A DNA stretch of 64,000 nt from NCBI GenBank assembly GCA_034401795.1, contig CM067363.1, positions 24,929,214-24,993,213 on the forward strand, written 5' to 3'. The translations under genes and the position numbers were made by a program. This DNA comes from Chaetoderma sp. LZ-2023a. Its lineage: Eukaryota; Mollusca; Caudofoveata; Chaetodermatida; Chaetodermatidae. The stretch's first letter is position 1. Every line of letters starts with the position of its first letter. This document shows, one piece after another, positions 1-64,000 of the stretch. Under the pieces are notes generated by a model, which saw only the letters and a list, made by a program, of their open reading frames with translations, ran no database searches and was not told the origin of the DNA.

Positions 1-252
1 CATTTTTAGCTATGTTCCGTCCATTTCTAGCGATGTCCCGTCCAGTTCTAGCTATGTCCCGTACTTTTCTAGCTATGTTCCGTCCATTTCTAGCTATGCA
101 CCGTCCATTTCTAGCTATGTTCAGTCTATGTCTAGCGATATCCCGTCCATTTCTAACTATGCCCCGTTCATTCCTACCTGCGCACCGCCAATTTCTAGTT
201 AATTAGCGTCCATTTTCATCTATGCACCATCCATTTCTCGCTAAGCTCCACC
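1..252. repeat. 21-bp tandem array derived from a MITE terminus
   Basis: About twelve head-to-tail copies of a 21-bp unit (core CATTTCTAGCTATGTCCCGTC with substitutions). The unit matches the terminal part of the interspersed hairpin MITE seen many times in the window, in the orientation that starts GTCCATTTCTAGCTATGCCC. The last unit runs directly into a degenerate MITE body at 253-400, so the array looks like local amplification of one transposon end. It begins at or before base 1, so its full length is unknown. The short open frame over it is not a gene. Confidence 0.85.
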
Positions 253-402
253 CACTTTTAACGAGACTCAAGTGGAATCGAAGGTAACTATACAAGTAAT
301 ACGTTGACTATTTTGAAACTATATGACTGTGGGCTCTTACTGAATATAACAACAGCAACTCCCGGGCAAATTAGTTTCAAAATATTCAAGATCTATAGCA
401 TT
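253..402 (-). mobile_element. Degenerate hairpin-CRE MITE fragment
   Basis: Continuation of the array into a decayed MITE copy, read on the minus strand. Remnants of the central hairpin are visible (ATTTTGAAACTA near 313 and TTAGTTTCAAAATATTCAA near 370). The element is truncated and diverged. Confidence 0.6.
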
Positions 403-505
403 AAAGGTCTCAAGGAAATTGCAAATTCAATTATCTTTTAATGCTACTCATGTAAATTAACCTTTAATGACTAAATTTGATCCAAAAATTTTAAAAACGC
501 TTATT

Positions 506-640
506 GAATGTCCATTTGCAGGCCAAAAGAAGACCATTTTTGAAAATTTACCACTCGAATGACTGGCTCGGTTATCGAGCCAGTCATTCGTGTGGTAAAT
601 TGCCCAAAATAGTCTTCTCCTGGCCTGCAAATGGACATTC
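506..640. mobile_element. 135-bp palindromic MITE (GAGCCAGTCATTC family)
   Basis: Near-perfect inverted repeat. The left end GAATGTCCATTTGCAGGCC is mirrored at the right end, and the centre is GGCTCGGTTATCGAGCC. The same palindrome recurs at about 4740, 5394, 5712, 27454 and 58470, and as half copies at 29190, 48690, 48940, 49262, 49500 and 57605. It has no coding capacity. It is most simply a non-autonomous foldback or MITE element. Confidence 0.8.
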
Positions 641-751
641 CTCAAGGCCACTGAATAGGCCGGTTTTGGCCGGACTCCTCAAGAAAGGGTTAAGCTGTTT
701 ATGATCAGCTTTTGTAATAGTCCAGGAGCTAAAGCTAGGTCAGAATCGTGA

Positions 752-852
752 CGTAGCACACCCAGTATTCCGAAGGTCTGACACTTGCTGTGGCTTGGGG
801 GACATGTCCCACACATTTTAAGCCCTGTTGTACAAACAAATTGTGGTAGCAC
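752..852 (+). repeat. Left terminal inverted repeat of the 3.75-kb element
   Basis: Perfect for 19 bp at the outer edge, then about 100 bp of interrupted similarity to the right arm. Conserved inner blocks are TGTTGTACAA (about 828) and AATTGTGGTA (about 840). Confidence 0.8.
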
Positions 853-1138
853 TAATTAGTTATCCTGATTTCTTTGCATATGGGGTCTAGGCTTTGGCTG
901 TATCCACAGTGCACAACGATATAAGCATGATCGTGTCATAACTCACAGTAATATCGTATTAGATTCACCATATATGATATGTAGACGGATATCGACCTAA
1001 CATATATCCAACATACATTTTGCATGCATATACCAAAGGCGAGGGTGAAATGTGAAGGTTATATTTTATGTATCTATACTAACTCCATCATAGAATCTGT
1101 ATATCCAGCTGTACCACTCTTGACAAAGCACCCAGGTA

Positions 1139-4048
1139 ATGGTGGTTGGAATGCGACAGATGGATGTGGTGGTAATCGGTGCGGAAAAACAAATTAAAAT
1201 GAATACTACACCTCACATCGCTCTCATTGTCATTGCCATATATGTCGAGGCAAAGGAGATACAGTGGCGATATAAAGAAGAGTTTAGTGACACCGTGATC
1301 AGACTGGGGGGATTCCACATTGCGCTAAACTACTTAGCTGTTATTGGAAAGATGTTTGATGACTCTGGCTTAGAAGATCTCCTCATAGAGGCCAACACAT
1401 ATGGTAGCAGCACGGCTGCTGCTCTACTTAAAGGGAAGTCATATAATCGAGGAGTGAGGGCTCACAAATTGGTTCTGGAAGCGCTGCTGCGATTACAATG
1501 GCAGTCTTTTTCCAAATGGGTTCAACAAAATGGACAACATGAGGACCACATTACTCCAACAGATTTGGAGAGTCTGGATGAGAAAATTAAGATGTGCCGA
1601 AGCAGCATTGACGACTTAGACGCACTGCAAGAAAATTTCAAAGTGTGTATGTACGTGAATAAATTGCAACAGCTGTTCAAATCCTTTAAAGTTGAGTCAA
1701 GCTCGAAATCACACCTGTTCGCATTTTGGAACTCATATATTCATATGGTAGAGCTGCTGCTTGGATTCATAAGAGCTGAGAGAACTGGAGATTGGCAGGC
1801 ACACCTATCTGCTACTGCTGCTATGGCGCCATATTTCTACAGCATGGACAGAACCAATTATGCAAGATGGCTGCCAATATACCTTGCGGACATGAAGATG
1901 CTTCCAAGTACACATCCCCATGTACATGAACAATTCTTGAATGGAAATCATTCCGTAAGTCGCTCACACCATCCATTCAATCAAGTGTGGTCAGATATCG
2001 CCTTAGAGCAATCGATTAATTTGGATTCCAAAAAGCGAGGTGGTATTATTGGAATAACACAAAAGCCAGGAGCTCTGGAGAGGTGGTTTTTAACTAGCCA
2101 CGAGAGGTCAGCCATAACAACGGTAACAAAGCAAATGTGTGGGTTACAAGATAGTCACATGTTTGGAGTACATAAGGAAATGGGGACGAATCGAATGAAC
2201 AGGGATGAAATCGATGTGCAGAAGATACTTTCGATGTTCTCATCAGATATAATGACCAATCCCTTTAATATTGCGGAAAACGACGACAGCGAGTGTCTTC
2301 CGCTTGTAAACATTGCAACTGGCGTGGTATTGCCTAGTGAAATCGCCAAGAGACTTGTTTCCGCCTGTGACATTGGTAAGGAGATTATGGACAATTTTGT
2401 TCAGGAGCGGCTGGACACTAACACGAGAAGCTTTTGGGACACGTTGCCACACTTAAAACTTAAAACATTTGCCAGCCTAGCACAGAAGAAAAAACTCAAA
2501 ACAAATGATGAAAAAATTCACAATGTGAGATCTGACCGCGAACTATTTGGTCGATTAATTATTGCCGCAAGGTCCAGAGATGTTGATTTAAAACTAGTGA
2601 TGACGTATGAACTGTCTGCTGTCCCACTATCATTGTCACATACGGATGGTACTCTAAGAAAGAATGTGAAAAGTGTTTTGTTAAGTGAACTAGAAAAGGA
2701 AGTAAATGTTGATGGACGGCTTCCACCTGTTGACAAGACAGGCGCAACAGCTTATGTAGTAGATGGCATGGCAATTGTGCAAATGGTTAAAACTGGCGGT
2801 ACGTCTACATTTGGAGAATTGGCTGATAAATACTGGCACATCTTTACAGTTCCACTGAATCAAGAAGACTGCAACAGAGTAGACATAGTTTTTGACAGAT
2901 ATGATAGACTGGAATCCCTCAAAGCGGAAGAGCGGCTAAAACGTGGGTCATCAACAGCATTGGAAGTAAAGATTGCTGGAGAAAATACTCCCGTTCCAAA
3001 GCAATGGGCCAAGTACATCAGCAATCCAAGCAACAAAAGTAACCTGGTTGCATTTCTCAGCAAGCGGTGGCGTGATACTGGTCCAAATATGCTATCTGCC
3101 GACAATTGCGTCATTCTTGCTGGTGGCTTTAACGATGGAATGGATGTTGTTGTCATTTCAGCGAACAATTCGTCGTATTTGGAAGAACTTCGATCAGATC
3201 ACGAGGAAGCAGATACGCGTATGATGTTGCACGCGCTACACGCTTCAAAAGACCACATGCGTGTTGTTATACGGTCTCCTGATACAGACGTGGCAGTACT
3301 TAGTATATGTACGTATCGTTCGCTTCACTGTTCTGAACTATGGTTCCGTACGGGCACAAAGGACAAATTGCGATACATACCAATACATACAGTTGCTCAA
3401 GTACTGGGCCCTGGTATCTGTCTGTCTTTGCCTGGGTTTCATTCTCTTACAGGTTGTGATAGCACTAGTGCATTATTTGGAGTCGCTAAGAGAAAATCAT
3501 TCAATCTCTTAAAGTCATCTGAATGTCATCAGCTTAGCTTAGCCCAACTCGGCGAACATGTTGACTTATCACCGATTACTGCAATTCTATGTGAGAAATT
3601 TGTCTGTGAGTTGTATACCACCAGGGATGTGGGAAAGACAGCTGATGAAACCCGTTATTGGCTCTTTTGTCAAAAGAGACAAAGAAATGAAAATCTTCCA
3701 CCTACATCGAATAGTCTAAAGCATCACACCGAAAGGGCCAATTTTCAAGCTCTTGTTTGGAGACGTTCATTGCAAGCTGTTCAGAATCTTCCATCTCCAA
3801 ATGGACATGGCTGGAGCATAGTGGATGGTCTACTCAAGCCTGTTCTAATGTCAAAGGATCCTGCTCCATTTGGATTAATTGAACTCACATCATGTAGATG
3901 TCAAAAGTATGCCTGCAAAAGAACAGATCTCTGTCAATGCAAGGCTAACAATCTACTCTGCACTGAAGCATGCCTTTGTATGGGAGGTGAAATGTGTGAC
4001 AATGTTCAGCAGACAATTGTCGAAGATGACTCTGACACGGATGAGTAA
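1139..4048 (+). CDS. 969-aa protein with FEN/PIN-like acidic motifs and a CXC-like Cys-rich tail
   Basis: An uninterrupted frame of 969 codons. It starts at the first ATG after an in-frame TGA at 1121, and ATGs at 1151 and 1160 are alternative starts. It closely resembles a multicopy family of 'uncharacterized' proteins common in invertebrate genomes. Seen directly: VVDGMA (Asp542), HEEADTRM (Glu689, Glu690, Asp692), SPDTDVAVL (Asp715, Asp717) and LTGCDS (Asp774). The order and spacing (D, then E-E-x-D, then D-x-D, then G-x-D) recall the metal-binding residues of FEN/XPG or PIN-type nucleases. Residues about 918-955 form a dense Cys block (CRCQKYAC, LCQCK, CLCMGGEMC) like a tesmin/CXC DNA-binding module, followed by an acidic end. 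Lying between matched TIRs, it is probably the mobility protein. That assignment and the nuclease fold are inference. Confidence 0.8.
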   Translation: MVVGMRQMDVVVIGAEKQIKMNTTPHIALIVIAIYVEAKEIQWRYKEEFSDTVIRLGGFHIALNYLAVIGKMFDDSGLEDLLIEANTYGSSTAAALLKGKSYNRGVRAHKLVLEALLRLQWQSFSKWVQQNGQHEDHITPTDLESLDEKIKMCRSSIDDLDALQENFKVCMYVNKLQQLFKSFKVESSSKSHLFAFWNSYIHMVELLLGFIRAERTGDWQAHLSATAAMAPYFYSMDRTNYARWLPIYLADMKMLPSTHPHVHEQFLNGNHSVSRSHHPFNQVWSDIALEQSINLDSKKRGGIIGITQKPGALERWFLTSHERSAITTVTKQMCGLQDSHMFGVHKEMGTNRMNRDEIDVQKILSMFSSDIMTNPFNIAENDDSECLPLVNIATGVVLPSEIAKRLVSACDIGKEIMDNFVQERLDTNTRSFWDTLPHLKLKTFASLAQKKKLKTNDEKIHNVRSDRELFGRLIIAARSRDVDLKLVMTYELSAVPLSLSHTDGTLRKNVKSVLLSELEKEVNVDGRLPPVDKTGATAYVVDGMAIVQMVKTGGTSTFGELADKYWHIFTVPLNQEDCNRVDIVFDRYDRLESLKAEERLKRGSSTALEVKIAGENTPVPKQWAKYISNPSNKSNLVAFLSKRWRDTGPNMLSADNCVILAGGFNDGMDVVVISANNSSYLEELRSDHEEADTRMMLHALHASKDHMRVVIRSPDTDVAVLSICTYRSLHCSELWFRTGTKDKLRYIPIHTVAQVLGPGICLSLPGFHSLTGCDSTSALFGVAKRKSFNLLKSSECHQLSLAQLGEHVDLSPITAILCEKFVCELYTTRDVGKTADETRYWLFCQKRQRNENLPPTSNSLKHHTERANFQALVWRRSLQAVQNLPSPNGHGWSIVDGLLKPVLMSKDPAPFGLIELTSCRCQKYACKRTDLCQCKANNLLCTEACLCMGGEMCDNVQQTIVEDDSDTDE

Positions 4049-4398
4049 CATTCTCTCATTTGCTCACGTGATAAATATGTCCTGCCAGCTTGTGTAGACA
4101 TGAACTGCATGTCAGTTAAAAGTTTAATTATGAAAAATGTAGAAAACATGGGCATTGTTGTAGCTAAGGTATTGCTAGTCACAAGAAGACCTAAGTGCCC
4201 CAATATGTACAAAGCAACATAAGGGTGTCTTAAACGAGGTTGATTATGTATAAATCTGCGATATACGATCACTCCTTTCCATTTTGGTTAAGATTGTATT
4301 GATATAACATGCGCGTAGGTTTGTGAAAAATTTACCATTGTGAAAATTGTCTGAAAACTACATTCAACACCTATTGTAAATTGGCTTCTCACGGGTTA

Positions 4399-4499
4399 GT
4401 GATACCACAATTTTCTTGTACAACACGGCTCAGAATATACCCAAGACATCGGTCTAGCATAATATAGAGACAAACCTTCTGAATACTGGGTGTGCTACG
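4399..4499 (-). repeat. Right terminal inverted repeat of the 3.75-kb element
   Basis: Mirror of 752-852. The outer 19 bp are identical in inverted orientation, with the same inner blocks, for example ACCACAATTT near 4405 and TTGTACAACA near 4417. Confidence 0.8.
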
Positions 4500-4561
4500 A
4501 AACCATTCTTCTAGACCCCTTTTGAAAATTGGCTCCCGGACTATAAAGGAAATTATAAATT

Positions 4562-4852
4562 TTTGCAGGCCAAGAAAGGACTATTTTTTAATAATTTCCC
4601 CGCGAGATTGACAAAATAGGCTATCTGTTGTCCTGAAAATTGGTATTCCTCAAGACCACGGAAGATGCCGTTTTCGCTAGCTAGACCATCAACCCGCTAA
4701 TCGTAAAGATAATTCTTTAAAAATTGGGTTTTTCCCTTAGAAAATGCCCATTTCCAGTCCAAGAGAAGACTATTTTTGAAAACGTATCACCGAGCCAGTC
4801 AGTTCAGTGGTAAATTATCTAAATTCTTCTTCTCTTGGCCTGCAAATACACA
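4562..4852. mobile_element. Two degenerate palindromic MITE copies (GAGCCAGTCATTC family)
   Basis: A weak copy at about 4562-4665 and a clearer one at about 4740-4852. In the second, CCAGTCCAAGAGAAGACTA mirrors TTCTTCTCTTGGCC around GAGCCAGTCA. Intergenic repeat remnants without coding potential. Confidence 0.6.
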
Positions 4853-5393
4853 ATCTTCAAGACCCCTACAGGGGCCGTTTTGGAATGCTTGGCCTGTAAG
4901 AGATTAAGTTGATAAAAGAAAGGGTAAATTATTTTTGTTGCGACACGAAACTGGTATAAGTCAGTCTGTTTGTGCGTCTGTCCTTCGGTTTGTCATTCCG
5001 TCAAATGTGTTTGGCAAAGCTGCCTGTGTTGTAACTATAGCGTGTTGTGGCACTTACTGAACTAAACTGAGCTTTTATTTACACCCAGGTCATGCATACA
5101 TGACATATGTGGGGGAACAATTTTACAATATTTTAGAGACAGACTAGGTAAGTAATGATAACTAATGCGATAAAGAGAACGATGATAGTAATGATGATGA
5201 CAATAACGATAAAGTATATAGATTAAATCGAAAATCGCGATTATGTTTTATCTCGTGAATGTATATGATTCAAAAGTAAATAATCGAATAATCGTCATTT
5301 CTATTGCATACAATATTTCGAAAACTAAATTTTAATATACTCTTTAATGCTATCGATCATGACGAGTTGCATTTTGCTCAGTGTGTTTATGCC
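4853..5393. other. AT-rich intergenic stretch, no gene seen
   Basis: No convincing ORF, splice-bounded exon or RNA gene. A short GATGATAATGATGATG-like simple tract lies near 5180-5215. Confidence 0.5.
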
Positions 5394-5520
5394 CACTTGC
5401 ATGCCAAGGGAAGAACATTTTAAAAAATGTATCACTGGAATGACTGGCTCGAACATCAAGCGAGAAATTTCAGTGGTACATTTTCAAAAATATTCTTCTC
5501 TTGGCTTGCAAATTGACAAT
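5394..5520. mobile_element. Palindromic MITE copy (GAGCCAGTCATTC family)
   Basis: GCCCACTTGCATGCCAAGG mirrors CTTCTCTTGGCTTGCAAATT. The centre is mutated (GGCTCGAACATCAAGCGAG). The short ORF over it is incidental. Confidence 0.7.
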
Positions 5521-5711
5521 TCTAAACTTCATTGCGGCTTTCGTCATTGATAAGTCCTTTGTTGCTATATATCTAGGGCGTTATTCCAGATTAACTCTCT
5601 CGTGAGAACACGGCCTATGTAATTTATACCAGAGTAGTTAACCCCTATTACGTCAACTTAACCCTTTAAATTGTCAAACTGACCAAAGAACAACTTTTCA
5701 GTGATCTTCAG

Positions 5712-5850
5712 ACATGACTATTTGAATGGCCTAGAGAAGGGTATTTTTTAAATATTTATCACTAGAATGACTGGCTCGGTAACCGAGCCAGTCATTCTAG
5801 TGGTAAATTTTCAAAAAACTCTTCTCTCGGCCTGCTGATAGACACTAGGT
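5712..5850. mobile_element. Palindromic MITE copy (GAGCCAGTCATTC family)
   Basis: Strong hairpin. ACTAGAATGACTGGCTCGG is mirrored after a CGGTAACCG centre by GAGCCAGTCATTCTAGTGG, with flanking TATTTTTTAAATATT and TTTTCAAAAAACTCTTC arms. Confidence 0.8.
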
Positions 5851-6059
5851 AAGTAAAAACTTTAATTTTCTTTGCCATTACCCCTTTAATGGTCAAGGCG
5901 GCGAAAGAAAACTCAGTGCTAAATTTACAAAAATAGTCTTCTAAAATTAAAATATCTTGAAAAATATTGACCATCAAAATGTATAATTGATATATCAAGT
6001 AGTATTTTGAGCGCTTTGATGCGCTGTTGACGCAAGACAGGTTAAATAACAGATCGAGA

Positions 6060-6570
6060 TCACTCAAAACTATAATCGCACACACCTAGGATATATACCA
6101 CGACAGGGAGAGGAAACATGATGGATCCACCATGACAACGAAATTCAAAGCACCATGGTCAACCAAGATGATTAGGGCTACAGTTTTCTTGGACAGCAGA
6201 GGGAGAATTCGTATTGATAATATATGCCTTGTGGAATTAGACGAACCGCCCTCGGAGGCAACTCCTATAATGACCTACTTCAGAAAATTGAGGGTGTCAA
6301 TCAAACATAAACCCCGTGAAAGAGTAACGCAACGTGTGGCCCTCCATTCAGACAATGCACCAGTCCACATTTGCAAAGGTGCAATAGATTCTATACATGA
6401 ACTGATATGAATGGACATCAACTCTTGCCTCACCCCACCCACCCCCGCCGATTCCTCAAACCTTCCTCCCAGGGACTACTTTCTACTTAGTAATTTGACA
6501 AACTTTCTCCGTAGTAGGACACATGAGGTGGCCGCTGCTGTAGATGTGGTAGTTTGAAGCCTAAGACAAA
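6060..6570 (+). pseudogene. Decayed mariner transposase fragment
   Basis: Pieces of a mariner transposase catalytic half. WIHHD-like coding near 6125-6150 lies in one frame. After a frameshift come KMIRATVFLDSRGRIRID and HSDNAPVH (second catalytic Asp, where the family has HDNARPH). After a stop at about 6408 come PPRDYFLLSNLTNFLRS and similar, which matches the mariner PSDYFLFPKLKEFL region holding the third Asp. Stops and frameshifts make it inactive. The N-terminal DNA-binding half is missing. Confidence 0.75.
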
Positions 6571-6574
6571 TATT

Positions 6575-6900
6575 TCTATATTATCATAATCATCCTAACC
6601 CGTAAATTAGACCACGTGTGATGGCATAGACGGCAACTTCGCAGGGAAATAGGTAGGCATCAATGAACACAATCTGTCCGTTTTGTTCAATGTTGGGCAG
6701 AGAACTTCCTGAAAATCGCTCGTTAATACATTTTCATAGATTTTTTCGAAAAACAAGCATTTCAGTTTTAGGGCTTTGAATAGAATTCTGAACTCAAACA
6801 CTCTACGCACTATTAAAACCCGGCTATGACCTTATGTATGCTTCACGGGCGTAATTTTAGAGATATTTTGAAGCGTTCTACTACCTAATGCGGTCACCTC
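6575..6900. other. Intergenic stretch, nothing recognised
   Basis: No repeat family copy or coding signal that I can support. The short minus-strand ORF at 6607-6810 has no recognisable motif. Confidence 0.4.
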
Positions 6901-6904
6901 AGCC

Positions 6905-7308
6905 AATGGACATTTACAGTTTATCCATCCATCATATGACGTCATATGACGTCATAATTAACTACGTGACGTATAGGATGACATCATAATCAATGACGTT
7001 GTGAAAGACGTAGATAAGTTCGTCAAGAACGCATAGTTTGTGACGGACTAGGGGGTGTTGTACGAATTGTATGTTTTACTATTCAATAAACATTCTGTTG
7101 AATATTTTAAAACTAATTTGACTGGACGCTGTTGCTGCCATTTGACCCAGTCAAATTAGTTTCAAAATATTCAACAGCTTACCTGTATAGTTTTCACGGA
7201 ATTAATAGTCAATAAGTTCAGGGATCGTTCCATCCCACCACGAGCGAGGTGTGGGTGGAGCTTAGCTAGAGGTAGGCGGGGTATAGCTAAAACTGGAACG
7301 GTTCATTG
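6905..7308 (+). mobile_element. Full-length hairpin-CRE MITE, about 404 bp
   Basis: Order of parts: AATGGACATTTACAG left end, a cluster of TGACGTCA (CRE-like) sites with TCAACTACGTGACGT spacers, a 45-bp-arm hairpin (CTGTTGAATATTTTGAAAC mirrored by GTTTCAAAATATTCAACAG), a GATCGATCGATCC-like block, GTGGGTGGAGCTTAGCTAGA, and the right end GCTAAAACTGGAACGGTTCA. The ends are imperfectly inverted (CCTTTCCAGT type). At least ten further copies occur in both orientations. Confidence 0.8.
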
Positions 7309-7436
7309 ATATATCGTATTGTATTGCAGGTGTTCTAGGTGAGACTAAACCGCTACTGAAACTTCGCTTTGTTTCGCCGGAGATAACAGTCAGCGTGTGC
7401 GGCGCGAGCTACACCATCAAGTAATTATGCAGCAAT

Positions 7437-7760
7437 GGATGATTCCAGTTTCTCAGTCAATCATGCGGTATCATAATCAACTACGTGACGTGTAGGATGA
7501 CGCCATAATCAATCACGTCATGAACGCTTAATTGTCCGTCGGGTTGTACGAATTGTATGTCTTTACTATTTAAGAAGCATGATGCCATAGGCAGCAACAG
7601 CAACCAATCAAATCAGTTTCAAAATATTCAACAGCTTACTTGTGAAGTATCTTGGAATTTGAGATTCAGAGACGGATCGATCGATCCAATTATGTTTTAA
7701 GCATGGGTGGATCTTAGCTAGCGATGGGCGGGCATAGCTAATATTGGATTCCTCCATTAA
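7437..7760 (+). mobile_element. Second, internally deleted hairpin-CRE MITE copy
   Basis: Directly follows the previous copy. The left arm of the central hairpin is missing, leaving only GTTTCAAAATATTCAACAG. The CRE-spacer and right-end modules are present. Confidence 0.75.
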
Positions 7761-7814
7761 CATACTTACATACACATCAATAAAACGCTAACTAACTCTG
7801 AATTAAACATTTAT

Positions 7815-7834
7815 TTGCGTGCGTGCGTGCTTGC

Positions 7835-7865
<31 letters not shown>

Positions 7866-7919
7866 AGCGTATGTTTGTTTTTGTGTGTGCGTGCGTGCGT
7901 GCGTGCGTGTGAACTGGCG

Positions 7920-7983
<64 letters not shown>

Positions 7984-8017
7984 TGTGTGTGTATGTATGC
8001 GCGTGCGTGCGTGCGTG

Positions 8018-8064
<47 letters not shown>

Positions 8065-8069
8065 AGCTA

Positions 8070-8117
<48 letters not shown>

Positions 8118-8121
8118 CATG

Positions 8122-8203
<82 letters not shown>

Positions 8204-8350
8204 TCTGTGCCTGCGCGCGTGCGTGTGTCAGTGCGTGCGTGCGTGCGGGAGAGCGGGCGTGCGCATGTGTGTGCACGCGCACCCATGCACGCGCATGCGT
8301 CCGTGCGTGCGTGAGTGTTCGATCGCGTGTGTCCGCGCCGCGTGTGAGTT
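7815..8350. repeat. Compound microsatellite (GTGC)n-(GT)n-(CTGC)n-(GTGC)n
   Basis: About 530 bp of tetra- and dinucleotide repeats, including (GT)n at 7921-7980 and (CTGC)n at about 8017-8152. Long frames on both strands (poly Cys-Val-Arg-Ala and similar) are artefacts of the repeat. It lies immediately upstream of an exon, so it is intronic in the PEBP-like gene. Confidence 0.95.
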
Positions 8351-8426
8351 GGTTGCGCGCGTGTCTGCGTATGCGTTTGTAGCAAGTACGCCTAAAACGA
8401 TTGCGTTGTTGATTATTGTTATTTAG

Positions 8427-8602
8427 GTCCACCTGTTTTCCGGTTATCTTCGAAGAAGAAGTTAATCAAATTCCATCGTTATCGATATTCCCGCCACAAG
8501 GCCAGGAACTTCCCGGAATGTCAGCAGATATTTTACGGAGTAAGCCTCAAGTTATGATCGAAGACTACGACACAGTGGCTGAGACGAGGAGTCCATGGCC
8601 TG
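8427..8602 (+). CDS. PEBP-like gene, candidate internal exon (first one found)
   Basis: An exon bounded by ATTTAG at 8421-8426 and a GTACGT donor at 8603. It is 176 nt: 1 base completing a codon, 58 codons, and 1 base carried over. It encodes CFPVIFEEEVNQIPSLSIF, a PQGQELPG segment, then ILRSKPQVMIEDYDTVAETR and SPWP. The G-x-x-L...P-x-V pattern just before the 'YxLIMxD' strand fits the start of a PEBP fold. Splicing to 9910 restores the frame as WPVGTYCILMG. Upstream exons with the start codon are not identified. Confidence 0.7.
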
Positions 8603-8627
8603 GTACGTGCATAGTATCATTGTAGGT

Positions 8628-8830
8628 GTAATAACTGGATCCATCTCTAGCTATGCCACGCCCATTTATAGCTAAGCATGTTGGAATAGAAACAAGGAAA
8701 CCTGAATTCCCAGACTAAATTTCGAGGTAACAATACAGGTAAGATATTAAATATGTCCTAACTAATTTGACTGGAAAGCGATCGCTCTCAATCAAATTAG
8801 TATTAAAATATTCAACAGAATGTGGTTTTT
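8628..8830 (-). mobile_element. Degenerate hairpin-CRE MITE fragment
   Basis: Contains CTAGCTATGCCACGCCCATT near 8648 and the central hairpin remnant AACTAATTTGACTGGAAAGC mirrored by CAATCAAATTAGTATTAAAA near 8795. Confidence 0.65.
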
Positions 8831-9124
8831 CAAATTTAGATTAAACAAAGGCATACTATTTCATACAAGCAGTTTTGTAACGAACTATTACCTCCTTCTT
8901 GACGGACTTACGACTTCTAAAAGAGTTTTCCAGGCAAGACCATCATTATTCTCCCAGGGAGGACATAACCATCACTCAACCACGGCCTGAAAACTGCTCT
9001 CAATATTGAATGCGCATACATCGGCTGGCTCAGATAGCATCATCATAAAAGTGATAAATAAGCTGCCATCTGAAATTGCAACAAACGTGTTTTAACGTAA
9101 CACTCATCTTCATGAAACCATCAT

Positions 9125-9320
9125 GAACATATACCGTATTCTGCGACAGTAGTAGTAGAAACGTTCTACAGCTGCAAACAGGCTCTTGGCCTTTGACCAC
9201 TGTGTCTTGTCACCAGCCAAAATCTTTAGCTTCCTCAGGTTCATTCTTGGTCTGAATTTACCGAATCCGGTTTTCTTGAGGTCACTTCGCGGCTAACTTT
9301 CTCACCCTAGCCCACTGGAA
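9125..9320 (-). repeat. Interspersed repeat shared with 17265-17435
   Basis: Shares the blocks TATTCTGCG, CACTGTGTCTTGTC and TTAGCTTCCTCAGGT with 17265-17435 in the same order. It is probably the tail of a retroposon. The strand is assigned by analogy with the second copy, which sits among minus-strand LINE sequence. Confidence 0.55.
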
Positions 9321-9547
9321 ACCATATATCAAAACCCTTGTCTTCCTGTGCAAAGACTTCATGAGATTGATAAGATATCACAGCCCAATCATAGAAAATC
9401 AATCGTGAGACCATGCCTAGAATATCGGACCCATACGAACAAACAGATATAGATCAAAACCGCCTACATGCCCACCCACCCACGCGCCTGCACGCCCGCC
9501 AATTTACTCGACCGCCCGTCCCGCTCATTCACTTGTGCACATATACA

Positions 9548-9795
<248 letters not shown>

Positions 9796-9909
9796 TGCAC
9801 AATCCCCAGTAAACCTGCCTGTCGGTACATGTACCCACCTGTCAGTTCGCTCGCTCGCTTGCTATCATTCACACACTAATTATTGGATATTCACGCTTGT
9901 ATTTTGTAG

Positions 9910-10168
9910 TTGGAACATATTGCATTTTGATGGGTAATGTAGCTGCTCGACCTTCCTTTGCTGATGCGACCAATCCCTATGTCTATTGGTTGGTCTGTGA
10001 CATTCCAGGCACTGCTATTGAGAAAGGGAGGGAACTCATACCATATGACTTTACAACGTTAACATCTGAAGAGGAGGTTCTCAGTATATGGATGTTCCGA
10101 GTTGATAATCCAGGTGCAGATTATGACATGTCTCGATTCACAAGTCAAGATTGTGGCACTGCTGACAG
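9910..10168 (+). CDS. PEBP-like gene, candidate core exon
   Basis: Acceptor TTTTGTAG at 9902-9909, donor GTGTGT at 10169. It is 259 nt: 2 bases completing a codon, 85 codons, and 2 bases left over. The product includes GTYCILMGNVAARPSFADAT, NPYVYWLVCDIPG, EKGRELIPYDF and ADYDMSRFTSQDCG. These correspond to the PEBP strand YxLIMxDPDAPS, the HWLVxNIPG segment and the late FDVxxFAxxx helix. The usual DPDAP anion-pocket motif reads GNVAARP here, so ligand binding may be altered. Phosphatidylethanolamine-binding proteins bind anionic ligands or act as kinase or protease regulators. The cellular role here is unknown. Confidence 0.75.
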
Positions 10169-10230
10169 GTGTGTTCATGTCCTGCTCGTTCTTCAGTCCA
10201 TCCATCCGTCCGTCCATCTGCCCGTTCGCC

Positions 10231-10234
10231 CGTC

Positions 10235-10272
<38 letters not shown>

Positions 10273-10273
10273 G

Positions 10274-10303
<30 letters not shown>
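10231..10303. repeat. (CTA)n trinucleotide repeat
   Basis: Near-pure CTA/CTG array in the intron just after the PEBP-like exon, directly abutting the Penelope-type fragment. Confidence 0.95.
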
Positions 10304-10304
<1 letters not shown>

Positions 10305-10324
10305 CGACGCCGACACCGTCAGCA

Positions 10325-10655
10325 CCAATAGATACCGTGATGATATCTTTTTAATCTGGCCACATACAAGAGATGGATTTACTGAATTCCTGAAAACTCT
10401 AAACACCCATGATCCTGACATTAAATTGAAAGCAACCATAAGTGATAACTCAGCCGACTTTTTGGATGTCACTGTTCACAAAGGGTCAAAATTTGATGAA
10501 TCTAGTTATTTAGACCATAAGGTATACTTTAAGCCAACAGACTCGCACCAGTTGCTTCACAAAAGGTCGAAACGATTGTTTGTGAAGCAACTGGTGCGAG
10601 TCTGTTGGCTTAAAGTATTTTTTATGGTCTAAATAATTAGATTCATCAAACTTTT
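10325..10655 (+). pseudogene. Penelope-like RT fragment ending in a self-inverted copy
   Basis: RYRDDIFLIWPHTRDG, then TLNTHDPDIKLKATISDNS, ADFLDVTVHKG and KVYFKPTDSHQLLH, matches the late RT domain of Penelope-like elements (catalytic DD in RYRDDIF). At about 10486-10563 the sequence is followed, after a loop of about 15 nt, by its own reverse complement at 10578-10655. The last coding segment therefore forms a near-perfect hairpin. 5'-truncated and non-functional. Confidence 0.75.
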
Positions 10656-10865
10656 GATGGGTTGATAAAATCGCAAATTATCAGATTTCAGAGAAACTCT
10701 ACTGACAAGAAAGCACTGGATTCGGCCTGTTCGGTACTATTTCAAGCTCTGTAGCCTATCTACTAAAAATTAAGTCTGATACATTAAGTAAGATAAACTT
10801 AGATCAATATAATAAAGTAGTAATACCAACATAAAAATTTAGGTATAATCGCCAGGCACCTGGAA

Positions 10866-11442
10866 ATGGTGAATCTAGAAAATGCAGTAAACCGTAAGTT
10901 AGAAAATTTTATTGCACATCTAAACAAATTCACTAGCTACCAAACTAAAGACAAGTTTCGATTTCAGTCAAGCCTTACTTGTGATTCTGAAAACATCATC
11001 CACCTATTAAGACGCAAACTATGTAACCAACACATTTCAGACATAAGATTAAATTAAGATACCAGTGTAGCTGCCCAATTTAATCTTCTGGGACCTTGAA
11101 ATCTTTTCCATCGAACAAACAGCTCTCGAAGACACTGAGGAAGAAACAGAAAATCACTGACTGTTTCGAGAAGTTTTCTGGATTAAATGCCTAAAAAGTA
11201 AATGGCCTTCTGGATTAAATATGGATCCAGGGCTGCCGGATACGAGACCGTTAATGTCTTTTGTCCTTACAGACAATAGAAGAAATGTAGAACTTGCTAA
11301 AATTTCCAAAGAAGAGTATGCTAACTTACAAACCAAATTACAAAAATATTTTGGTTCCCGGGCAGTTATTGCTTATAAGAAAAATCCTAGTCTCTGTAAT
11401 CTTTTAGCAAGAGCGCAACTTGCCTACGAAATAAACTTATAA
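10866..11442 (+). pseudogene. Further Penelope-like fragments (GIY-YIG-like region and RT-linker-like region)
   Basis: A frame from 10866 (NAVNRKLENFIAHLNKFTSY, later SSLTCDSENIIHLLRRKLC) resembles the Cys-containing entry into a PLE endonuclease domain. After stops come a WIKCLK-x-KWPSGLN type end and then LMSFVLTDNRRN and VIAYKKNPSLCNLLARAQL. The last two resemble the 'FVLTYNP ... AYRRPKNLRDLLVRA' linker of Penelope elements. That linker normally precedes the endonuclease, so the order is unusual. Several in-frame stops. Family assignment is moderate. Confidence 0.5.
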
Positions 11443-11575
11443 AATGTATGTTTCCAATGAACAACGAAGCCAACCGGCAACTATCCAAACGAAACAACAA
11501 ATCTCAGGTACTAAAATAAACAAGAAATCTCCTGTTTTAAGGAAGCTGAGCCAGTGCGTTTGACAATGTTATAAA

Positions 11576-11576
<1 letters not shown>

Positions 11577-11641
<65 letters not shown>
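11577..11641. repeat. (ACT)n repeat, possible 3' tail of the minus-strand LINE
   Basis: A pure trinucleotide array of about 65 bp. On the minus strand it reads (AGT)n at the downstream end of the Tx1-like LINE, where such elements often end in short tandem repeats. Confidence 0.8.
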
Positions 11642-11642
<1 letters not shown>

Positions 11643-12059
11643 TTTTTCTTTTGAAAATCCGACGCTGGTGCAGTCGGACAAACTTCACGAAGGATCGCCT
11701 TTAAAATAGGCTTGTAAGGCCCCATAAAAAATCTGCTGACATAGCAGGCTTGATTAATAGTGTATGAATAATAATAGAAATTAACATAGAAAAACAGTGA
11801 AAGCTAAAGTAGTCTATTACCATATACACAAACATGACATACCCACATAGAAAACAAACTTAATAAACAGCTGATAACATAGCATAATTCAACAAAGCCA
11901 TTACTATTTGCGCACCGTGTAGTAGTAGGCCCAAATCGCAAGCATAGTTCGCCAACAAGATGGTGAAGCGACTCATCAATAATTAACAGTAAGTTACTGC
12001 TACTCATTGACGCCATTGAGCAGATTCATGACCGGCAGGCTAGGTAGAGCATACATAGT

Positions 12060-13146
12060 TTACTGTTGCACACTGTGTAGTAGTGGGCCCAAATGGGCCC
12101 ATACAAGTTCTGCTTCTGATATTTTTAGATACCCATATTCAATTGATACTAGGCCAGTATTGCACCATACATCTTTAAATTTACTTTCTTTTCCATGTTC
12201 CACTAACCTGTAATATTCACAATTAATGCAGCTGATCAACAATGATCTCAGTATGGCTTGTATTCCTCTTTGGTGCTTGTTTCCTGTTTTTTCTCTGGCC
12301 TCTGAGCACCGATGCTTCCAGATAGCCAATTCTCCTACAGATAAAGGGGTTACTAAGAATTATTTCTCCTTGCTATTAAGTATTCGTCCGATACTTGAGC
12401 AATCTTTGAACATAATTGTTTCAGCCATTAATTTCACATATTGGGTTACAAATTTAGCAAGGAGCATATTGATATATGACCAAAGGCCTGTAGTTATGTG
12501 ACACTGAGTAAATAGATGTTCTATTGTTTCCTCCTCAGTATTATATAATAAGCACCGGTCTGTACTTGTTATTTTGCACATATAAGTCAGATAGACCCAT
12601 AGACTTCGATGAAGTAATCGCCATGCCAGGTCCGATGCTTTTCCTGGTAGACAAGGTAGATATATTGTTTTCCAGGCATTTTTCCAGTTCTTTAGCGTCC
12701 ATTTTAAATTGTTCCAATGCCTAACTGCGATAGGAGTCTTTCTCTCACTTTGCATTAGAATTCTATACCAGTCTCTCGATGGCAGGTTGTATTTTATATG
12801 ATCTGAATTAAAAACCAATGATGGTTGGAATATATCTCTGTTGCCACGTGCATTCGGTAATTTGACCCATTCACCAAGTATAGAATTCTTTTTTTTAAAC
12901 AAATACGCGTTGAGCATCAATGTGCCTCATTGATGTTGTTTTTGCTAAATTGTGCATCGTAATCCATGTACGAGATTTCAAATTTATCAAATCATGTAAA
13001 TATTGAATGCCATTTTTGGCCATAGAGGGCAAATATAATACAGCATCGCTATCACGAATCACGTCATTGCCCCAAAGACGTTGCTCTAAGGCATCTTCCC
13101 AAGAATTAGGATGTGGCGTTGATCGTATAAATTTTAACGGCTTCAA
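12060..13146 (-). pseudogene. Tx1-like LINE ORF2, C-terminal part
   Basis: Frames include SWEDALEQRLWGNDVIR, then GEWVKLPNARGNRDIFQPSL, YLPCLPGKASDLAWRLLHRS and EETIEHLFTQCHITTGLWSY. This is the typical post-RT region of Tx1/L1-clade ORF2 with the Cys/His motif before 'LW'. The end at about 12060 (AELVWAHLGPLLHSVQQ) is partly duplicated at 11804-12016. Broken by stops. Confidence 0.75.
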
Positions 13147-13199
13147 GTTGTTCTATTTATACATTTGGGATCTTCTGATGGTTATGTGGTCGTTTATTG

Positions 13200-14355
13200 C
13201 ACATAAATAAACATTCTACCTGAAATGGGTCTATGTACCATTGTAGAAGGGGCCTTGAAATATTTGACCAAGATGTGTTTATGTGAGAAACTGATTCAAG
13301 AATTTCAGCTTTGCTAAAACGTTAATCAAATGCAGGCCTCTGTCGTGCTTTTCATCGACGAAGATTGACTGCGATACTAAATGGGCCTTGTCCTCCCATG
13401 AAAATGAGAGAAGTAATGTATTGATCTTTGACTCTACCGATTTGGGCATATGGATTACAGAAGCAGTATACCACAGCCCAGATAAAATGTAATTATTAAG
13501 GACAAACGCCCGTCAAATACAGCTAGGCGATGTCGTTTCCAATTTAGTAATGCACACTTTAACCGGAATAGCCTTTTTTCCCAGTTTATTATTACAGCTT
13601 GTTCTCTACTAAAGTAAATACCCAAAATCTGTATGACATCATTTGATCAGTTAATATCCATAGCATTATCAGTTCTGTCCTTCCAAGGGCCAAAAAATAA
13701 TCCTTTAGATTTGTCTCTATTGACTTAAAGCCCTGATGCCAGTTGCAAAGCTGCTAATACTCCATTTAAAATTCTAAAATCCGTATTTTTACCTGCAAAC
13801 ACAGTCGTATCATCCGCATATTGCGAAAGCGTTAGTGACCTTTCTACGCCAAGTATACACTATTCCCTGAAAATCATTGTGTTGACTCAATATGGCCCCA
13901 ACGATTCAATAGCTATGACGAATAGAAGCGGAGACGATGAGCAACCCTGTCTGACACCTCGTTCTAACACTACAAATTCAGATAGATGATTATTTACTAA
14001 ATAGCAACTTGTTATACCGGTATATGAAACATAGACCCATTTAATAAATCTGGAACCAAAGCCAATACGGTCTTAAACAAGAAATTCCATTCACGTCTGT
14101 CAAATGCCTTCTCGTTATCAAGTGCTATTATTGCAGTCCAATCCTGTTCAACTAACTGAATAAGGTCCCGTATAAGCAATGTGTTGTTTAATATTGTTCT
14201 TCCTGGCACAGAGCAGGTTTGATCAGCATCATTGACTTCGCCTAGGACTGCGCCAAGTGTTAGTGCTAGTGCCCGAGTAATAATCTTATAGTCTACACAG
14301 TGTAGAGAGATTGGTCTATAATGCTGTACTTTGTTTCTGTCACCCCTCTTGTATA
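13200..14355 (-). pseudogene. Tx1-like LINE ORF2, reverse transcriptase part 2
   Basis: Contains YRPISLHCVDYKIITRAL, CSVPGRTILNNTLLIRD and AIIALDNEKAFDR (RT blocks up to the first catalytic Asp, in ALDNEKAFD) and, in another frame, QYADDTTVFAG at about 13800-13830, the catalytic YADD box. The frame is interrupted by stops and shifts. The left edge is the insertion point of the Tc1 element, at a TA dinucleotide. Confidence 0.8.
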
Positions 14356-15917
14356 CACTTGTGCAAAAGTTAAGCACCAGCAAAAACAATAGAACGTAGA
14401 AACATGATGTCCGTGCGTGGCGGGAAACAGCACACGTGTTCAGTTATGTAAAAGTCCAGTTTGAGGTGTAGAACATTACATACAGATTTAGGCGACAACA
14501 TTAGGAATTTTGTGTTCATGACCGTGGTTTATTTGTACAGAGAGAATTAGCTCTTGATTGTGAACCGCTATGGCAAGACGAAGGTTAAGTGATCGTGTGA
14601 AATGGCAAATCATAGGCATGCATACCACTGGTATGTCATGCAGAGAGATTGGCAGACAGCTGAACATTAACCATACTGTAATCAGTCGTTTGATTGCAAA
14701 ACATGGGCAAACTAACGAGGTGAAGGACAGGCCTAGATCTGGAAAACCGAAGAAGACTACTGCCCGTGATGATCGAGCCCTAGTACGCCTTGTTAGGAGA
14801 TCTCCATTCACCAACAGCAGAGTGTTCAGCCAGCAATGGGAAACGCGCAATAGAGTGTCAATGTCTACCGTCAAAAGGAGACTGTATGCTGCTGGCATGA
14901 AAGCTATGAGACCTGTCAGACGTCCTCTCCTCACTGCACACCACAAAGAGGAGCGTCTGAGGTGGTGCAACGAAAGAAGACACTGGAACATGAGATCCTG
15001 GAGACGGGTACACTGGTCCGATGAAAGTCGGTTCCTGCTTCATGCCACAGATGGTCGAACTCGTGTATGGAGGTCCAGACGCACGGCGTACGACCAACGT
15101 AACATCATGGAAGAAGTTCCATTTGGTGGAGGTTCCGTTATGATATGGGGGTGCATCTCATTTGATTGTAAGCTGGATCTGTTGACTGTACCTGGAAGAC
15201 TAAATGGACAAAGATATCAAGATTACATACTGGATAGAGTTGTGGTCCCTCATTTTGTAAATCATGCACCTGGAACCCACCCTATATTCATGGATGACAA
15301 CGCCCGACCACATCGTGCTAGAGCTGTGCATGAATACCTCCGCCAGAATGCCATCGAAACCCTACCATGGCCAGCAAGGAGCCCTGACATGAACCCTATT
15401 GAGCATATCTGGGACATTCTGGGAAACATGGTGAGAAGGAGGGATCCTCCTGTGCAGAACCTACAGGAATTAACAGACGCACTCCATCTTGAATGGCAAC
15501 GAATACCACAATGGCGTATCAGTCGGTTGGTGACCAGCATGAGACGTCGTGTTCAGGCCGTCATCCAGGCACAAGGTGGATATACCCGGTATTAATAATG
15601 ACAATCTCAAACTCGTGCACAGATGTTAAACTTCGTTTTCAGACACCATTAATGACAATCTAGCCACGTGTGTCAACTGTAGGGCAATAGTTGTCAGTTG
15701 TGTCAACGTAACCATATTCAGGCCTCGTTTTCAAGTTCAAACAAAAACATACAGTGTTTCCCCACCATCATAATCAGCATTCCTCTAGTTGCATTATTAC
15801 CTCTTGCACTAAGATGGATGGGTACATAAATGTTTATGCTATTGCTTTCTTCATAGCACATGAATATACCCTCGCATGTGCGTAAAAATAGGGTGGTGCT
15901 TAACTTTTGCACAGGTG
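14356..15917 (+). mobile_element. Complete Tc1-type transposon with matching TIRs
   Basis: The left end CACTTGTGC and right end CACCTGTGC (read inward on opposite strands) share the run TGTGCAAAAGTTAAGCACCA. TA dinucleotides flank both ends (14354-14355 and 15918-15919), as expected for Tc1/mariner insertion. The element is 1562 bp with one uninterrupted transposase frame on the plus strand. It splits the RT of the minus-strand Tx1-like LINE, so it inserted later. Confidence 0.9.
14570..15595 (+). CDS. Tc1-like transposase, DD34E, full length
   Basis: A 341-aa frame without stops. The N-terminus MARRRLSDRVKWQIIGMHTT and MSCREIGRQLNINHTVISRL is the paired-like helix-turn-helix, followed by a GRPR-like DRPRSGKPKK linker and a second HTH. 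The catalytic triad is Asp151 (VHWSDESRF), Asp243 (MDDNARPH) and Glu278 (MNPIEHIWD), with 34 residues between the second Asp and Glu, the classical Tc1 DD34E spacing. GGGSVMIWG is also present. Length equals the family norm. It catalyses cut-and-paste at TA sites and acts in the nucleus. It looks intact and may be functional. Confidence 0.95.
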   Translation: MARRRLSDRVKWQIIGMHTTGMSCREIGRQLNINHTVISRLIAKHGQTNEVKDRPRSGKPKKTTARDDRALVRLVRRSPFTNSRVFSQQWETRNRVSMSTVKRRLYAAGMKAMRPVRRPLLTAHHKEERLRWCNERRHWNMRSWRRVHWSDESRFLLHATDGRTRVWRSRRTAYDQRNIMEEVPFGGGSVMIWGCISFDCKLDLLTVPGRLNGQRYQDYILDRVVVPHFVNHAPGTHPIFMDDNARPHRARAVHEYLRQNAIETLPWPARSPDMNPIEHIWDILGNMVRRRDPPVQNLQELTDALHLEWQRIPQWRISRLVTSMRRRVQAVIQAQGGYTRY

Positions 15918-15929
15918 TATATATAAGCC

Positions 15930-16350
15930 CGAACTATAGGCCAACCAAATCAATCAAAATTTGTATATAAGTCGAACATATGCTTGGGCCTTCGATGGAG
16001 GTAGAGCCCCTTGCTTAAAAATTCTGGCTGCTATTTCTTCTAATACTGAACCAAATATGTGGCAGAATGCTTGATAAAATTCGACTGGAAGTCCGTCGCA
16101 TTCAGGACACTTTTCTAACTTCATACCCTTGCGGGATTATGTCAAATCATCAATTGTTATTGATTGGTCACAGCTTTCACAGCATGAATCAGGAAGTATT
16201 TGCGTTATATTAGCCACAGCATCTCTAGTTGCAACTTCCTTGCTTCCCTCAGATTTATACAATGATTTGTAAAATTCGAATACTGTTTCCATGATCTCTG
16301 CATTTGAGGACACTGATACATCATCATTAGTCTTCAGTGAGCGCATTAAG
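15930..16350 (-). pseudogene. Tx1-like LINE ORF2, reverse transcriptase part 1
   Basis: Minus-strand coding with ETVFEFYKSLYKSEGSKE and QSITIDDLT, then a frame with CDGLPVEFYQAF-type residues near 16090 ('EFYQAF...', the entry to the RT domain). It continues across the Tc1 insertion into the segment at 14355. Confidence 0.7.
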
Positions 16351-16639
16351 TTTTCTATATCTCTTGCTTTTTCCTAGTTACAAAACTAACGTGTGGGCTT
16401 TTCGCCATCGGTGTGCATTTGTGCACCCAACTTTATTTTGGCGCCATCAAACTGATATTGTTCTATTCCATTTAGTCTACCTTTTAATTTAACTAATAGT
16501 TCGTAATAATTATATTCTCCATCGTTAATTACAACGACCTCTGGGGCGCCTTTTTACGTGCTTTCCTGATCGAATACTGCCTTGAAATATATTTGAAGTC
16601 CGATTTAGCATCCTCCCACCAGTCTGTGATACATCCATA

Positions 16640-17250
16640 CGAACTTCTCTTTTTACCCCCAATCCCTCCAACAACTTTCTACACATTTGCGATAGCAACT
16701 ATCTTGTAGCAATGCTACATTGAGTTTCCAAAATCCATCTCCTCGTTTGACCAAGTCAACTATGTCTAATGTGTTGGAAAAAATATTGTGATCAGAGAAA
16801 GTTACTGGTTTTACGTTAGTCTTATACATGTAACCATTCAATTAGCGTTCGACATAGATCCTTTCCAATCTGGATGCTTTCTTACCATCGGTTGAAAACC
16901 AAGTAAAGTTCCGGCCCTCTGGATTTTCAAACCGATGTGTCTAACAAGCTTTTATATTCACAGATGTGTTTCAAAATATTATGAGATGTGTCATTGAAAT
17001 TAGACCTAGAGTTTCTGTCTTTAGCCTCATCTAATATGCAATTAAAGTCACCGCATATAATTAGGTTTTCAGGCGTTCTGTCTTGAATTATTGGGGAAAC
17101 ATCATTTAGAAATTCACGGCGCAATTGATGGAAGGTTGGCGCATAAAGGCACATCAAATTTAAACTTGTGTTTAGTACATCAATTGATACACAAATCCAT
17201 CTCCCATTTGTATCTGATGACGGGGATCTAACGTCAATATAGTTGAAATA
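16640..17250 (-). pseudogene. Tx1-like LINE ORF2, endonuclease C-terminal part
   Basis: GRWICVSIDVLNTSLNLMCL, YAPTFHQLRREF, ENLIICGDFNCILDEAKDR (GDFN motif) and, further on, PVTFSDHNIFSNTLDI (SDH motif). These are the second half of an apurinic-type endonuclease. The first half is found at 20065-19930, on the other side of an RTE-like insertion. Confidence 0.75.
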
Positions 17251-17264
17251 TGATTACTGTGTTA

Positions 17265-17700
17265 CTGTATTCTGCGGCTGTAGTAATAGAAATATCCTAC
17301 AGTTGCAATCAGTCCTTCTTCGCTTTTGCCCACTGTGTCTTGTCCTCAGCCGAAATGCTTAGCTTCCTCAGGTCCATTCTTGACTTGAGTGTACCGAGTC
17401 CTAATTCTTGAGGTCACCTCGTAGCACGCTTAGCAGATTTATTCAATCACGTCCTCTCCTGGCTTTGTATTTGCTGGCTCCTTCTTCTCCTTCTTCTTCT
17501 TCTTTTCGTTCGCTGATCATACCGCCAGTCCTATAAGTGACTATCGACATGATCATAAGCGTTAAGTGCGTGGATCCATGGTTTATTAGAGTGCGCCGTG
17601 CGGCCTGGAACCTCCATCTTCAGCACTCGAGGTTTCCGTCAGGGTTACCTCAACCTTACTTCCTTTAGTCACCTCTTACGACACGCAGAGGATACGGAAG
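17265..17700 (-). repeat. Retroposon tail sequences inside the nested insertion
   Basis: 17265-17435 repeats the sequence at 9125-9320. The segment 17530-17730 has the block CTCTTACGACACGCAG and an end CCCCACCTACAGGG, of a type I associate with retroposon 3' ends in molluscs (from memory, uncertain). No coding capacity. Confidence 0.5.
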
Positions 17701-17729
17701 GTGTATTCTAAGCCCCACCTACAGGGCAG

Positions 17730-18428
17730 TTTGCTGGCTCCGAGTAGGGCGAATTCAAAGACTCTCTGTGCTGGTATCTCTTCTGGCATCCTTAGCACAT
17801 GGCCAAACATGGACCATCTTTGCTGGGTGACTTTTACAGACAGCGGCGACGTATTGCACATCTTGTATAGTGCATCGTTGGAAATTATGCTATCTGGCCA
17901 CCAGTGTCCAGTGATGGTGCGTAAGTGTTTGCGGTGGCAGGCATCGAGTTTGTCTAGAGCTGCCTTTGGAGCTGGCCAGCTGTTACAGCTATACAGCATC
18001 AAGGATATGCAGGTTGTATTGTATAAACGTAGCCTCTTTATCAAGGGCATCTTTGATCTACGAATCCATAAATTCCAGAAGGACTGGAAAGCTATGTTCC
18101 CCATGACTCAGCGTGCAGAAATGTCAGCAGTACTGCAAAGCATTGAGCCCAGGATTTTAAATTTCCTCCATGGTTCGCCGCCACGAAGTGGGTCGTCATT
18201 TTCTATAGTTTCATGCTTTGTCGATAGGTATATGTGGGTGAACTCTGTTTTGGATTCATTCATAAAGAGATTCTCAATCATTAGTTTGCTTGCAGCTATT
18301 GGGAGAAGTTCGTCAAGGGGTTTCTTTTCCTCGTCTATGAAGTCCACATCGTGGGCATATTCCATCTCTAGCAGCATGCCTATTATTGACACTGGGTAGT
18401 TTGGTTTTGTGAAACTTTCCCCACACAA
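17730..18428 (-). pseudogene. RTE-like LINE, reverse transcriptase C-terminal half
   Basis: MEYAHDVDFIDEE is the RT catalytic box with YADD changed to YAHD. Then come KTEFTHIYLS, WRKFKILGSMLC and, in the next frame, RLRLYNTTCISLMLYSCNSW, KHLRTITGHWWPD and QRWSMFGHVLRMPEEIPAQ, the typical 3' end of RTE-type ORF2. The catalytic Asp-to-His change and a frame break make it inactive. Confidence 0.75.
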
Positions 18429-18499
18429 ATTTCAATACGGCAGCCAGGTAGCAGGTGAAAGGCACAGAATAATAGTGTGCTCCCGGCGTAGTACGGTGC

Positions 18500-19663
18500 G
18501 GTCTTCACTTTGGCCACTTTAATGGATGCGCAGCCATAACACTTTACTTTTACTACTAGACGGTCGTCAGTATACCTAGTTTGGTTGTTTTTTAGAACAC
18601 CTATGGTGCGTGTAGCGGATGATTCCATAGATTTCAATATTTTGGTTAGGGCTTCGTTTGGATCGGAGCTGACATTGATGTTAGTTATCTGCTCCCCGAC
18701 GGCTTTTTTGTATGACATTTGAGTGTCAGTGTCGCTGATGAGCTTGGGCAGGTTGTAGGTGACTCTACCATCTTTCCTGGTATGGTGTTTATATATTAGG
18801 TAGAGATTGTTCATCTGAAGGCGTGTAATGACCAGCTTATGGTCAGAATTGAGGTCTGTGCCTCCATACGAACGAGCGTTCTGGAGTAAGGGTCTTGCTT
18901 CTGTCTTGCATAGTGTGAAGTCTATTTGGTTGAAGACAGCTGTTGTAGCCTTAGACCCTTTTGGGGCTTTGCAATCAGTAATGTATCCAGTCCATGTTGT
19001 CCGTATTTGTGTCAAAAGGGTCATTGGAACTAAGGAATGCCACCAGTGCATCTCCATTGCTGTTGCGTGTGCCCTCTCCATAGGATCCCATGCATAAGCC
19101 AAGTCCTGAACTTTTGTCCGCAATTCCGAGTTTACCAAGCTTGGAGTTGAAATCTCCACACACGAACAGTTGCCATCTAGCTGGGATTGTAATGGCGGAG
19201 CTTAGTTCTGCATAGAAGGAATCTAATATTGCTGGATTGTCTTTGGCTTTTTCGGTAGTTGGGCCGTATGCATTGACAATTCGACATTTAGTGGTTGTGT
19301 GTTTCGCGTAGGTATAGCCAGGTCAATGAATGCAACGCAATCACTGACGTATCCAAAACTAATGACATGATCCAAGACCCTTGGTCCGATTACGAAGCCA
19401 AAGCCCCGGTATGTGGCCTGTTTTTGCTCCATGAGCACTAGCTTATGGCCTGTCTGTAGTTGCTGCTCTGAGTGTTTAGCTACTTTAGTCTTTTGAATGC
19501 ATACAATATCGATGTTATAGTGTTCACAGTCTGCACTTAAGGTTTGCCTCTTTGATGTTACACTCAGATCACGTACATTCCACGTAGCTATGGTAAGCTC
19601 CTGAGAAGATTGCGTTGTGCGAGGATGTCGAGCACAGTTTCTTGTTTGAAGAAAGGTAGACAT
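18500..19663 (-). pseudogene. RTE-like LINE, endonuclease half
   Basis: TIATWNVRDLS (Asn of the endonuclease), VCIQKTKVA (where the family has the catalytic Glu in QETK, here Lys), RGFGFVIGPRVLDHVISF, then after a frame break VCGDFNSKLG (GDFN) and LNSDHKLVITRL (SDH). The N-terminal RT between this part and 18428 is deleted. The insertion lies inside the endonuclease of the Tx1-like LINE. Confidence 0.75.
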
Positions 19664-19929
19664 AATCAGAGTTGCCTCTGTATGCGGATGTCAGCCCGCA
19701 ATCCTTGATGACTTAGTTTCCCAACAAAGTTGGTACTTACGGAGGAGACCGGTGTGAAGGTGTCATCTTTCTATCATCTAGAGATAGCGGGGCAGGATAA
19801 GAATGGACACTATAGCACTATTGTCTTGTGATAAAAGATAAATATCTGCCGTTTTGAAATATCTTTGAGAGATTTCCGCACCATTGTCTTTTGATAATGA
19901 ATAACAAATTTGGCGTTTTGAAATATCTT

Positions 19930-20065
19930 TTTTTTATCACTTCAGGTTTTTTAATTTTTTGTCTTTTTGTAGAAAAGCAATATCTAGATTTGCTAATTCT
20001 TCAATCAAGTGACGCTGCTTGAATTCGGTGTTTAATCCTCTGCAATTTATGGTACAGATAGTCAT
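19930..20065 (-). pseudogene. Tx1-like LINE ORF2 start (endonuclease N-terminus)
   Basis: ATG at 20065 on the minus strand, then MTICTINCRGLNTEFKQRH and LIEELANLDIAFLQKDK, the beginning of a Tx1-type endonuclease. The catalytic Glu expected after LQ (LQET) reads LQKD. The frame then runs into the RTE-like insertion. Confidence 0.75.
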
Positions 20066-20241
20066 AATTAGTCAAATGATGTTTACAACCGCGATCATTA
20101 GATTACATTGATTTGGGGATTTTAACTCGTTTCATAGACCATTTACCTAATTTTCTTTCGAAGTTAATGTTTCCTAGTTCTACTACAGACAAATAATTAT
20201 TCGTATTTGGAAATATCAGAATCACGGCGCAGTATACGATA

Positions 20242-21388
20242 TTAAACGCCTCTCGCCGTTACATATGGCACTAACACTTCCCCACCTTCTGATCGGCACA
20301 TTACCATTTCGTCTTTCATCTGTGAACTTTGTGTTTGAATGGACACATCTGATTCTGCAACTGACATTGTATCACCATCCATATCATTTTCCTCAATCTC
20401 AGATTCTGAGCTATTGTCTTCTTTATGACGCTTGTTTCCAGTCGATATACATTTGGCAATAACACCCTTACCCATATCTTCAAGATGACTTGAATCGACG
20501 GAACCTTCCGTCGTCTGTGACCTAAATTAATCCTGTCCTAATTTTAATTCATCTTCTAAAGAATAGTAATCAGTGTCTTCTGTAAGATCGTCATTTTTCT
20601 GCGTTTCACTTACATCCAAGTTTGGCTCCACTGCATTTTGATTCTTTTCTGGAGTTAAAGTTATACCCTCCTCTATTACTTGAATGTCATCAACTGGAGT
20701 TACCTTAACATGATGTTACTTTAACAGGATTTGATGATTTGTTTGTATCATTTCCAGTGGCATGAACCTCGGCAGTAGCTACCGTAGTGATTGCTACAGA
20801 AACATTTGACTCAGTTGCATCCTTTAATGGCGGATTGCCTTCGGGTACGGTGGGCTTGTTTTGGTTTTTTGGACAGCGCCATTTAGAATGGTCAACTGAA
20901 CCACAGAACAATTATTTGTTTCAAGTTGGACAATCTCTTGCCAGATGGTCAGTACTTAGGCAGGTCCGAGACCCTATAATTTTCCCTCTATGCCACAATG
21001 GCAGGACGAAACTGCCATCAAGCGTCAATCTGTTTGGTAAAGAGTTATCCACTTTTTCAAACCAGATGCGTCTTACACCGTTTTATAGCGTTCTGTAAAT
21101 GGGATATGTTTCCCATTCCATCTTTTGCACGTCGCCGTAATTTTTCGGTTCATTCATGATTCTGTCATCTGGAATCTCTAGTGGAACTTTCATCTTCACT
21201 AACATCCGATCAGACTCGTTTTCCTCTACATTGCAAACGTCACCTCTCCCAATAAGAACATCTTCTAGCAGCTTCTCCTTGATCCCCTCATTTGACACTG
21301 TTACATTCCATACAGTTTTCGTAACATTATTGAGACCCTGCAAAATAGCAAGTCCCGCACCAACCACATCCTTTAACCCATGATACAT
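20242..21388 (-). pseudogene. Tx1-like LINE ORF1 (nucleic-acid-binding protein) remnants
   Basis: Pieces in order: AGLAILQGLNNVTKTVWNVT and MLVKMKVPLEIPDD (21388-21083), the zinc-knuckle remnant FCGSVDHSKWRCP near 20905 (C-x4-H-x4-C present, the first Cys position occupied by a stop codon), then an acidic Ser/Glu-rich end (20475-20242). ORF1 of Tx1 elements binds the RNA. This copy is broken. Confidence 0.65.
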
Positions 21389-21626
21389 GTCAATAGCAGT
21401 GACACCCCACCCCTTTAGTTGTTATTTTAAGGCTTTGGGTACGTTTGTATTTGGTTGCCATTTGATACTACGGTGCAGTGGAAATCATTAAAGCAATATG
21501 GCGTATCAGGTCAAACGTAAAAATAACGCCCTTTTAAAACGCCTGGTCAGTATAAATAAACACTATACTGCCATAATGGCTATCTATAGAGAACACTAAG
21601 CCTAGATTCAAACAAAATTACCAACA

Positions 21627-21748
21627 CGCAAAGAGCTAAACTCTAATAAATTAGTGTCCCCTTTAGAACGTGTGGGTCACTAACCCGTTATAGGACCACG
21701 CGCAAAGAGCTAAACACCAACAAATTAGTGTCCCCTTTAGAACGTGTG
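21627..21748. repeat. Two-copy direct repeat with 74-bp period
   Basis: The 48-bp block starting CGCAAAGAGCTAAAC and ending TTTAGAACGTGTG occurs at 21627 and 21701. It lies upstream of the Tx1-like ORF1, so it may belong to the 5' UTR of that LINE. Confidence 0.75.
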
Positions 21749-21804
21749 ATCCACTGACAAATATACGGCGATATTAACAGCCGTATATTCGTCAGTCTAC
21801 TCAA

Positions 21805-22531
21805 ATGAGGAAAAGTACCCCGAATGTTATGATCTATACAGAATTAGGTAAATATCTTTTAAATATTATAATACAGTGTAATATAATTCGATTTTGGGCG
21901 GACATCGTGAACCCTGGATATGGAAAGCTTTCGTCTATTCTTTACTATACCTGCCTACAGTATATGGAGACAAAGAATATCAAGTCTAAATGGATAGAAA
22001 AAAGTTAAAGAAATACTAACAATAAAAGGATTTCATACAGCATTTAACGCAGAAAACGTAAATAAGACTAACATCACTAAACAAGTAAGAATATCTTTAC
22101 AAACTCAATTCAACAAAAATGTAGAGCTGAAATTTCCAAATCAAGGCGATTAAAGTTTTACAATAATATAACAAGTGATTCGGTAGAGTATATGAAAAAT
22201 ATTTTGTTGTATTACCCTATCGCGACGCTATAACTTTGTGCCACTTCTGAACATTCAATCACCAACTAGACATCGAGACCAAGAGATGGGAGTGGATTGA
22301 TAGAAATGAGCGAATCTGTAATATATGCAATTGCATCGGTGACGAATTACACTTTCTTTTTCATTGTCCAAAATCTAGCACTGAACAACAATCTCTCCCT
22401 TCTTATTACGTTAAAGGACTTCTTTCAATATACAACAGGCCAGTTGTCCAAAAATATGTAAATACCTTTTATTTGCAAAAAAAACTAAAAGTCAACAAGT
22501 CTATTATCGCGGTTGTTAATGTAACTAGTAT

Positions 22532-22562
<31 letters not shown>

Positions 22563-22565
22563 TTA
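21805..22565 (+). pseudogene. Plus-strand LINE 3' end with (TTTA)n tail
   Basis: VMIYTELGKYLLNIIIQC and RFWADIVNP, then after stops WEWIDRNERICNIC and DEFHFLFHCPK, a C-terminal Cys-His region of a LINE ORF2. It ends in (TTTA)n at 22530-22565, a typical LINE tail. 5'-truncated and full of stops. Its orientation is opposite to the neighbouring Tx1-like element. Confidence 0.7.
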
Positions 22566-22970
22566 ACCTCCTGATAATCACTGTATATTTTGTCACTTTA
22601 CCCGCCATAATAATTGTTATACGTATAAATTGATTAACTAACAAAGGATTTGACCGCCGAAACGGCAACTATAAAGATTCCCCATGGTAAAGCATTGTTA
22701 CTAATAGGAACAGTCAAAATGAACAACGGAGACGGGCTGAATCTGGCCAAGAGAAACAAAGAAACGAGTAGGCTCGGTGATCAGCAAAAATGGTTAACCA
22801 CAGAGGCGATTTCGACTTCCTACAATAAAAAATATACAAACTGACAAGAAATAAGGAAACTATATGCAATTAGAAAATCAACTGAACAAAATATATATAC
22901 ATAAGCTTACTAGAATCTAGTAATACGAGTAGATGGTGTAGAGCTCAAAACACGTCTGTTCGCTTTGAAA
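22566..22970. other. Intronic stretch without recognised feature
   Basis: AT-rich. The 64-codon frame at 22650 shows no motif. Confidence 0.4.
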
Positions 22971-22973
<3 letters not shown>

Positions 22974-23057
<84 letters not shown>

Positions 23058-23063
23058 GCTACA

Positions 23064-23111
<48 letters not shown>

Positions 23112-23139
23112 GCTACTACTACCACTACTACTACTACTG

Positions 23140-23176
<37 letters not shown>

Positions 23177-23250
23177 CGCTGCCGCTACTGCTAATACTAC
23201 TGCTAGTAATGTTGCTGATGTTTCTGATGCTGATGCCACTGCTGATGATG
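22974..23250. repeat. Compound (CTG)n-(CTA)n microsatellite
   Basis: (CTG)n from 22974, then a long (CTA)n/(ACT)n to about 23175, then a degenerate GCTGATG tract. Long poly-Ser, poly-Val and poly-Thr frames are artefacts. Confidence 0.95.
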
Positions 23251-23392
23251 CGGCATAGCATACTATACCTTGCATCTATTTGATCTATACGATTGAGCAT
23301 ATATACCGAAGCAGAGTCTTGGCGTATTCTAATTGCTTAAAAGGTAAAACAGGGCAGCCTTCGTAGACCGCATAAATGTATCAAAATTGCAG

Positions 23393-23795
23393 GTTTTCTG
23401 TCCAGTTTATCCATACATAATAAGACGTAATAATCAATTACGCATCGTGTAGGATGACGTCATAATCCATGGCATCATGAATGATGGTTTACGTGGATAA
23501 ATACGTCACGAACGCATAATTGGTGACGGACTAGGTGTTGCTGTAGGAATTGTATGTCTTTACTATTCAATAGATATGCTTTTGAATATTCTGAGACTAA
23601 TTGGACTGGGCGATGTTCCTGCCATAGGCATCACCCAGACAAATTAATTTCAAAATATCCAACAGCTTACCTGTATAGTTTTCTGGAAATTGATAGTCAG
23701 AGAGTTCAGGGATTGATCGATCCCAACACGAATGAGGTGTGGGTGGAGCTTAGCTGGAGATGGGCGCAGCATGGCTTAAACCGCTTATATCCATT
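23393..23795 (+). mobile_element. Hairpin-CRE MITE copy
   Basis: All modules present: a CCAGTTTATCCAT start, CRE-like sites, a central hairpin around CATAGGCATCACCCAGAC, GTGGGTGGAGCTTAGCTGGA and the terminal TATATCCATT. Diverged. Confidence 0.75.
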
Positions 23796-23804
23796 GGAGC
23801 AATA

Positions 23805-23968
23805 CGTCTTTGTAATTCTTTGCTATTTAATAGACAAGCTGTTGGATGTTTTTAGGCTGGTTTGACCGGGAGCTGTTGCTGCCTTAGGCAGCACCGGCGC
23901 CCAGTCGAGTTAGCCTCGGAATACCCAACAGCTCATCTATATAGCTTTCTGGAAATCGATAATCAGGG
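23805..23968 (+). mobile_element. Partial hairpin-CRE MITE copy (hairpin region)
   Basis: GCTGTTGGATGTTTTTAGGC is mirrored by GAATACCCAACAGC around GCTGCCTTAGGCAGC, followed by the CTATATAGCTTTCTGGAAAT module. It immediately follows the previous copy. Confidence 0.7.
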
Positions 23969-24360
23969 TTAAGAAGAAATATCTCCTTCAAGGACATGAA
24001 ATAACGTGTCCAATCTAAACACGGTCATAGTTTCTAGATATGGTAGAAATGCCTAGAAAACTTTAGCATGATTAGATCTACGAATTGTAGTGTATGGTAT
24101 TATTCATCCCATAGGTAATATGTTATATATTGGTGAAAACTGTATAAATAATATGCCCAAGCCATGTTTAAGCTATATAAGCCCGCCTTTACAAATGGTA
24201 TTATGCTGTTGAAGGGTTTGTGAATATAACACTAAAGAGAACTTCACTGTATTAGATATAAGATTAGACATTTAGATACTTGTATAGTATACTAATTTAA
24301 TTGTCAATATATATATATATATATGTTTAAATGTACACTCAAGAGCCTATGGCTTATTGT

Positions 24361-24391
24361 GGAATAAATCAATCAATCAATCAATCAATCA
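24361..24391. repeat. (AATC)n short tandem repeat
   Basis: About seven AATC units. A short (AT)n run also lies at 24308-24324. Intronic. Confidence 0.9.
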
Positions 24392-24504
24392 AAAAGCAAA
24401 ATATTCATGACAAGCATAGCTAAAACTGGAAAGGTCAATTGATTTATCTATGCATACCCTGTCTTATTTTGGCTTCAAAGACATGTGTATCTATAATGTT
24501 TCAG

Positions 24505-24680
24505 ATGCTTGTTTAACATAGCCAACTTTGTTAGCACTAATGGACTGACGGAATTATATAATGGAGTCATAGCGGTTCAGCATGGTATTTGGACCGCTAA
24601 GCATGCGCTTGACATGGGACTGACATTAGAACAGCCAGTGTGTGAGCTGATTACGGGCATTACAACGACAGATGCTGCTG
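24505..24680 (+). CDS. PEBP-like gene, candidate exon after the 14.3-kb intron
   Basis: Acceptor TGTTTCAG at 24497-24504, donor GTATGT at 24681, 176 nt. One base completes the AG left by the exon ending at 10168. The frame then reads CLFNIANFVSTNGLTELYNG, IAVQHGIWTAKHALDM and PVCELITGITTTDAA, open throughout. The F...NGL...G...Q-x-G-W pattern fits the C-terminal PEBP region (FAxxxGL...N-x-F-x-Q). Phase agreement across the giant intron supports a single gene. One base is carried to the next exon. Confidence 0.7.
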
Positions 24681-24724
24681 GTATGTATCTCCAGTTTTAT
24701 TTATTATGCACATGTCTTACATAG

Positions 24725-25541
<817 letters not shown>

Positions 25542-25609
25542 AAATCAGTTTTTAAGTTATTAAAATGATTAGGTTATTAAATAGACAATTGAATAATTAA
25601 ATAATTCTC

Positions 25610-25810
25610 ATTTTACTCACATACTCACTCACTAGCTCGCATACTAGCTCGCTCGAATACTCACTCCCTCCCACACTCACTCACGCACGCACGCACCCAC
25701 CCACCCACCCACCCACCCACCCACCCGCCCGCCCGCCCACTCACTCACTCACTCACTCACTCCCTTACTCGCCTCCGCACGCCCTCCTGCCCATTACCTC
25801 ACCCACTCAC
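25610..25810. repeat. (CTCA)n/(CACG)n/(CCCA)n low-complexity tract
   Basis: Imperfect CTCACT units, then CCCACCCACC and CTCACTCACT arrays. No coding meaning. Confidence 0.9.
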
Positions 25811-25857
25811 GTATTTATGTACTTACTTGTTTTATCTGCTTGGTAATTAATTACTCA

Positions 25858-25859
<2 letters not shown>

Positions 25860-25951
<92 letters not shown>
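25860..25951. repeat. (AAT)n(ATT)n palindromic microsatellite
   Basis: About 19 AAT units switch directly to about 11 ATT units, giving a self-complementary tract that can form a perfect hairpin of about 33 bp arms, 50 bp before an exon. Confidence 0.95.
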
Positions 25952-25953
<2 letters not shown>

Positions 25954-25999
25954 AATAGACAAATATTAAAAAAATTAATAATAAATATTTATCTTTCAG

Positions 26000-26038
26000 A
26001 TCTACCGGATGATGGATTCCGAGATGTCTGCAACAAAC
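26000..26038 (+). CDS. PEBP-like gene, 39-nt microexon (candidate)
   Basis: Bounded by TCTTTCAG and GTAAGT, both strong splice signals. It receives one base and passes one base, so 39 nt keeps the frame. It encodes LPDDGFRDVCNK, giving TTDAADLPDDGFRDVCNK across the junction. Supported by phase and splice sites only. Confidence 0.6.
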
Positions 26039-26146
26039 GTAAGTATTTACATATTTTATTTATTGATTTAACTTATACATTAATCTATAATATCTCCTTA
26101 AAACCTTTTGTAGTTTGATTATATTATGCTAAAACAGAATGTTTAT

Positions 26147-26494
26147 TAAAGGCGCATATTCACAGCAAAATGACTGAAAATAAAATTGTTTAAATTGCAT
26201 ACTTTTAGAAGCTTAAAGTGTGTGTCTAGATGGAATGAAACGAAATAAATCTTAGCATATGCTGATTTCAGTACGTATAAATTAATATAATTTTTAAGTT
26301 GTGAATTTGAATTAGGGACTCGTGCCTCTATTCCAAATTCACAACCAAAACTGCGAAATTTATGCGGAATGAAATCATCATATGTTAAGATTTATTTCGT
26401 TCCATTTCATCGAGGCAAACAATTTAAGGCTGAAAAAGTATAAATTTTAACACTTGTATTTTCAAGCATTTTGGTGTGAATATGCACCTTTAAA
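26147..26494. mobile_element. 348-bp palindromic MITE (GTGAATATGCACC family)
   Basis: Starts TTAAAGGCGCATATTCAC and ends with the complement (GTGAATATGCACCTTTAA). The arms are about 165 bp around GGGACTCGTGCCTC. A second full copy lies at 57994-58354 and a half copy at 34523-34705. The TTAA-like ends could be a target site. Non-coding. Confidence 0.85.
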
Positions 26495-26499
26495 ATGTA

Positions 26500-26995
26500 C
26501 ATTGACCAAAAACATACAGTTCAGACCATAGATATCATATATACGGCCTAGATTGCTCATGCGCCTTACTACGGGGGCTATTTTTCGCGACCGCCGGTTA
26601 CGTGAGTTCAGTAAAATACAATTGCGCATGACCGGGTATTCATTCACTCACTCCCTGATGCAGACGATCAGCTATGCATATATAGCCTTAAAAATTACTA
26701 AGTTATCTTTGGGTAATTTGAAGAGAAATTGAACAGGCGCAAATTTACATGTTTTTATCAGAAATAAAATTGCGCTGGCTATATTAATTTGACACTATTC
26801 GACTACGCAATAGGTTTAGTAACGAAAACATTATTTTGGAGACTGTACATCCGGTGAGAAAATACAGAACTCTGAAATGCTGCTTTTGAGAGGGGCATGA
26901 ACAATCTAGCCAGTATATACTATATCTGAAACTTTCGGTACATACCCCTGCCACTTCCACGATGAGCATACGTCATTTGATTGTGACGTCAGCTA
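26500..26995. other. Intergenic or intronic stretch, nothing recognised
   Basis: No supported gene, repeat family or exon. Confidence 0.4.
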
Positions 26996-27001
26996 ACAAG
27001 T

Positions 27002-27378
27002 GTCCTATTGTAATTGATGAATCCAGTCTCTCAGTCAATCTTATGACAACATAATCAACTATGTCACATGTAGGATGACGTCATAATCAAGTATATCATG
27101 AATGACTCGATCTATTCCATCACAAACGATTAATGGTCCGACACGGTGTACGAATTGTATGGCTTTGCTATTTAATAAACATTCGGTTGAATATTTTGAG
27201 CCACAGCACCCAGTCAAATTAGTTTCAAAATTTTCAACAGCTTAGCTGTATAGTTTTCTGAAAATTGAGATTCAGAGAGTGCATGGATCGATTGATCCCA
27301 AAACAGACACAGCGTGGGTGGAGCTTAGCTAGAGATGAGCGGGGCATAGCTAAAACTCGATTCCTCCAGTACGACCTC
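27002..27378 (+). mobile_element. Hairpin-CRE MITE copy
   Basis: CCAGTCTCTCAGTCAATC, CRE-like TGACGTCATAATCAA, a partially deleted hairpin left arm, GTTTCAAAATTTTCAACAG and GTGGGTGGAGCTTAGCTAGA modules. Confidence 0.75.
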
Positions 27379-27453
27379 AGATACATGAGTGATTTATCAC
27401 CAGTATTGAAATTAACGTTAATTTTATTAAGACTTTAACACTCAAATTTGTTC

Positions 27454-27590
27454 AAATGTCTATTTTCAGACCAAGAGAAGAATATTTTTCGAAAATTTAC
27501 CACTGGAATGACTGGCTCAGTTATCGAGCCAGTCATTCCAGTGGTAAATTTTCAAAAAATTGTCTTCTCGTGGTCTGCAAATGGACATTT
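27454..27590. mobile_element. 137-bp palindromic MITE (GAGCCAGTCATTC family)
   Basis: One of the best preserved copies. GAATGACTGGCTCAG mirrors GAGCCAGTCATTCCAG around TTATC, with 40-bp outer arms (CAGACCAAGAGAAGAA / TGTCTTCTCGTGGTCTG). Confidence 0.85.
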
Positions 27591-27814
27591 CCCAAGACCA
27601 CTGTAGAAGCCGTTTTTGGCTGATATGAGTGTTAATGGGTTAATGACTGATCTTTCACTACCAAGCCACAAAAATCGATTATATAATACTCAGTTACATA
27701 GATCGAGTCAAGATTTATTTTTATTTTTTGACATCAACATGTGACTTTTATTAACAATAAGCATATGTTTAGATAAAAACATGGATGACTGTATAATCTT
27801 AGCAGCAGCTATAG

Positions 27815-28112
27815 TCTGTCTGTCTGTCTGTCTGTCTCTCTGTCTGTCTGTCGGTTGGTCGGTCGGTCGGTTGGTCGGTCGGTCGGTCGGTCGGTCGGTC
27901 GGTCGGTCGGTCGGTCGGTCGGTCGGTCGGTCGGTCGGTATTTCTGGCTTTCTGTTTGTTTGTTTGTTCATTTGTTTGATTGTGCGTTGGTTTGTTTGTT
28001 TACATTTGTGTCCGCCTGTCTGTTTGTTTTTAGTTGTTTGTTTGTTTGTATGTTTGTTTATTCGTTCGTTCGTTCGCTCGCTCGTTCGTTCGTTCGTCCG
28101 TGTCCGCCCACC
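27815..28112. repeat. (CTGT)n-(GGTC)n-(GTTT)n-(GTTC)n microsatellite block
   Basis: About 300 bp of abutting tetranucleotide arrays, with (GGTC)n purest at 27855-27938. It precedes a candidate exon at 28201. Confidence 0.95.
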
Positions 28113-28200
28113 CACCCGCTAGTCTGTCTATCGGCCTGACTGAATTCTGGTTGTTTGTTTTTGTTTGTTTTTTTATTTTTTTGTTGGTGTTGTTTTTTAG

Positions 28201-28251
28201 TTCCAGTTTGCAAGACCAGCTCTCGTGGGAATTCAGATACGCGACACGCAG
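28201..28251 (+). CDS. PEBP-like gene, weak candidate exon
   Basis: T-rich tract plus TTTTTTAG acceptor, and a GTACGG donor at 28252. It is 51 nt and its phase is compatible with the previous exon (one base in, one base out). It encodes PVCKTSSRGNSDTRHA. There is no domain support, so it may be chance. Confidence 0.35.
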
Positions 28252-28278
28252 GTACGGTAATCAAGTTACGCTGAGATA

Positions 28279-28432
28279 CAGAGGATCTCGAACGAGTTGC
28301 CATTTCGTATCACATTTATCACACTCGTTTAGTAAGATCTGATTTGGAACGAGCTATAGCTCGTTCCAAATGAGACCTTATTAAACGGGTGTGACCAATT
28401 TGATACGAAATGGCAACGAGTGTGAGATTCTA
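28279..28432. repeat. Single-copy-looking long palindrome
   Basis: CGAACGAGTTGCCATTTCGT is mirrored by ACGAAATGGCAACGAG around a GGAACGAGCTATAGCTCGTTCC centre region (about 28335-28365). The arms are about 70 bp and imperfect. I see no other copy in the window. Confidence 0.8.
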
Positions 28433-28716
28433 TTTATCACATAAGATGTTATTTGGAATTTTCACGTCATTCTTGAAATTTCCTTCGCAATTCAATTCAA
28501 ATCAAATTATTACACTGTATACTAACCATTTTATTTACATTCATATAGATAGATACTAGTGCTGTACAAGTGTGCAAATTTATAGCAGTTTTTAGCCATA
28601 ACAGTAGCACTGCTAGTAGTAGCAACAGGCCTATAGCTTTGTGGGTTAATTATTTCACCCCTTCCCTTCGTATATAGGTATGATCAAACCTTCAGTCCAA
28701 GTGTCCAGGACATAAC

Positions 28717-28719
<3 letters not shown>

Positions 28720-28764
<45 letters not shown>

Positions 28765-28810
28765 GAGAGAGTGGAGGGAGAGAGAGAGCGGAGGGAGAGA
28801 GGGTGAGAGA

Positions 28811-28883
<73 letters not shown>
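28720..28883. repeat. (GA)n microsatellite
   Basis: Near-pure GA array, about 160 bp, interrupted by GTGAGAGAGTGGAGG-type variants. The poly Leu-Ser frames are artefacts. Confidence 0.95.
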
Positions 28884-28888
<5 letters not shown>

Positions 28889-29189
28889 TGTGCGCATTCA
28901 GTCAGATGGATGGTATTTTATGCTTCGCCTTGTGACAAAGAGAACTACCGACAAAATCAATGACATGAATATAATGAACAAATATAATAACAACAAATTT
29001 TGACAGCAAAGAAATAACTCGTGTATTAAATATTAATAACATATCATTTTAAAAGACCCTTTCCCGATATGGGAGGAGTCTAGCAGTAGCTTCCATTACG
29101 CTATACATAAGAATAACGGCTAAGAGCGAGTGTCCTTTTAACCCTTTCGTGAAGAAGTTGGCTAAACTCAACTTCTGCGCTGGTCTTGA

Positions 29190-29275
29190 AGAATGTCCAT
29201 TTTCCGGCCAGTCATTCTAGTGGTAAATTTTCAAAACTAGTCTTCCCTTGGCCCGCAAATATATATTCATTAAGC
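29190..29275. mobile_element. Half copy of the GAGCCAGTCATTC MITE
   Basis: Only one arm: CCAGTCATTCTAGTGGTAAA, then TTTTCAAAACTAGTCTTCCC and TTGGCCCGCAAAT. Confidence 0.7.
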
Positions 29276-29337
29276 AAATATTTAGGCATATAAGGGTTAA
29301 ATGTTAATATTAATTAACTTAATTTTCCACATTTCAG

Positions 29338-29411
29338 CCACAAGCTGGGGCATGAACTACATCCACAGGCAGAACTCAGGGGTCAGGACATGCTAATGCC
29401 TTCGTTAGTCG
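29338..29411 (+). CDS. Possible exon, terminal or internal, of the PEBP-like gene
   Basis: Acceptor CATTTCAG at 29330-29337. If joined in phase to 28251, the frame reads TSWGMNYIHRQNSGVRTC and stops at TAA 29394-29396, making it a terminal exon. A good donor (GTATGT at 29412) leaves the alternative that it is internal and read in another open frame (KLGHELHPQAELRGQDMLMP). I cannot decide. Low confidence. Confidence 0.3.
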
Positions 29412-29430
29412 GTATGTACATGCGCAGAGC

Positions 29431-29780
29431 ATTTGACCTTTCCAGTGTATACATCCATCATACGGAATCATAATCAACCACGTGATGTGTAGGATAACGT
29501 TATAATCACGTTACGAAAGCATAACTAGTGACAGACTATGCGTTGTTGGACGAATTGTATGTCTTTGATAATTAATAAACATGCTAAACTAACTTGACTG
29601 CTATAGGCAGCAACAATACGCAGTCAGATTAGTTTCAAAATATTCAACAGCTTACCTGTATAGTTTTATGGAAATTGATAATTAGGGAATTCACGGATCG
29701 ATCGATCCAACACGAGTGAGGCTTGGGTGGAGCTTAACTAGAAATGGGCGGGGCATAGCTAAAACTGCAAAGGTCCATTC
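29431..29780 (+). mobile_element. Hairpin-CRE MITE copy
   Basis: Left end TTTGACCTTTCCAGTGTA, right end ACTGCAAAGGTCCATT, with the complete module order. It begins about 20 bp after the candidate exon end. Confidence 0.8.
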
Positions 29781-29984
29781 CGTCGCCCCTTCCTATAATG
29801 TAATTGTGTTAAATCCAATCCACTACTCGTTTTAGAGTTTTGGTCTGTGGCTATATAATTTTAAAATACTTAATTACTGTCACATGTATTCCTTAATATT
29901 TATGAAATAATTCAAATTATGGTTGTTTCCAGTAAGTAAGATTCAGAAATAATATGGTTTAGTTGGAAGCAATTCCAGAATCAA

Positions 29985-30192
29985 TCTAATGGAGGGCTCC
30001 GATCTGTCAGTCAAGTACCTAACGTCATAGATCAATACGTCACTTGTTAGTTGACGTCACACTCAAAATTACGTTAGTCCGCCGTGAAGGTGGCAATAGT
30101 CCGTCACGAAACTGTCTGAATTGTATGACTGATTAATTTACAATATAATAAACAGTCTGCTGAATATTTTCAAACTAATTTGACTGGGAGAA
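29985..30192 (+). mobile_element. 5' part of a hairpin-CRE MITE
   Basis: Ends AATGGAGGGCTCCGATCTGT, then ACGTCATAG and TACGTCACTTGTTAG sites, then AATATTTTCAAACTAATTTG, where it stops. Confidence 0.65.
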
Positions 30193-30301
30193 AATTGTAT
30201 TCTAATTTGGAATTGTCAGAAAAGACACACGATCTTTTAATACAAGTAAATTAAACAAGTAATTAAAGACTAACCGTTTAGAAACGAAAAATTATTTCAG
30301 A

Positions 30302-30400
30302 TGTAATCAACATTCTGTTGAGTATTTTGAAACTAATTTGACTGAAAGCTGCAGCAACAGCTTCCAGTCGTATTAGTTTCAAAATATTCGACAAATGTCC
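30302..30400 (+). mobile_element. Isolated MITE hairpin
   Basis: AACATTCTGTTGAGTATTTT mirrored by AAAATATTCGACAAA, centre GCTGCAGCAACAGC. Only the hairpin module is present. Confidence 0.75.
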
Positions 30401-30533
30401 TGTATATTTGCTTTTAAATTGAAATATGTATATTGCAGGGTGTAAGGTTAGCATGAAGAAATGCATTCGGGTGACGCGAATTGCGTCTTCATTTCAAATG
30501 GATGATGTCCCTTTTTATTTTTTATCATTTCAG

Positions 30534-30573
30534 ATACAGAAGCGAAAATGTCATCCCAACAATGGAACAGCAT
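30534..30573 (+). other. Splice-bounded open stretch, very weak exon candidate
   Basis: TCATTTCAG precedes and GTACGC follows. 40 nt. Possible reading YRSENVIPTMEQH or another frame. There is no independent support. Confidence 0.2.
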
Positions 30574-30891
30574 GTACGCCTTTCAAAATTTACTTTTTAT
30601 TACGGATGTATTTGCTCTGAAATAAAATAAACAATATATGTAGCCTACATATATTGAATCTTTCAAAGGAATTGTTGTTTTATCTGCGGCTCGCCAAAAC
30701 CTCTAGATAATGAACCTGACCCAAACAGAGTTCACGAGGCGTATGTGCTATTCGTTTCACAAGAACAAGTGGGATGTTAGACCTACACATACGCCTTCAC
30801 TATTATCGATGTGGTCAGCATGTACATGGCCGCGGTACTGCCCACGAATAAAACCGGGGGTATGGTTCCAGAGTGATGATCCACACAATTT

Positions 30892-31282
30892 ACCATTCCA
30901 GTTTTAGCTATGGCCCGCCCATCCCTACTTAAGATCCACCCACGCGTTGCCCTTGTTGGGATCGATCGATCACCGAACTCACTGACTATCAGTTTCCAGA
31001 AAACTATACGGGTACGCTGTTAAATATTTTGAAACAAAGTTTACTGAGTGCTGGCAGCAACAGCGCCCAGTCAAATTAGTTACAAAATTTTCAACAGAAT
31101 GTTTATTAAATATCAAAGACATACAATTCGTACAACAACGCTTAGGCCATCTTCAATTATGCGTTCGTGACGTACTTATCCACGTCATTGGTCATTCATG
31201 ACGTCATTGATAATGCTGTCATCATACACGTCACGTACTTGATGACGTTATATGATGGATGGATAAAGTGGAATGGTCCATT
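30892..31282 (-). mobile_element. Hairpin-CRE MITE copy, inverted orientation
   Basis: CCATTCCAGTTTTAGCTATG, then GATCGATCGATCACC, the hairpin around GTGCTGGCAGCAACAGC, CRE-like sites, and ATATGATGGATGGATAAAG with the right end GGAATGGTCCATT. Confidence 0.8.
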
Positions 31283-31408
31283 CCCACCAGGTGGATGAGG
31301 GTAAGGACTAAGGTGTTCAGACACACAACGGAAACCCTCATGGAGGAAACGCGGTCTGGTGGTTGAGCGAGGTGTGGTGGGTCATCAACACGCTCAGGAT
31401 ATCATCGA

Positions 31409-31834
31409 ATGGTGGACTGGACACTGGTCAAGAGGCTGTTCCTGCACCAATACACCCAGGAAATGGTAGCACCCATTGATAGGAGCAGAGTACGCGTGAT
31501 AGGCGTAACCAGCAAAGCTACGAGGTCCAACTCAGAAGTTACTTACTTGATTGGGCAGATGCCAACAGAGGCTATTCGGCGCTCCCGCATTGTCCAGCCA
31601 CGAGGACCATATGGTAATAAGGGGTGTCTTCCATCCGCTGCCCTAATTCGCTACCTATATGTGCCTGACGATCTGGAACGCTGGCGACAGCGTGCGGCAG
31701 ACACGCACTTGTTGATAGATGTCAACAAAATCTACATGAGTGTGGAAATGGCGAGCCAGCCCCTCCTGGTTCGCAGGCTAGCCCAATGTGGTTATTTGCG
31801 CGGAAGTGGCTTCGGACAGATGTCCAAGCTTTGA
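31409..31834 (+). CDS. Unrecognised 141-aa ORF
   Basis: The frame begins MVDWTLVKRLFLHQYTQEMV and contains VRVIGVTSKATRSNSEVTYL, PRGPYGNKGCLPSAALIRYL and DDLERWRQRAADTHLLIDVN. The composition is protein-like and there is no simple repeat. I recognise no domain. It sits between MITEs and may be a fragment of a larger gene or element, since the frame is open for a few codons before the ATG. No splice sites are assigned. Could be a captured or decayed coding piece. Confidence 0.35.
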   Translation: MVDWTLVKRLFLHQYTQEMVAPIDRSRVRVIGVTSKATRSNSEVTYLIGQMPTEAIRRSRIVQPRGPYGNKGCLPSAALIRYLYVPDDLERWRQRAADTHLLIDVNKIYMSVEMASQPLLVRRLAQCGYLRGSGFGQMSKL

Positions 31835-31849
31835 CAGAAGACATTTTCA

Positions 31850-32700
31850 CTTGAAGAGGGATTCCAGGTATTGTTTGTTGTCGAATCTATTTATTAATGA
31901 CACTACTCCTCATGCCCATTGCCTTGTCGAGCTACAGCTAATCTAATTGCTTGATGGATAGAGGTGCATCTTTGGCTGCAAATCGATGAACTCTGGGATG
32001 GGAACACCCGCACACGTATCCTTCATCTTACCTAGCACTTATTGTTGGCACTGTTGTCTAGCGAGCTAGATAAAGCACTTTGTGATACGTGTCCTTTTCT
32101 TCTTCGTTCCATAGAACCTTGTAATCGTCTCGTGAAGCGCTTCCACGTTCGTGACCTCATTGAGACAGACGTTGACCTCTTAGAGGAATGTTCACATTGA
32201 TAAGTTCATCAGAACAAACGTTCTGTGGATCCCATGGACCTACCGCATCCGTCCAGCAGAAGCACGTGACTAAGTAGTTTAGTGATATCCATAGATGTCT
32301 TATGGAAAGCTATCCTACCCGATGCGTCATAACCATGCGTCATAACCCGGATATACGCATTTGCGGATACTCCGATTTTGTTAGAACGCTATTTCAATTG
32401 TTAAAACCAACTGGAAAATTCCAGATATAGTAGATGGAATCAAATAACAGCTTACCGGTTGAACTTCTTGTAATATCGTTGGTAAAGGATCCCCTCTGGC
32501 TATCTACCGAATGTCATCCACCATAAAACCTACTTTAAGATTAGCAGTGTAGTTTGTCACCTACACATTTAAATAATAGTTCACAAAGCTCGCCCAGTAA
32601 TTTTTATATCAATTGTCATGCTCTATATTATAGTTTGCCATCATTAAACGTTACGACGACGTAGTAATTATCATATAAGTAAAATAAAAAGTGGCGGCCA
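31850..32700. other. Intergenic stretch, no gene seen
   Basis: Moderate GC, no convincing frame, no known repeat of this window. A short duplicated phrase (CGATGCGTCATAACC / CATGCGTCATAACC) lies at about 32320. Confidence 0.4.
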
Positions 32701-32719
32701 AACTCCGTTATACCGTTTA

Positions 32720-33066
32720 CAATGGACCCTTCCAGTTTTGCTAAGCCCCGCCCACCCCTAGCCAAGCGACACCCACACCTCGGCCATGTTGGGATCGATC
32801 GATTCCTGAACTCCCTGACCATCAATTTCCTGAAAACTAGGCCGGTAAGGTGTTAAATATTTTGAAACTAATTTGACTGACCGCTGTTGCTGCAACAGCC
32901 TCCAGTCAAATTAGTTTTAAAATATTCAACAGAATGTTTATTAAATGGTAAAGACATACAATTCCTATAACGTCTCTGAAAATTAGGCGCAAAAACGGGC
33001 TATTTCGAATCATTCATGACGTCATGACGTAGTTGATTATGACGTCATATGATTGAGTGAGGCAAT
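32720..33066 (-). mobile_element. Hairpin-CRE MITE copy, inverted
   Basis: AATGGACCCTTCCAGTTTTG, CAAGCGACACCCACACC, GATCGATCGATTCC, the hairpin around CGCTGTTGCTGCAACAGC, and GACGTCATATGATTGAGTGA at the far end. Confidence 0.8.
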
Positions 33067-33629
33067 GGATTACTTGTGTTCACTTTCATCATTTCGATAG
33101 GATGGAACATTTCCTCAACTCCTCGCATTTCGAGGGGAGTTATCGTTTCCCTAGCCCTCTACTTAATTACTTGTGGTCTACTCAAAGGGAGGGAACCCGC
33201 AGCATAGGCTTGGACGTCACGATGAATATAAACCTATGGACGTGAATGCGTGCCTGGCCCGCAGGAACGAAGTCGTGCGGACGAGTAATCGTGCTCGGGC
33301 AACGCGGTACCCGCGCCACGCTCATGAGGCGACCCGCTACACAAGCAAGTAGAGAAACTAATATAGAATCATATTGTCCTCTTGTTTCTATAGGCAGCCA
33401 CAGATCTCAATCCGATCATTTTCAAAATATTCAACAGAATAGTGAATAAGCTGAAAATGCTTTCTTTATATGATATTTCTGGTTTATGCGGTTTCCTGAG
33501 TCTATAAAAACCCTTTCGACAACATCATTTTCAAAATGATCTTCCTTTCTACCACTAGAAGACGAAAGCGTAATCAACTGTAGGACTATTTAGAGAAAAT
33601 CTTAAGACGGTATTACCATAGTCAACAAC

Positions 33630-34385
33630 AATTACGTCACCATTTGCATGATGGCCAGTCCTTGAGGATGATTTAACTGTCCATTCCCACCAAATGTAGA
33701 GACAAATCTGCCGTTAGACGGAAACACCTGAATACGATGATTGTGTTGGTCGGGCAAAAAAACAAAGCCGTATTCGCCTATGGCTATGCCTAGTGGAATC
33801 TTCATTTCACCATCACCAACTCCAAAGCTACCAATTGCAAATATAAATTCACCTTCAGAAGAAAACACACTGACTCTGTGGCTCTCGGCTTCTGTCACGT
33901 ATACATGACCAGTGCTCGCATCAACAGATAGAGAATGTGTTTTGTTCAATTATCTTCATCCAATCTGGCTGATAAACTCACTGTTAGCTACGCTTGAATA
34001 TTTGAACTCTGTTATTTTGGTTGTCCCGCACATACACGGTATCTGATGTGTCTACAGTGGTTGTAGACACCTGCCCAATGGAATACTAAACTCGCCTTTG
34101 TTGGATCGAAGCCTACCAAATGCATACGTAAAATAGCCGTCTCGATCACACACGACAATGCGCTGATTAAGGCGGTCCGCTATAATGACCCCTCACGACT
34201 GTTCACGGCAAGTCCTGTAGGGAAGTTAAACTCGCCTTCACCGTGACCATATGAACCAAATGTATGGATGACTGCGCCATCATCACCCTAAATCTACACT
34301 ACATAAAACCTGCCTCCAGCAGGACTTACAGCCACACCTTGAGGACTATTAAACTCATCATCTTCGCTGCCTCCTTCACCAATAA
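33630..34385 (-). pseudogene. NHL-repeat coding exon, decayed
   Basis: On the minus strand an acceptor-like TTTTTGCAG at about 34390 precedes GEGGSEDDEFNSPQGVAV, then HTFGSYGHGEGEFNFPTGLA and, after frameshifts, LSVDASTGHVYVTEAESHRV, FAIGSFGVGDGEMKIPLGIA, DQHNHRIQVF and STFGGNGQLNHPQGLAI. The recurring G-x-G-E-F-x-x-P-x-G-[IL]-A and HRIQVF phrases are NHL beta-propeller blades, as in TRIM-NHL proteins. Several stops and frameshifts (for example near 34285 and 34150) make it a pseudogene or relic last exon. Confidence 0.75.
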
Positions 34386-34522
34386 TAACTGCAAAAACAA
34401 TACAGGGATACATTTATAGCTATGCCCCATCGATTTAGAGCTAAGGCTTTGCCCGTGTTGGGTTCGATTTACATACTTTAAACCCTGGCTTTTCAGAATC
34501 CAGTTTTCAAGATAGCTAGTCA

Positions 34523-34705
34523 CGGTGCATATTCACACCAGAATCCCTAAAAATAAAATTGCCAAAAGCGTATACTTTTAGAGGCTTAAATCGTGTGGCT
34601 AGCTGTAACGAACGATAAAAATCTTAACATATAGCGATTTCAATACGCATAGATTAATATAATTTTTTAATTGTGAAATTGAATTAGGGACTAGTGTCTT
34701 TAATA
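34523..34705. mobile_element. Half copy of the GTGAATATGCACC palindromic MITE
   Basis: GGTGCATATTCACACCAGAA through AATTGAATTAGGGACTAGTG: one arm plus the centre of the 350-bp palindrome. Confidence 0.75.
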
Positions 34706-34709
34706 GACC

Positions 34710-35690
34710 TTTCCCACATTAGCGTATTTAGCGTAAAATACCTTCCCTGAATGCATCGCTCATACCACTTCCGGCTAGTAACCGTGATAGCCGACACTCA
34801 AACAGCATTACTTTACTATGGGAATCAGACATAGTGGCAGTGCATATGAAAAAAATGTTCATAATATTTTTGAAGTCATACATCATTGGAAAACTAAGCC
34901 AATTTTCCACACATTTCTGTATTAGTTTTTATAGTTTTAAATTTACAATTTTGCAATTTTAAAACATCACCTATTGTCCTCTTGATTTAATGAATCTAAG
35001 TCGAATGGTGTATTTTATATACGCAAATAACTCAATGAAAACGTTGCAAAATTATATTAAAAAACGTATTAATGTTTCGGCAATTGAATGCGCTTTTCAA
35101 TGATATATGATTTAAATAATATAATGATTTTAGTTTATCATAGAAACGGTTTAAATTGCAGTGTGTTTTGGTGCGAAAATAACTCAAAGCGGGTCAGAGG
35201 CTTGTTACGTTTTGCTCGGAGCTTTGATTTAGGGGAATCCCAGCGTAAAGACGGCAATGCGGGAAAGGTGTATATATTCATGTTCACAACTTAAAAAAAT
35301 TTACCGCACAATGTGTCGCGCTATGTATTAACATTTTGACCGCAGTCCAGTTCGGGAAATTGCTTGATGCACTGCAAGAGCCATGCAGTGCATCTCGCCT
35401 TGTGAATCAGCAAATATGCTTTGGCACTTAATAACTTTTCAACTTAGCCCTAAAGCCAGGTACGGGGCATCTTCAAAATCCGCTCACTACGGAAATTCTC
35501 CATATCCGCATAATTCAATATGTGTATTCTTACATGACTATCTACTAGCCATCCGCAAAGTTCATCTTCACCGTTCATGAGTATGAGCCACATCAGTCAG
35601 TTCGTCTGCAGATATTCTTAGCAGCAACTCAGAATCATGCCATCTTGCGTCCCGGATACATGTCACTTCTATTACAGTGATTATAGGACG
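34710..35690. other. AT-rich stretch with no supported gene
   Basis: A short plus-strand frame near 35140 (CSVFWCENNSKRV) faintly recalls a THAP-domain start but lacks the rest. Nothing else is recognised. Confidence 0.4.
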
Positions 35691-36019
35691 CATTTAGTAC
35701 CGATGACTAATAGGTACTCTGTAACATTTTTATAGTGATGTTTATACATATCAGGTCCCGATATATGTAGGTACCGCAAGGTCGTGTAATGCCTTATTTT
35801 TATAGTTTATATATTTCATTGTATTTAGTTATTTATTTTCATTGATGTGCCGATGACTAATAGGCGCTGCACGGTCGCGTGACCTTACATTTTTACTGGA
35901 CTGTATTAGTCTGTGATATGGCAGCGGCCACCTAAGTTAGATCGTTTTGTTTATTGGTATACAAACTTGGACCGCATATCACTTAGGCTACACTATACAC
36001 CAACAACAACCACACCGCC

Positions 36020-36298
36020 TTATTCCTGTTGCCTCCGGGTGTGTGCGTTGGTCCCCCGGATATGCTCGTTCCATGGTACCACCAGTACGTGGTACATTGG
36101 GACGAGGCTGCTGGTTAGCTGCGAATCTGGGGTTGTGGATCCAGTGTTGTGCGCTGCCGGATTGTATAGAAACCGACTGCCAGAGCCAGTGAAACATTCA
36201 CGATCCAGTGGGGCCGTGCGACCATCGCAGCGGAGGTTGCACCTCACGGTCTCATCCCCGCTGGTGGTGTCACCATTGTGACGTTCCCACAGCTCCAT
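36020..36298 (-). CDS. Exon-like ORF of duplicated unit 1
   Basis: 92 codons from an ATG at 36298. It includes MELWERHNGDTTSGDETV, CDGRTAPLDRECFTGSGSRF and LYNPAAHNTGSTTPD. It is homologous to the ORF in unit 2 (NETV...DGRTAPPERLSSTG). The acceptor AG present in unit 2 is not conserved here, and a stop precedes the ATG. No known domain. It may be a degenerate exon copy or a separate short gene. Confidence 0.4.
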   Translation of the reverse strand: MELWERHNGDTTSGDETVRCNLRCDGRTAPLDRECFTGSGSRFLYNPAAHNTGSTTPDSQLTSSLVPMYHVLVVPWNEHIRGTNAHTRRQQE

Positions 36299-37742
36299 TT
36301 AGGGTGGGGACATAAGTAAATACATACAATAATTAATACTCGTTTGGTGCTACTCGGTAGAGGACGAGCACATAGGGTCAAGTAGATGACTCGTCATCGT
36401 GGTCCTCGCCAGAGGTACCTCACAGAATAAGATCCGTCAGGCATCCCTGCAAAGGAGGGTCTTAACGTGGCTATTTGCAAGTTTAATATAAACCAAATTA
36501 ACGCCTACAAACATTATATGTTATGAGAAGAAAGTGCCTCACGTGGGCCTCCATCAAAGGAAAACGCCTACAATGCCGAAGCGGAGGAAGAGAGATGGCA
36601 AAAAGGGCCACTCTCTTGTTCAAACCATATTATGCAAAAGAGCTCCTGCTTTATTTATGCAGGCATTCTGCTCGATTCTATGCTAATATTTAGTTTTTAG
36701 GTCGAGATCCAGGTTAAGCCGCAAATGGCAGCGTAAGCTAACTATCTTTAACATATAGGTCCGACAGGCGAGAATGTTCGATGACCATATGATCACTCTA
36801 CAGATCATCCCCATCATTTTGGACAGCGTGCGGAAGTACCATGAGGTAAAAGCTCCGGAATCATATAACGATCACGTGACCGTCGCATCATGATCACATA
36901 TAACAGCACAAGGACAAGTCACAGAACATGAGCATTGAAAAAACACATGTAAGTTTAGGGTGGGGACAAAGAGGCATGCTATCCAACTTTCGCGACCTTC
37001 CCGTGAGGGCGTGGTGGGTTCTAAGACCGCACCCAGTCACTTGTAGAGTTAGATGGTGAGCTGAGTCCTGTCCATCACCAGTGTGTTGGGCGGATGATAT
37101 GAGATCTGCATCTGGGGAACTAACATTTACCTGATGCTAGAGTTATGTAATTTCACCCAGAGATGCACTGCAGGCCAGTAACTAAAATATGTTCGCAGTG
37201 CTTCCTACTTTGGCGGGGTTTTCTAATTAACCAGTATCTGGAGATACAAGGGAGATGTATGCGGTGATCGTCACTTTATTTATAGCCACACTGGAACCCC
37301 TGTAGTTCCAAGATCATCTCTAAATAACGTGACAGAGGGAGGTCTAAACAATTAATAAGCCCGGAGGCTGGTGGATCATAGACAGAGACAATTACTCATA
37401 TGATGGAGGCCTTACGGTAAATGCCCAATTTATACAATCTAGCCAGTGAGTGGTGTTACATATCTGCCACTCCCGGAAAAGAGACTAACACAAAATGACT
37501 CCTACAAAGTAATCGTCCCTACTACTTGAAATCTATCCTATCGAGCTAAACAAAAGTCCCTTTGCGGTAGTTGTGGCTTGGGTTACCTTACTTTATTTTC
37601 TTTATAGGCCCTGGGTGATATTTTCCCGGGAGCTTACAAAAACTTTCAGTTAGTGGCTAGTACCCCAGAGATGATGAGTCTCAAAACTGATAGGATCCAC
37701 AGCAGATGTTAGCTATCTGCTATACAGATTACAGTAACTCAC

Positions 37743-38073
37743 GCTCGTCTCTCAGACCAGGTACTTCAACACCACCAGTCTCTCTGTCGGGCTGTTCCGG
37801 TGTAGCATGTTGACTCGCCACGCCGCAAGAGCACGACGAATGATGACGCTGGTTATCATCCGGTCTCGGGGTGATGGACCTTGTATGAGACTGCCCTCCG
37901 GGTAACAAAAACCGGCTCCTAAGGCCGGTGGAACTCAATCGTTCTGGTGGGGCCGTGCGACCATCGTTGCGATCTTTAAATACAACAGTCTCATTCCAAG
38001 AATTTGTGTCACAAGTATGCCTGTCCATAGGAATTTCGTGATCTATGGACTTACAAGATTTGATTTTGGTGAC
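37743..38073 (-). CDS. Candidate exon of duplicated unit 2
   Basis: On the minus strand, acceptor TATTTTTAG ends at 38074 and donor GTGAGT starts at 37742. The 331-nt stretch is open from its first base (VTKIKSCKSIDHEIPMDRHT, then SWNETVVFKDRNDGRTAPPE, SRFLLPGGQS and CSCGVASQHATPEQPDRETG). It is in phase with a possible exon at 40559-40625. No recognised domain. Rich in Arg, Pro, Ser and Asp, probably disordered. Confidence 0.45.
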
Positions 38074-40069
38074 CTAAAAATATAAGTCCATGCAATGATT
38101 TTACCTAAACAATTATAAATATGCTAGATAAGACTAAAATAAGAGCATAGGAAAATACGAGACATAGAGACAGGTAGATGAACTTTTAAACATGGGGCTC
38201 TCGGAGGTACCACACAGACTCGTAGGTCCGCAGAGGTATCCCCGTAAGGGAGGTTCCCATACACGAGACTTAACTAATTAACTTATTATAAGTTATTATA
38301 CCTCTAAGCTGAAAGGAAGAAGATTATCTCGGACGAAAAGTTATGTGGCTCACGCGGACACTACTCCTAGTGCTAGTTTGGGTGAGGAGTATTAACCTTG
38401 CATGGACCATCGTGGCTGAATCCTTGTGAGAGGCAAGTGCCTCGTGCGGGCCTCCATCTCGGGAAGGTGTCGTCACTGCTTAAAGTGGGAGAAGAGTAGT
38501 AGGCAAAAATGGGCCCACTCTAATATTTCAACCACAAATGTTTGAGAAAGAAAAGACCATACCTAGTGAGATTATGACCATACGGGTGCGTGCTGTTTTA
38601 CGTGAAGACGGGACGAGTGATTCCTGATGGATTCCATCATCACAATCTTATGTGATTCTTAGTATGCTGAATTAGTAGTTGCCGCTTTATTTATGCGGGC
38701 CTTCTGCTTAATTAGCTTTTAGTTGTTTTTAAAACAATAACTAGTTTTGGCCGCAAATGGCTGGTATCTACCTAGCTATTAGACACAGCTGTCATTGAGA
38801 ACAGATGCCCCCAAGACATCAATACTGAAGAGAGCACTCAGACATGTCACTTAGTAAGATCTCCGAACTGGATAAGAATCCACACATCCCGCTCCGTAAC
38901 CACATAAAATGTTACAAGACATAGGTTACTTTTCACGAAAGCATTATTAGACCATTGTCCTATCGTTATGGTGGGGGTAAGAGAGACGAATACCCACCGT
39001 AAATGTCCTTCCCGTAAGTGTGTGGCATTTCTGAATAACATGCCCAGACATTCTTATGGAATTCGGTGGGGATACGCATCTCGCCCATCACCGAGTCCTA
39101 TGGAACTAACCGTTTAACCTGTCGTTAGGTTTATATACAAGTTTCCCTGTTTTGCACTGCGGTGTGGGAGGATTGTTCAGCAAATAAAATAATAATTAAG
39201 ATATGTTTTCACAGTGCTTTCCTACATTGGCAAAAGTGCTAACTACTAAGTATCCAAAGATACAAGGGGAATGTATGTGATACCACACCCTGGCCATTAC
39301 CACTCGGAAACCCCAACAGTTTCCCAGAGTCGGATCAGCCCATTGTGCGGATAGGGACATCCAAACAATTAAGAAGCCACAAGGCTGAGTGGAGCATGAA
39401 GAGAGACAAAATCTTGGAGTTATGAGTCTTACCGGAGTGCAGGGCTAGATTATCGTACTGCCAGAAGAGAAGAGCATATTACCGAGTTCGTAATGAAGAA
39501 AGTGTCTCTAATCGTTTTGAACCTATCCTATCGAGCTGAATAGAAAAGGTTTAGTCAGTAGCATGCCGGGCTAAACAGAGGTATAGCATGGACAGCAACC
39601 GCAGTGAAAAAGTGTTGGTGGCGGCAGAAAGTGCTGCACATATAAGTGTTGCTGTATAGTGTTTCCTACGTGCACTGCAGTCCTATATTTTCTATGAATA
39701 AACAAAACATATGAACTGATGGCCACTGGCCATATATATACATAATCTAACCAGAACAATCAATACAGTATCAAATGATCAGAATTAAATATCTTAGTAC
39801 AGGTTAACGAACCTACTATGGTGCGGTTAGTAAAACACCTTACAGAAAACGCGAATAACTATGAACAAATACAGAAATTATAACTAGTGGTCCTAAGACA
39901 GTTATGGTACATTTTAGTCATCAGGACCATCCTTACGGATACAATATAATCAGAGAAGTACATATAGAAATAATTAAAATATAAAGTATAGTTACTTGAA
40001 TACTCGGTAGTCATTCTTAAGTTAGGCTAACGTGTTATTGAAATTGATACGTCATTCCATAGTTGACGT

Positions 40070-40165
40070 GCGTTGATGCGTTCCCAGGAAGCTGGAAAGT
40101 TCCCGCAGGTTGGTTCCCGCACGCTGTTTTCCGCAAACACGATTCCCGCAAGAACACTCATAGCG
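40070..40165. promoter_or_regulatory. TTCCCGCA motif cluster
   Basis: Within 90 bp: GTTCCCAGG, GTTCCCGCAGG, GTTCCCGCACGC, TTCCGCAAACACG, ATTCCCGCAAGAAC and GCGGGAG. The same GTTCCCGCA/TGCGGGAAC motif occurs as an inverted pair at 43660-43690. It could be a protein-binding array. Confidence 0.5.
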
Positions 40166-40558
40166 GGAGTACATTGCTCAGCACTGTAAGCCTAATAGGA
40201 TGTCTAATGAGCAGTTAGGAAAAGATGCGATAGTACTACTGTTGTGAAGAAAGTTTCCGCACACCGATGGCATGGATGGAAGTTGTAAACAACCCGATCA
40301 CAAACGGGGGTTGTCAGAAGCAAATGAAAATATACGAAACAAAGCTTAACGGTGCTGGGTACGTCAACCAGCTCTGAAGACGCACCGGGCAGAGTTTACT
40401 TGCTGCGGTCGAATGTCAGAAGAACCTACATTATATTAGTGTGGTGACAGTTGAAATACCACTTTTAGGCTTGGCTGGCAGATCCGGTGAGTCATCCATC
40501 AAAGAACATCCTGCCTCTACATCTGTAGACTCACATATTCAGGCCGGAAAGGCCTCAC

Positions 40559-40625
40559 CGCAAATTGGTGTTCTGAAGTAGATTTTAATATTCGTGAACA
40601 GTAATCAGAAAGTTCCAAATTGCTC
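40559..40625 (-). CDS. Weak candidate exon upstream of 38073
   Basis: Minus strand: acceptor CTTACAG, donor GTGAGG. 67 nt, one base plus 22 codons (SNLELSDYCSRILKSTSEHQ and on) ending in phase 0, which matches the phase-0 opening of the exon at 38073. Supported only by splice signals and phase. Confidence 0.3.
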
Positions 40626-40774
40626 CTGTAAGTAGGGAGTTACAAAATTGTTTTAGTGCGGTGGGTTGTGTGACTGCTAGCTATGGGAGAAAAACCGACT
40701 GAAAGCGAGGTAATATGCATATCGTCGTTCAATAGTAGCTGGTACAGATCCAACCTGTTCGGCCCCTGGCCGAG

Positions 40775-40870
40775 GATGCTCTCGATCTCTGGATCGCGTC
40801 TCCTTTTATACTCCTCGTGACGTTACAGGCGCAGGCTCCAACCAATCATCGTTCGAGCAACAGCCAATCA
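40775..40870 (-). promoter_or_regulatory. TATA-box promoter with CCAAT and CRE-type sites
   Basis: Read on the minus strand: ATTGG at 40868-40864 and 40846-40842 (inverted CCAAT boxes), a CGTCA half-CRE at 40822-40818, and TATAAAAGG at 40810-40802. Expected transcription start is near 40775, running toward the duplicated exon units. The 12 bp around the TATA box are identical to those at 43871-43882. Confidence 0.65.
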
Positions 40871-41334
40871 GCGTGTAGCTATTAATAGCGCAGTCGAATG
40901 TTTTAGAACATTCTAGAAGTTCTGCGTCCACGTGGTTATGATGTCACGGCAATATTTTGAAGCTAATCAAGACAGGTTTTCCGTGGATAACTCAGCCATT
41001 TCTTAACCGATTTTGAAATGGTTTACAGATTTAAAAAGCCCGTCGAATTCTGCTCTTGAGTAATGCCAGGTTTAACGGGAACAGGTAATCAAAAAGGATT
41101 ACAGGGTACCAGCTCAGTACACTAAAAGCGTCATCCTATCTTGGTCGTAAACTATGTGCTCCATCAAAAATAGCATCTAAGCATGCGTATGTGCACTATG
41201 CGCTTTAACGAACTTAGTCTTTTTCGCAACACGATCTCTCCTATAGTCCCATATACGCTTATGGCTCTACCCTTGGGGGTGGGCGTGTTCAGGGAACGAA
41301 TCCATGGGGGGGGGGGGGGGCGCGTACCCAGCTT

Positions 41335-41425
41335 AGCTGGTATGGCTGGTACCCGACCAGTCGATCCGAACTACACTGGTACGGCTGGTACCCGACCGGT
41401 CGATCCAAACTACACCACACCGTCC
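41335..41425. repeat. Two-copy 39-bp tandem repeat
   Basis: GGCTGGTACCCGACC plus GTCGATCC and AACTACAC is repeated with a 39-bp period (13 codons). A short plus-strand frame reads AGTRPVDPNYT twice. Not supported as a gene. Confidence 0.8.
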
Positions 41426-41799
41426 TAGTTTGACATCCGTGGCAAATGATCGCGCATGCCGGATCAACGCATGGACGTACGCTAGGCGGGAATTATAGAC
41501 TTCCTGGGTAGGCACGTGGCCGGAGAGGAGTAGTGACGCAATAGATGCGCATTCAAGAGACAGAGCACATAGAGGTGCCAAAGAGGATGGGGGAGGCATA
41601 CTTTTAGTTTTCAATTTTTGACCTCGAATTATTTTTCCAGGCCTTTTCTCTTTTTGTTTTGTATTATTTTTAATATTTTGGTGCGTGCTGTAACTTTATT
41701 TAGTAAATAATCCTAAACATGGGTGTTCTTTCTGGGTGTGGATAATCATTATCTCCGTAGAGAACACCCAAGCTCCAACGTACCACAATTTAAGTTTTT

Positions 41800-41975
41800 A
41801 AATATAATAATATATATATAAGATCCATGTAACATACCCTTACGGGGTATTTAGTCAATTACCCCTGAATTACTTGCGCACCCCGGGTAAATAAAGGGGT
41901 ATGCAACACGTATCTCTTATTATTAAAAATATATTTGCGGCCCGTTATAGCGGGTCCACAATGGGCAGCTCTCGC
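41800..41975 (-). other. Group of three short hairpins downstream of the zinc-finger ORFs
   Basis: ATACCC-TTAC-GGGGTAT (about 41836), ACCCCGGGTAAATAAAGGGGT (about 41881; 20-nt core) and GGCCCGTTATAGCGGGTCC (about 41940). They lie about 450-600 nt 3' of the minus-strand ORF stop and could be a structured 3' UTR. Confidence 0.4.
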
Positions 41976-42422
41976 TGACCCCATAGCCGTCCTGACATCT
42001 AAGGCAGGAAGAAAAATAATAAGAAAAATAGAATATAATAATAACTTAACAGTTAGTTTATCAGACAGCCCAGTGTAGCTGAGACTGCATGGCGGGATTA
42101 TGGCATTATTGCCCTGCAGGATGTTGTATTCTTTACGTCACACACGACGTTCTTACAATACCGGAGTCCGCAGTGCTCATTTCGTGTGGGACACAGCCAG
42201 GCACTGAAGTCCGTGGCTGTGTCGGATAACCGTAGTCATCCCAGGGACGGGATTCAATTGATCTAACATATATAATAAGAAGAAAAATACTTCACAAATA
42301 AAATAATAAGTAATACACTTCCATGAATCGCACTACTGATGTTTCTGCTGTATCACAAATGATCACACCTCTGCTGCGAAATTCCCCCATTGAGTCTGGG
42401 TCCCGCGACTGATGGTGTTTGG

Positions 42423-43469
42423 TCACGGTGGATACACTATCATTGCTGAGATGCGTTCACTATTACTGGCACTGTTGGAAATGTCTGAAGTGATGGTGGC
42501 GGAAATATGAGCGTCTATAATGTCTCTCACAGTTACTGCCAGTTCTAAAATATCCGTCCGTGAGGCAGCGGTGGTGCTAGTGGTTGCTAACGTGGTTGAT
42601 GTTGTAGTGGTGGTAGTCGTCGTGGTGGCTGCAGTAGCTGTCGTGGTGATGGCGGTGAGCTGTATCGTAGGCTGAGGCAATAATGCGGGAGTGGATACGG
42701 CAGGAGATGACATCTTCCGAGACTTAGCACATTTTAACAGACGATTTGCGGTAACGTTAGGCATGGCATGAATGTCCTGTGTGTGGGCGATACGTCTCTT
42801 TCCTGCGTATGGTCGATCCAGCATAGTTCCCTTTCTGATGACCAGGTCAGAAAGGCTAGGAGGCAGATGCTGGATAATACAAGTTGGAGTCATGCTAATC
42901 GATGCAGGATACGACGGTCCTGGTCCCTCGTCTATGGTCAGGTCTGGCGGAGATGGTGACTGCGGGTAACTTGGAATGTCTATTCCTGCAGATGTCGTGA
43001 TGACTACCGAAATCGGCTTACTGGCTAAAACTGCTTCAGATACTACGGGTGCGGGTGTAGTGGCTGTAGTTGGATGGCTGATTACTGATGCGGGTGCTGC
43101 CGGACTGGATTCTGCTGGAGACTTTCGCTTCTTACTCCGCTTCAGGACCGGAGTAGATGTAGTGACTGGTAGCAGCGTAGCACTCCCCGACGTGGCTGCG
43201 GGCAAGATTTCATGTCTTGCTGTCGCTGCATTGCTTATGGTAGCCACGGGAGGACGATGACTAATGGGATATCTACGAGTAGTGTTCTTCATGCAGGCCA
43301 TCTTCTTGGTCGGGAGAACTTTGACCGGAAACCGAGATTTGAAACGTGTGGCTAAAACGGCATGATCCTCGTTCTCTTCACCAGGAACTAATGTCACTCT
43401 AATACATGGTGATGATGACGGAGCACGTGGGTCACTCCGTAGCGAGTAGCGGTGTAGAGATACTGACAC
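42423..43469 (-). CDS. Ser/Thr/Pro-rich ORF B overlapping the zinc-finger ORF
   Basis: 348 codons. Begins MSVSLHRYSLRSDPRAPSSS. It carries a basic nuclear-localisation-like KRSKKRKSPAESS near residue 110, long Pro/Ser/Ala segments, a poly-Thr run (about residues 270-295), then a more structured-looking end (ILELAVTVRDIIDAHISATI). It overlaps the upstream ORF by about 76 nt in another frame, so it may be reached by frameshift or splicing. No known domain. GC-rich compared with its surroundings. Confidence 0.55.
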   Translation of the reverse strand: MSVSLHRYSLRSDPRAPSSSPCIRVTLVPGEENEDHAVLATRFKSRFPVKVLPTKKMACMKNTTRRYPISHRPPVATISNAATARHEILPAATSGSATLLPVTTSTPVLKRSKKRKSPAESSPAAPASVISHPTTATTPAPVVSEAVLASKPISVVITTSAGIDIPSYPQSPSPPDLTIDEGPGPSYPASISMTPTCIIQHLPPSLSDLVIRKGTMLDRPYAGKRRIAHTQDIHAMPNVTANRLLKCAKSRKMSSPAVSTPALLPQPTIQLTAITTTATAATTTTTTTTTSTTLATTSTTAASRTDILELAVTVRDIIDAHISATITSDISNSASNSERISAMIVYPP

Positions 43470-43657
43470 ATCACGCAGAAGGCTGACTGGAAGAGATGAT
43501 CCTTATTAACATGAAGTGTGCGGTCGGATTTTGTCATAAAAGTTCTGGTACAGGGCTCTCCGCTAGCTAATAACAAGCTGCACGGGAACCGTTTTGGAAC
43601 TGGTACCGATTCTTCTTCAGACGAATCCGATAATGCTAAATCTTCAAGGAGTGACAT
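43394..43657 (-). CDS. Two-finger Cys/His ORF A
   Basis: 87 codons from an ATG at 43657 (MSLLEDLALSDSSEEESVPV). Acidic start, then FPCSLLLASGEPCTRTF with H-x4-H (LHVNKDH), and a second finger FCVMCQYLYTATRYGVTHVL with RHHHH. The C...C...H...H spacing suggests two C2H2-type fingers. Such N-terminal finger pairs occur in transcription factors and in some retroelement proteins. The start codon lies directly after a GTTCCCGCA/TGCGGGAAC hairpin and about 190 nt downstream of the predicted start of transcription at 43845. Confidence 0.6.
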   Translation of the reverse strand: MSLLEDLALSDSSEEESVPVPKRFPCSLLLASGEPCTRTFMTKSDRTLHVNKDHLFQSAFCVMCQYLYTATRYGVTHVLRHHHHVLE

Positions 43658-43660
43658 CGC

Positions 43661-43690
43661 GTTCCCGCACGGTAGGTAGCTGCGGGAACC
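43661..43690 (-). promoter_or_regulatory. Hairpin GGTTCCCGCA / TGCGGGAAC just before ORF A
   Basis: A 9-bp perfect inverted repeat with an 11-bp loop, ending 3 nt before the ATG of ORF A. It could be an mRNA hairpin or a palindromic DNA-binding site. The same motif is clustered at 40070-40165. Confidence 0.6.
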
Positions 43691-43844
43691 TTATTCAAAA
43701 CCTAATGCCCTATCTCTTCATTGTGTTTAACTTTCCAGGCCAAGTATAATAAGGAACTAATAATAAAACAGCAGAATTTGGTTTTCGACACGAAAGAAGC
43801 CTAGGTATGCTATCTGTTCTTCCCTGGTGTCGAGTTTTGACGGG

Positions 43845-43900
43845 AAGACAAAGTTTCACAGATCGCTTCCTCCTTTTATACTATTTGGTGACGTCATAGG
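43845..43900 (-). promoter_or_regulatory. TATA-box promoter with a perfect CRE
   Basis: Minus strand: TGACGTCA at 43896-43889, then AGTATAAAAGGA at 43882-43871. Expected start near 43845. It drives ORF A/B. Near copy of the promoter at 40802-40822. Confidence 0.7.
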
Positions 43901-44639
43901 CAGCGAGGGGGTGGGGGGGAACCACACCTGGAAGTTTTAACAGGTGATTCGGTCAGCCCTATATGGAAAGTTTCCTCTTTCCTACTCTAGATGTCTAGGG
44001 ATTAATTCTTCCCGTATAAAGGGAGTACTTTTAATTATAGGAAGAATGGCTCGTTAACTTTGTCCTAATTTCGCGCTTTTAAAAGCCTAGCCGATCAATA
44101 TAGAAACGTGGTACTAGTTTTTCTTTGCAGAGCCTCACCTTTTAATTAGCGTGAGGCAGTTTTTCAGATTGGATCCTTATAAACTTGCCTGTTTTAATTT
44201 TAGGCTGGAGCGCCCGATGGGGTGTGTGGGAGCCTGAAGACGTCAGAGGCAATTACCCTGACTTACCCTCTCCACTCCTCCATCACGCTGTGGTCGTCGC
44301 GTATTTGGGCGCCTCTTGTGTTTAAAGCGTTTGATCCAATTTACTGGAAATAGCAGTAAATGTCACATGGCTCTTAAAAGCATGTGGTTGATGGGAAACA
44401 TATGTGCTGTTTATTGGACGGCCAAACTACTGTTGCTGATGTGTAGTCTGTTGTAGATGCGAGAGATAGAAATATATATACCGAGCCAAAAAGGTTTAGC
44501 AACAGTGAAGTTTGGTTTGTTGTATTAAAACTATGCGTCCATTTATAACCAAATTCTTCAATGTAATGTCTCGCTGTTCATGAAGAAATGCAAACCATTT
44601 CTTGCATTTTTCGGCCGCACGCTTACTGCATGTGAAAAT

Positions 44640-45760
44640 GCTGCTCGTTATTGTTCTTCCCAGCAGGGGGGTCTTCGAGAACAATGGGTTTTTCAGGAGA
44701 ACAAAAGAAAAGCTTGCGGAATGGAATGTTGAGAACAATGGCGCTCAGGGGCACACGCATTCTAGATAACAATGACGAACAGCGGCACACGTTTTTCTAG
44801 CTAAACAATGTCGCACAGCCACACACGTATTTGAGATTCTGCAACACTGTGGAATGTTCTATTATTTTGAATTAGTTAACCCTTAAAAGTTTAAAAGTTG
44901 TATATTTTACGTTTAAACGTAGTGATGGCGCTCCCCCCTCCGTGGTTATCTACCGTTGTAAAAATAATAAGAGAGTAATGTAAAAAAATAGAGTTTAAGA
45001 GGTGGTCTGATAATGGAGGTCGTAGGAGGAGGAGGAGGAGGGAGTATGAGGCTGAGGAGGGGTGAGGAATTACGGACCAATATTGATGTTTGAAAATAAT
45101 TTGATTGTTTCGTCGGTAACGTTATTAGTAAACTATTTTTGTTGTATATTTTGAAAACGTTTTGACTTTTAACCGTCATTACGAGCAAATTGTTTTAAAA
45201 TACTTTATATTGCATTTGCAATAACGTCAGTCATTTTAGATTATGGGAACAGTGACGAAGTGCGCGATATCTGTGTTATTTTGAATTAGTTAACCCTTAA
45301 AAGTTTAAAAGTTGTGTATTTTACGTTTAAACGTAGCGGCGGTGCGCCCCCCTCCGCGGTTATCTACCGTTGTAAAAATAATAAGAGAGTAATGTAAAAT
45401 AATAGAGTCTAAGAGGTGGTCCGATAATGGAGGTCGTATGAGGAGGAGGCTGTAAGAGGAATTACGGTATTGATGTTTGAAAATAATTTGACTGTTTCGT
45501 CGTTAACGTTATTAGTAAACTGTAGAATATTTAGAGACTGCCCGTAAGCTGTTAGTAAGCATCAGCTACCAGACAGATTAGCAACAAAATATTAAAAATA
45601 ATGTATTAATGGTATGTTCGGTTGGAATGGTAACCAAGACTTGGTGGTGATGGATTGTATCATGGGTTAAAAAAGTTAACCCTTTCACCGATGAATATAT
45701 ATCTCATTTTCATCGATAACATACAGGAAAACTGTTGAATATTTTGAAAATAATTTGACT
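44640..45760 (+). repeat. Left arm of the inverted-repeat element
   Basis: Contains the block beginning TTGAATTAGTTAACCC at 44867 and again at 45281 (period 414), each followed by ACGTTTAAACGTAG, CCCCCTCCG and TTATCTACCGTTGT. Ends GAAAATAATTTGACTG. Confidence 0.85.
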
Positions 45761-45884
45761 GCCTGTGTCAGTTGAGGCGGAATGCTATAGTATTCCTCCT
45801 CAGTTGATATTGCTGGATGATTATGAGGGCAATGCTAGCGTACTTGTTTACAAGGTATGCACGATGTACGAATATTTTGATAAT

Positions 45885-46020
45885 TTGTTGCTGAATATTT
45901 TGATAATTTGAGTGGTAGCTGAATATGTTGATAATTGGTTGCTGAACATTATGATAATTGGTTGCTGAATATTCTGATTGGTTGCTGAATAAATTGCTTG
46001 GTTGCTGAATATTTTGAAAA
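45885..46020. repeat. ~24-bp tandem repeat inside the element
   Basis: About six units of TTGGTTGCTGAATATTTTGA with variable AATT spacers. Confidence 0.8.
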
Positions 46021-46379
46021 CGATTTGACTGTGTAAATTTTAATTTCTTATTAGTCGATGTTAGGTAAGAGAGAGGTCGTCTTATAATGGAGGTTGAAGG
46101 AGGAGGGAGGAATGCTATCTCGGACACACTCTGCTAGGCATTGTTCTCCGCGCATGAGCGTGCCTTTATTCACCTGGTGGTCCTTTAAGAAAATGCAGGT
46201 GGTCGCTCAAAGAGGTGTCTCGAGGGATGAGGAGGATGGCTGACGTATGCTAGCGTATTCGCCGAGGCAACGTCTTGCGCGATATCTCTGTACGAAATAT
46301 TTTGAAAATAATTGATTGTAAGCCGCTAGTGGTTTAGTCACTATTAACCTCCTCCTTGGTTTAAGTCATTTTAAAAATG

Positions 46380-46588
46380 GCAGTCATTTAATTATTAAAT
46401 TTTCAAAATTGTTATGGAAATGGTCATCTTTGTATAATATTATATAGATAGTTTTATCTACCATATTTATGTCTTTAAAGCGTCAATCATTTATTTATTA
46501 AATTTTTAAAAATATGAACAAACTCCCAGTCCTTTAATTTTCAAAAAAAATCTGAGCGTTGCGTTACACAGGTTATAGTGATCTACGT

Positions 46589-46641
<53 letters not shown>

Positions 46642-46830
46642 ATCTTACGTATTTAAGGCGATTCATTAAAGTGGAAGTCAATTAATTATTAAAATTTCAA
46701 AAATATGAGCAAAATGTGTTCCCCAGTCATTTAATTTTTTTTAAATCAGACACGTGCACATGAAGTTTTCCTATGCTATTATATAGATAGTGTTATCTAT
46801 CGTATTTATGTCTTTAAAATGGTAGTGATT
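46380..46830. repeat. Diverged ~170-bp tandem units and (AT)n
   Basis: TATATAGATAGTTTTATCTA and TTTATGTCTTTAAAG, with following ATTTATTAAATTTTTAAAAA segments, recur about three times. A pure (AT)n lies at 46592-46636. Confidence 0.65.
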
Positions 46831-47022
46831 AATTTAGTTCCTAGTCAATGGCAATGCATTGATCATCCATGAACAATGGTGTACAGATGGCCCTTTAGAA
46901 CAGTAGCATCCATTGACCACTTTTGACGGATCAGAATGTGTGCTTGCTTATGCATTTGTGAAGCGGGTTGTTGTGTGTAAAAACTTTATTGCATTATTTT
47001 ATTTTTTGAACAGATAAAGAGT

Positions 47023-47063
47023 TTTCTTTCAAATGATTTGTGGGCCCTGAAAAGGGCCGTATT
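47023..47063 (-). promoter_or_regulatory. Histone-mRNA-type 3' stem-loop plus purine-rich downstream element
   Basis: On the minus strand 47058-47043 reads GGCCCTTTTCAGGGCC: a 6-bp stem, TTTC loop and AGGGCC partner, matching the metazoan replication-dependent histone stem-loop pattern. About 15 nt downstream lies GAAAGAAAAC (about 47032-47023), in the position of the histone downstream element that pairs with U7 snRNA. It starts 17 nt after the stop codon of the Cys-rich ORF, in the same orientation. Known role: stem-loop-binding protein and U7-dependent 3' cleavage without polyadenylation, coupled to S phase. Confidence 0.7.
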
Positions 47064-47075
47064 TTGAGATAGGTC

Positions 47076-47384
47076 TCAGTCTTCGCAGATCCGCACAGGC
47101 ACGGTTGTCAGTTTGGTAACAAACTGCATCATGTTTGCTTTTTGTATATCAGTCGGAGTATCACCGATTACAGGACACCCATGCGGATACTGTTTGATTG
47201 GTAATAGACAATAGCACTCCTTGCAGGTGTACACCATCTCTTTAGGTGTTGTTTTCTTGATCATACGCCTACAGACCCTCTCGTGTTTCGACCGTCGGCA
47301 TATGATGTCGCGGATGTCGATGGAACACCAACGATATCGCACATACCCAGTGTCTGATCCGTCAAAGTTTGTACTGCTGCCCAT
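47076..47384 (-). CDS. Cys-rich 102-aa ORF with a histone-type 3' end
   Basis: The ATG at 47384 is chosen; the frame is open three codons further but without ATG. Product: MGSSTNFDGSDTGYVRYRWC, IDIRDIICRRSKHERVCRRM, VYTCKECYCLLPIKQYPHGC and PVIGDTPTDIQ. Eight Cys and two His with C-x8-C-x8-C, then C-x2-C-x-C-x10-C spacing suggest a small zinc-binding fold. It is not a histone and I recognise no family. TATA-like stretches lie at about 47420-47447 upstream. It is in the interior of the inverted-repeat element and is followed at once by the stem-loop. Function unknown, possibly a cargo protein or the element's own regulator. Confidence 0.6.
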   Translation of the reverse strand: MGSSTNFDGSDTGYVRYRWCSIDIRDIICRRSKHERVCRRMIKKTTPKEMVYTCKECYCLLPIKQYPHGCPVIGDTPTDIQKANMMQFVTKLTTVPVRICED

Positions 47385-47569
47385 TTTAGCCAAATGTACA
47401 TTAACATTTACATTTATATCACATCGCTCTACTACAAAAAAATATAAGGAATATCACGTGAGATGAAATCTGACTGCCTAACTACTCTGCAGTTACACGT
47501 CCAACCACTTTGCAATGTTTAAACTGGAATGAGAAAATGGATTGAATTTGTATTGTTTATAGGAATATA

Positions 47570-48690
47570 TGTACTGCGCCCGCAAATCCACAACATGCAG
47601 ACTGCATGCGTCCGCACATGTATGCATACATTTTGGCGTATATGCGTATTCAAGCATGTACATATACTTGTTGCCATCCACAACACGCGCACGCAAGTCC
47701 ACATTATGCGCCCGCAATCCGCAACATGCGCCCGCTATCCGCAACACGCGCCCGCAAATCCGCAACATGCGGACTGCATGCGTCCGCACATGTATGCATA
47801 CATTTTGGCGTGTATGCGTGTTCAAGCATGTACATATACTTGTTGCCATCTGCAACACGCGCCCGCAAGTCCGCATTATGCGCCCGCAATCCACAATATA
47901 CGCCCACCAATCCGCAAATGTGGCCCGCATGTGGCCGCACATGTATGCATGCATTTTGGCGTGTATGCGTGTTCAGGCATGTACATACACATGGTGCCAT
48001 CTGCAACACACACCCGCAAATCCGCATCATGCGCCCGCAAATCCGCATCATGCACCGCAAATCCACAACATACGCCCGCAAATCCGCATCATACGCCCGC
48101 AATCCGCAACATATGCCCACAATCTGCATCATGCTCCCGCAATCTGCAACATATGCCCGCAAATCCGCATCATTCGCCCGCAATCCGCAACATATGCCCG
48201 CAATCCGCATCATGTGCCCGCAATCCGCAACATACGCCCGCAAATCCGCAAATGCGGCCTGCATGCAGCTGCACATGTATGCATGCATTTTGGCATGTAT
48301 GCGTGTTCAGGCATGTACATACACTTGGTGCCATCCGCAACACACACCTGCAAATCCGCATCATGCGCCCGCAAATCCGCAACATACGCCCGCAAATCCG
48401 CATCATTCGCCCGCATTCCGCAACATATGCCCGCAATCCGCATCATGTGCCCGCAATCCGCAACATACGCCCGCAAATCCGCAAATGCGGCCTGCATGCA
48501 GCTGCACATGTATGCATGCATTTTGGCGTGTATGCGTGTTCCGGCATGTACATACACCTGGTGCCATCCGCAACATACGCTCCCGCAAATCCGCATCATG
48601 CGCCCGCAATCAGCAACATACGCCCGCAAATTCACAACATGCGGACAGCATGCGTTCGCACATGTACGTATACATTTTAGCCAGCAGAGC
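47570..48690. repeat. Higher-order minisatellite (CCGCAA-rich)
   Basis: Short units (CCGCAAATCCGCATCATGCG and CCCGCAATCCGCAACATACG types) are organised around a recurring ~80-bp block (CACATGTATGCATGCATTTT, GGCGTGTATGCGTGTTC, GGCATGTACATACAC) near 47615, 47785, 47938, 48268, 48508 and 48655. All three plus-strand frames and several minus frames are open for over 1 kb, which reflects the repeat composition and not coding. Confidence 0.9.
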
Positions 48691-49580
48691 CAGTCATTCC
48701 GATGAAAAAATTTCAAAAAGTCTTCTGGCGCACGCATGCGCACAAGGGCGCACACCGCGGCATGCACGCAAGCACAAGGGTAGAATGTATAACTAGCAGT
48801 ATCGAGTATTAGTACGTGTTCATACGAGCGTGACCTATATTAAACCCTCTTGACATACCCTCTCCAACCTACATACCATTTTTCAGACACCACGCTCTCA
48901 CACATTACGACCACAAAGTCTAGACAAATGGATATCTGTCAGAGTCAGTCATTCCGATGATAAATTTTCAAAGATGGTCTTCTCTAGGGCTGCAAGTATG
49001 AATATTAAGAAATTCGCTATGGGTTGTCGGGTGGGTGGGTGTTGGTGGTGGGGTTAATGCCTGGTGTTGGGTGTAGGTCATAGTGTTGCACGCACGCACC
49101 TACGCACAACGTATAACTAGCAGTATCGCGTATTAGCACGTGTGCATACGAGCGAGACGTTTATTAAATCCTCATGACCCTCTCCAACCTATATGCCATT
49201 TTTTCAAACACAGAGCTCTCACACATTCCGACCACATGTCTAGATAAATGGATAGCTGTCAGAGTCAGTCATTCCGGTGATAAATTTTCAAAAATAGTCT
49301 TCTCTAAGGATGCAAGTATGAATATGAAGAAATTCGCTATGGGTTGGCGGGTGCGTGGGTGGTGGTGGTGGTGGGGTTAATGCATGGTGTTGGGTGTAGG
49401 TCGTAGTGGTGGTGGTGGTGGTGGTGGGTGTTGACGATGATAATGGTGGTTGGTGGGGGTGTTTGCCGTCGCAATGACTAGACAAATGGATAGCCTGCAG
49501 TGCCAGTCATTCCGATAATAAATTTTCAAAAATAGTCTTTTCTTGTACTATGATGAAGAAAATGGACATTTTCTTGAAGA
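48690..49580. repeat. Three tandem units of about 240-310 bp with half MITEs
   Basis: Blocks such as GCAGTATCG-GTATTAG-ACGTG, ACCCTCTCCAACCTA and CAGAGTCAGTCATTCCG with TAAATTTTCAAA recur at about 48799, 49111 and (partially) 49475. Each unit carries one arm of the GAGCCAGTCATTC MITE. G-rich GGTGGTGG tracts lie between them. Confidence 0.75.
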
Positions 49581-49589
49581 AATTCGAGA

Positions 49590-50150
49590 GTTAAAAGGGT
49601 TAAGAAAGTCTCTAGCGTACATGTAATGGCGCAACACGAGGTGGTCGCTTAGGGCAGGACTAAATTATATAGTAAAAACATGGTTATAACTTATCACTGC
49701 TCTGTAGCCAAAAGGATATATTTATATTTGAAGTAAACGGTCATCTATGATTATGCTACCACGCTCAAAATGTTGCTCTTAATTGTCGTATCTTTAAGCG
49801 TCGGTAAACAGCAATAGCCAGTGAGCGGGTACAGGCTTTATTATCGATTTTCACAAACTCTCGGCGAGGACGTTGTAATATCCCATGCTTAGAACGAGAC
49901 GGGTGGTATATTCTTATAGTATTCCTTAACACATGGCATGTTTGTATCTCGATTCAAGATTGATCTTGGTGCTTTAACATTCTTTCGTTATTAACACGTG
50001 CCGTGTTTGTAACTCGATTAAGGACCGATCCCACGGCTATTCGAAACGTATGGTTAAATCATACGCAACAAATAATCTTTTTAGCATAAGTACGCTCTAC
50101 ATACAATTCTATAAACGGAACCCTCAGAGATATAATGACCACATTTTAAC
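49590..50150. other. Element interior without recognised feature
   Basis: No ORF or repeat of note. A phrase with CTCGATT...GATC is loosely repeated at about 49950 and 50015. Confidence 0.4.
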
Positions 50151-50271
50151 CATTGTATCTAAAACGATTGACGTTATTGCAAAGTATTTAAAAACAATTT
50201 GCATGTAATGACGGTTAAAAGTCAATCAAAATATTCGACAAAAAATAGTTTTACTAATAACGTTAGCGTCA

Positions 50272-51376
50272 TCAAATTATTTTCAAAATATTCAACAGTT
50301 TTCCTGTATGTTATCGATGAAAATGAGATATAGATTCATCGGTGAAAGGGTTAACTTTTTTATCCCAGGATGCAATCCATCACCACCATGTCTTGGTTAC
50401 CATTCCAACCAAACATACCATTAATACATTATTTTTAATATTTTGTTACTAATCTGTCTGGTAGCTGTTGCTAACTAACAGCATACAGGCAGTCTCTAAA
50501 TATTCTACAGTTTACTAATAACGTTAGCGACGAAACAGTCAAATTATTTTCAAACATCAATACCGTAATTCCTCTTACAGCCTCCTCCTCATACGACCTC
50601 CATTATCGGACCACCTCTTAAACTCTATTATTTTACATTACTCTCTTATTATTTTTACAACGGTAGATAACCACGGAGGGGGGCGCACCGCCACTGCGTT
50701 TGAACATAAAATACCCAACTTTTAAACCTTTAAGGGTTAACTAATTAAAAATAACACCGATATCGCGCACTTCGACACTGTTCCCAAAATCTAAAACGAC
50801 TGACGTTATTGCAAATTCAATATTAAGTATTTAAAAACAATTTGCGCGTAATGACGGTTAAAAGTCAAAACGTTTTCAAAATATACAACAAAAATAGTTT
50901 ACTAATAACGTTACCGACGAAACAGTCAAATTATTTTCAAACATCAATACCGTAATTCCTCACCCCCTCCTCAGCTTCATACTCCCTCCTCCTCCTACGA
51001 CCTCCATAATCAGACCACCTCTTAAACTCTATTTTTTACATTACCCTCTTAATATTTTTACAACGGTAGATAACCACGGAGGGGGGAGCGCAGCCACTAC
51101 ATTCAAACGTAAAATACACAACTTTTATACTTTTAAGGGTTAACTCATTCAAAATAATAGAACATTCCATAGTGTTGCAGATTCTCAAATACGTGTGCGG
51201 CTGGACGTCATTGTTATTGAGAAAAACGTGTGCCGCTGTTCGTCATTGTTATCTAGAATGCGTGTGCCCCTGAGCGCCATTGTTCTCAACATTCCATTCC
51301 GCAAGCCTTTCTTTTGTTCTCCTGAAAAACCCATTGTTCTCGAAGACCCCCTGCTGGGAAGAACAATAACAAGCAG
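50272..51376 (-). repeat. Right arm of the inverted-repeat element
   Basis: Reverse complement of 44640-45760, including the same internal direct repeat. An additional partial repeat unit extends inward to about 50155 (ACGGTTAAAAGTCAATC, GACGTTATTGCAAAG), absent from the left arm. Confidence 0.85.
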
Positions 51377-51479
51377 CCGCACCCATAACTACTTTCATGC
51401 ACTGGCCCACATTGGCGGGTAGCGAAGGCAAAAACTCACCATATTGCAAAAGCCGATAACGAACGTTAACAGAAAACGC

Positions 51480-52400
51480 TTAAAAGTTTACCCTACCGAA
51501 CATGGGAAACTGGACATGTTAATGACCGACCACGATCTGGTAGACCGAGAGCAACAACACCACGAGAAGACCGCTACTTAGTGACGTCATCACGACGTCA
51601 CAGGTTTGAGACTGCGCCGCGGCTGTCCCGTAATTTGCACACCGCTACCGGCACTACAGTGCATCCACAAACTGTGCGAATCAGCCTCCATGATGCTGAA
51701 CTGCATGCCCGTCGTCCACTTGGTGCTGTTCCGCTTAAAAAGCGTCACATTGAGAATCGGTTAGCATGGGCAACAACTCATCAGCGATGGCGTGCTCAAC
51801 AATGGAGCCACGTTTTGTTCAGTGATGAGTCGAGGTTTTGTGTGGCTGTGGCGGATGGTAGGCAACAGGTTTGGCGACGTTTAGGAGAATGGTATGATGC
51901 AGCCAACATCATTCAGCATGATAGATTCGGTGGCGGCAGTGTCATGGTGTGGGCTGGAATCCATGAAAATGGCAAAACAGATCTTATTGTGATTTGCGGA
52001 AATTTAACGGCTCAACGTTACTGTGAAGAAGTTGTCGCCCCTGTTGTCATCCCTTTTATGCAGCATCATGCAGACTTTATGTTCCAGCAAGACAACGCCC
52101 GTCCTCATTCAGCTAGGGTCACCAGTGATTTCATTGAGGCTAACAACGTTCCGGTGCCAGCGCGATCACCGGGCCTGTCTCCTATCGAACACATGTGGGA
52201 CATTCTTGGCCGTATGGTGCGTGAGAACCATCCACATCTTCACAACGTGCGGGAGCTGGAAGCTGCACTGCTCCAGGAATGGGATGCGATTCCTTTTCGT
52301 GACATCAGGTGCTTAATTCGTAGCATGAGAAAGCGATCTACGGCGGTGGTTACAATGCCGTCGTTTGGAGATTGTGAATACAGTCAACCTGAGTGTCTGT
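51480..52400 (+). pseudogene. Tc1-like transposase, N-terminally damaged and with altered spacing
   Basis: A continuous frame from 51581 gives 298 codons, but TGHVNDRPRSGRPRATT-type coding lies upstream in a different frame, so the HTH half is broken. Catalytic residues: Asp82 (LFSDESRF), Asp171 (QQDNARPH) and Glu203 (LSPIEHMWD). Only 31 residues separate the last two, where Tc1 enzymes have 34; the segment VPARSPG lacks the usual three residues (LPW). GGGSVMVWAG is present. The C-terminus runs into non-family residues. Probably inactive. Confidence 0.85.
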
Positions 52401-52499
52401 GTTTCTGTCATGTTGGTGATTACTATTATTTCTTCTTTTCTCTAGTCAACTACAGTTCTATTCATCTTCAATGGTGATGAATTAGTCTCTGTTAGAATC

Positions 52500-53150
52500 T
52501 GTATGATTGTAAGATCCCTAGTCGATTACCAATCATACCATCTGCATTGTAGTTTCTGAAATAACCCAAATTTGTGTCATGGCATGATCTCACTATCACA
52601 CTAAAATTGCTAGTTTAGCGGGCTTATGGCTTGCCGTTCATCGTCTACCAGCCGTCCACCCATCGTCCGTCCATTTGTCCTTCATCCAACCATTGTGTGT
52701 CTGTCATTCATCAACTGATAAAATGATAAAACGTATCCCCTCATTTATCACTTTGTGCATTTCAAATTACTTGGCTGAAAGCGCTATATGGTGGTAGGCT
52801 TCCGGACTGGTATACAGAAATTCAATTGGTCAATTTTTTACGGCGGCCCTCGTGGATTTTCTGAGTTAGCATCTGAGACTCCTGACACGATATCTCTATC
52901 ATAAGCTCCTAGACAGTCTAACCAAAATGATATCGGCCATTCATCGTAGCCTATCTGATAAAGAAAGCTACGCGTATCCGTCCAGTCCCGCGTTCAGTAT
53001 TGCTTTCGTAGCATTCACCAGGCAGATTAACCTAGACTAATCTGGCATTATAATCCCAACTCTGACATCTATCTCAACAGAAGTTTGGAGGGTTGAAAAC
53101 ATTGTTATTCGTATAATAAATTTTAATTTGATGTTATTTGAAAGCTATCA
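52500..53150. other. Intergenic stretch without recognised gene
   Basis: Contains a short GTCCACCCATCGTCCGTCC tract (about 52653) and nothing else that I can support. Confidence 0.4.
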
Positions 53151-53159
53151 TAAAGGATT

Positions 53160-53240
53160 CCTGTTGAGTATTTTGAAACTAATTTTACTGGAAGCTGTTG
53201 CTGGCTTACTCAAATAACTGTTAAAACATTCGATAACTTT
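53160..53240 (+). mobile_element. Short, diverged MITE hairpin remnant
   Basis: CTGTTGAGTATTTTGAAACT, GGAAGCTGTTGCTGG, then AACTGTTAAAACATTC: a shortened hairpin module. Confidence 0.55.
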
Positions 53241-53500
53241 CTTACTTGATTGCTTTCAAGCCTGGTTACTGATATTTCAGGTGTTAACAGGTTCACTATA
53301 ATGTATCCCATATTTTTTCTTCATACTGGATGAAAAGGGAATTGTGGGAAATCTTTGGCCGGTGTACTTTAACCAGTGGTGGGTTTTTTCCAAGTGCGAG
53401 GCCCCCTTCAAGTGCGAGGCCCTAGGCTACTGCCTCGTTAGCCTCGTGGATAATCCGCCCCTGTGTACTTATAGGAGCTCAAACAGTACAAGTGTCCACA

Positions 53501-53756
53501 ATGGACCATTCCAGTTTTAGCTATGCCCCGCCCATCTCTAGCCAAGTCAAATTAGTTTCAAAATATTCAACAGCATGTTTATTAGATAGTAGAGACATAC
53601 AATTCTTGCAACGTGTCGGACTATTAAGAGTTAAAGACGGGCCTAATAGAATCAATTATGACGTAATGATTATGACGTCATCCTACACACCGATTAGCTG
53701 ATTATGACGTCATATGACGTCAGGTTGATAGATAAATACTCCGCAAAGGTGAATTG
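53501..53756 (-). mobile_element. Hairpin-CRE MITE copy with internal deletion
   Basis: AATGGACCATTCCAGTTTTA, then directly AGTCAAATTAGTTTCAAAAT (middle deleted), GACGTCATCCTACAC sites and the GCAAAGGTGAATT right end. Confidence 0.8.
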
Positions 53757-53879
53757 GCCCCATATACATGGCATAGCTATATACAGCCCGTGTTGATATG
53801 CGCATACCACCTATCTGAGATCAGAGCAAACCCATAGGATATCACGTGGCGACAGGCGGAACAGTATGGATATGCCCAG

Positions 53880-54170
53880 GCGGATCCCAGGCAGGTGTAC
53901 TTGTAACTGCATGGACCCTATAGGCAGGCCCTGTGTGTGTACAACAATGATTTCCCGGATGGATCCCGGATAGGCCCAAATGCATATATATATATATATA
54001 TATATACCTATGTAGCCCATATGGCCTTTCCCACATGGGGCCCATATGGGCCGTGGGTGCAGAAACGGCATGAGCCCACATGGGCTAGCCCACATGGGCT
54101 AGCCCACATGGGCCCCATATGGGAACACATATGGGGTCCATGTGGGTCCCATATGTAAATGTTATCTGGG
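53880..54170. repeat. CCCATATGGG / CCCACATGGG palindrome cluster with (AT)n
   Basis: (AT)n at 53983-54004, then at 54015-54155 about ten overlapping 10-bp palindromes (CCCATATGGG, CCCACATGGG, GGGCTAGCCC, GGGGCCCC). The tract can fold in many registers. Short frames over it are incidental. Confidence 0.85.
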
Positions 54171-54239
54171 ACCGGCCCATGTTGCGTATGTACTATGTGA
54201 TTGCTTGGATTCCTAACAAGAAACCTAAGATCATGCCCA

Positions 54240-54930
54240 ATATCCGTCAAAGAATGTGCCTACCAATCGCTGGTCAGATCAAACATTGAATATGCTTCAA
54301 CAGTCTGGGATCCACCAACATGTAACCTGAAAAACCAACTTGAAGCCATTCTTGTATATACCAAAAGGTAGTCCAATATATATCTAATTGGTTTTTAAAG
54401 CTATTTAAGCTTGGGGAATTTACGACAGTTTCAGGTAACCCATTCCAGTTGTTGGTGATACGAGTTGAAAAGAAATGCTGTCTTATGGTTTTATTTGCCC
54501 GCTTTTTGGATAATTTCAGGCTATGACCACGGGTTTTGGCTTTGTTATCTAATTCAAGACACTGGCTTTGAATATTATAAATATTATGTAGATGTTTGTA
54601 TGATTCAATCATATCCCCCCTTGCACGTCGATAGTATAATGATTGGAGCTTCAAATGTTTAAGTCTATCAGGATAGCTGCGAGATCTTAAATACGGCACC
54701 ATTTTTGTTTCTCTTCTTTGTACATATTCGAGGGTTTCACAATCTTTAATGAACATGGGGCACCATGCGCCATTGCCATATTCCAGGATTGGCCTTACAA
54801 GCGAAGTGTACAATTTTACTAACGTTGGTGCATCCAAATAGGTATAAGATCGTTTGATTAATCCTAAAATTTTGTTAACCTTATTTGCCTGTGTCTTACA
54901 ATGTTCACTAAATTTCAGCTGAGCTCAGAC
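54240..54930 (-). pseudogene. CR1/L2-type LINE RT C-terminus, 5'-truncated
   Basis: Minus strand: upstream frame KFSEHCKTQANKVNKILGLI (about 54910), then DAPTLVKLYTSLVRPILEYG, LEYVQRRETKMVPYLRSRSY, YYRRARGDMIESYKHLH and RQHFFSTRITNNWNGLPETV. This is the thumb and C-terminal region of CR1/L2-like non-LTR retrotransposon RTs. 187 codons are open, but the 5' part is missing. The piece at 54250-54310 (RSNIEYASTVWDPP-like on the plus strand) is a second small RT fragment in the opposite orientation. Confidence 0.8.
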
Positions 54931-55219
54931 ATTTGAGCTCACGGAAGTGTTTCTGCCGCTATTCCAGCAGGGCATTGCATTTCAGTAGCATATGCGAGTA
55001 ATCTTCGTTATCGCTTTGACACAACTGACGAGTGGGTTTGTTTGGCTCTGATTAAATCGTGAAAGTTTAGTTGATTAGCTCCCTTGCTCCAAAATTAACA
55101 GGTGCTCAGACCGAGTGGCTTCCCTTTACTCGTTTTCACCTGGCCGAATCGCGGAAGCGATCGATGACCTCATCAGTGTCAGCCATAACTTTTTGAAAAC
55201 AAACGAATGCTGACGATGT

Positions 55220-55360
55220 ATGAGGATGGGTTTAAGGAATGTATCTTTGTTTTTAGCGGCAATGTTCGCGTTGTTGCCAGAACATAAGGCCCAGATTTCT
55301 AGTGACGTTTCAGGGCAAACGATTTGGAAGGAAATTCAGACACGAAACGAGTTGACGCGA
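55220..55360 (+). CDS. Fasciclin (FAS1) protein gene, first coding exon
   Basis: ATG at 55220 starts MRMGLRNVSLFLAAMFALLP, a typical signal peptide (basic start, hydrophobic core). Then come SDVSGQTIWKEIQTRNELTR and a GTAAGT donor at 55361, phase 0. TIWKEIQTRNELTR is the first helix of a FAS1 domain (TIWDALKSDPRLS in other members). Out-of-frame ATGs at 55207 and 55216 precede it and may act as an upstream ORF. FAS1 proteins are secreted or surface adhesion proteins. Confidence 0.7.
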
Positions 55361-55638
55361 GTAAGTTGTTGGCCTAATTTTGTACATGTCAGGTATTTTA
55401 TTATTAATGTGAATTCACTTGTACAGTATCTAATAATTAAGATGTGAAGTATTTGATGATATTATTTATTGTGTCAAGATTTTAAATAGTGCAACAATGT
55501 TCACGATAATGACTTCAACCTGTCATTAATTACACTTACAGGTAACAAAAGGTAAGGTAGGGCAATCTATATCAATGACAGACGTTTTAAACTATACAGG
55601 GGAGATAACTCACAATTCAAAAGCTTAACCATTTCAAT

Positions 55639-56100
55639 GGACCTTAACGGTTTTAGCTATGCCCCGCCCATCTGTAGCTAAGCTCCACCCACCCCTCGCT
55701 CCTGTTGGGATCGATCGATCTCTGAACACCCTGACTATCAATTTCCAAAAAAATACACAGGTACGGTGTTGAATAGTTTGAAACTAATTTGACTGGGTGC
55801 TGGTGCTGCCTACAGCATGTTTATTAAATAGCAAATAATTACAAAGACATACAATTTATACATGTCAGACTTTGAGATTTGATGACTATCTATATGGAAC
55901 CCTTTGTGACATAATGATTGTGATGTCATCATACACAAGCTGCCCAGCTGGCACATGACGTCGTTTCAACGTTGAATCCATGTTGAAATCACGTCATGAC
56001 GTGATTTCAACGTTAAAACAACATCATGTGCCTGCTGGGTGAGCTAATTATGATGTCATACGAGGCGAGATGATGGATGGATACTCTGGAAAGGTGAATT
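55639..56100 (-). mobile_element. Hairpin-CRE MITE copy with a nested palindrome
   Basis: AATGGACCTTAACGGTTTTA, GATCGATCGATCTCTGAA, half of the hairpin, CRE-like sites, ATGATGGATGGATACTC and CTGGAAAGGTGAATT. The copy is split at 55943-56039 by a different palindromic element. Lies in the first FAS1 intron. Confidence 0.8.
55943..56039. mobile_element. 97-bp palindrome nested in the MITE
   Basis: CCCAGCTGGCACATGACGTC is mirrored by CATCATGTGCCTGCTGGG. The centre CACGTCATGACGTG is perfect. It interrupts the MITE sequence, so it inserted later. Confidence 0.75.
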
Positions 56101-56540
56101 TTCAAGTCCCATTATGTTAATTTCAGATCAGCCTTTCTGGAAATAATATTGTGACGTACATGTGTCATATATATGTTAATGTACAAATGTTTTGTAATAT
56201 GTGTAAGGAGTCCATCGCTCCATACGGATCGCACTGCCTGTTTAGAGATTTATATGTATAGAAAAAACAGGAAATAAAGCAACTTTGAATCTTATAGAAA
56301 GTGTGTGAATGCGTAACGAATTAATTATTTCGAGTAGAATTTTCCCCGAGTAGAATTTGCTCCATCTTACCTTACCCTTGACCATGGGTAGAAATAAGAA
56401 TTTTGTTCTACATGCATAAAGTGCATCTAACATTTGGATTTTGCCTGCACAGCAAAATATCTACATGCACATAAATTAATCCTTTCACCCGACACCTATG
56501 AATTCTCTAGATCTCAGTTTCAACACAACCATAGGAAAAC
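56100..56540. other. Intronic stretch, nothing recognised
   Basis: AT-rich and without repeat family or exon that I can support. Confidence 0.4.
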
Positions 56541-56547
56541 TGTTGAA

Positions 56548-56645
56548 CATTTTGAAGTTAATTTAGACTGGAAGCCGTTGCTGCCTTAGGCAGCAACGCC
56601 AAGGCGGCAACGTCTTCCAGTCAAATTAATTTCAAAATATTTAAC
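56548..56645 (+). mobile_element. MITE hairpin
   Basis: CTGTTGAACATTTTGAAGTT, GGAAGCCGTTGCTGCC mirrored by GGCAACGTCTTCC, then ATTTCAAAATATTTAACC. Confidence 0.75.
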
Positions 56646-56689
56646 CTAAAGGTTTTATATCGTAAAGAATTTCCTTTTTTCAGGGATTT

Positions 56690-57440
56690 GTCTGAGACGG
56701 TTAACATTATAGCTTATCCGCCAGAAATGTGCATACACCCTGTGCACCCAGTATTACAAATTTACCTGCACCAGTCATTTTTACCTGCATTGTGCGTGTA
56801 AAAGGGCCGTATTTCGACCTCTGCCCTGACAGAATATGTCCTTTGAACATTTGCAGGTCAAAAGATAGTCTGAACACGGCATGGGAAGTTACTACATGTA
56901 TGCAGAAGTCCCGACTTCTCACACCGTTTTTGGACTAGTCAGAATAATGCTATTAACTACATATCTGTTTACTATGGATACAACTAGGTATAAAATGTGA
57001 ATGATTTTGTATATATTAGAGATATAGAATTAGAGAGATATAAGTGGAGTGACTAGATTGACAGACAAATAGATTTGGAGATACATATAAAGATTGAATG
57101 ACAGATTGTTAGAGAAAATTAGAGATAAATAATTATTGTTTGTAAAGTTTCATATCATCAGTATATCTTTTGAAGCAAAGTTTGGAATCATTAAAAGTTC
57201 AGTATCAGTAATATTTGAAGAAACGCCTTGCTTATTGTCTATTAGAGTGTCTTCACCTGTCGTCTCATCCTGAAGTGTAGCAGAACTATTTCCAACCAGC
57301 TAATCCCCCGTATTCAGAAATAGGTGGAAAATAGCCCCGTCACACCATGATGACTGTCCATCCGTTATCCATCTGTCCATCCGTCAACTTTTTTTTAAAC
57401 AACTCAAATTTGTTGACTGCTGAGTTTTTGCAGACAACAT
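56690..57440. other. Intronic stretch without supported exon
   Basis: No splice-bounded FAS1-like coding segment is visible. Short frames on both strands at 56707-56938 show no domain. Confidence 0.4.
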
Positions 57441-57454
57441 TCCAAGGGTTATAT

Positions 57455-57555
57455 CTCTGGATCTGCTAAATATTTTGAAAACAATTTGACTGAAAGTTGT
57501 TGGTGGCTAAGCAACCAACAACTTTCAGTCAATTTTTCCCCAAAATATTCAATAA
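57455..57555 (-). mobile_element. MITE hairpin
   Basis: TATTTTGAAAACAATTTGAC, TGAAAGTTGTTGGTGGCTAA mirrored by GCAACCAACAACTTTCA, then CAAAATATTCAATAA. Confidence 0.8.
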
Positions 57556-57909
57556 GTAAACCGTTTGAGCACAAACAAATTATACATGATAAACAGACAG
57601 GTAACAGCAAGTCATTCCGGTGGTCAATTTTCAAAAATACTCTTCTTGGTCACAAATAGACATTTTCTATGAAAGAATTGAAATTTTCTTGAACAAAATT
57701 AATTGCTAAAGCGTTAAATGACTGACAGATGGTCCCTACATGTATATACATGTATATAGATACAACTTGCTACTGAATATGTGTGCTGGATACAAATGAT
57801 GCTGGTTCTTTAAGATAGGTGGTCTTATAACCATCTTAACCTTGTGACCCTAATCTATAATTGAAGGTTCCAGCTTATCTATCAATCATATGATGTGATA
57901 ATCAACTAC

Positions 57910-57998
57910 GTGAGCTATTGAATATTTTGAAACTAATTTGACTGGCAGCTGTTGCTGCAGCAACTGCTCCTAGTCAAATTGCTTTCAAGATACTTAAT
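57910..57998 (+). mobile_element. MITE hairpin
   Basis: CTATTGAATATTTTGAAACT, GGCAGCTGTTGCTGCAGC, CAACTGCTCCTAGTCAAATT, TTTCAAGATACTTAAT. Its right edge directly abuts the next palindromic MITE. Confidence 0.8.
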
Positions 57999-58354
57999 GG
58001 TGCATATTCTCACCAAATGCTTGAAATTAAAATTGTTAAAATTGTATACTTTTAGAGGCTTAAATTATGTACCTCAATATACTGAAACAAAATAACTCTT
58101 AACAATATGATGATTTAATAACGTATAAATTAATAAAAATTATTTAGTCGTGAATTTGAATTAGTGACTCGCGCGTGGCTCTAATTCAATTCCACAACTT
58201 AAAAAAAATTATATTAATTTATGCGAAATGAAAACACCACATGTTAAAATTTATTTCGTTTCAGTACATCTAGGCACACATTTTAAGCCTCTGAAAGCAT
58301 ACAATTTGAACAATTTTATTTCCAAGCATATTAGTGTGAATATGCACCTTTAAT
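57994..58354. mobile_element. 361-bp palindromic MITE (GTGAATATGCACC family)
   Basis: TTAATGGTGCATATTCTCAC is mirrored by GTGAATATGCACCTTTAA, with ~170-bp arms around AGTGACTCGCGCGTGGC. Full-length partner of 26147-26494. Confidence 0.85.
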
Positions 58355-58469
58355 TGAATATTTCTCACATCCAAAAGAATTTAATACTTCTGGTCACCTT
58401 GTGTAATATTTAACCCTCAAATTTGTTCAAGAAATATTTCTATTTTCTCATAGAAAAAGACTCGATTTT

Positions 58470-58597
58470 CATGGCAAGAGAAGACTATTTGTACAAAATT
58501 TACTACTGTTCATGCTGGAATGACTGATTCGGTTATCGAGGCATTCATTCCACTTGTAAATTAAAAAAAATAATCTTTTGGCCTGTAGATGGACATA
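58470..58597. mobile_element. Palindromic MITE copy (GAGCCAGTCATTC family), diverged
   Basis: GGCAAGAGAAGACTATTTGT, GAATGACTGATTCGGTTATC, GAGGCATTCATTCC, AATAATCTTTTGGCCTGTAG. Confidence 0.75.
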
Positions 58598-58989
58598 AAT
58601 TTGTCTCAAGCATTGTCAAGACACCTGCAGACGCCATCTTTGGATGACTTGCGAGTTAAACGGTTAAGGACCTATCATTCTGTGTTCCTTGAGACAGAAC
58701 CTTGGTCTCTCGAAGAGGCAGGGACCGACCTACACATTCGCCAATTAGCCAAATGCTAGTAGTAAAATTGAGATCTGGCAGAGAGAAAGCAGGATTGGCT
58801 AAATATTTGGATAATAATCATATTATTATGCATAATTTCTAAGTAGTGAAGCAGTGAAATTAATTTGAAGACCCACTTTTATAAAGATATATTTAGGTAC
58901 GGTAACTTAGTAAATGTATTACTTATAGTATGCTTACTGTCACAAAATAAACCCTGAAATCTTAATATCTCTGATCAAACACCAATATA

Positions 58990-59096
58990 GGCCAGCTGTT
59001 GAATATTCAATATTTTGAAACTAATTTGCCTGGAAGCTGTTGCTGCCTAAGGCAGCAACTGCTTCCAGGCAAATTAGTTTTAAAATATTCAACATA
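58990..59096 (+). mobile_element. MITE hairpin, near perfect
   Basis: CTGTTGAATATTCAATATTT, GAAACTAATTTGCCTGGAAG, CTGTTGCTGCCTAAGGCAGC, AACTGCTTCCAGGCAAATTA. The substitution GACTGG to GCCTGG is present in both arms, so the arms changed together. Confidence 0.85.
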
Positions 59097-59190
59097 ATCT
59101 TGTATCTGGTATTTAGCATTCAGTTGAAAAGGGTTACCTGGTGGTAATGGTTCATAGACATGGGAAATCATTGGCTAAAATACATGTAGT

Positions 59191-59322
59191 TCAGATTTGG
59201 CTAAGAAAAAGTAGTTGGCTAATCTATTGGCTAATAATTTGTGAAAGCCAGACCTGTCAGATTTGGCTAAGAAAAAGTAGTTGGCTAATCTATTGGCTAA
59301 TAATTTGTGAAAGCCAGACCTG
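59191..59322 (+). repeat. Exact 66-bp tandem duplication
   Basis: TCAGATTTGGCTAAGAAAAA through GCCAGACCTG occurs twice with a 66-bp period and no visible difference. A recent duplication. The frame over it (CQIWLRKSSWLIYWLIICES twice) is not supported as a gene. Confidence 0.9.
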
Positions 59323-59558
59323 TCCCTCAGAGATCTTAACCCTTACCACATTGATGTCAAAATTTTAAATTTTCAAATTAAATTAAAAGACTAAAACTGG
59401 TGTTCATTTTTCTAACAAATTGGGTGAAAGATGACAGCAACATCGTCCACCAAAATTGTCGAAAAATGTACACCAGTTTCTTTGCTATTGACAGAGTAAA
59501 AGATAAAATATTGACATCAGATTGTTAACAGTTAATGTGTATATTGTTTCTCTTACAG

Positions 59559-59727
59559 TATACAGCCTGGGTGAAGAGGGCGGGACTACAGAGTCAATTC
59601 AATGGACCTACTCACTTTACCGTGTTTGCGCCCAATGATACCGCATTTGAAATGACGCCACGCGACCGACTCAACATTATCGAGCAAACGCCGGAATCCA
59701 TTCGCAGATGGGTGAACACTTTTACAT
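59559..59727 (+). CDS. Fasciclin (FAS1) protein gene, second coding exon
   Basis: Acceptor TCTTACAG at 59551-59558, donor GTACGC at 59728. 169 nt, phase 0 in and phase 1 out. Encodes YTAWVKRAGLQSQFNGPTHF, TVFAPNDTAFEMTPRD and NIIEQTPESIRRWVNTFT. TVFAPNDTAF is the diagnostic FAS1 H1 motif, and AGL-x-x-x-F-x-GPTHF precedes it as in the family. Joined to 55220-55360 it gives a signal peptide and the first half of a FAS1 domain. The H2 motif (HVVPG type) and later exons are not seen before the window ends. Confidence 0.85.
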
Positions 59728-59759
59728 GTACGCTAACTTGGCTAAGTAAAAGTTATTGA

Positions 59760-60950
59760 AATCATGTATTTTTTTCATATGCAAATTTCTTAAAATTGTG
59801 AATTATACAGATTTAAGTAGAATGAAGCGAGGGAGGTGAGTTAGCAAATATTTGGAAACGGGTTAACTAAATTTTTTGCTAATTTGGTACTAATATGGCA
59901 TTATTTTAAGGGGTACTAACAATGTATTGACAGCGCGGCCTGTGGTTGGTCATGTGTTAGAGAAGTGGGGGGGGGGGGGGGCGCTGGCACTTTCTAGCCG
60001 GACTGGTTACTGCCTATGTTCTTTTCTTGACTGCACATTTTAAATGGATTATGTGTTCCTTCTATGTACTGTCTGTGGCATTTGCTGCATGTGAGGAGAT
60101 CGACAGGGTTTCTTGTTTGTTAGTTGCCGATGGTTTTGGTGGTGCAGGCTCTTGTGCACACGCCCGCACATCCACGCAAGATACACTAGGGTATGCTTAT
60201 GGTTATGCGTAGATGTGCGTGCATGTGCATGTGCACGGCGACACATCCCTACACCATAATGGTGGACACTTTCAGAGCCTGCTTTGGTTTAGGCCGGTGC
60301 TATGGTTAGAGGTTGCCGGTGCTACTGGTTCGTCGGTGTGGCACCATCTAGTGGCCTGCTCTCCTCTGTGGTATAGGATCCACTGCTGATGAACTGGCAG
60401 TGTTATGCACATTTGCTTGGTTGCCCCCTTGTTGGGTAACCTTGGTGGTGCTAGTGTCCATGTTGGACGGTGCAAGGAGTAGCTCTGAACCTACAGAGTC
60501 GAGGTTTAGTGCTGGTAATATCGTAGTCAGAACCGTGATGTCAGCGGATTTTGACAACAAACCAACCAATCAGCTTTCTGACATTGGTGTCCATAGATGA
60601 AGGTTTCATACTTTGCGTATATTATATATAGTAGGGGTCATATGTGGTAGAGTGATGGATGGACGAAAATTCAAAGGCCTGTCGCCATACATATAATCCA
60701 ATAGAACAGTCATGAAGGTTTAGCCTTCTAATCAGGGCCCATAAAAGCAAACTTATGAGGCCAAGACAATTTTTCAAACCTGTCAAGGGCCCTATTTTAT
60801 CATTATGAGTCATCGGCGCACAATTGGTCCAACATGTAGAAATGCAGGATATAATAATTTAGGATAATTTAAAAAGTATTAAAAACAATGTTTTCAATCT
60901 TAACCGTTTCAATAATATAATTGTAACCCTGAAAAAGTAAATTAATTACT
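59760..60950. other. Intronic stretch, no exon supported
   Basis: Includes a poly-G run at 59969-59981 and a GGTGTGGC/TGGTGCTAG-rich part at 60120-60480. No FAS1 H2-like exon was found. Confidence 0.4.
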
Positions 60951-60961
60951 TTTTATAGGTT

Positions 60962-61066
60962 ACTCTTTAGAATATTTTGAAATTAATATAACTGAAGAGG
61001 AAACCATTGTTGGTTTTAGCAACAATGGCTTCGAGTCGAATACTAAATTCAAAATATTCAACAGCT
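60962..61066 (+). mobile_element. Diverged MITE hairpin
   Basis: TAGAATATTTTGAAATTAAT, GAAACCATTGTTGG, TTTTAGCAACAATGGCTTCG, AATTCAAAATATTCAACAG. Confidence 0.7.
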
Positions 61067-61368
61067 TCGTGTTTATTTGCCATGAGATTGAAATACAGAG
61101 AGTTCATCGGTTAAAGAGCTAATAATATTAGCTTAACCTGTAATTTAGACTCGTCACCTACATGTAGATATAAAATGATTTTCCATTCGCAATCTTAAAA
61201 TATGGATCGAAATATTTAGGCCGCCACGGGGCTAGTGAGTTTGAAATTTTGGTAGCCCCACCTAAAATCTAGGAGTCATGAGCTACCAGGCCCAGGCTAG
61301 AATCTTCAACACTCTTAGAAGGATCTAATTTGTCACTCAAGTACATATACATGTATGATGTCATAATC

Positions 61369-61766
61369 AATTCACCTTTCCAGTCCATCCGTATATCATA
61401 TGATGTCATATGTCATCTTAATCAACTAAGTGACGTGTCCGATGGCATCAAAATCTTGACATCATGAATGATTCGATATAGCCTGTCTTAAATACTTAAT
61501 AGTCTGACACGTTGTACGAATTGGTATGTATTTGCTATTTGATAAACCTGCTGTTGAATATTTTGAAACTAATTTGACTGGACGCTGTTGCTACAACAGC
61601 TCCCAGTCAAATTTGTTTCAATATATTCATTAGCTTGCCTGTATAGTTTTCTGGAAATTGAAAGTCAGGGAGTTTAGGGGTTGATCGATCCCAACACGAG
61701 TGACGTGTGGGTGGGGCTTAGCTAGAGAGGGGCGGAGCATAGTCGCTGAAACTGGAAAGGTCCATT
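61369..61766 (+). mobile_element. Hairpin-CRE MITE, full length, with clearest ends
   Basis: Left end AATTCACCTTTCCAGTCCA and right end CTGGAAAGGTCCATT give inverted termini (AAT-x-x-ACCTTTCCAG). Contains the hairpin around GGACGCTGTTGCTACAACAG and the GTGTGGGTGGGGCTTAGCTA module. 398 bp. Confidence 0.85.
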
Positions 61767-61989
61767 AACACCACCTGTACAATACAGATCAGAAGTAAAT
61801 TAACATGTTTCTAAAACATCTAACAAAATGTACTGTTGAATATTTTGAACATAATTGAGGAATCCAGTTTCTCAGTCAATCATATGACGTCATGATCAAC
61901 TATGTTGAAACTAGAGATGAACTAGATTGGTCAGTCGATGACGCGTCATCGCAAATCCCCACGTTCAGCGCTTTGAACTTTTGACACAT

Positions 61990-62960
61990 CCTACAACCCA
62001 CCCCAGGGTGGAGCCAAATGTAAACGTCCTTTTGCATTCGGCAATCAGATGGGTAACTCACATACCAAATTTGGTTGAATTTCGTGCAATAGTGTCAGAG
62101 GAGTTGCATTACAATCAATTTTATGACTTGACAGCATCCCCCCACCACTGGGGGTGGGGCCAAATGTAAATGTGCTCATCCACTCCACATTGATATGGGT
62201 AATTCACATACCACATTTGGTTGAATTCCGTCAAATGGTTCCGGAGATGTGTTAAATCAATTTACGCAGGTTAAAATTTGACCCTCTAACCCCTCTCCCG
62301 AGCCAAATTTGGTTGAGTTCCATTTAACAATTTCAGAGGAGTTGCATTACAATCAATTTCATGACCATTTGACCTGATCCCCTGGGGGCGGGGCCAAATG
62401 TAAATGTGCTGATCCACTCCACATTGAGATGGGTAACTGACATACTAAATTTGGTTGAATTCCGTCCAACGGTGTCAGAGGAGTTGTATTGTAATCAATT
62501 TTTTTACCTTTTGACCCCCACCCCACCCATGCCTGGGGGTGGGGTCAAATCTAAATGTGCTCATGTACTCCACATTGATATGGGTCACCCACAGAGCAAA
62601 TTTGGTTGAATTCTGTCTAACGGTTTCAGAGGAAATGCATTACAATCAATTTGTAAAAAATTTGACCTTTTGACCACTCCCCCACCCCCTGGAGGTGGAG
62701 CCAAATCTAAATGGCCTCTTGCACTCCGCAATCATATGGGTAACTCAGATTAAGATATCAAATTTGGTACAGTTCCATCTAAAACGATTTCAGAGGAGTT
62801 GTGTTACAACTGTTTTGACCCCTGTTGCGGAGCCAAATCTAAATATCGTCTTGCAAAGCGCAATCATATGAGTAACCCACATACCCAATTTGATTTAATT
62901 CCACCCAATGGTTTGGGAGGAGATAGTGTGACGGACGGATGGAGGCGATTACAATATCCC
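61990..62960. repeat. ~150-bp tandem array, six diverged units
   Basis: The phrase GGGGTGGGGCCAAATGTAAA (variants) recurs at about 62012, 62159, 62392, 62544, 62700 and 62831. Each is followed by TCCACATTGATATGGGTAA-type and AATTTGGTTGAATTCCGT and CAGAGGAGTTGCATTACAAT phrases. The third interval (233 bp) suggests a partial duplication. It ends GACGGACGGATGGAGGCG, then CAATATCCCCGACGC. Short frames are incidental. Confidence 0.8.
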
Positions 62961-62999
62961 CGACGCTTTTTTAAAACGGGGATAATAAGGCATGTGTGG

Positions 63000-64000
63000 G
63001 TGGCATGGGGTGGTTTGAGAGGGGATGTGGCCTCGTGATGGGCTCCCTATCCAATACTGTTAATGCCTTTGTTTCCATGATATGGTGTTGGCGTATCCAA
63101 AAAGCTTCCTTCTTTCTCCTTATTGGAGTAGTTCTTCAGCAACTGGGTCTCCTCTCAGGACCTGGATGATGTGATATGCCACTTTCCCCTCACGATGATT
63201 GGGTAAGTTGTCATGGCGGCCACGGGTGAGTCCCGTTTGTGGAAGATGGCTCTATAGATAGTGCTCTTGAATTCTAAATTTGAAAATTCTCTTACATTTT
63301 GCCAACGTATTGCTAATTGCAAATGGTGCAATTGATAAGATACACTACATTAATTGGGTGTTCTGCAATTTCCAATGATATTTGCTCTAAAAGCTGCTCC
63401 AGTGTGGGTGCTGTAAAAGATTCTAGTTTTGATCATTTTGTGACAAATGCCACAGTTGTGTGTTGGGCATGGCATGAATGGGTTCACATGGGTGGGCTGG
63501 TGTTGGGGGAGGGGTGTGGTTGGTTTGAGTTTGGCTCTGAGTTTTTATTTATCGAAATAACCATGATTTGCGTGAAATGTCCCTTCCTTTACTATGGCTG
63601 CTGGAGATGATTGGCCAGTACTGGGGAATAATGTTTTTAGTGTGGCTAATGGTGGGTGGAACTCAGAGGTAAAGACGCATTGGTCTGGAATCCGGATAGC
63701 CATTCTTGGCTTTGGAGGTGGAGAGAAGGGTTGTTCTGTGCTGTGAGGCTGCAGTGTTTTGTGCCTGATTTAAGATATTGCATCGGTATCCACGGCTCGG
63801 ATATATAGTGGTCTATTAGAGTATTGCCCAGAAGGAGGAAATCTATTTTGATGGAACATATTCTTCTAAGCCTTAGCATTTGTCTCAGTGGGCTTGCTTT
63901 TTTGCAGGCCCTGGGGTGGGCTGTGTTGTACTACAGGTAACCATGGGTGTCGGTTGGCTTGGTGTATAGGCTGAATGAGATTGATTCATTATCTGAACGT
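63000..64000. other. Terminal stretch without recognised feature
   Basis: GT-rich, with no ORF carrying a known motif and no copy of the window's repeat families. May be intron of the FAS1 gene. Confidence 0.4.

What the first reader, a model, noticed from the sequence alone, without database searches (positions are those of the whole stretch)
47023..47384. Non-histone Cys-rich ORF ending in a canonical histone 3' stem-loop
GGCCCTTTTCAGGGCC begins 17 nt after the stop codon on the same strand, with GAAAGAAAAC in the histone-downstream-element position. Replication-dependent 3' ends are essentially restricted to histones. A mobile element using one would couple expression of its protein to S phase and avoid a poly(A) tail.
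Basis: partly seen in the sequence, partly recalled or inferred. Interest (0 to 1): 0.9.

Follow-up and report, generated by a model that had tools for sequence, protein, structure and literature searches.

The report
Mobile-element gene with histone RNA ending
A small cysteine-rich gene inside a jumping DNA element, repeated many times in this animal genome, ends in the same RNA-processing signal that the animal's own histone genes carry, which could tie the element's expression to DNA replication.

Summary
A 102-codon Cys-rich ORF (47384-47076, minus) is followed after 17 nt by GGCCCTTTTCAGGGCC and a downstream element. Alone it looked like chance, but the 2.44-Gb host genome gave 976 first-look candidates; the 150 scored are essentially full length, 89-100% identical, 8 with a stop. 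The host's H2A, H2B, H3 and H4 genes have the same stem-loop plus CGAAAGAGATCTCTTTATCTG or a close variant; the family majority matches that element at 20 of 21 positions, the window copy at 18. Stem-loop plus core occurs 373 times genome-wide (reversed control 0); 99 of the 100 listed places carry the element's spacer. The element has long composite inverted repeats, AGTAGT...ACTACT ends and 6-bp target duplications, which are Maverick/Polinton-type; complete copies encode no polymerase, but one of 21 loci has a viral-type DNA polymerase fragment beside the gene. Precedent: non-coding Tm1-HH elements of root-knot nematodes. SLBP/U7 processing and S-phase coupling are inferred: no RNA was examined, two AATAAA follow, and between copies the stem-loop is no more conserved than third codon positions.

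The parts
47076..47384 (-). 102-codon Cys-rich ORF (ATG at 47384, TGA at 47078-47076)
   Evidence: 150 scored genomic copies, 8 with a stop; pooled pN/pS 0.33 in 22 copies chosen by protein similarity
47043..47058 (-). histone-type 3' stem-loop GGCCCTTTTCAGGGCC
   Evidence: identical to the stem-loop of the host's H2A, H2B, H3 and H4 genes
47011..47031 (-). histone downstream element, window copy TGAAAGAAAACTCTTTATCTG (18 of 21 matches to the host H4 element; family majority 20 of 21)
46985..47003 (-). two ordinary poly(A) signals AATAAA (first bases at 47003 and 46990)
44640..45758 (+). left arm of the long composite terminal inverted repeat; the outermost bases (ACTACT end) are missing in this copy
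50272..51393 (-). right arm of the terminal inverted repeat (arm match to 51377, element end ...CCCATAACTACT at 51393)
   Evidence: (1052 of 1120 columns identical to the left arm)
47575..48643 (.). G+C-rich minisatellite region inside the element
   Evidence: similar repeats in the other long copies

Best explanation
This is a Maverick/Polinton-type DNA element, in the complete copies a non-autonomous one, that carries a gene for a small Cys-rich, perhaps metal-binding protein, and that gene ends in the host's own replication-dependent histone 3' processing signal. Shown: the gene is amplified and mostly open; its stem-loop is identical to, and its downstream element nearly identical to, those of the host's histone genes, at almost the same spacing (11 against 12 nt); the element has Maverick-type ends and 6-bp target duplications. 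Inferred: in the nascent RNA the stem-loop binds SLBP and the downstream element pairs with U7 snRNP, which cuts a few bases after the stem, giving a short mRNA without poly(A) made mainly in S phase; the AATAAA pair is a fallback. A second ORF carried by most other copies (C2H2 finger plus acidic stretch, about 205 codons) has an ordinary AATAAA 3' flank and no stem-loop, so the histone end belongs to one gene and not to the whole element. The signal was probably taken from a histone gene, perhaps H2B, and kept while the element multiplied.
For: Copies: (150 of 976 candidates scored, 142 of 150 without a stop). Alignment of 62 copies: 44 of 62 keep all six stem pairs and 57 of 62 the UUUC loop; 50 of 62 keep the [GA]AAAGA core. 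Host histone genes: identical stem-loop and CGAAAGAGATCTCTTTATCTG or a variant. Genome-wide pattern: 373 sites, reversed control 0. From after the stop to the end of the downstream core shared variants are fewer than beyond it: 3 of 51 against 38 of 143 non-CpG columns, p = 0.0012. Ends and target duplications: CATCAG in L090, CTCGTA in L101, Maverick-type by PMC8097293. One of 21 long loci (L108) has a DNA_pol_B_2 fragment, E 3.2e-21, about 3.2 kb past the stem-loop on the other strand.
Against: No RNA data. Two AATAAA begin 72 and 85 nt after the stop. Between copies the stem-loop varies at 0.0294 per non-CpG site, more than third codon positions (0.0181), and only 35 of 62 copies keep it exact, so many copies may no longer be cut this way. 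In the 21 long copies the fall in conservation past the downstream element is gradual. All 62 copies were chosen by protein similarity to the window ORF, which lowers apparent change in the ORF. The window copy has 7 amino-acid and no silent differences from the majority and looks relaxed. No homologue was found outside this genome, but those collections hold few animal genomes. The L108 polymerase may belong to a neighbouring element: its copy departs from the others at about 740 nt after the ATG and its ends are not in hand.
Confidence: 0.72

Rival explanations
1. Passive capture: the element picked up a histone gene's 3' end (as Pack-MULEs capture host fragments) and spread it without using it; the mRNA ends at the AATAAA pair.
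For: Weak extra similarity to the H2B 3'UTR before the stem-loop (p 0.004 and 0.0125 before correction for five genes); 27 of 62 copies lack the exact stem-loop; AATAAA pair downstream.
Against: Outside stem-loop and downstream element little histone-gene sequence is left while those two are kept almost exactly, which is what use would give; no histone coding remnant in the window (best tblastn E 1.0); the block up to the downstream core has fewer shared variants than what follows.
Confidence: 0.2
2. The stem-loop is an SLBP-binding or stability element in an otherwise polyadenylated mRNA (dual ending, as in mussel orphon H1 genes).
For: Stem-loop, downstream element and the start of two AATAAA all lie within 90 nt of the stop; a poly(A) signal in mussel orphon H1 genes is mentioned in PMC6210712 (one passage).
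Against: A kept U7-type downstream element serves cleavage, not SLBP binding as such (established knowledge, not tested here).
Confidence: 0.25
3. Chance palindrome next to a chance ORF.
For: In the window alone ORFs of this size are expected 5.77 times per 64 kb and this one has no codon-position bias; short hairpins are 4-5 times enriched; 65 viral contigs carry the same 16-mer, many looking like terminators by eye.
Against: Many copies with both features; 20 of 21 match to the host's own downstream element.
Confidence: 0.01

Closest known systems
Tm1-HH elements and the Cg-1 transcript of Meloidogyne (PMC3169594; abstract, passages, sections 3 and 5 and part 1 of section 11 seen)
   Same: Non-autonomous DNA element with composite inverted repeats and a histone hairpin between them, in several copies
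   Different: Tm1 has 9-bp target duplications and a Phantom/Mutator-type transposase, about 0.9-1.2 kb, no obvious coding potential; here 6-bp duplications, Maverick-type ends, 5.0 and 6.5 kb in the two complete copies, an ORF kept before the hairpin, and a downstream element shown to match the host's histone genes
Maverick/Polinton elements (PMC8097293, PMC10045372; passages seen)
   Same: AGTAGT...ACTACT ends, 6-bp target duplications, long inverted repeats
   Different: No polymerase-sized frame in the two complete copies or the window copy; carries a Cys-rich ORF with a histone 3' end and mostly a C2H2/acidic ORF. A viral-type polymerase fragment stands beside one of 21 long copies, its membership open
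Replication-dependent histone genes of the same genome
   Same: Stem-loop identical; downstream element 20 of 21 to the H4 form
   Different: Protein is not a histone; spacer 11 instead of 12 nt; the base after the stem is C, in the five histone genes read A; CCAAC before the stem in those five, AACAC here

Membership tests
Replication-dependent histone-type 3' end | 6-bp stem with UUUC loop of the canonical sequence shortly after the stop | tested here: met
Replication-dependent histone-type 3' end | downstream element of the host's histone genes at the right distance | tested here: met
   (20 of 21 family majority, 18 of 21 window copy; spacer 11 against 12)
Replication-dependent histone-type 3' end | complementarity to the host's U7 snRNA | not tested
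   RF00066 search of the genome did not complete
Replication-dependent histone-type 3' end | cleaved, non-polyadenylated mRNA bound by SLBP | not testable with these tools
   no RNA data
Histone gene | encodes a histone | tested here: not met
   no histone match in Pfam
Maverick/Polinton | 5'-(AGT)2...(ACT)2-3' ends | tested here: met
   both ends in L090 and L101, right end in the window copy; motif in PMC8097293
Maverick/Polinton | 6-bp target site duplication | tested here: met
   CATCAG in L090 and CTCGTA in L101, the two copies with both ends in hand; the window copy has lost its left end and shows none
Maverick/Polinton | long terminal inverted repeats | tested here: met
   1120 columns at 94%
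Maverick/Polinton | protein-primed polymerase, integrase and capsid genes | tested here: inconclusive
   no non-minisatellite frame of 140 codons or more in L090, L101 or the window copy; DNA_pol_B_2 fragment beside 1 of 21 long copies, L108, unclear whether in the same element; integrase and capsid not sought; PF03175 search of the genome did not complete
Tm1-HH | histone hairpin between composite inverted repeats | tested here: met
Tm1-HH | 9-bp target duplications, Mutator-type relatives | tested here: not met
   6-bp duplications in both copies with two ends; Mutator transposase not sought separately

The most novel reading that the evidence does not exclude
A virus-like Maverick-type lineage has put one of its genes under the host's histone 3' processing, so that this protein is made from non-polyadenylated, S-phase-limited mRNA when DNA is being replicated; a polymerase-bearing member may carry the same gene (L108). 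With at least 99 intact element signals listed against 63 histone-domain matches in the genome, the elements may also compete for SLBP and U7. A second non-histone gene with the same ending (L169) suggests that such adoption happened more than once here.
Probability: 0.37. Interest if true: 0.93.

Novelty: new variant of a known kind. Interest (0 to 1): 0.82.

Why it matters
Histone 3' processing is held to serve histones almost alone. Here a non-histone gene carries the full host-specific signal, stem-loop and U7-type element, in many copies, next to a control gene in the same element with an ordinary ending. This makes the question whether the histone pathway can be taken over by a mobile element directly testable in an animal. 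Together with Tm1-HH, an element of another kind in nematodes, it suggests that such adoption may recur.

Tried and rejected
Window-only statistics first spoke against the ORF: ATG ORFs of at least 102 aa are expected 5.77 per 64 kb, no codon-position bias, 4.8% of 975 chance ORFs of that size have as many Cys, no candidate among 5.8 billion proteins, no match over a Pfam cut-off, none in PDB, AlphaFold mean pLDDT 36.8 from a single sequence. The copies overturned this. Controls: two other ORFs of the window found many relatives, animal ones among them, in the same protein database.

A resemblance of the ORF to the piggyBac C-terminal Cys-rich domain was only recalled; Pfam gave no support and it is dropped. 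Insertion into the neighbouring Tc1 element and a 9-bp target duplication in the window copy were looked at and not supported. Viral contigs: of 65 with the 16-mer one (L053) was flagged for a CAAGAAA-like match further down and none for GAAAGA; of 16 with a relaxed half-site none has the stem. No relatives of the ORF or exact match of an inverted-repeat stretch in viral or prokaryote contigs. A stop-to-stem tally by loose matching is unreliable and not used; the aligned gap is 17 nt. In my draft I wrote that no copy has a polymerase; rechecking found the L108 fragment, the text was mended, and the odds of the novel case went from 0.35 to 0.37 for that reason.

Papers: searches (searches found none; one search was rejected, and one search was rejected and resent as 71). 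In what they listed only PMC3169594 joins a mobile element and a histone hairpin. The library lacks most subscription papers, so other cases may be in print.

Full report
Observation. On the minus strand an ATG ORF of 102 codons runs from 47384 to the TGA at 47078-47076. Seventeen nucleotides later stands GGCCCTTTTCAGGGCC (47058-47043), then CACAAATCATT and TGAAAGAAAACTCTTTATCTG (47031-47011), then two AATAAA (from 47003 and 46990). It is the only exact match to the canonical stem-loop pattern in the window. Rfam's histone stem-loop model aligns end to end but below its curated cut-off (26.5 against 34 bits), and seven matches that I take to be spurious had lower E-values in the window-wide scan. 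Simulations gave such a stem-loop at most twice in 10 Mb and never with a downstream core, but the window holds four to five times more short hairpins than the simulations. The window alone made a case but did not close it.

The gene. Taken alone the ORF was unremarkable: such ORFs arise by chance about six times in 64 kb, it has no codon-position signal, 8 Cys or more are reached by 4.8% of chance ORFs of that size, and no database used here knows it. The window's own genome (2.44 Gb, 2753 contigs) changes this: 976 first-look candidates, of which the best 150 were scored; all 150 cover at least residues 2-101, at 89-100% identity, on contigs C1 to C17 and some small ones, and 8 of 150 contain a stop. 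The 826 not scored are unknown. In 22 copies pN/pS is 0.33. The sample was picked by protein similarity, so this overstates constraint. The window copy differs from the majority by seven amino-acid changes and no silent one and looks relaxed.

The ending is the host's own histone ending. Histone genes lie in clusters with a repeat of about 6.3 kb. The 3' ends read are H3 and H4 of the cluster, H2B, an isolated H3 (by tblastn) and H2A (recognised by reading its end). All five have GGCCCTTTTCAGGGCC and a 12-nt spacer, then CGAAAGAGATCTCTTTATCTG in H4, 20 of 21 in both H3, 17 of 21 ungapped in H2B; H2A was fetched only to base 19, all matching. The element family has the same stem-loop, an 11-nt spacer and 20 of 21 of the H4 form; the window copy 18; 49 of 62 copies 19 or 20. 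Of 20,000 random 45-nt stretches of the window four reached 18, presumably drawn from the site itself (not checked), and the rest 15 or less. Spacers and outer sequences differ between histone genes and from the element, so what agrees is what the machinery is known to read. Genome-wide the stem-loop with GAAAGAGANCTC at 8-18 nt occurs 373 times, the reversed pattern never. Only the first 100 places, on C1 to C6, are listed, so the histone cluster contigs are not among them; by hand count 99 of the 100 have the element's spacer or a close variant and one is another gene (L169).

Conservation between copies. Of 62 copies aligned, 35 have the exact stem-loop, 44 all six pairs, 57 the UUUC loop, 50 the downstream core, 29 exact stem-loop and core. 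Variants shared by at least three copies are 3 in 51 non-CpG columns from after the stop to the end of the downstream core and 38 in 143 beyond it (p = 0.0012). Against this: per-copy change in the stem-loop (0.0294) is above third codon positions (0.0181), and in the 21 long copies the fall is gradual. The data show that the ancestral, multiplying sequence had the signal; they do not by themselves prove selection on it now.

The element. The window copy spans 44640-51393 with inverted arms of about 1.1 kb, 94% alike, built of repeated units. The two copies with both ends in hand show AGTAGT...ACTACT and perfect 6-bp duplications: L090, 6549 bp, CATCAG; L101, 4987 bp, CTCGTA. A study of vertebrate Mavericks gives the ends as 5'-(AGT)2//(ACT)2-3' with 6-bp duplications (PMC8097293, passages); IS3EU, usually 6 bp too, has TA...TA ends (PMC10045372, passages). 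Eighteen of 21 long loci hold at least remains of a second ORF on the same strand, about 205 codons, C2H2 finger plus acidic stretch; 17 of these 18 have AATAAA in the 130 nt after its stop, and no stem-loop was seen there (hand count). L090, L101 and the window copy have no frame of 140 codons or more apart from minisatellite ones, so they are non-autonomous. In L108, whose copy departs from the others about 740 nt after the ATG, a 534-codon frame on the other strand, about 3.2 kb past the stem-loop, matches DNA_pol_B_2 (E 3.2e-21). Whether it lies in the same element is open: the ends of L108 were not fetched. No other long locus has it (tblastn of its first 80 residues).

Mechanism. From established knowledge of histone mRNA: SLBP binds the stem-loop, U7 snRNP pairs with the downstream element, CPSF73 cuts a few bases after the stem, the mRNA has no poly(A), is translated with SLBP and destroyed at the end of S phase. 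The cis elements that this needs are here in the host's own form. That it happens is inferred. The AATAAA pair may serve when the pathway is off. Why a Maverick-type element would want this is a guess: its protein would be made when DNA is replicated.

What is known. In Meloidogyne, Tm1-HH elements carry a histone hairpin between composite inverted repeats; the authors suggested acquisition of host sequence and left open whether it is under selection (PMC3169594). They describe no obvious coding potential, Mutator-type kinship and 9-bp duplications. The present case differs in the kind of element, in the ORF, and in the direct match of the downstream element to the host's histone genes. I therefore call it a new variant of a known kind.

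Origin of the signal. The stretch between stop and stem-loop resembles that of H2B (p 0.004 against window 23-mers, 0.0125 against shuffles, five genes tried): suggestive only.

Organism. Unnamed. The best-scoring named relatives of a Tc1 transposase of the window are gastropods (Littorina, Batillaria), weaker ones a pseudoscorpion; the ORF's places fall on contigs C1 to C17. A gastropod is likely, but Tc1 elements move between species, so this is weak inference.

Noticed in passing
L169 (G000:C3:49853380-49854250): A second non-histone ORF (about 197 aa, weak GDSL-lipase resemblance, Pfam E 0.03, below cut-off) is followed 24 nt after its TAG by the exact histone stem-loop and CGAAAGAGATCTC; not a histone by Pfam and without the element's spacer.
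   Followed up: partly
L108:8020-9621, minus strand: 534-codon fragment of a viral-type DNA polymerase B (PF03175, E 3.2e-21) near a copy of the Cys-rich gene; a further Cys-rich frame of 180 codons lies between them on the same strand as the polymerase.
   Followed up: partly
18 of 21 long loci, about 1.8-4 kb upstream of the Cys-rich ORF: Second element ORF, C2H2 finger plus acidic stretch of about 205 codons, with ordinary AATAAA flank; absent from the window copy.
   Followed up: partly
window 7069-7196, 30292-30447, 32845-32959, 53137-53578, 61524-61659 and others: Short dispersed repeat around CTGTTGAATATTTTGAAAATAATTTGACT, also at the inner ends of the element's inverted repeats.
   Followed up: no
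window 51581-52477 and 14570-15595: Two Tc1-type transposase ORFs; the first begins about 190 bp outside the right end of the element and seems cut at its 5' side.
   Followed up: partly
window 1139-4048: 969-aa open frame with relatives in amphioxus, cnidarian and holothurian records, weak DUF6589 and CXC matches.
   Followed up: no
L165 and window 47059-47078: Both the H2B 3'UTR (TCGAG/CTCGA, by eye) and the element (TGAGA/TCTCA) can form a small second hairpin just before the stem-loop.
   Followed up: no
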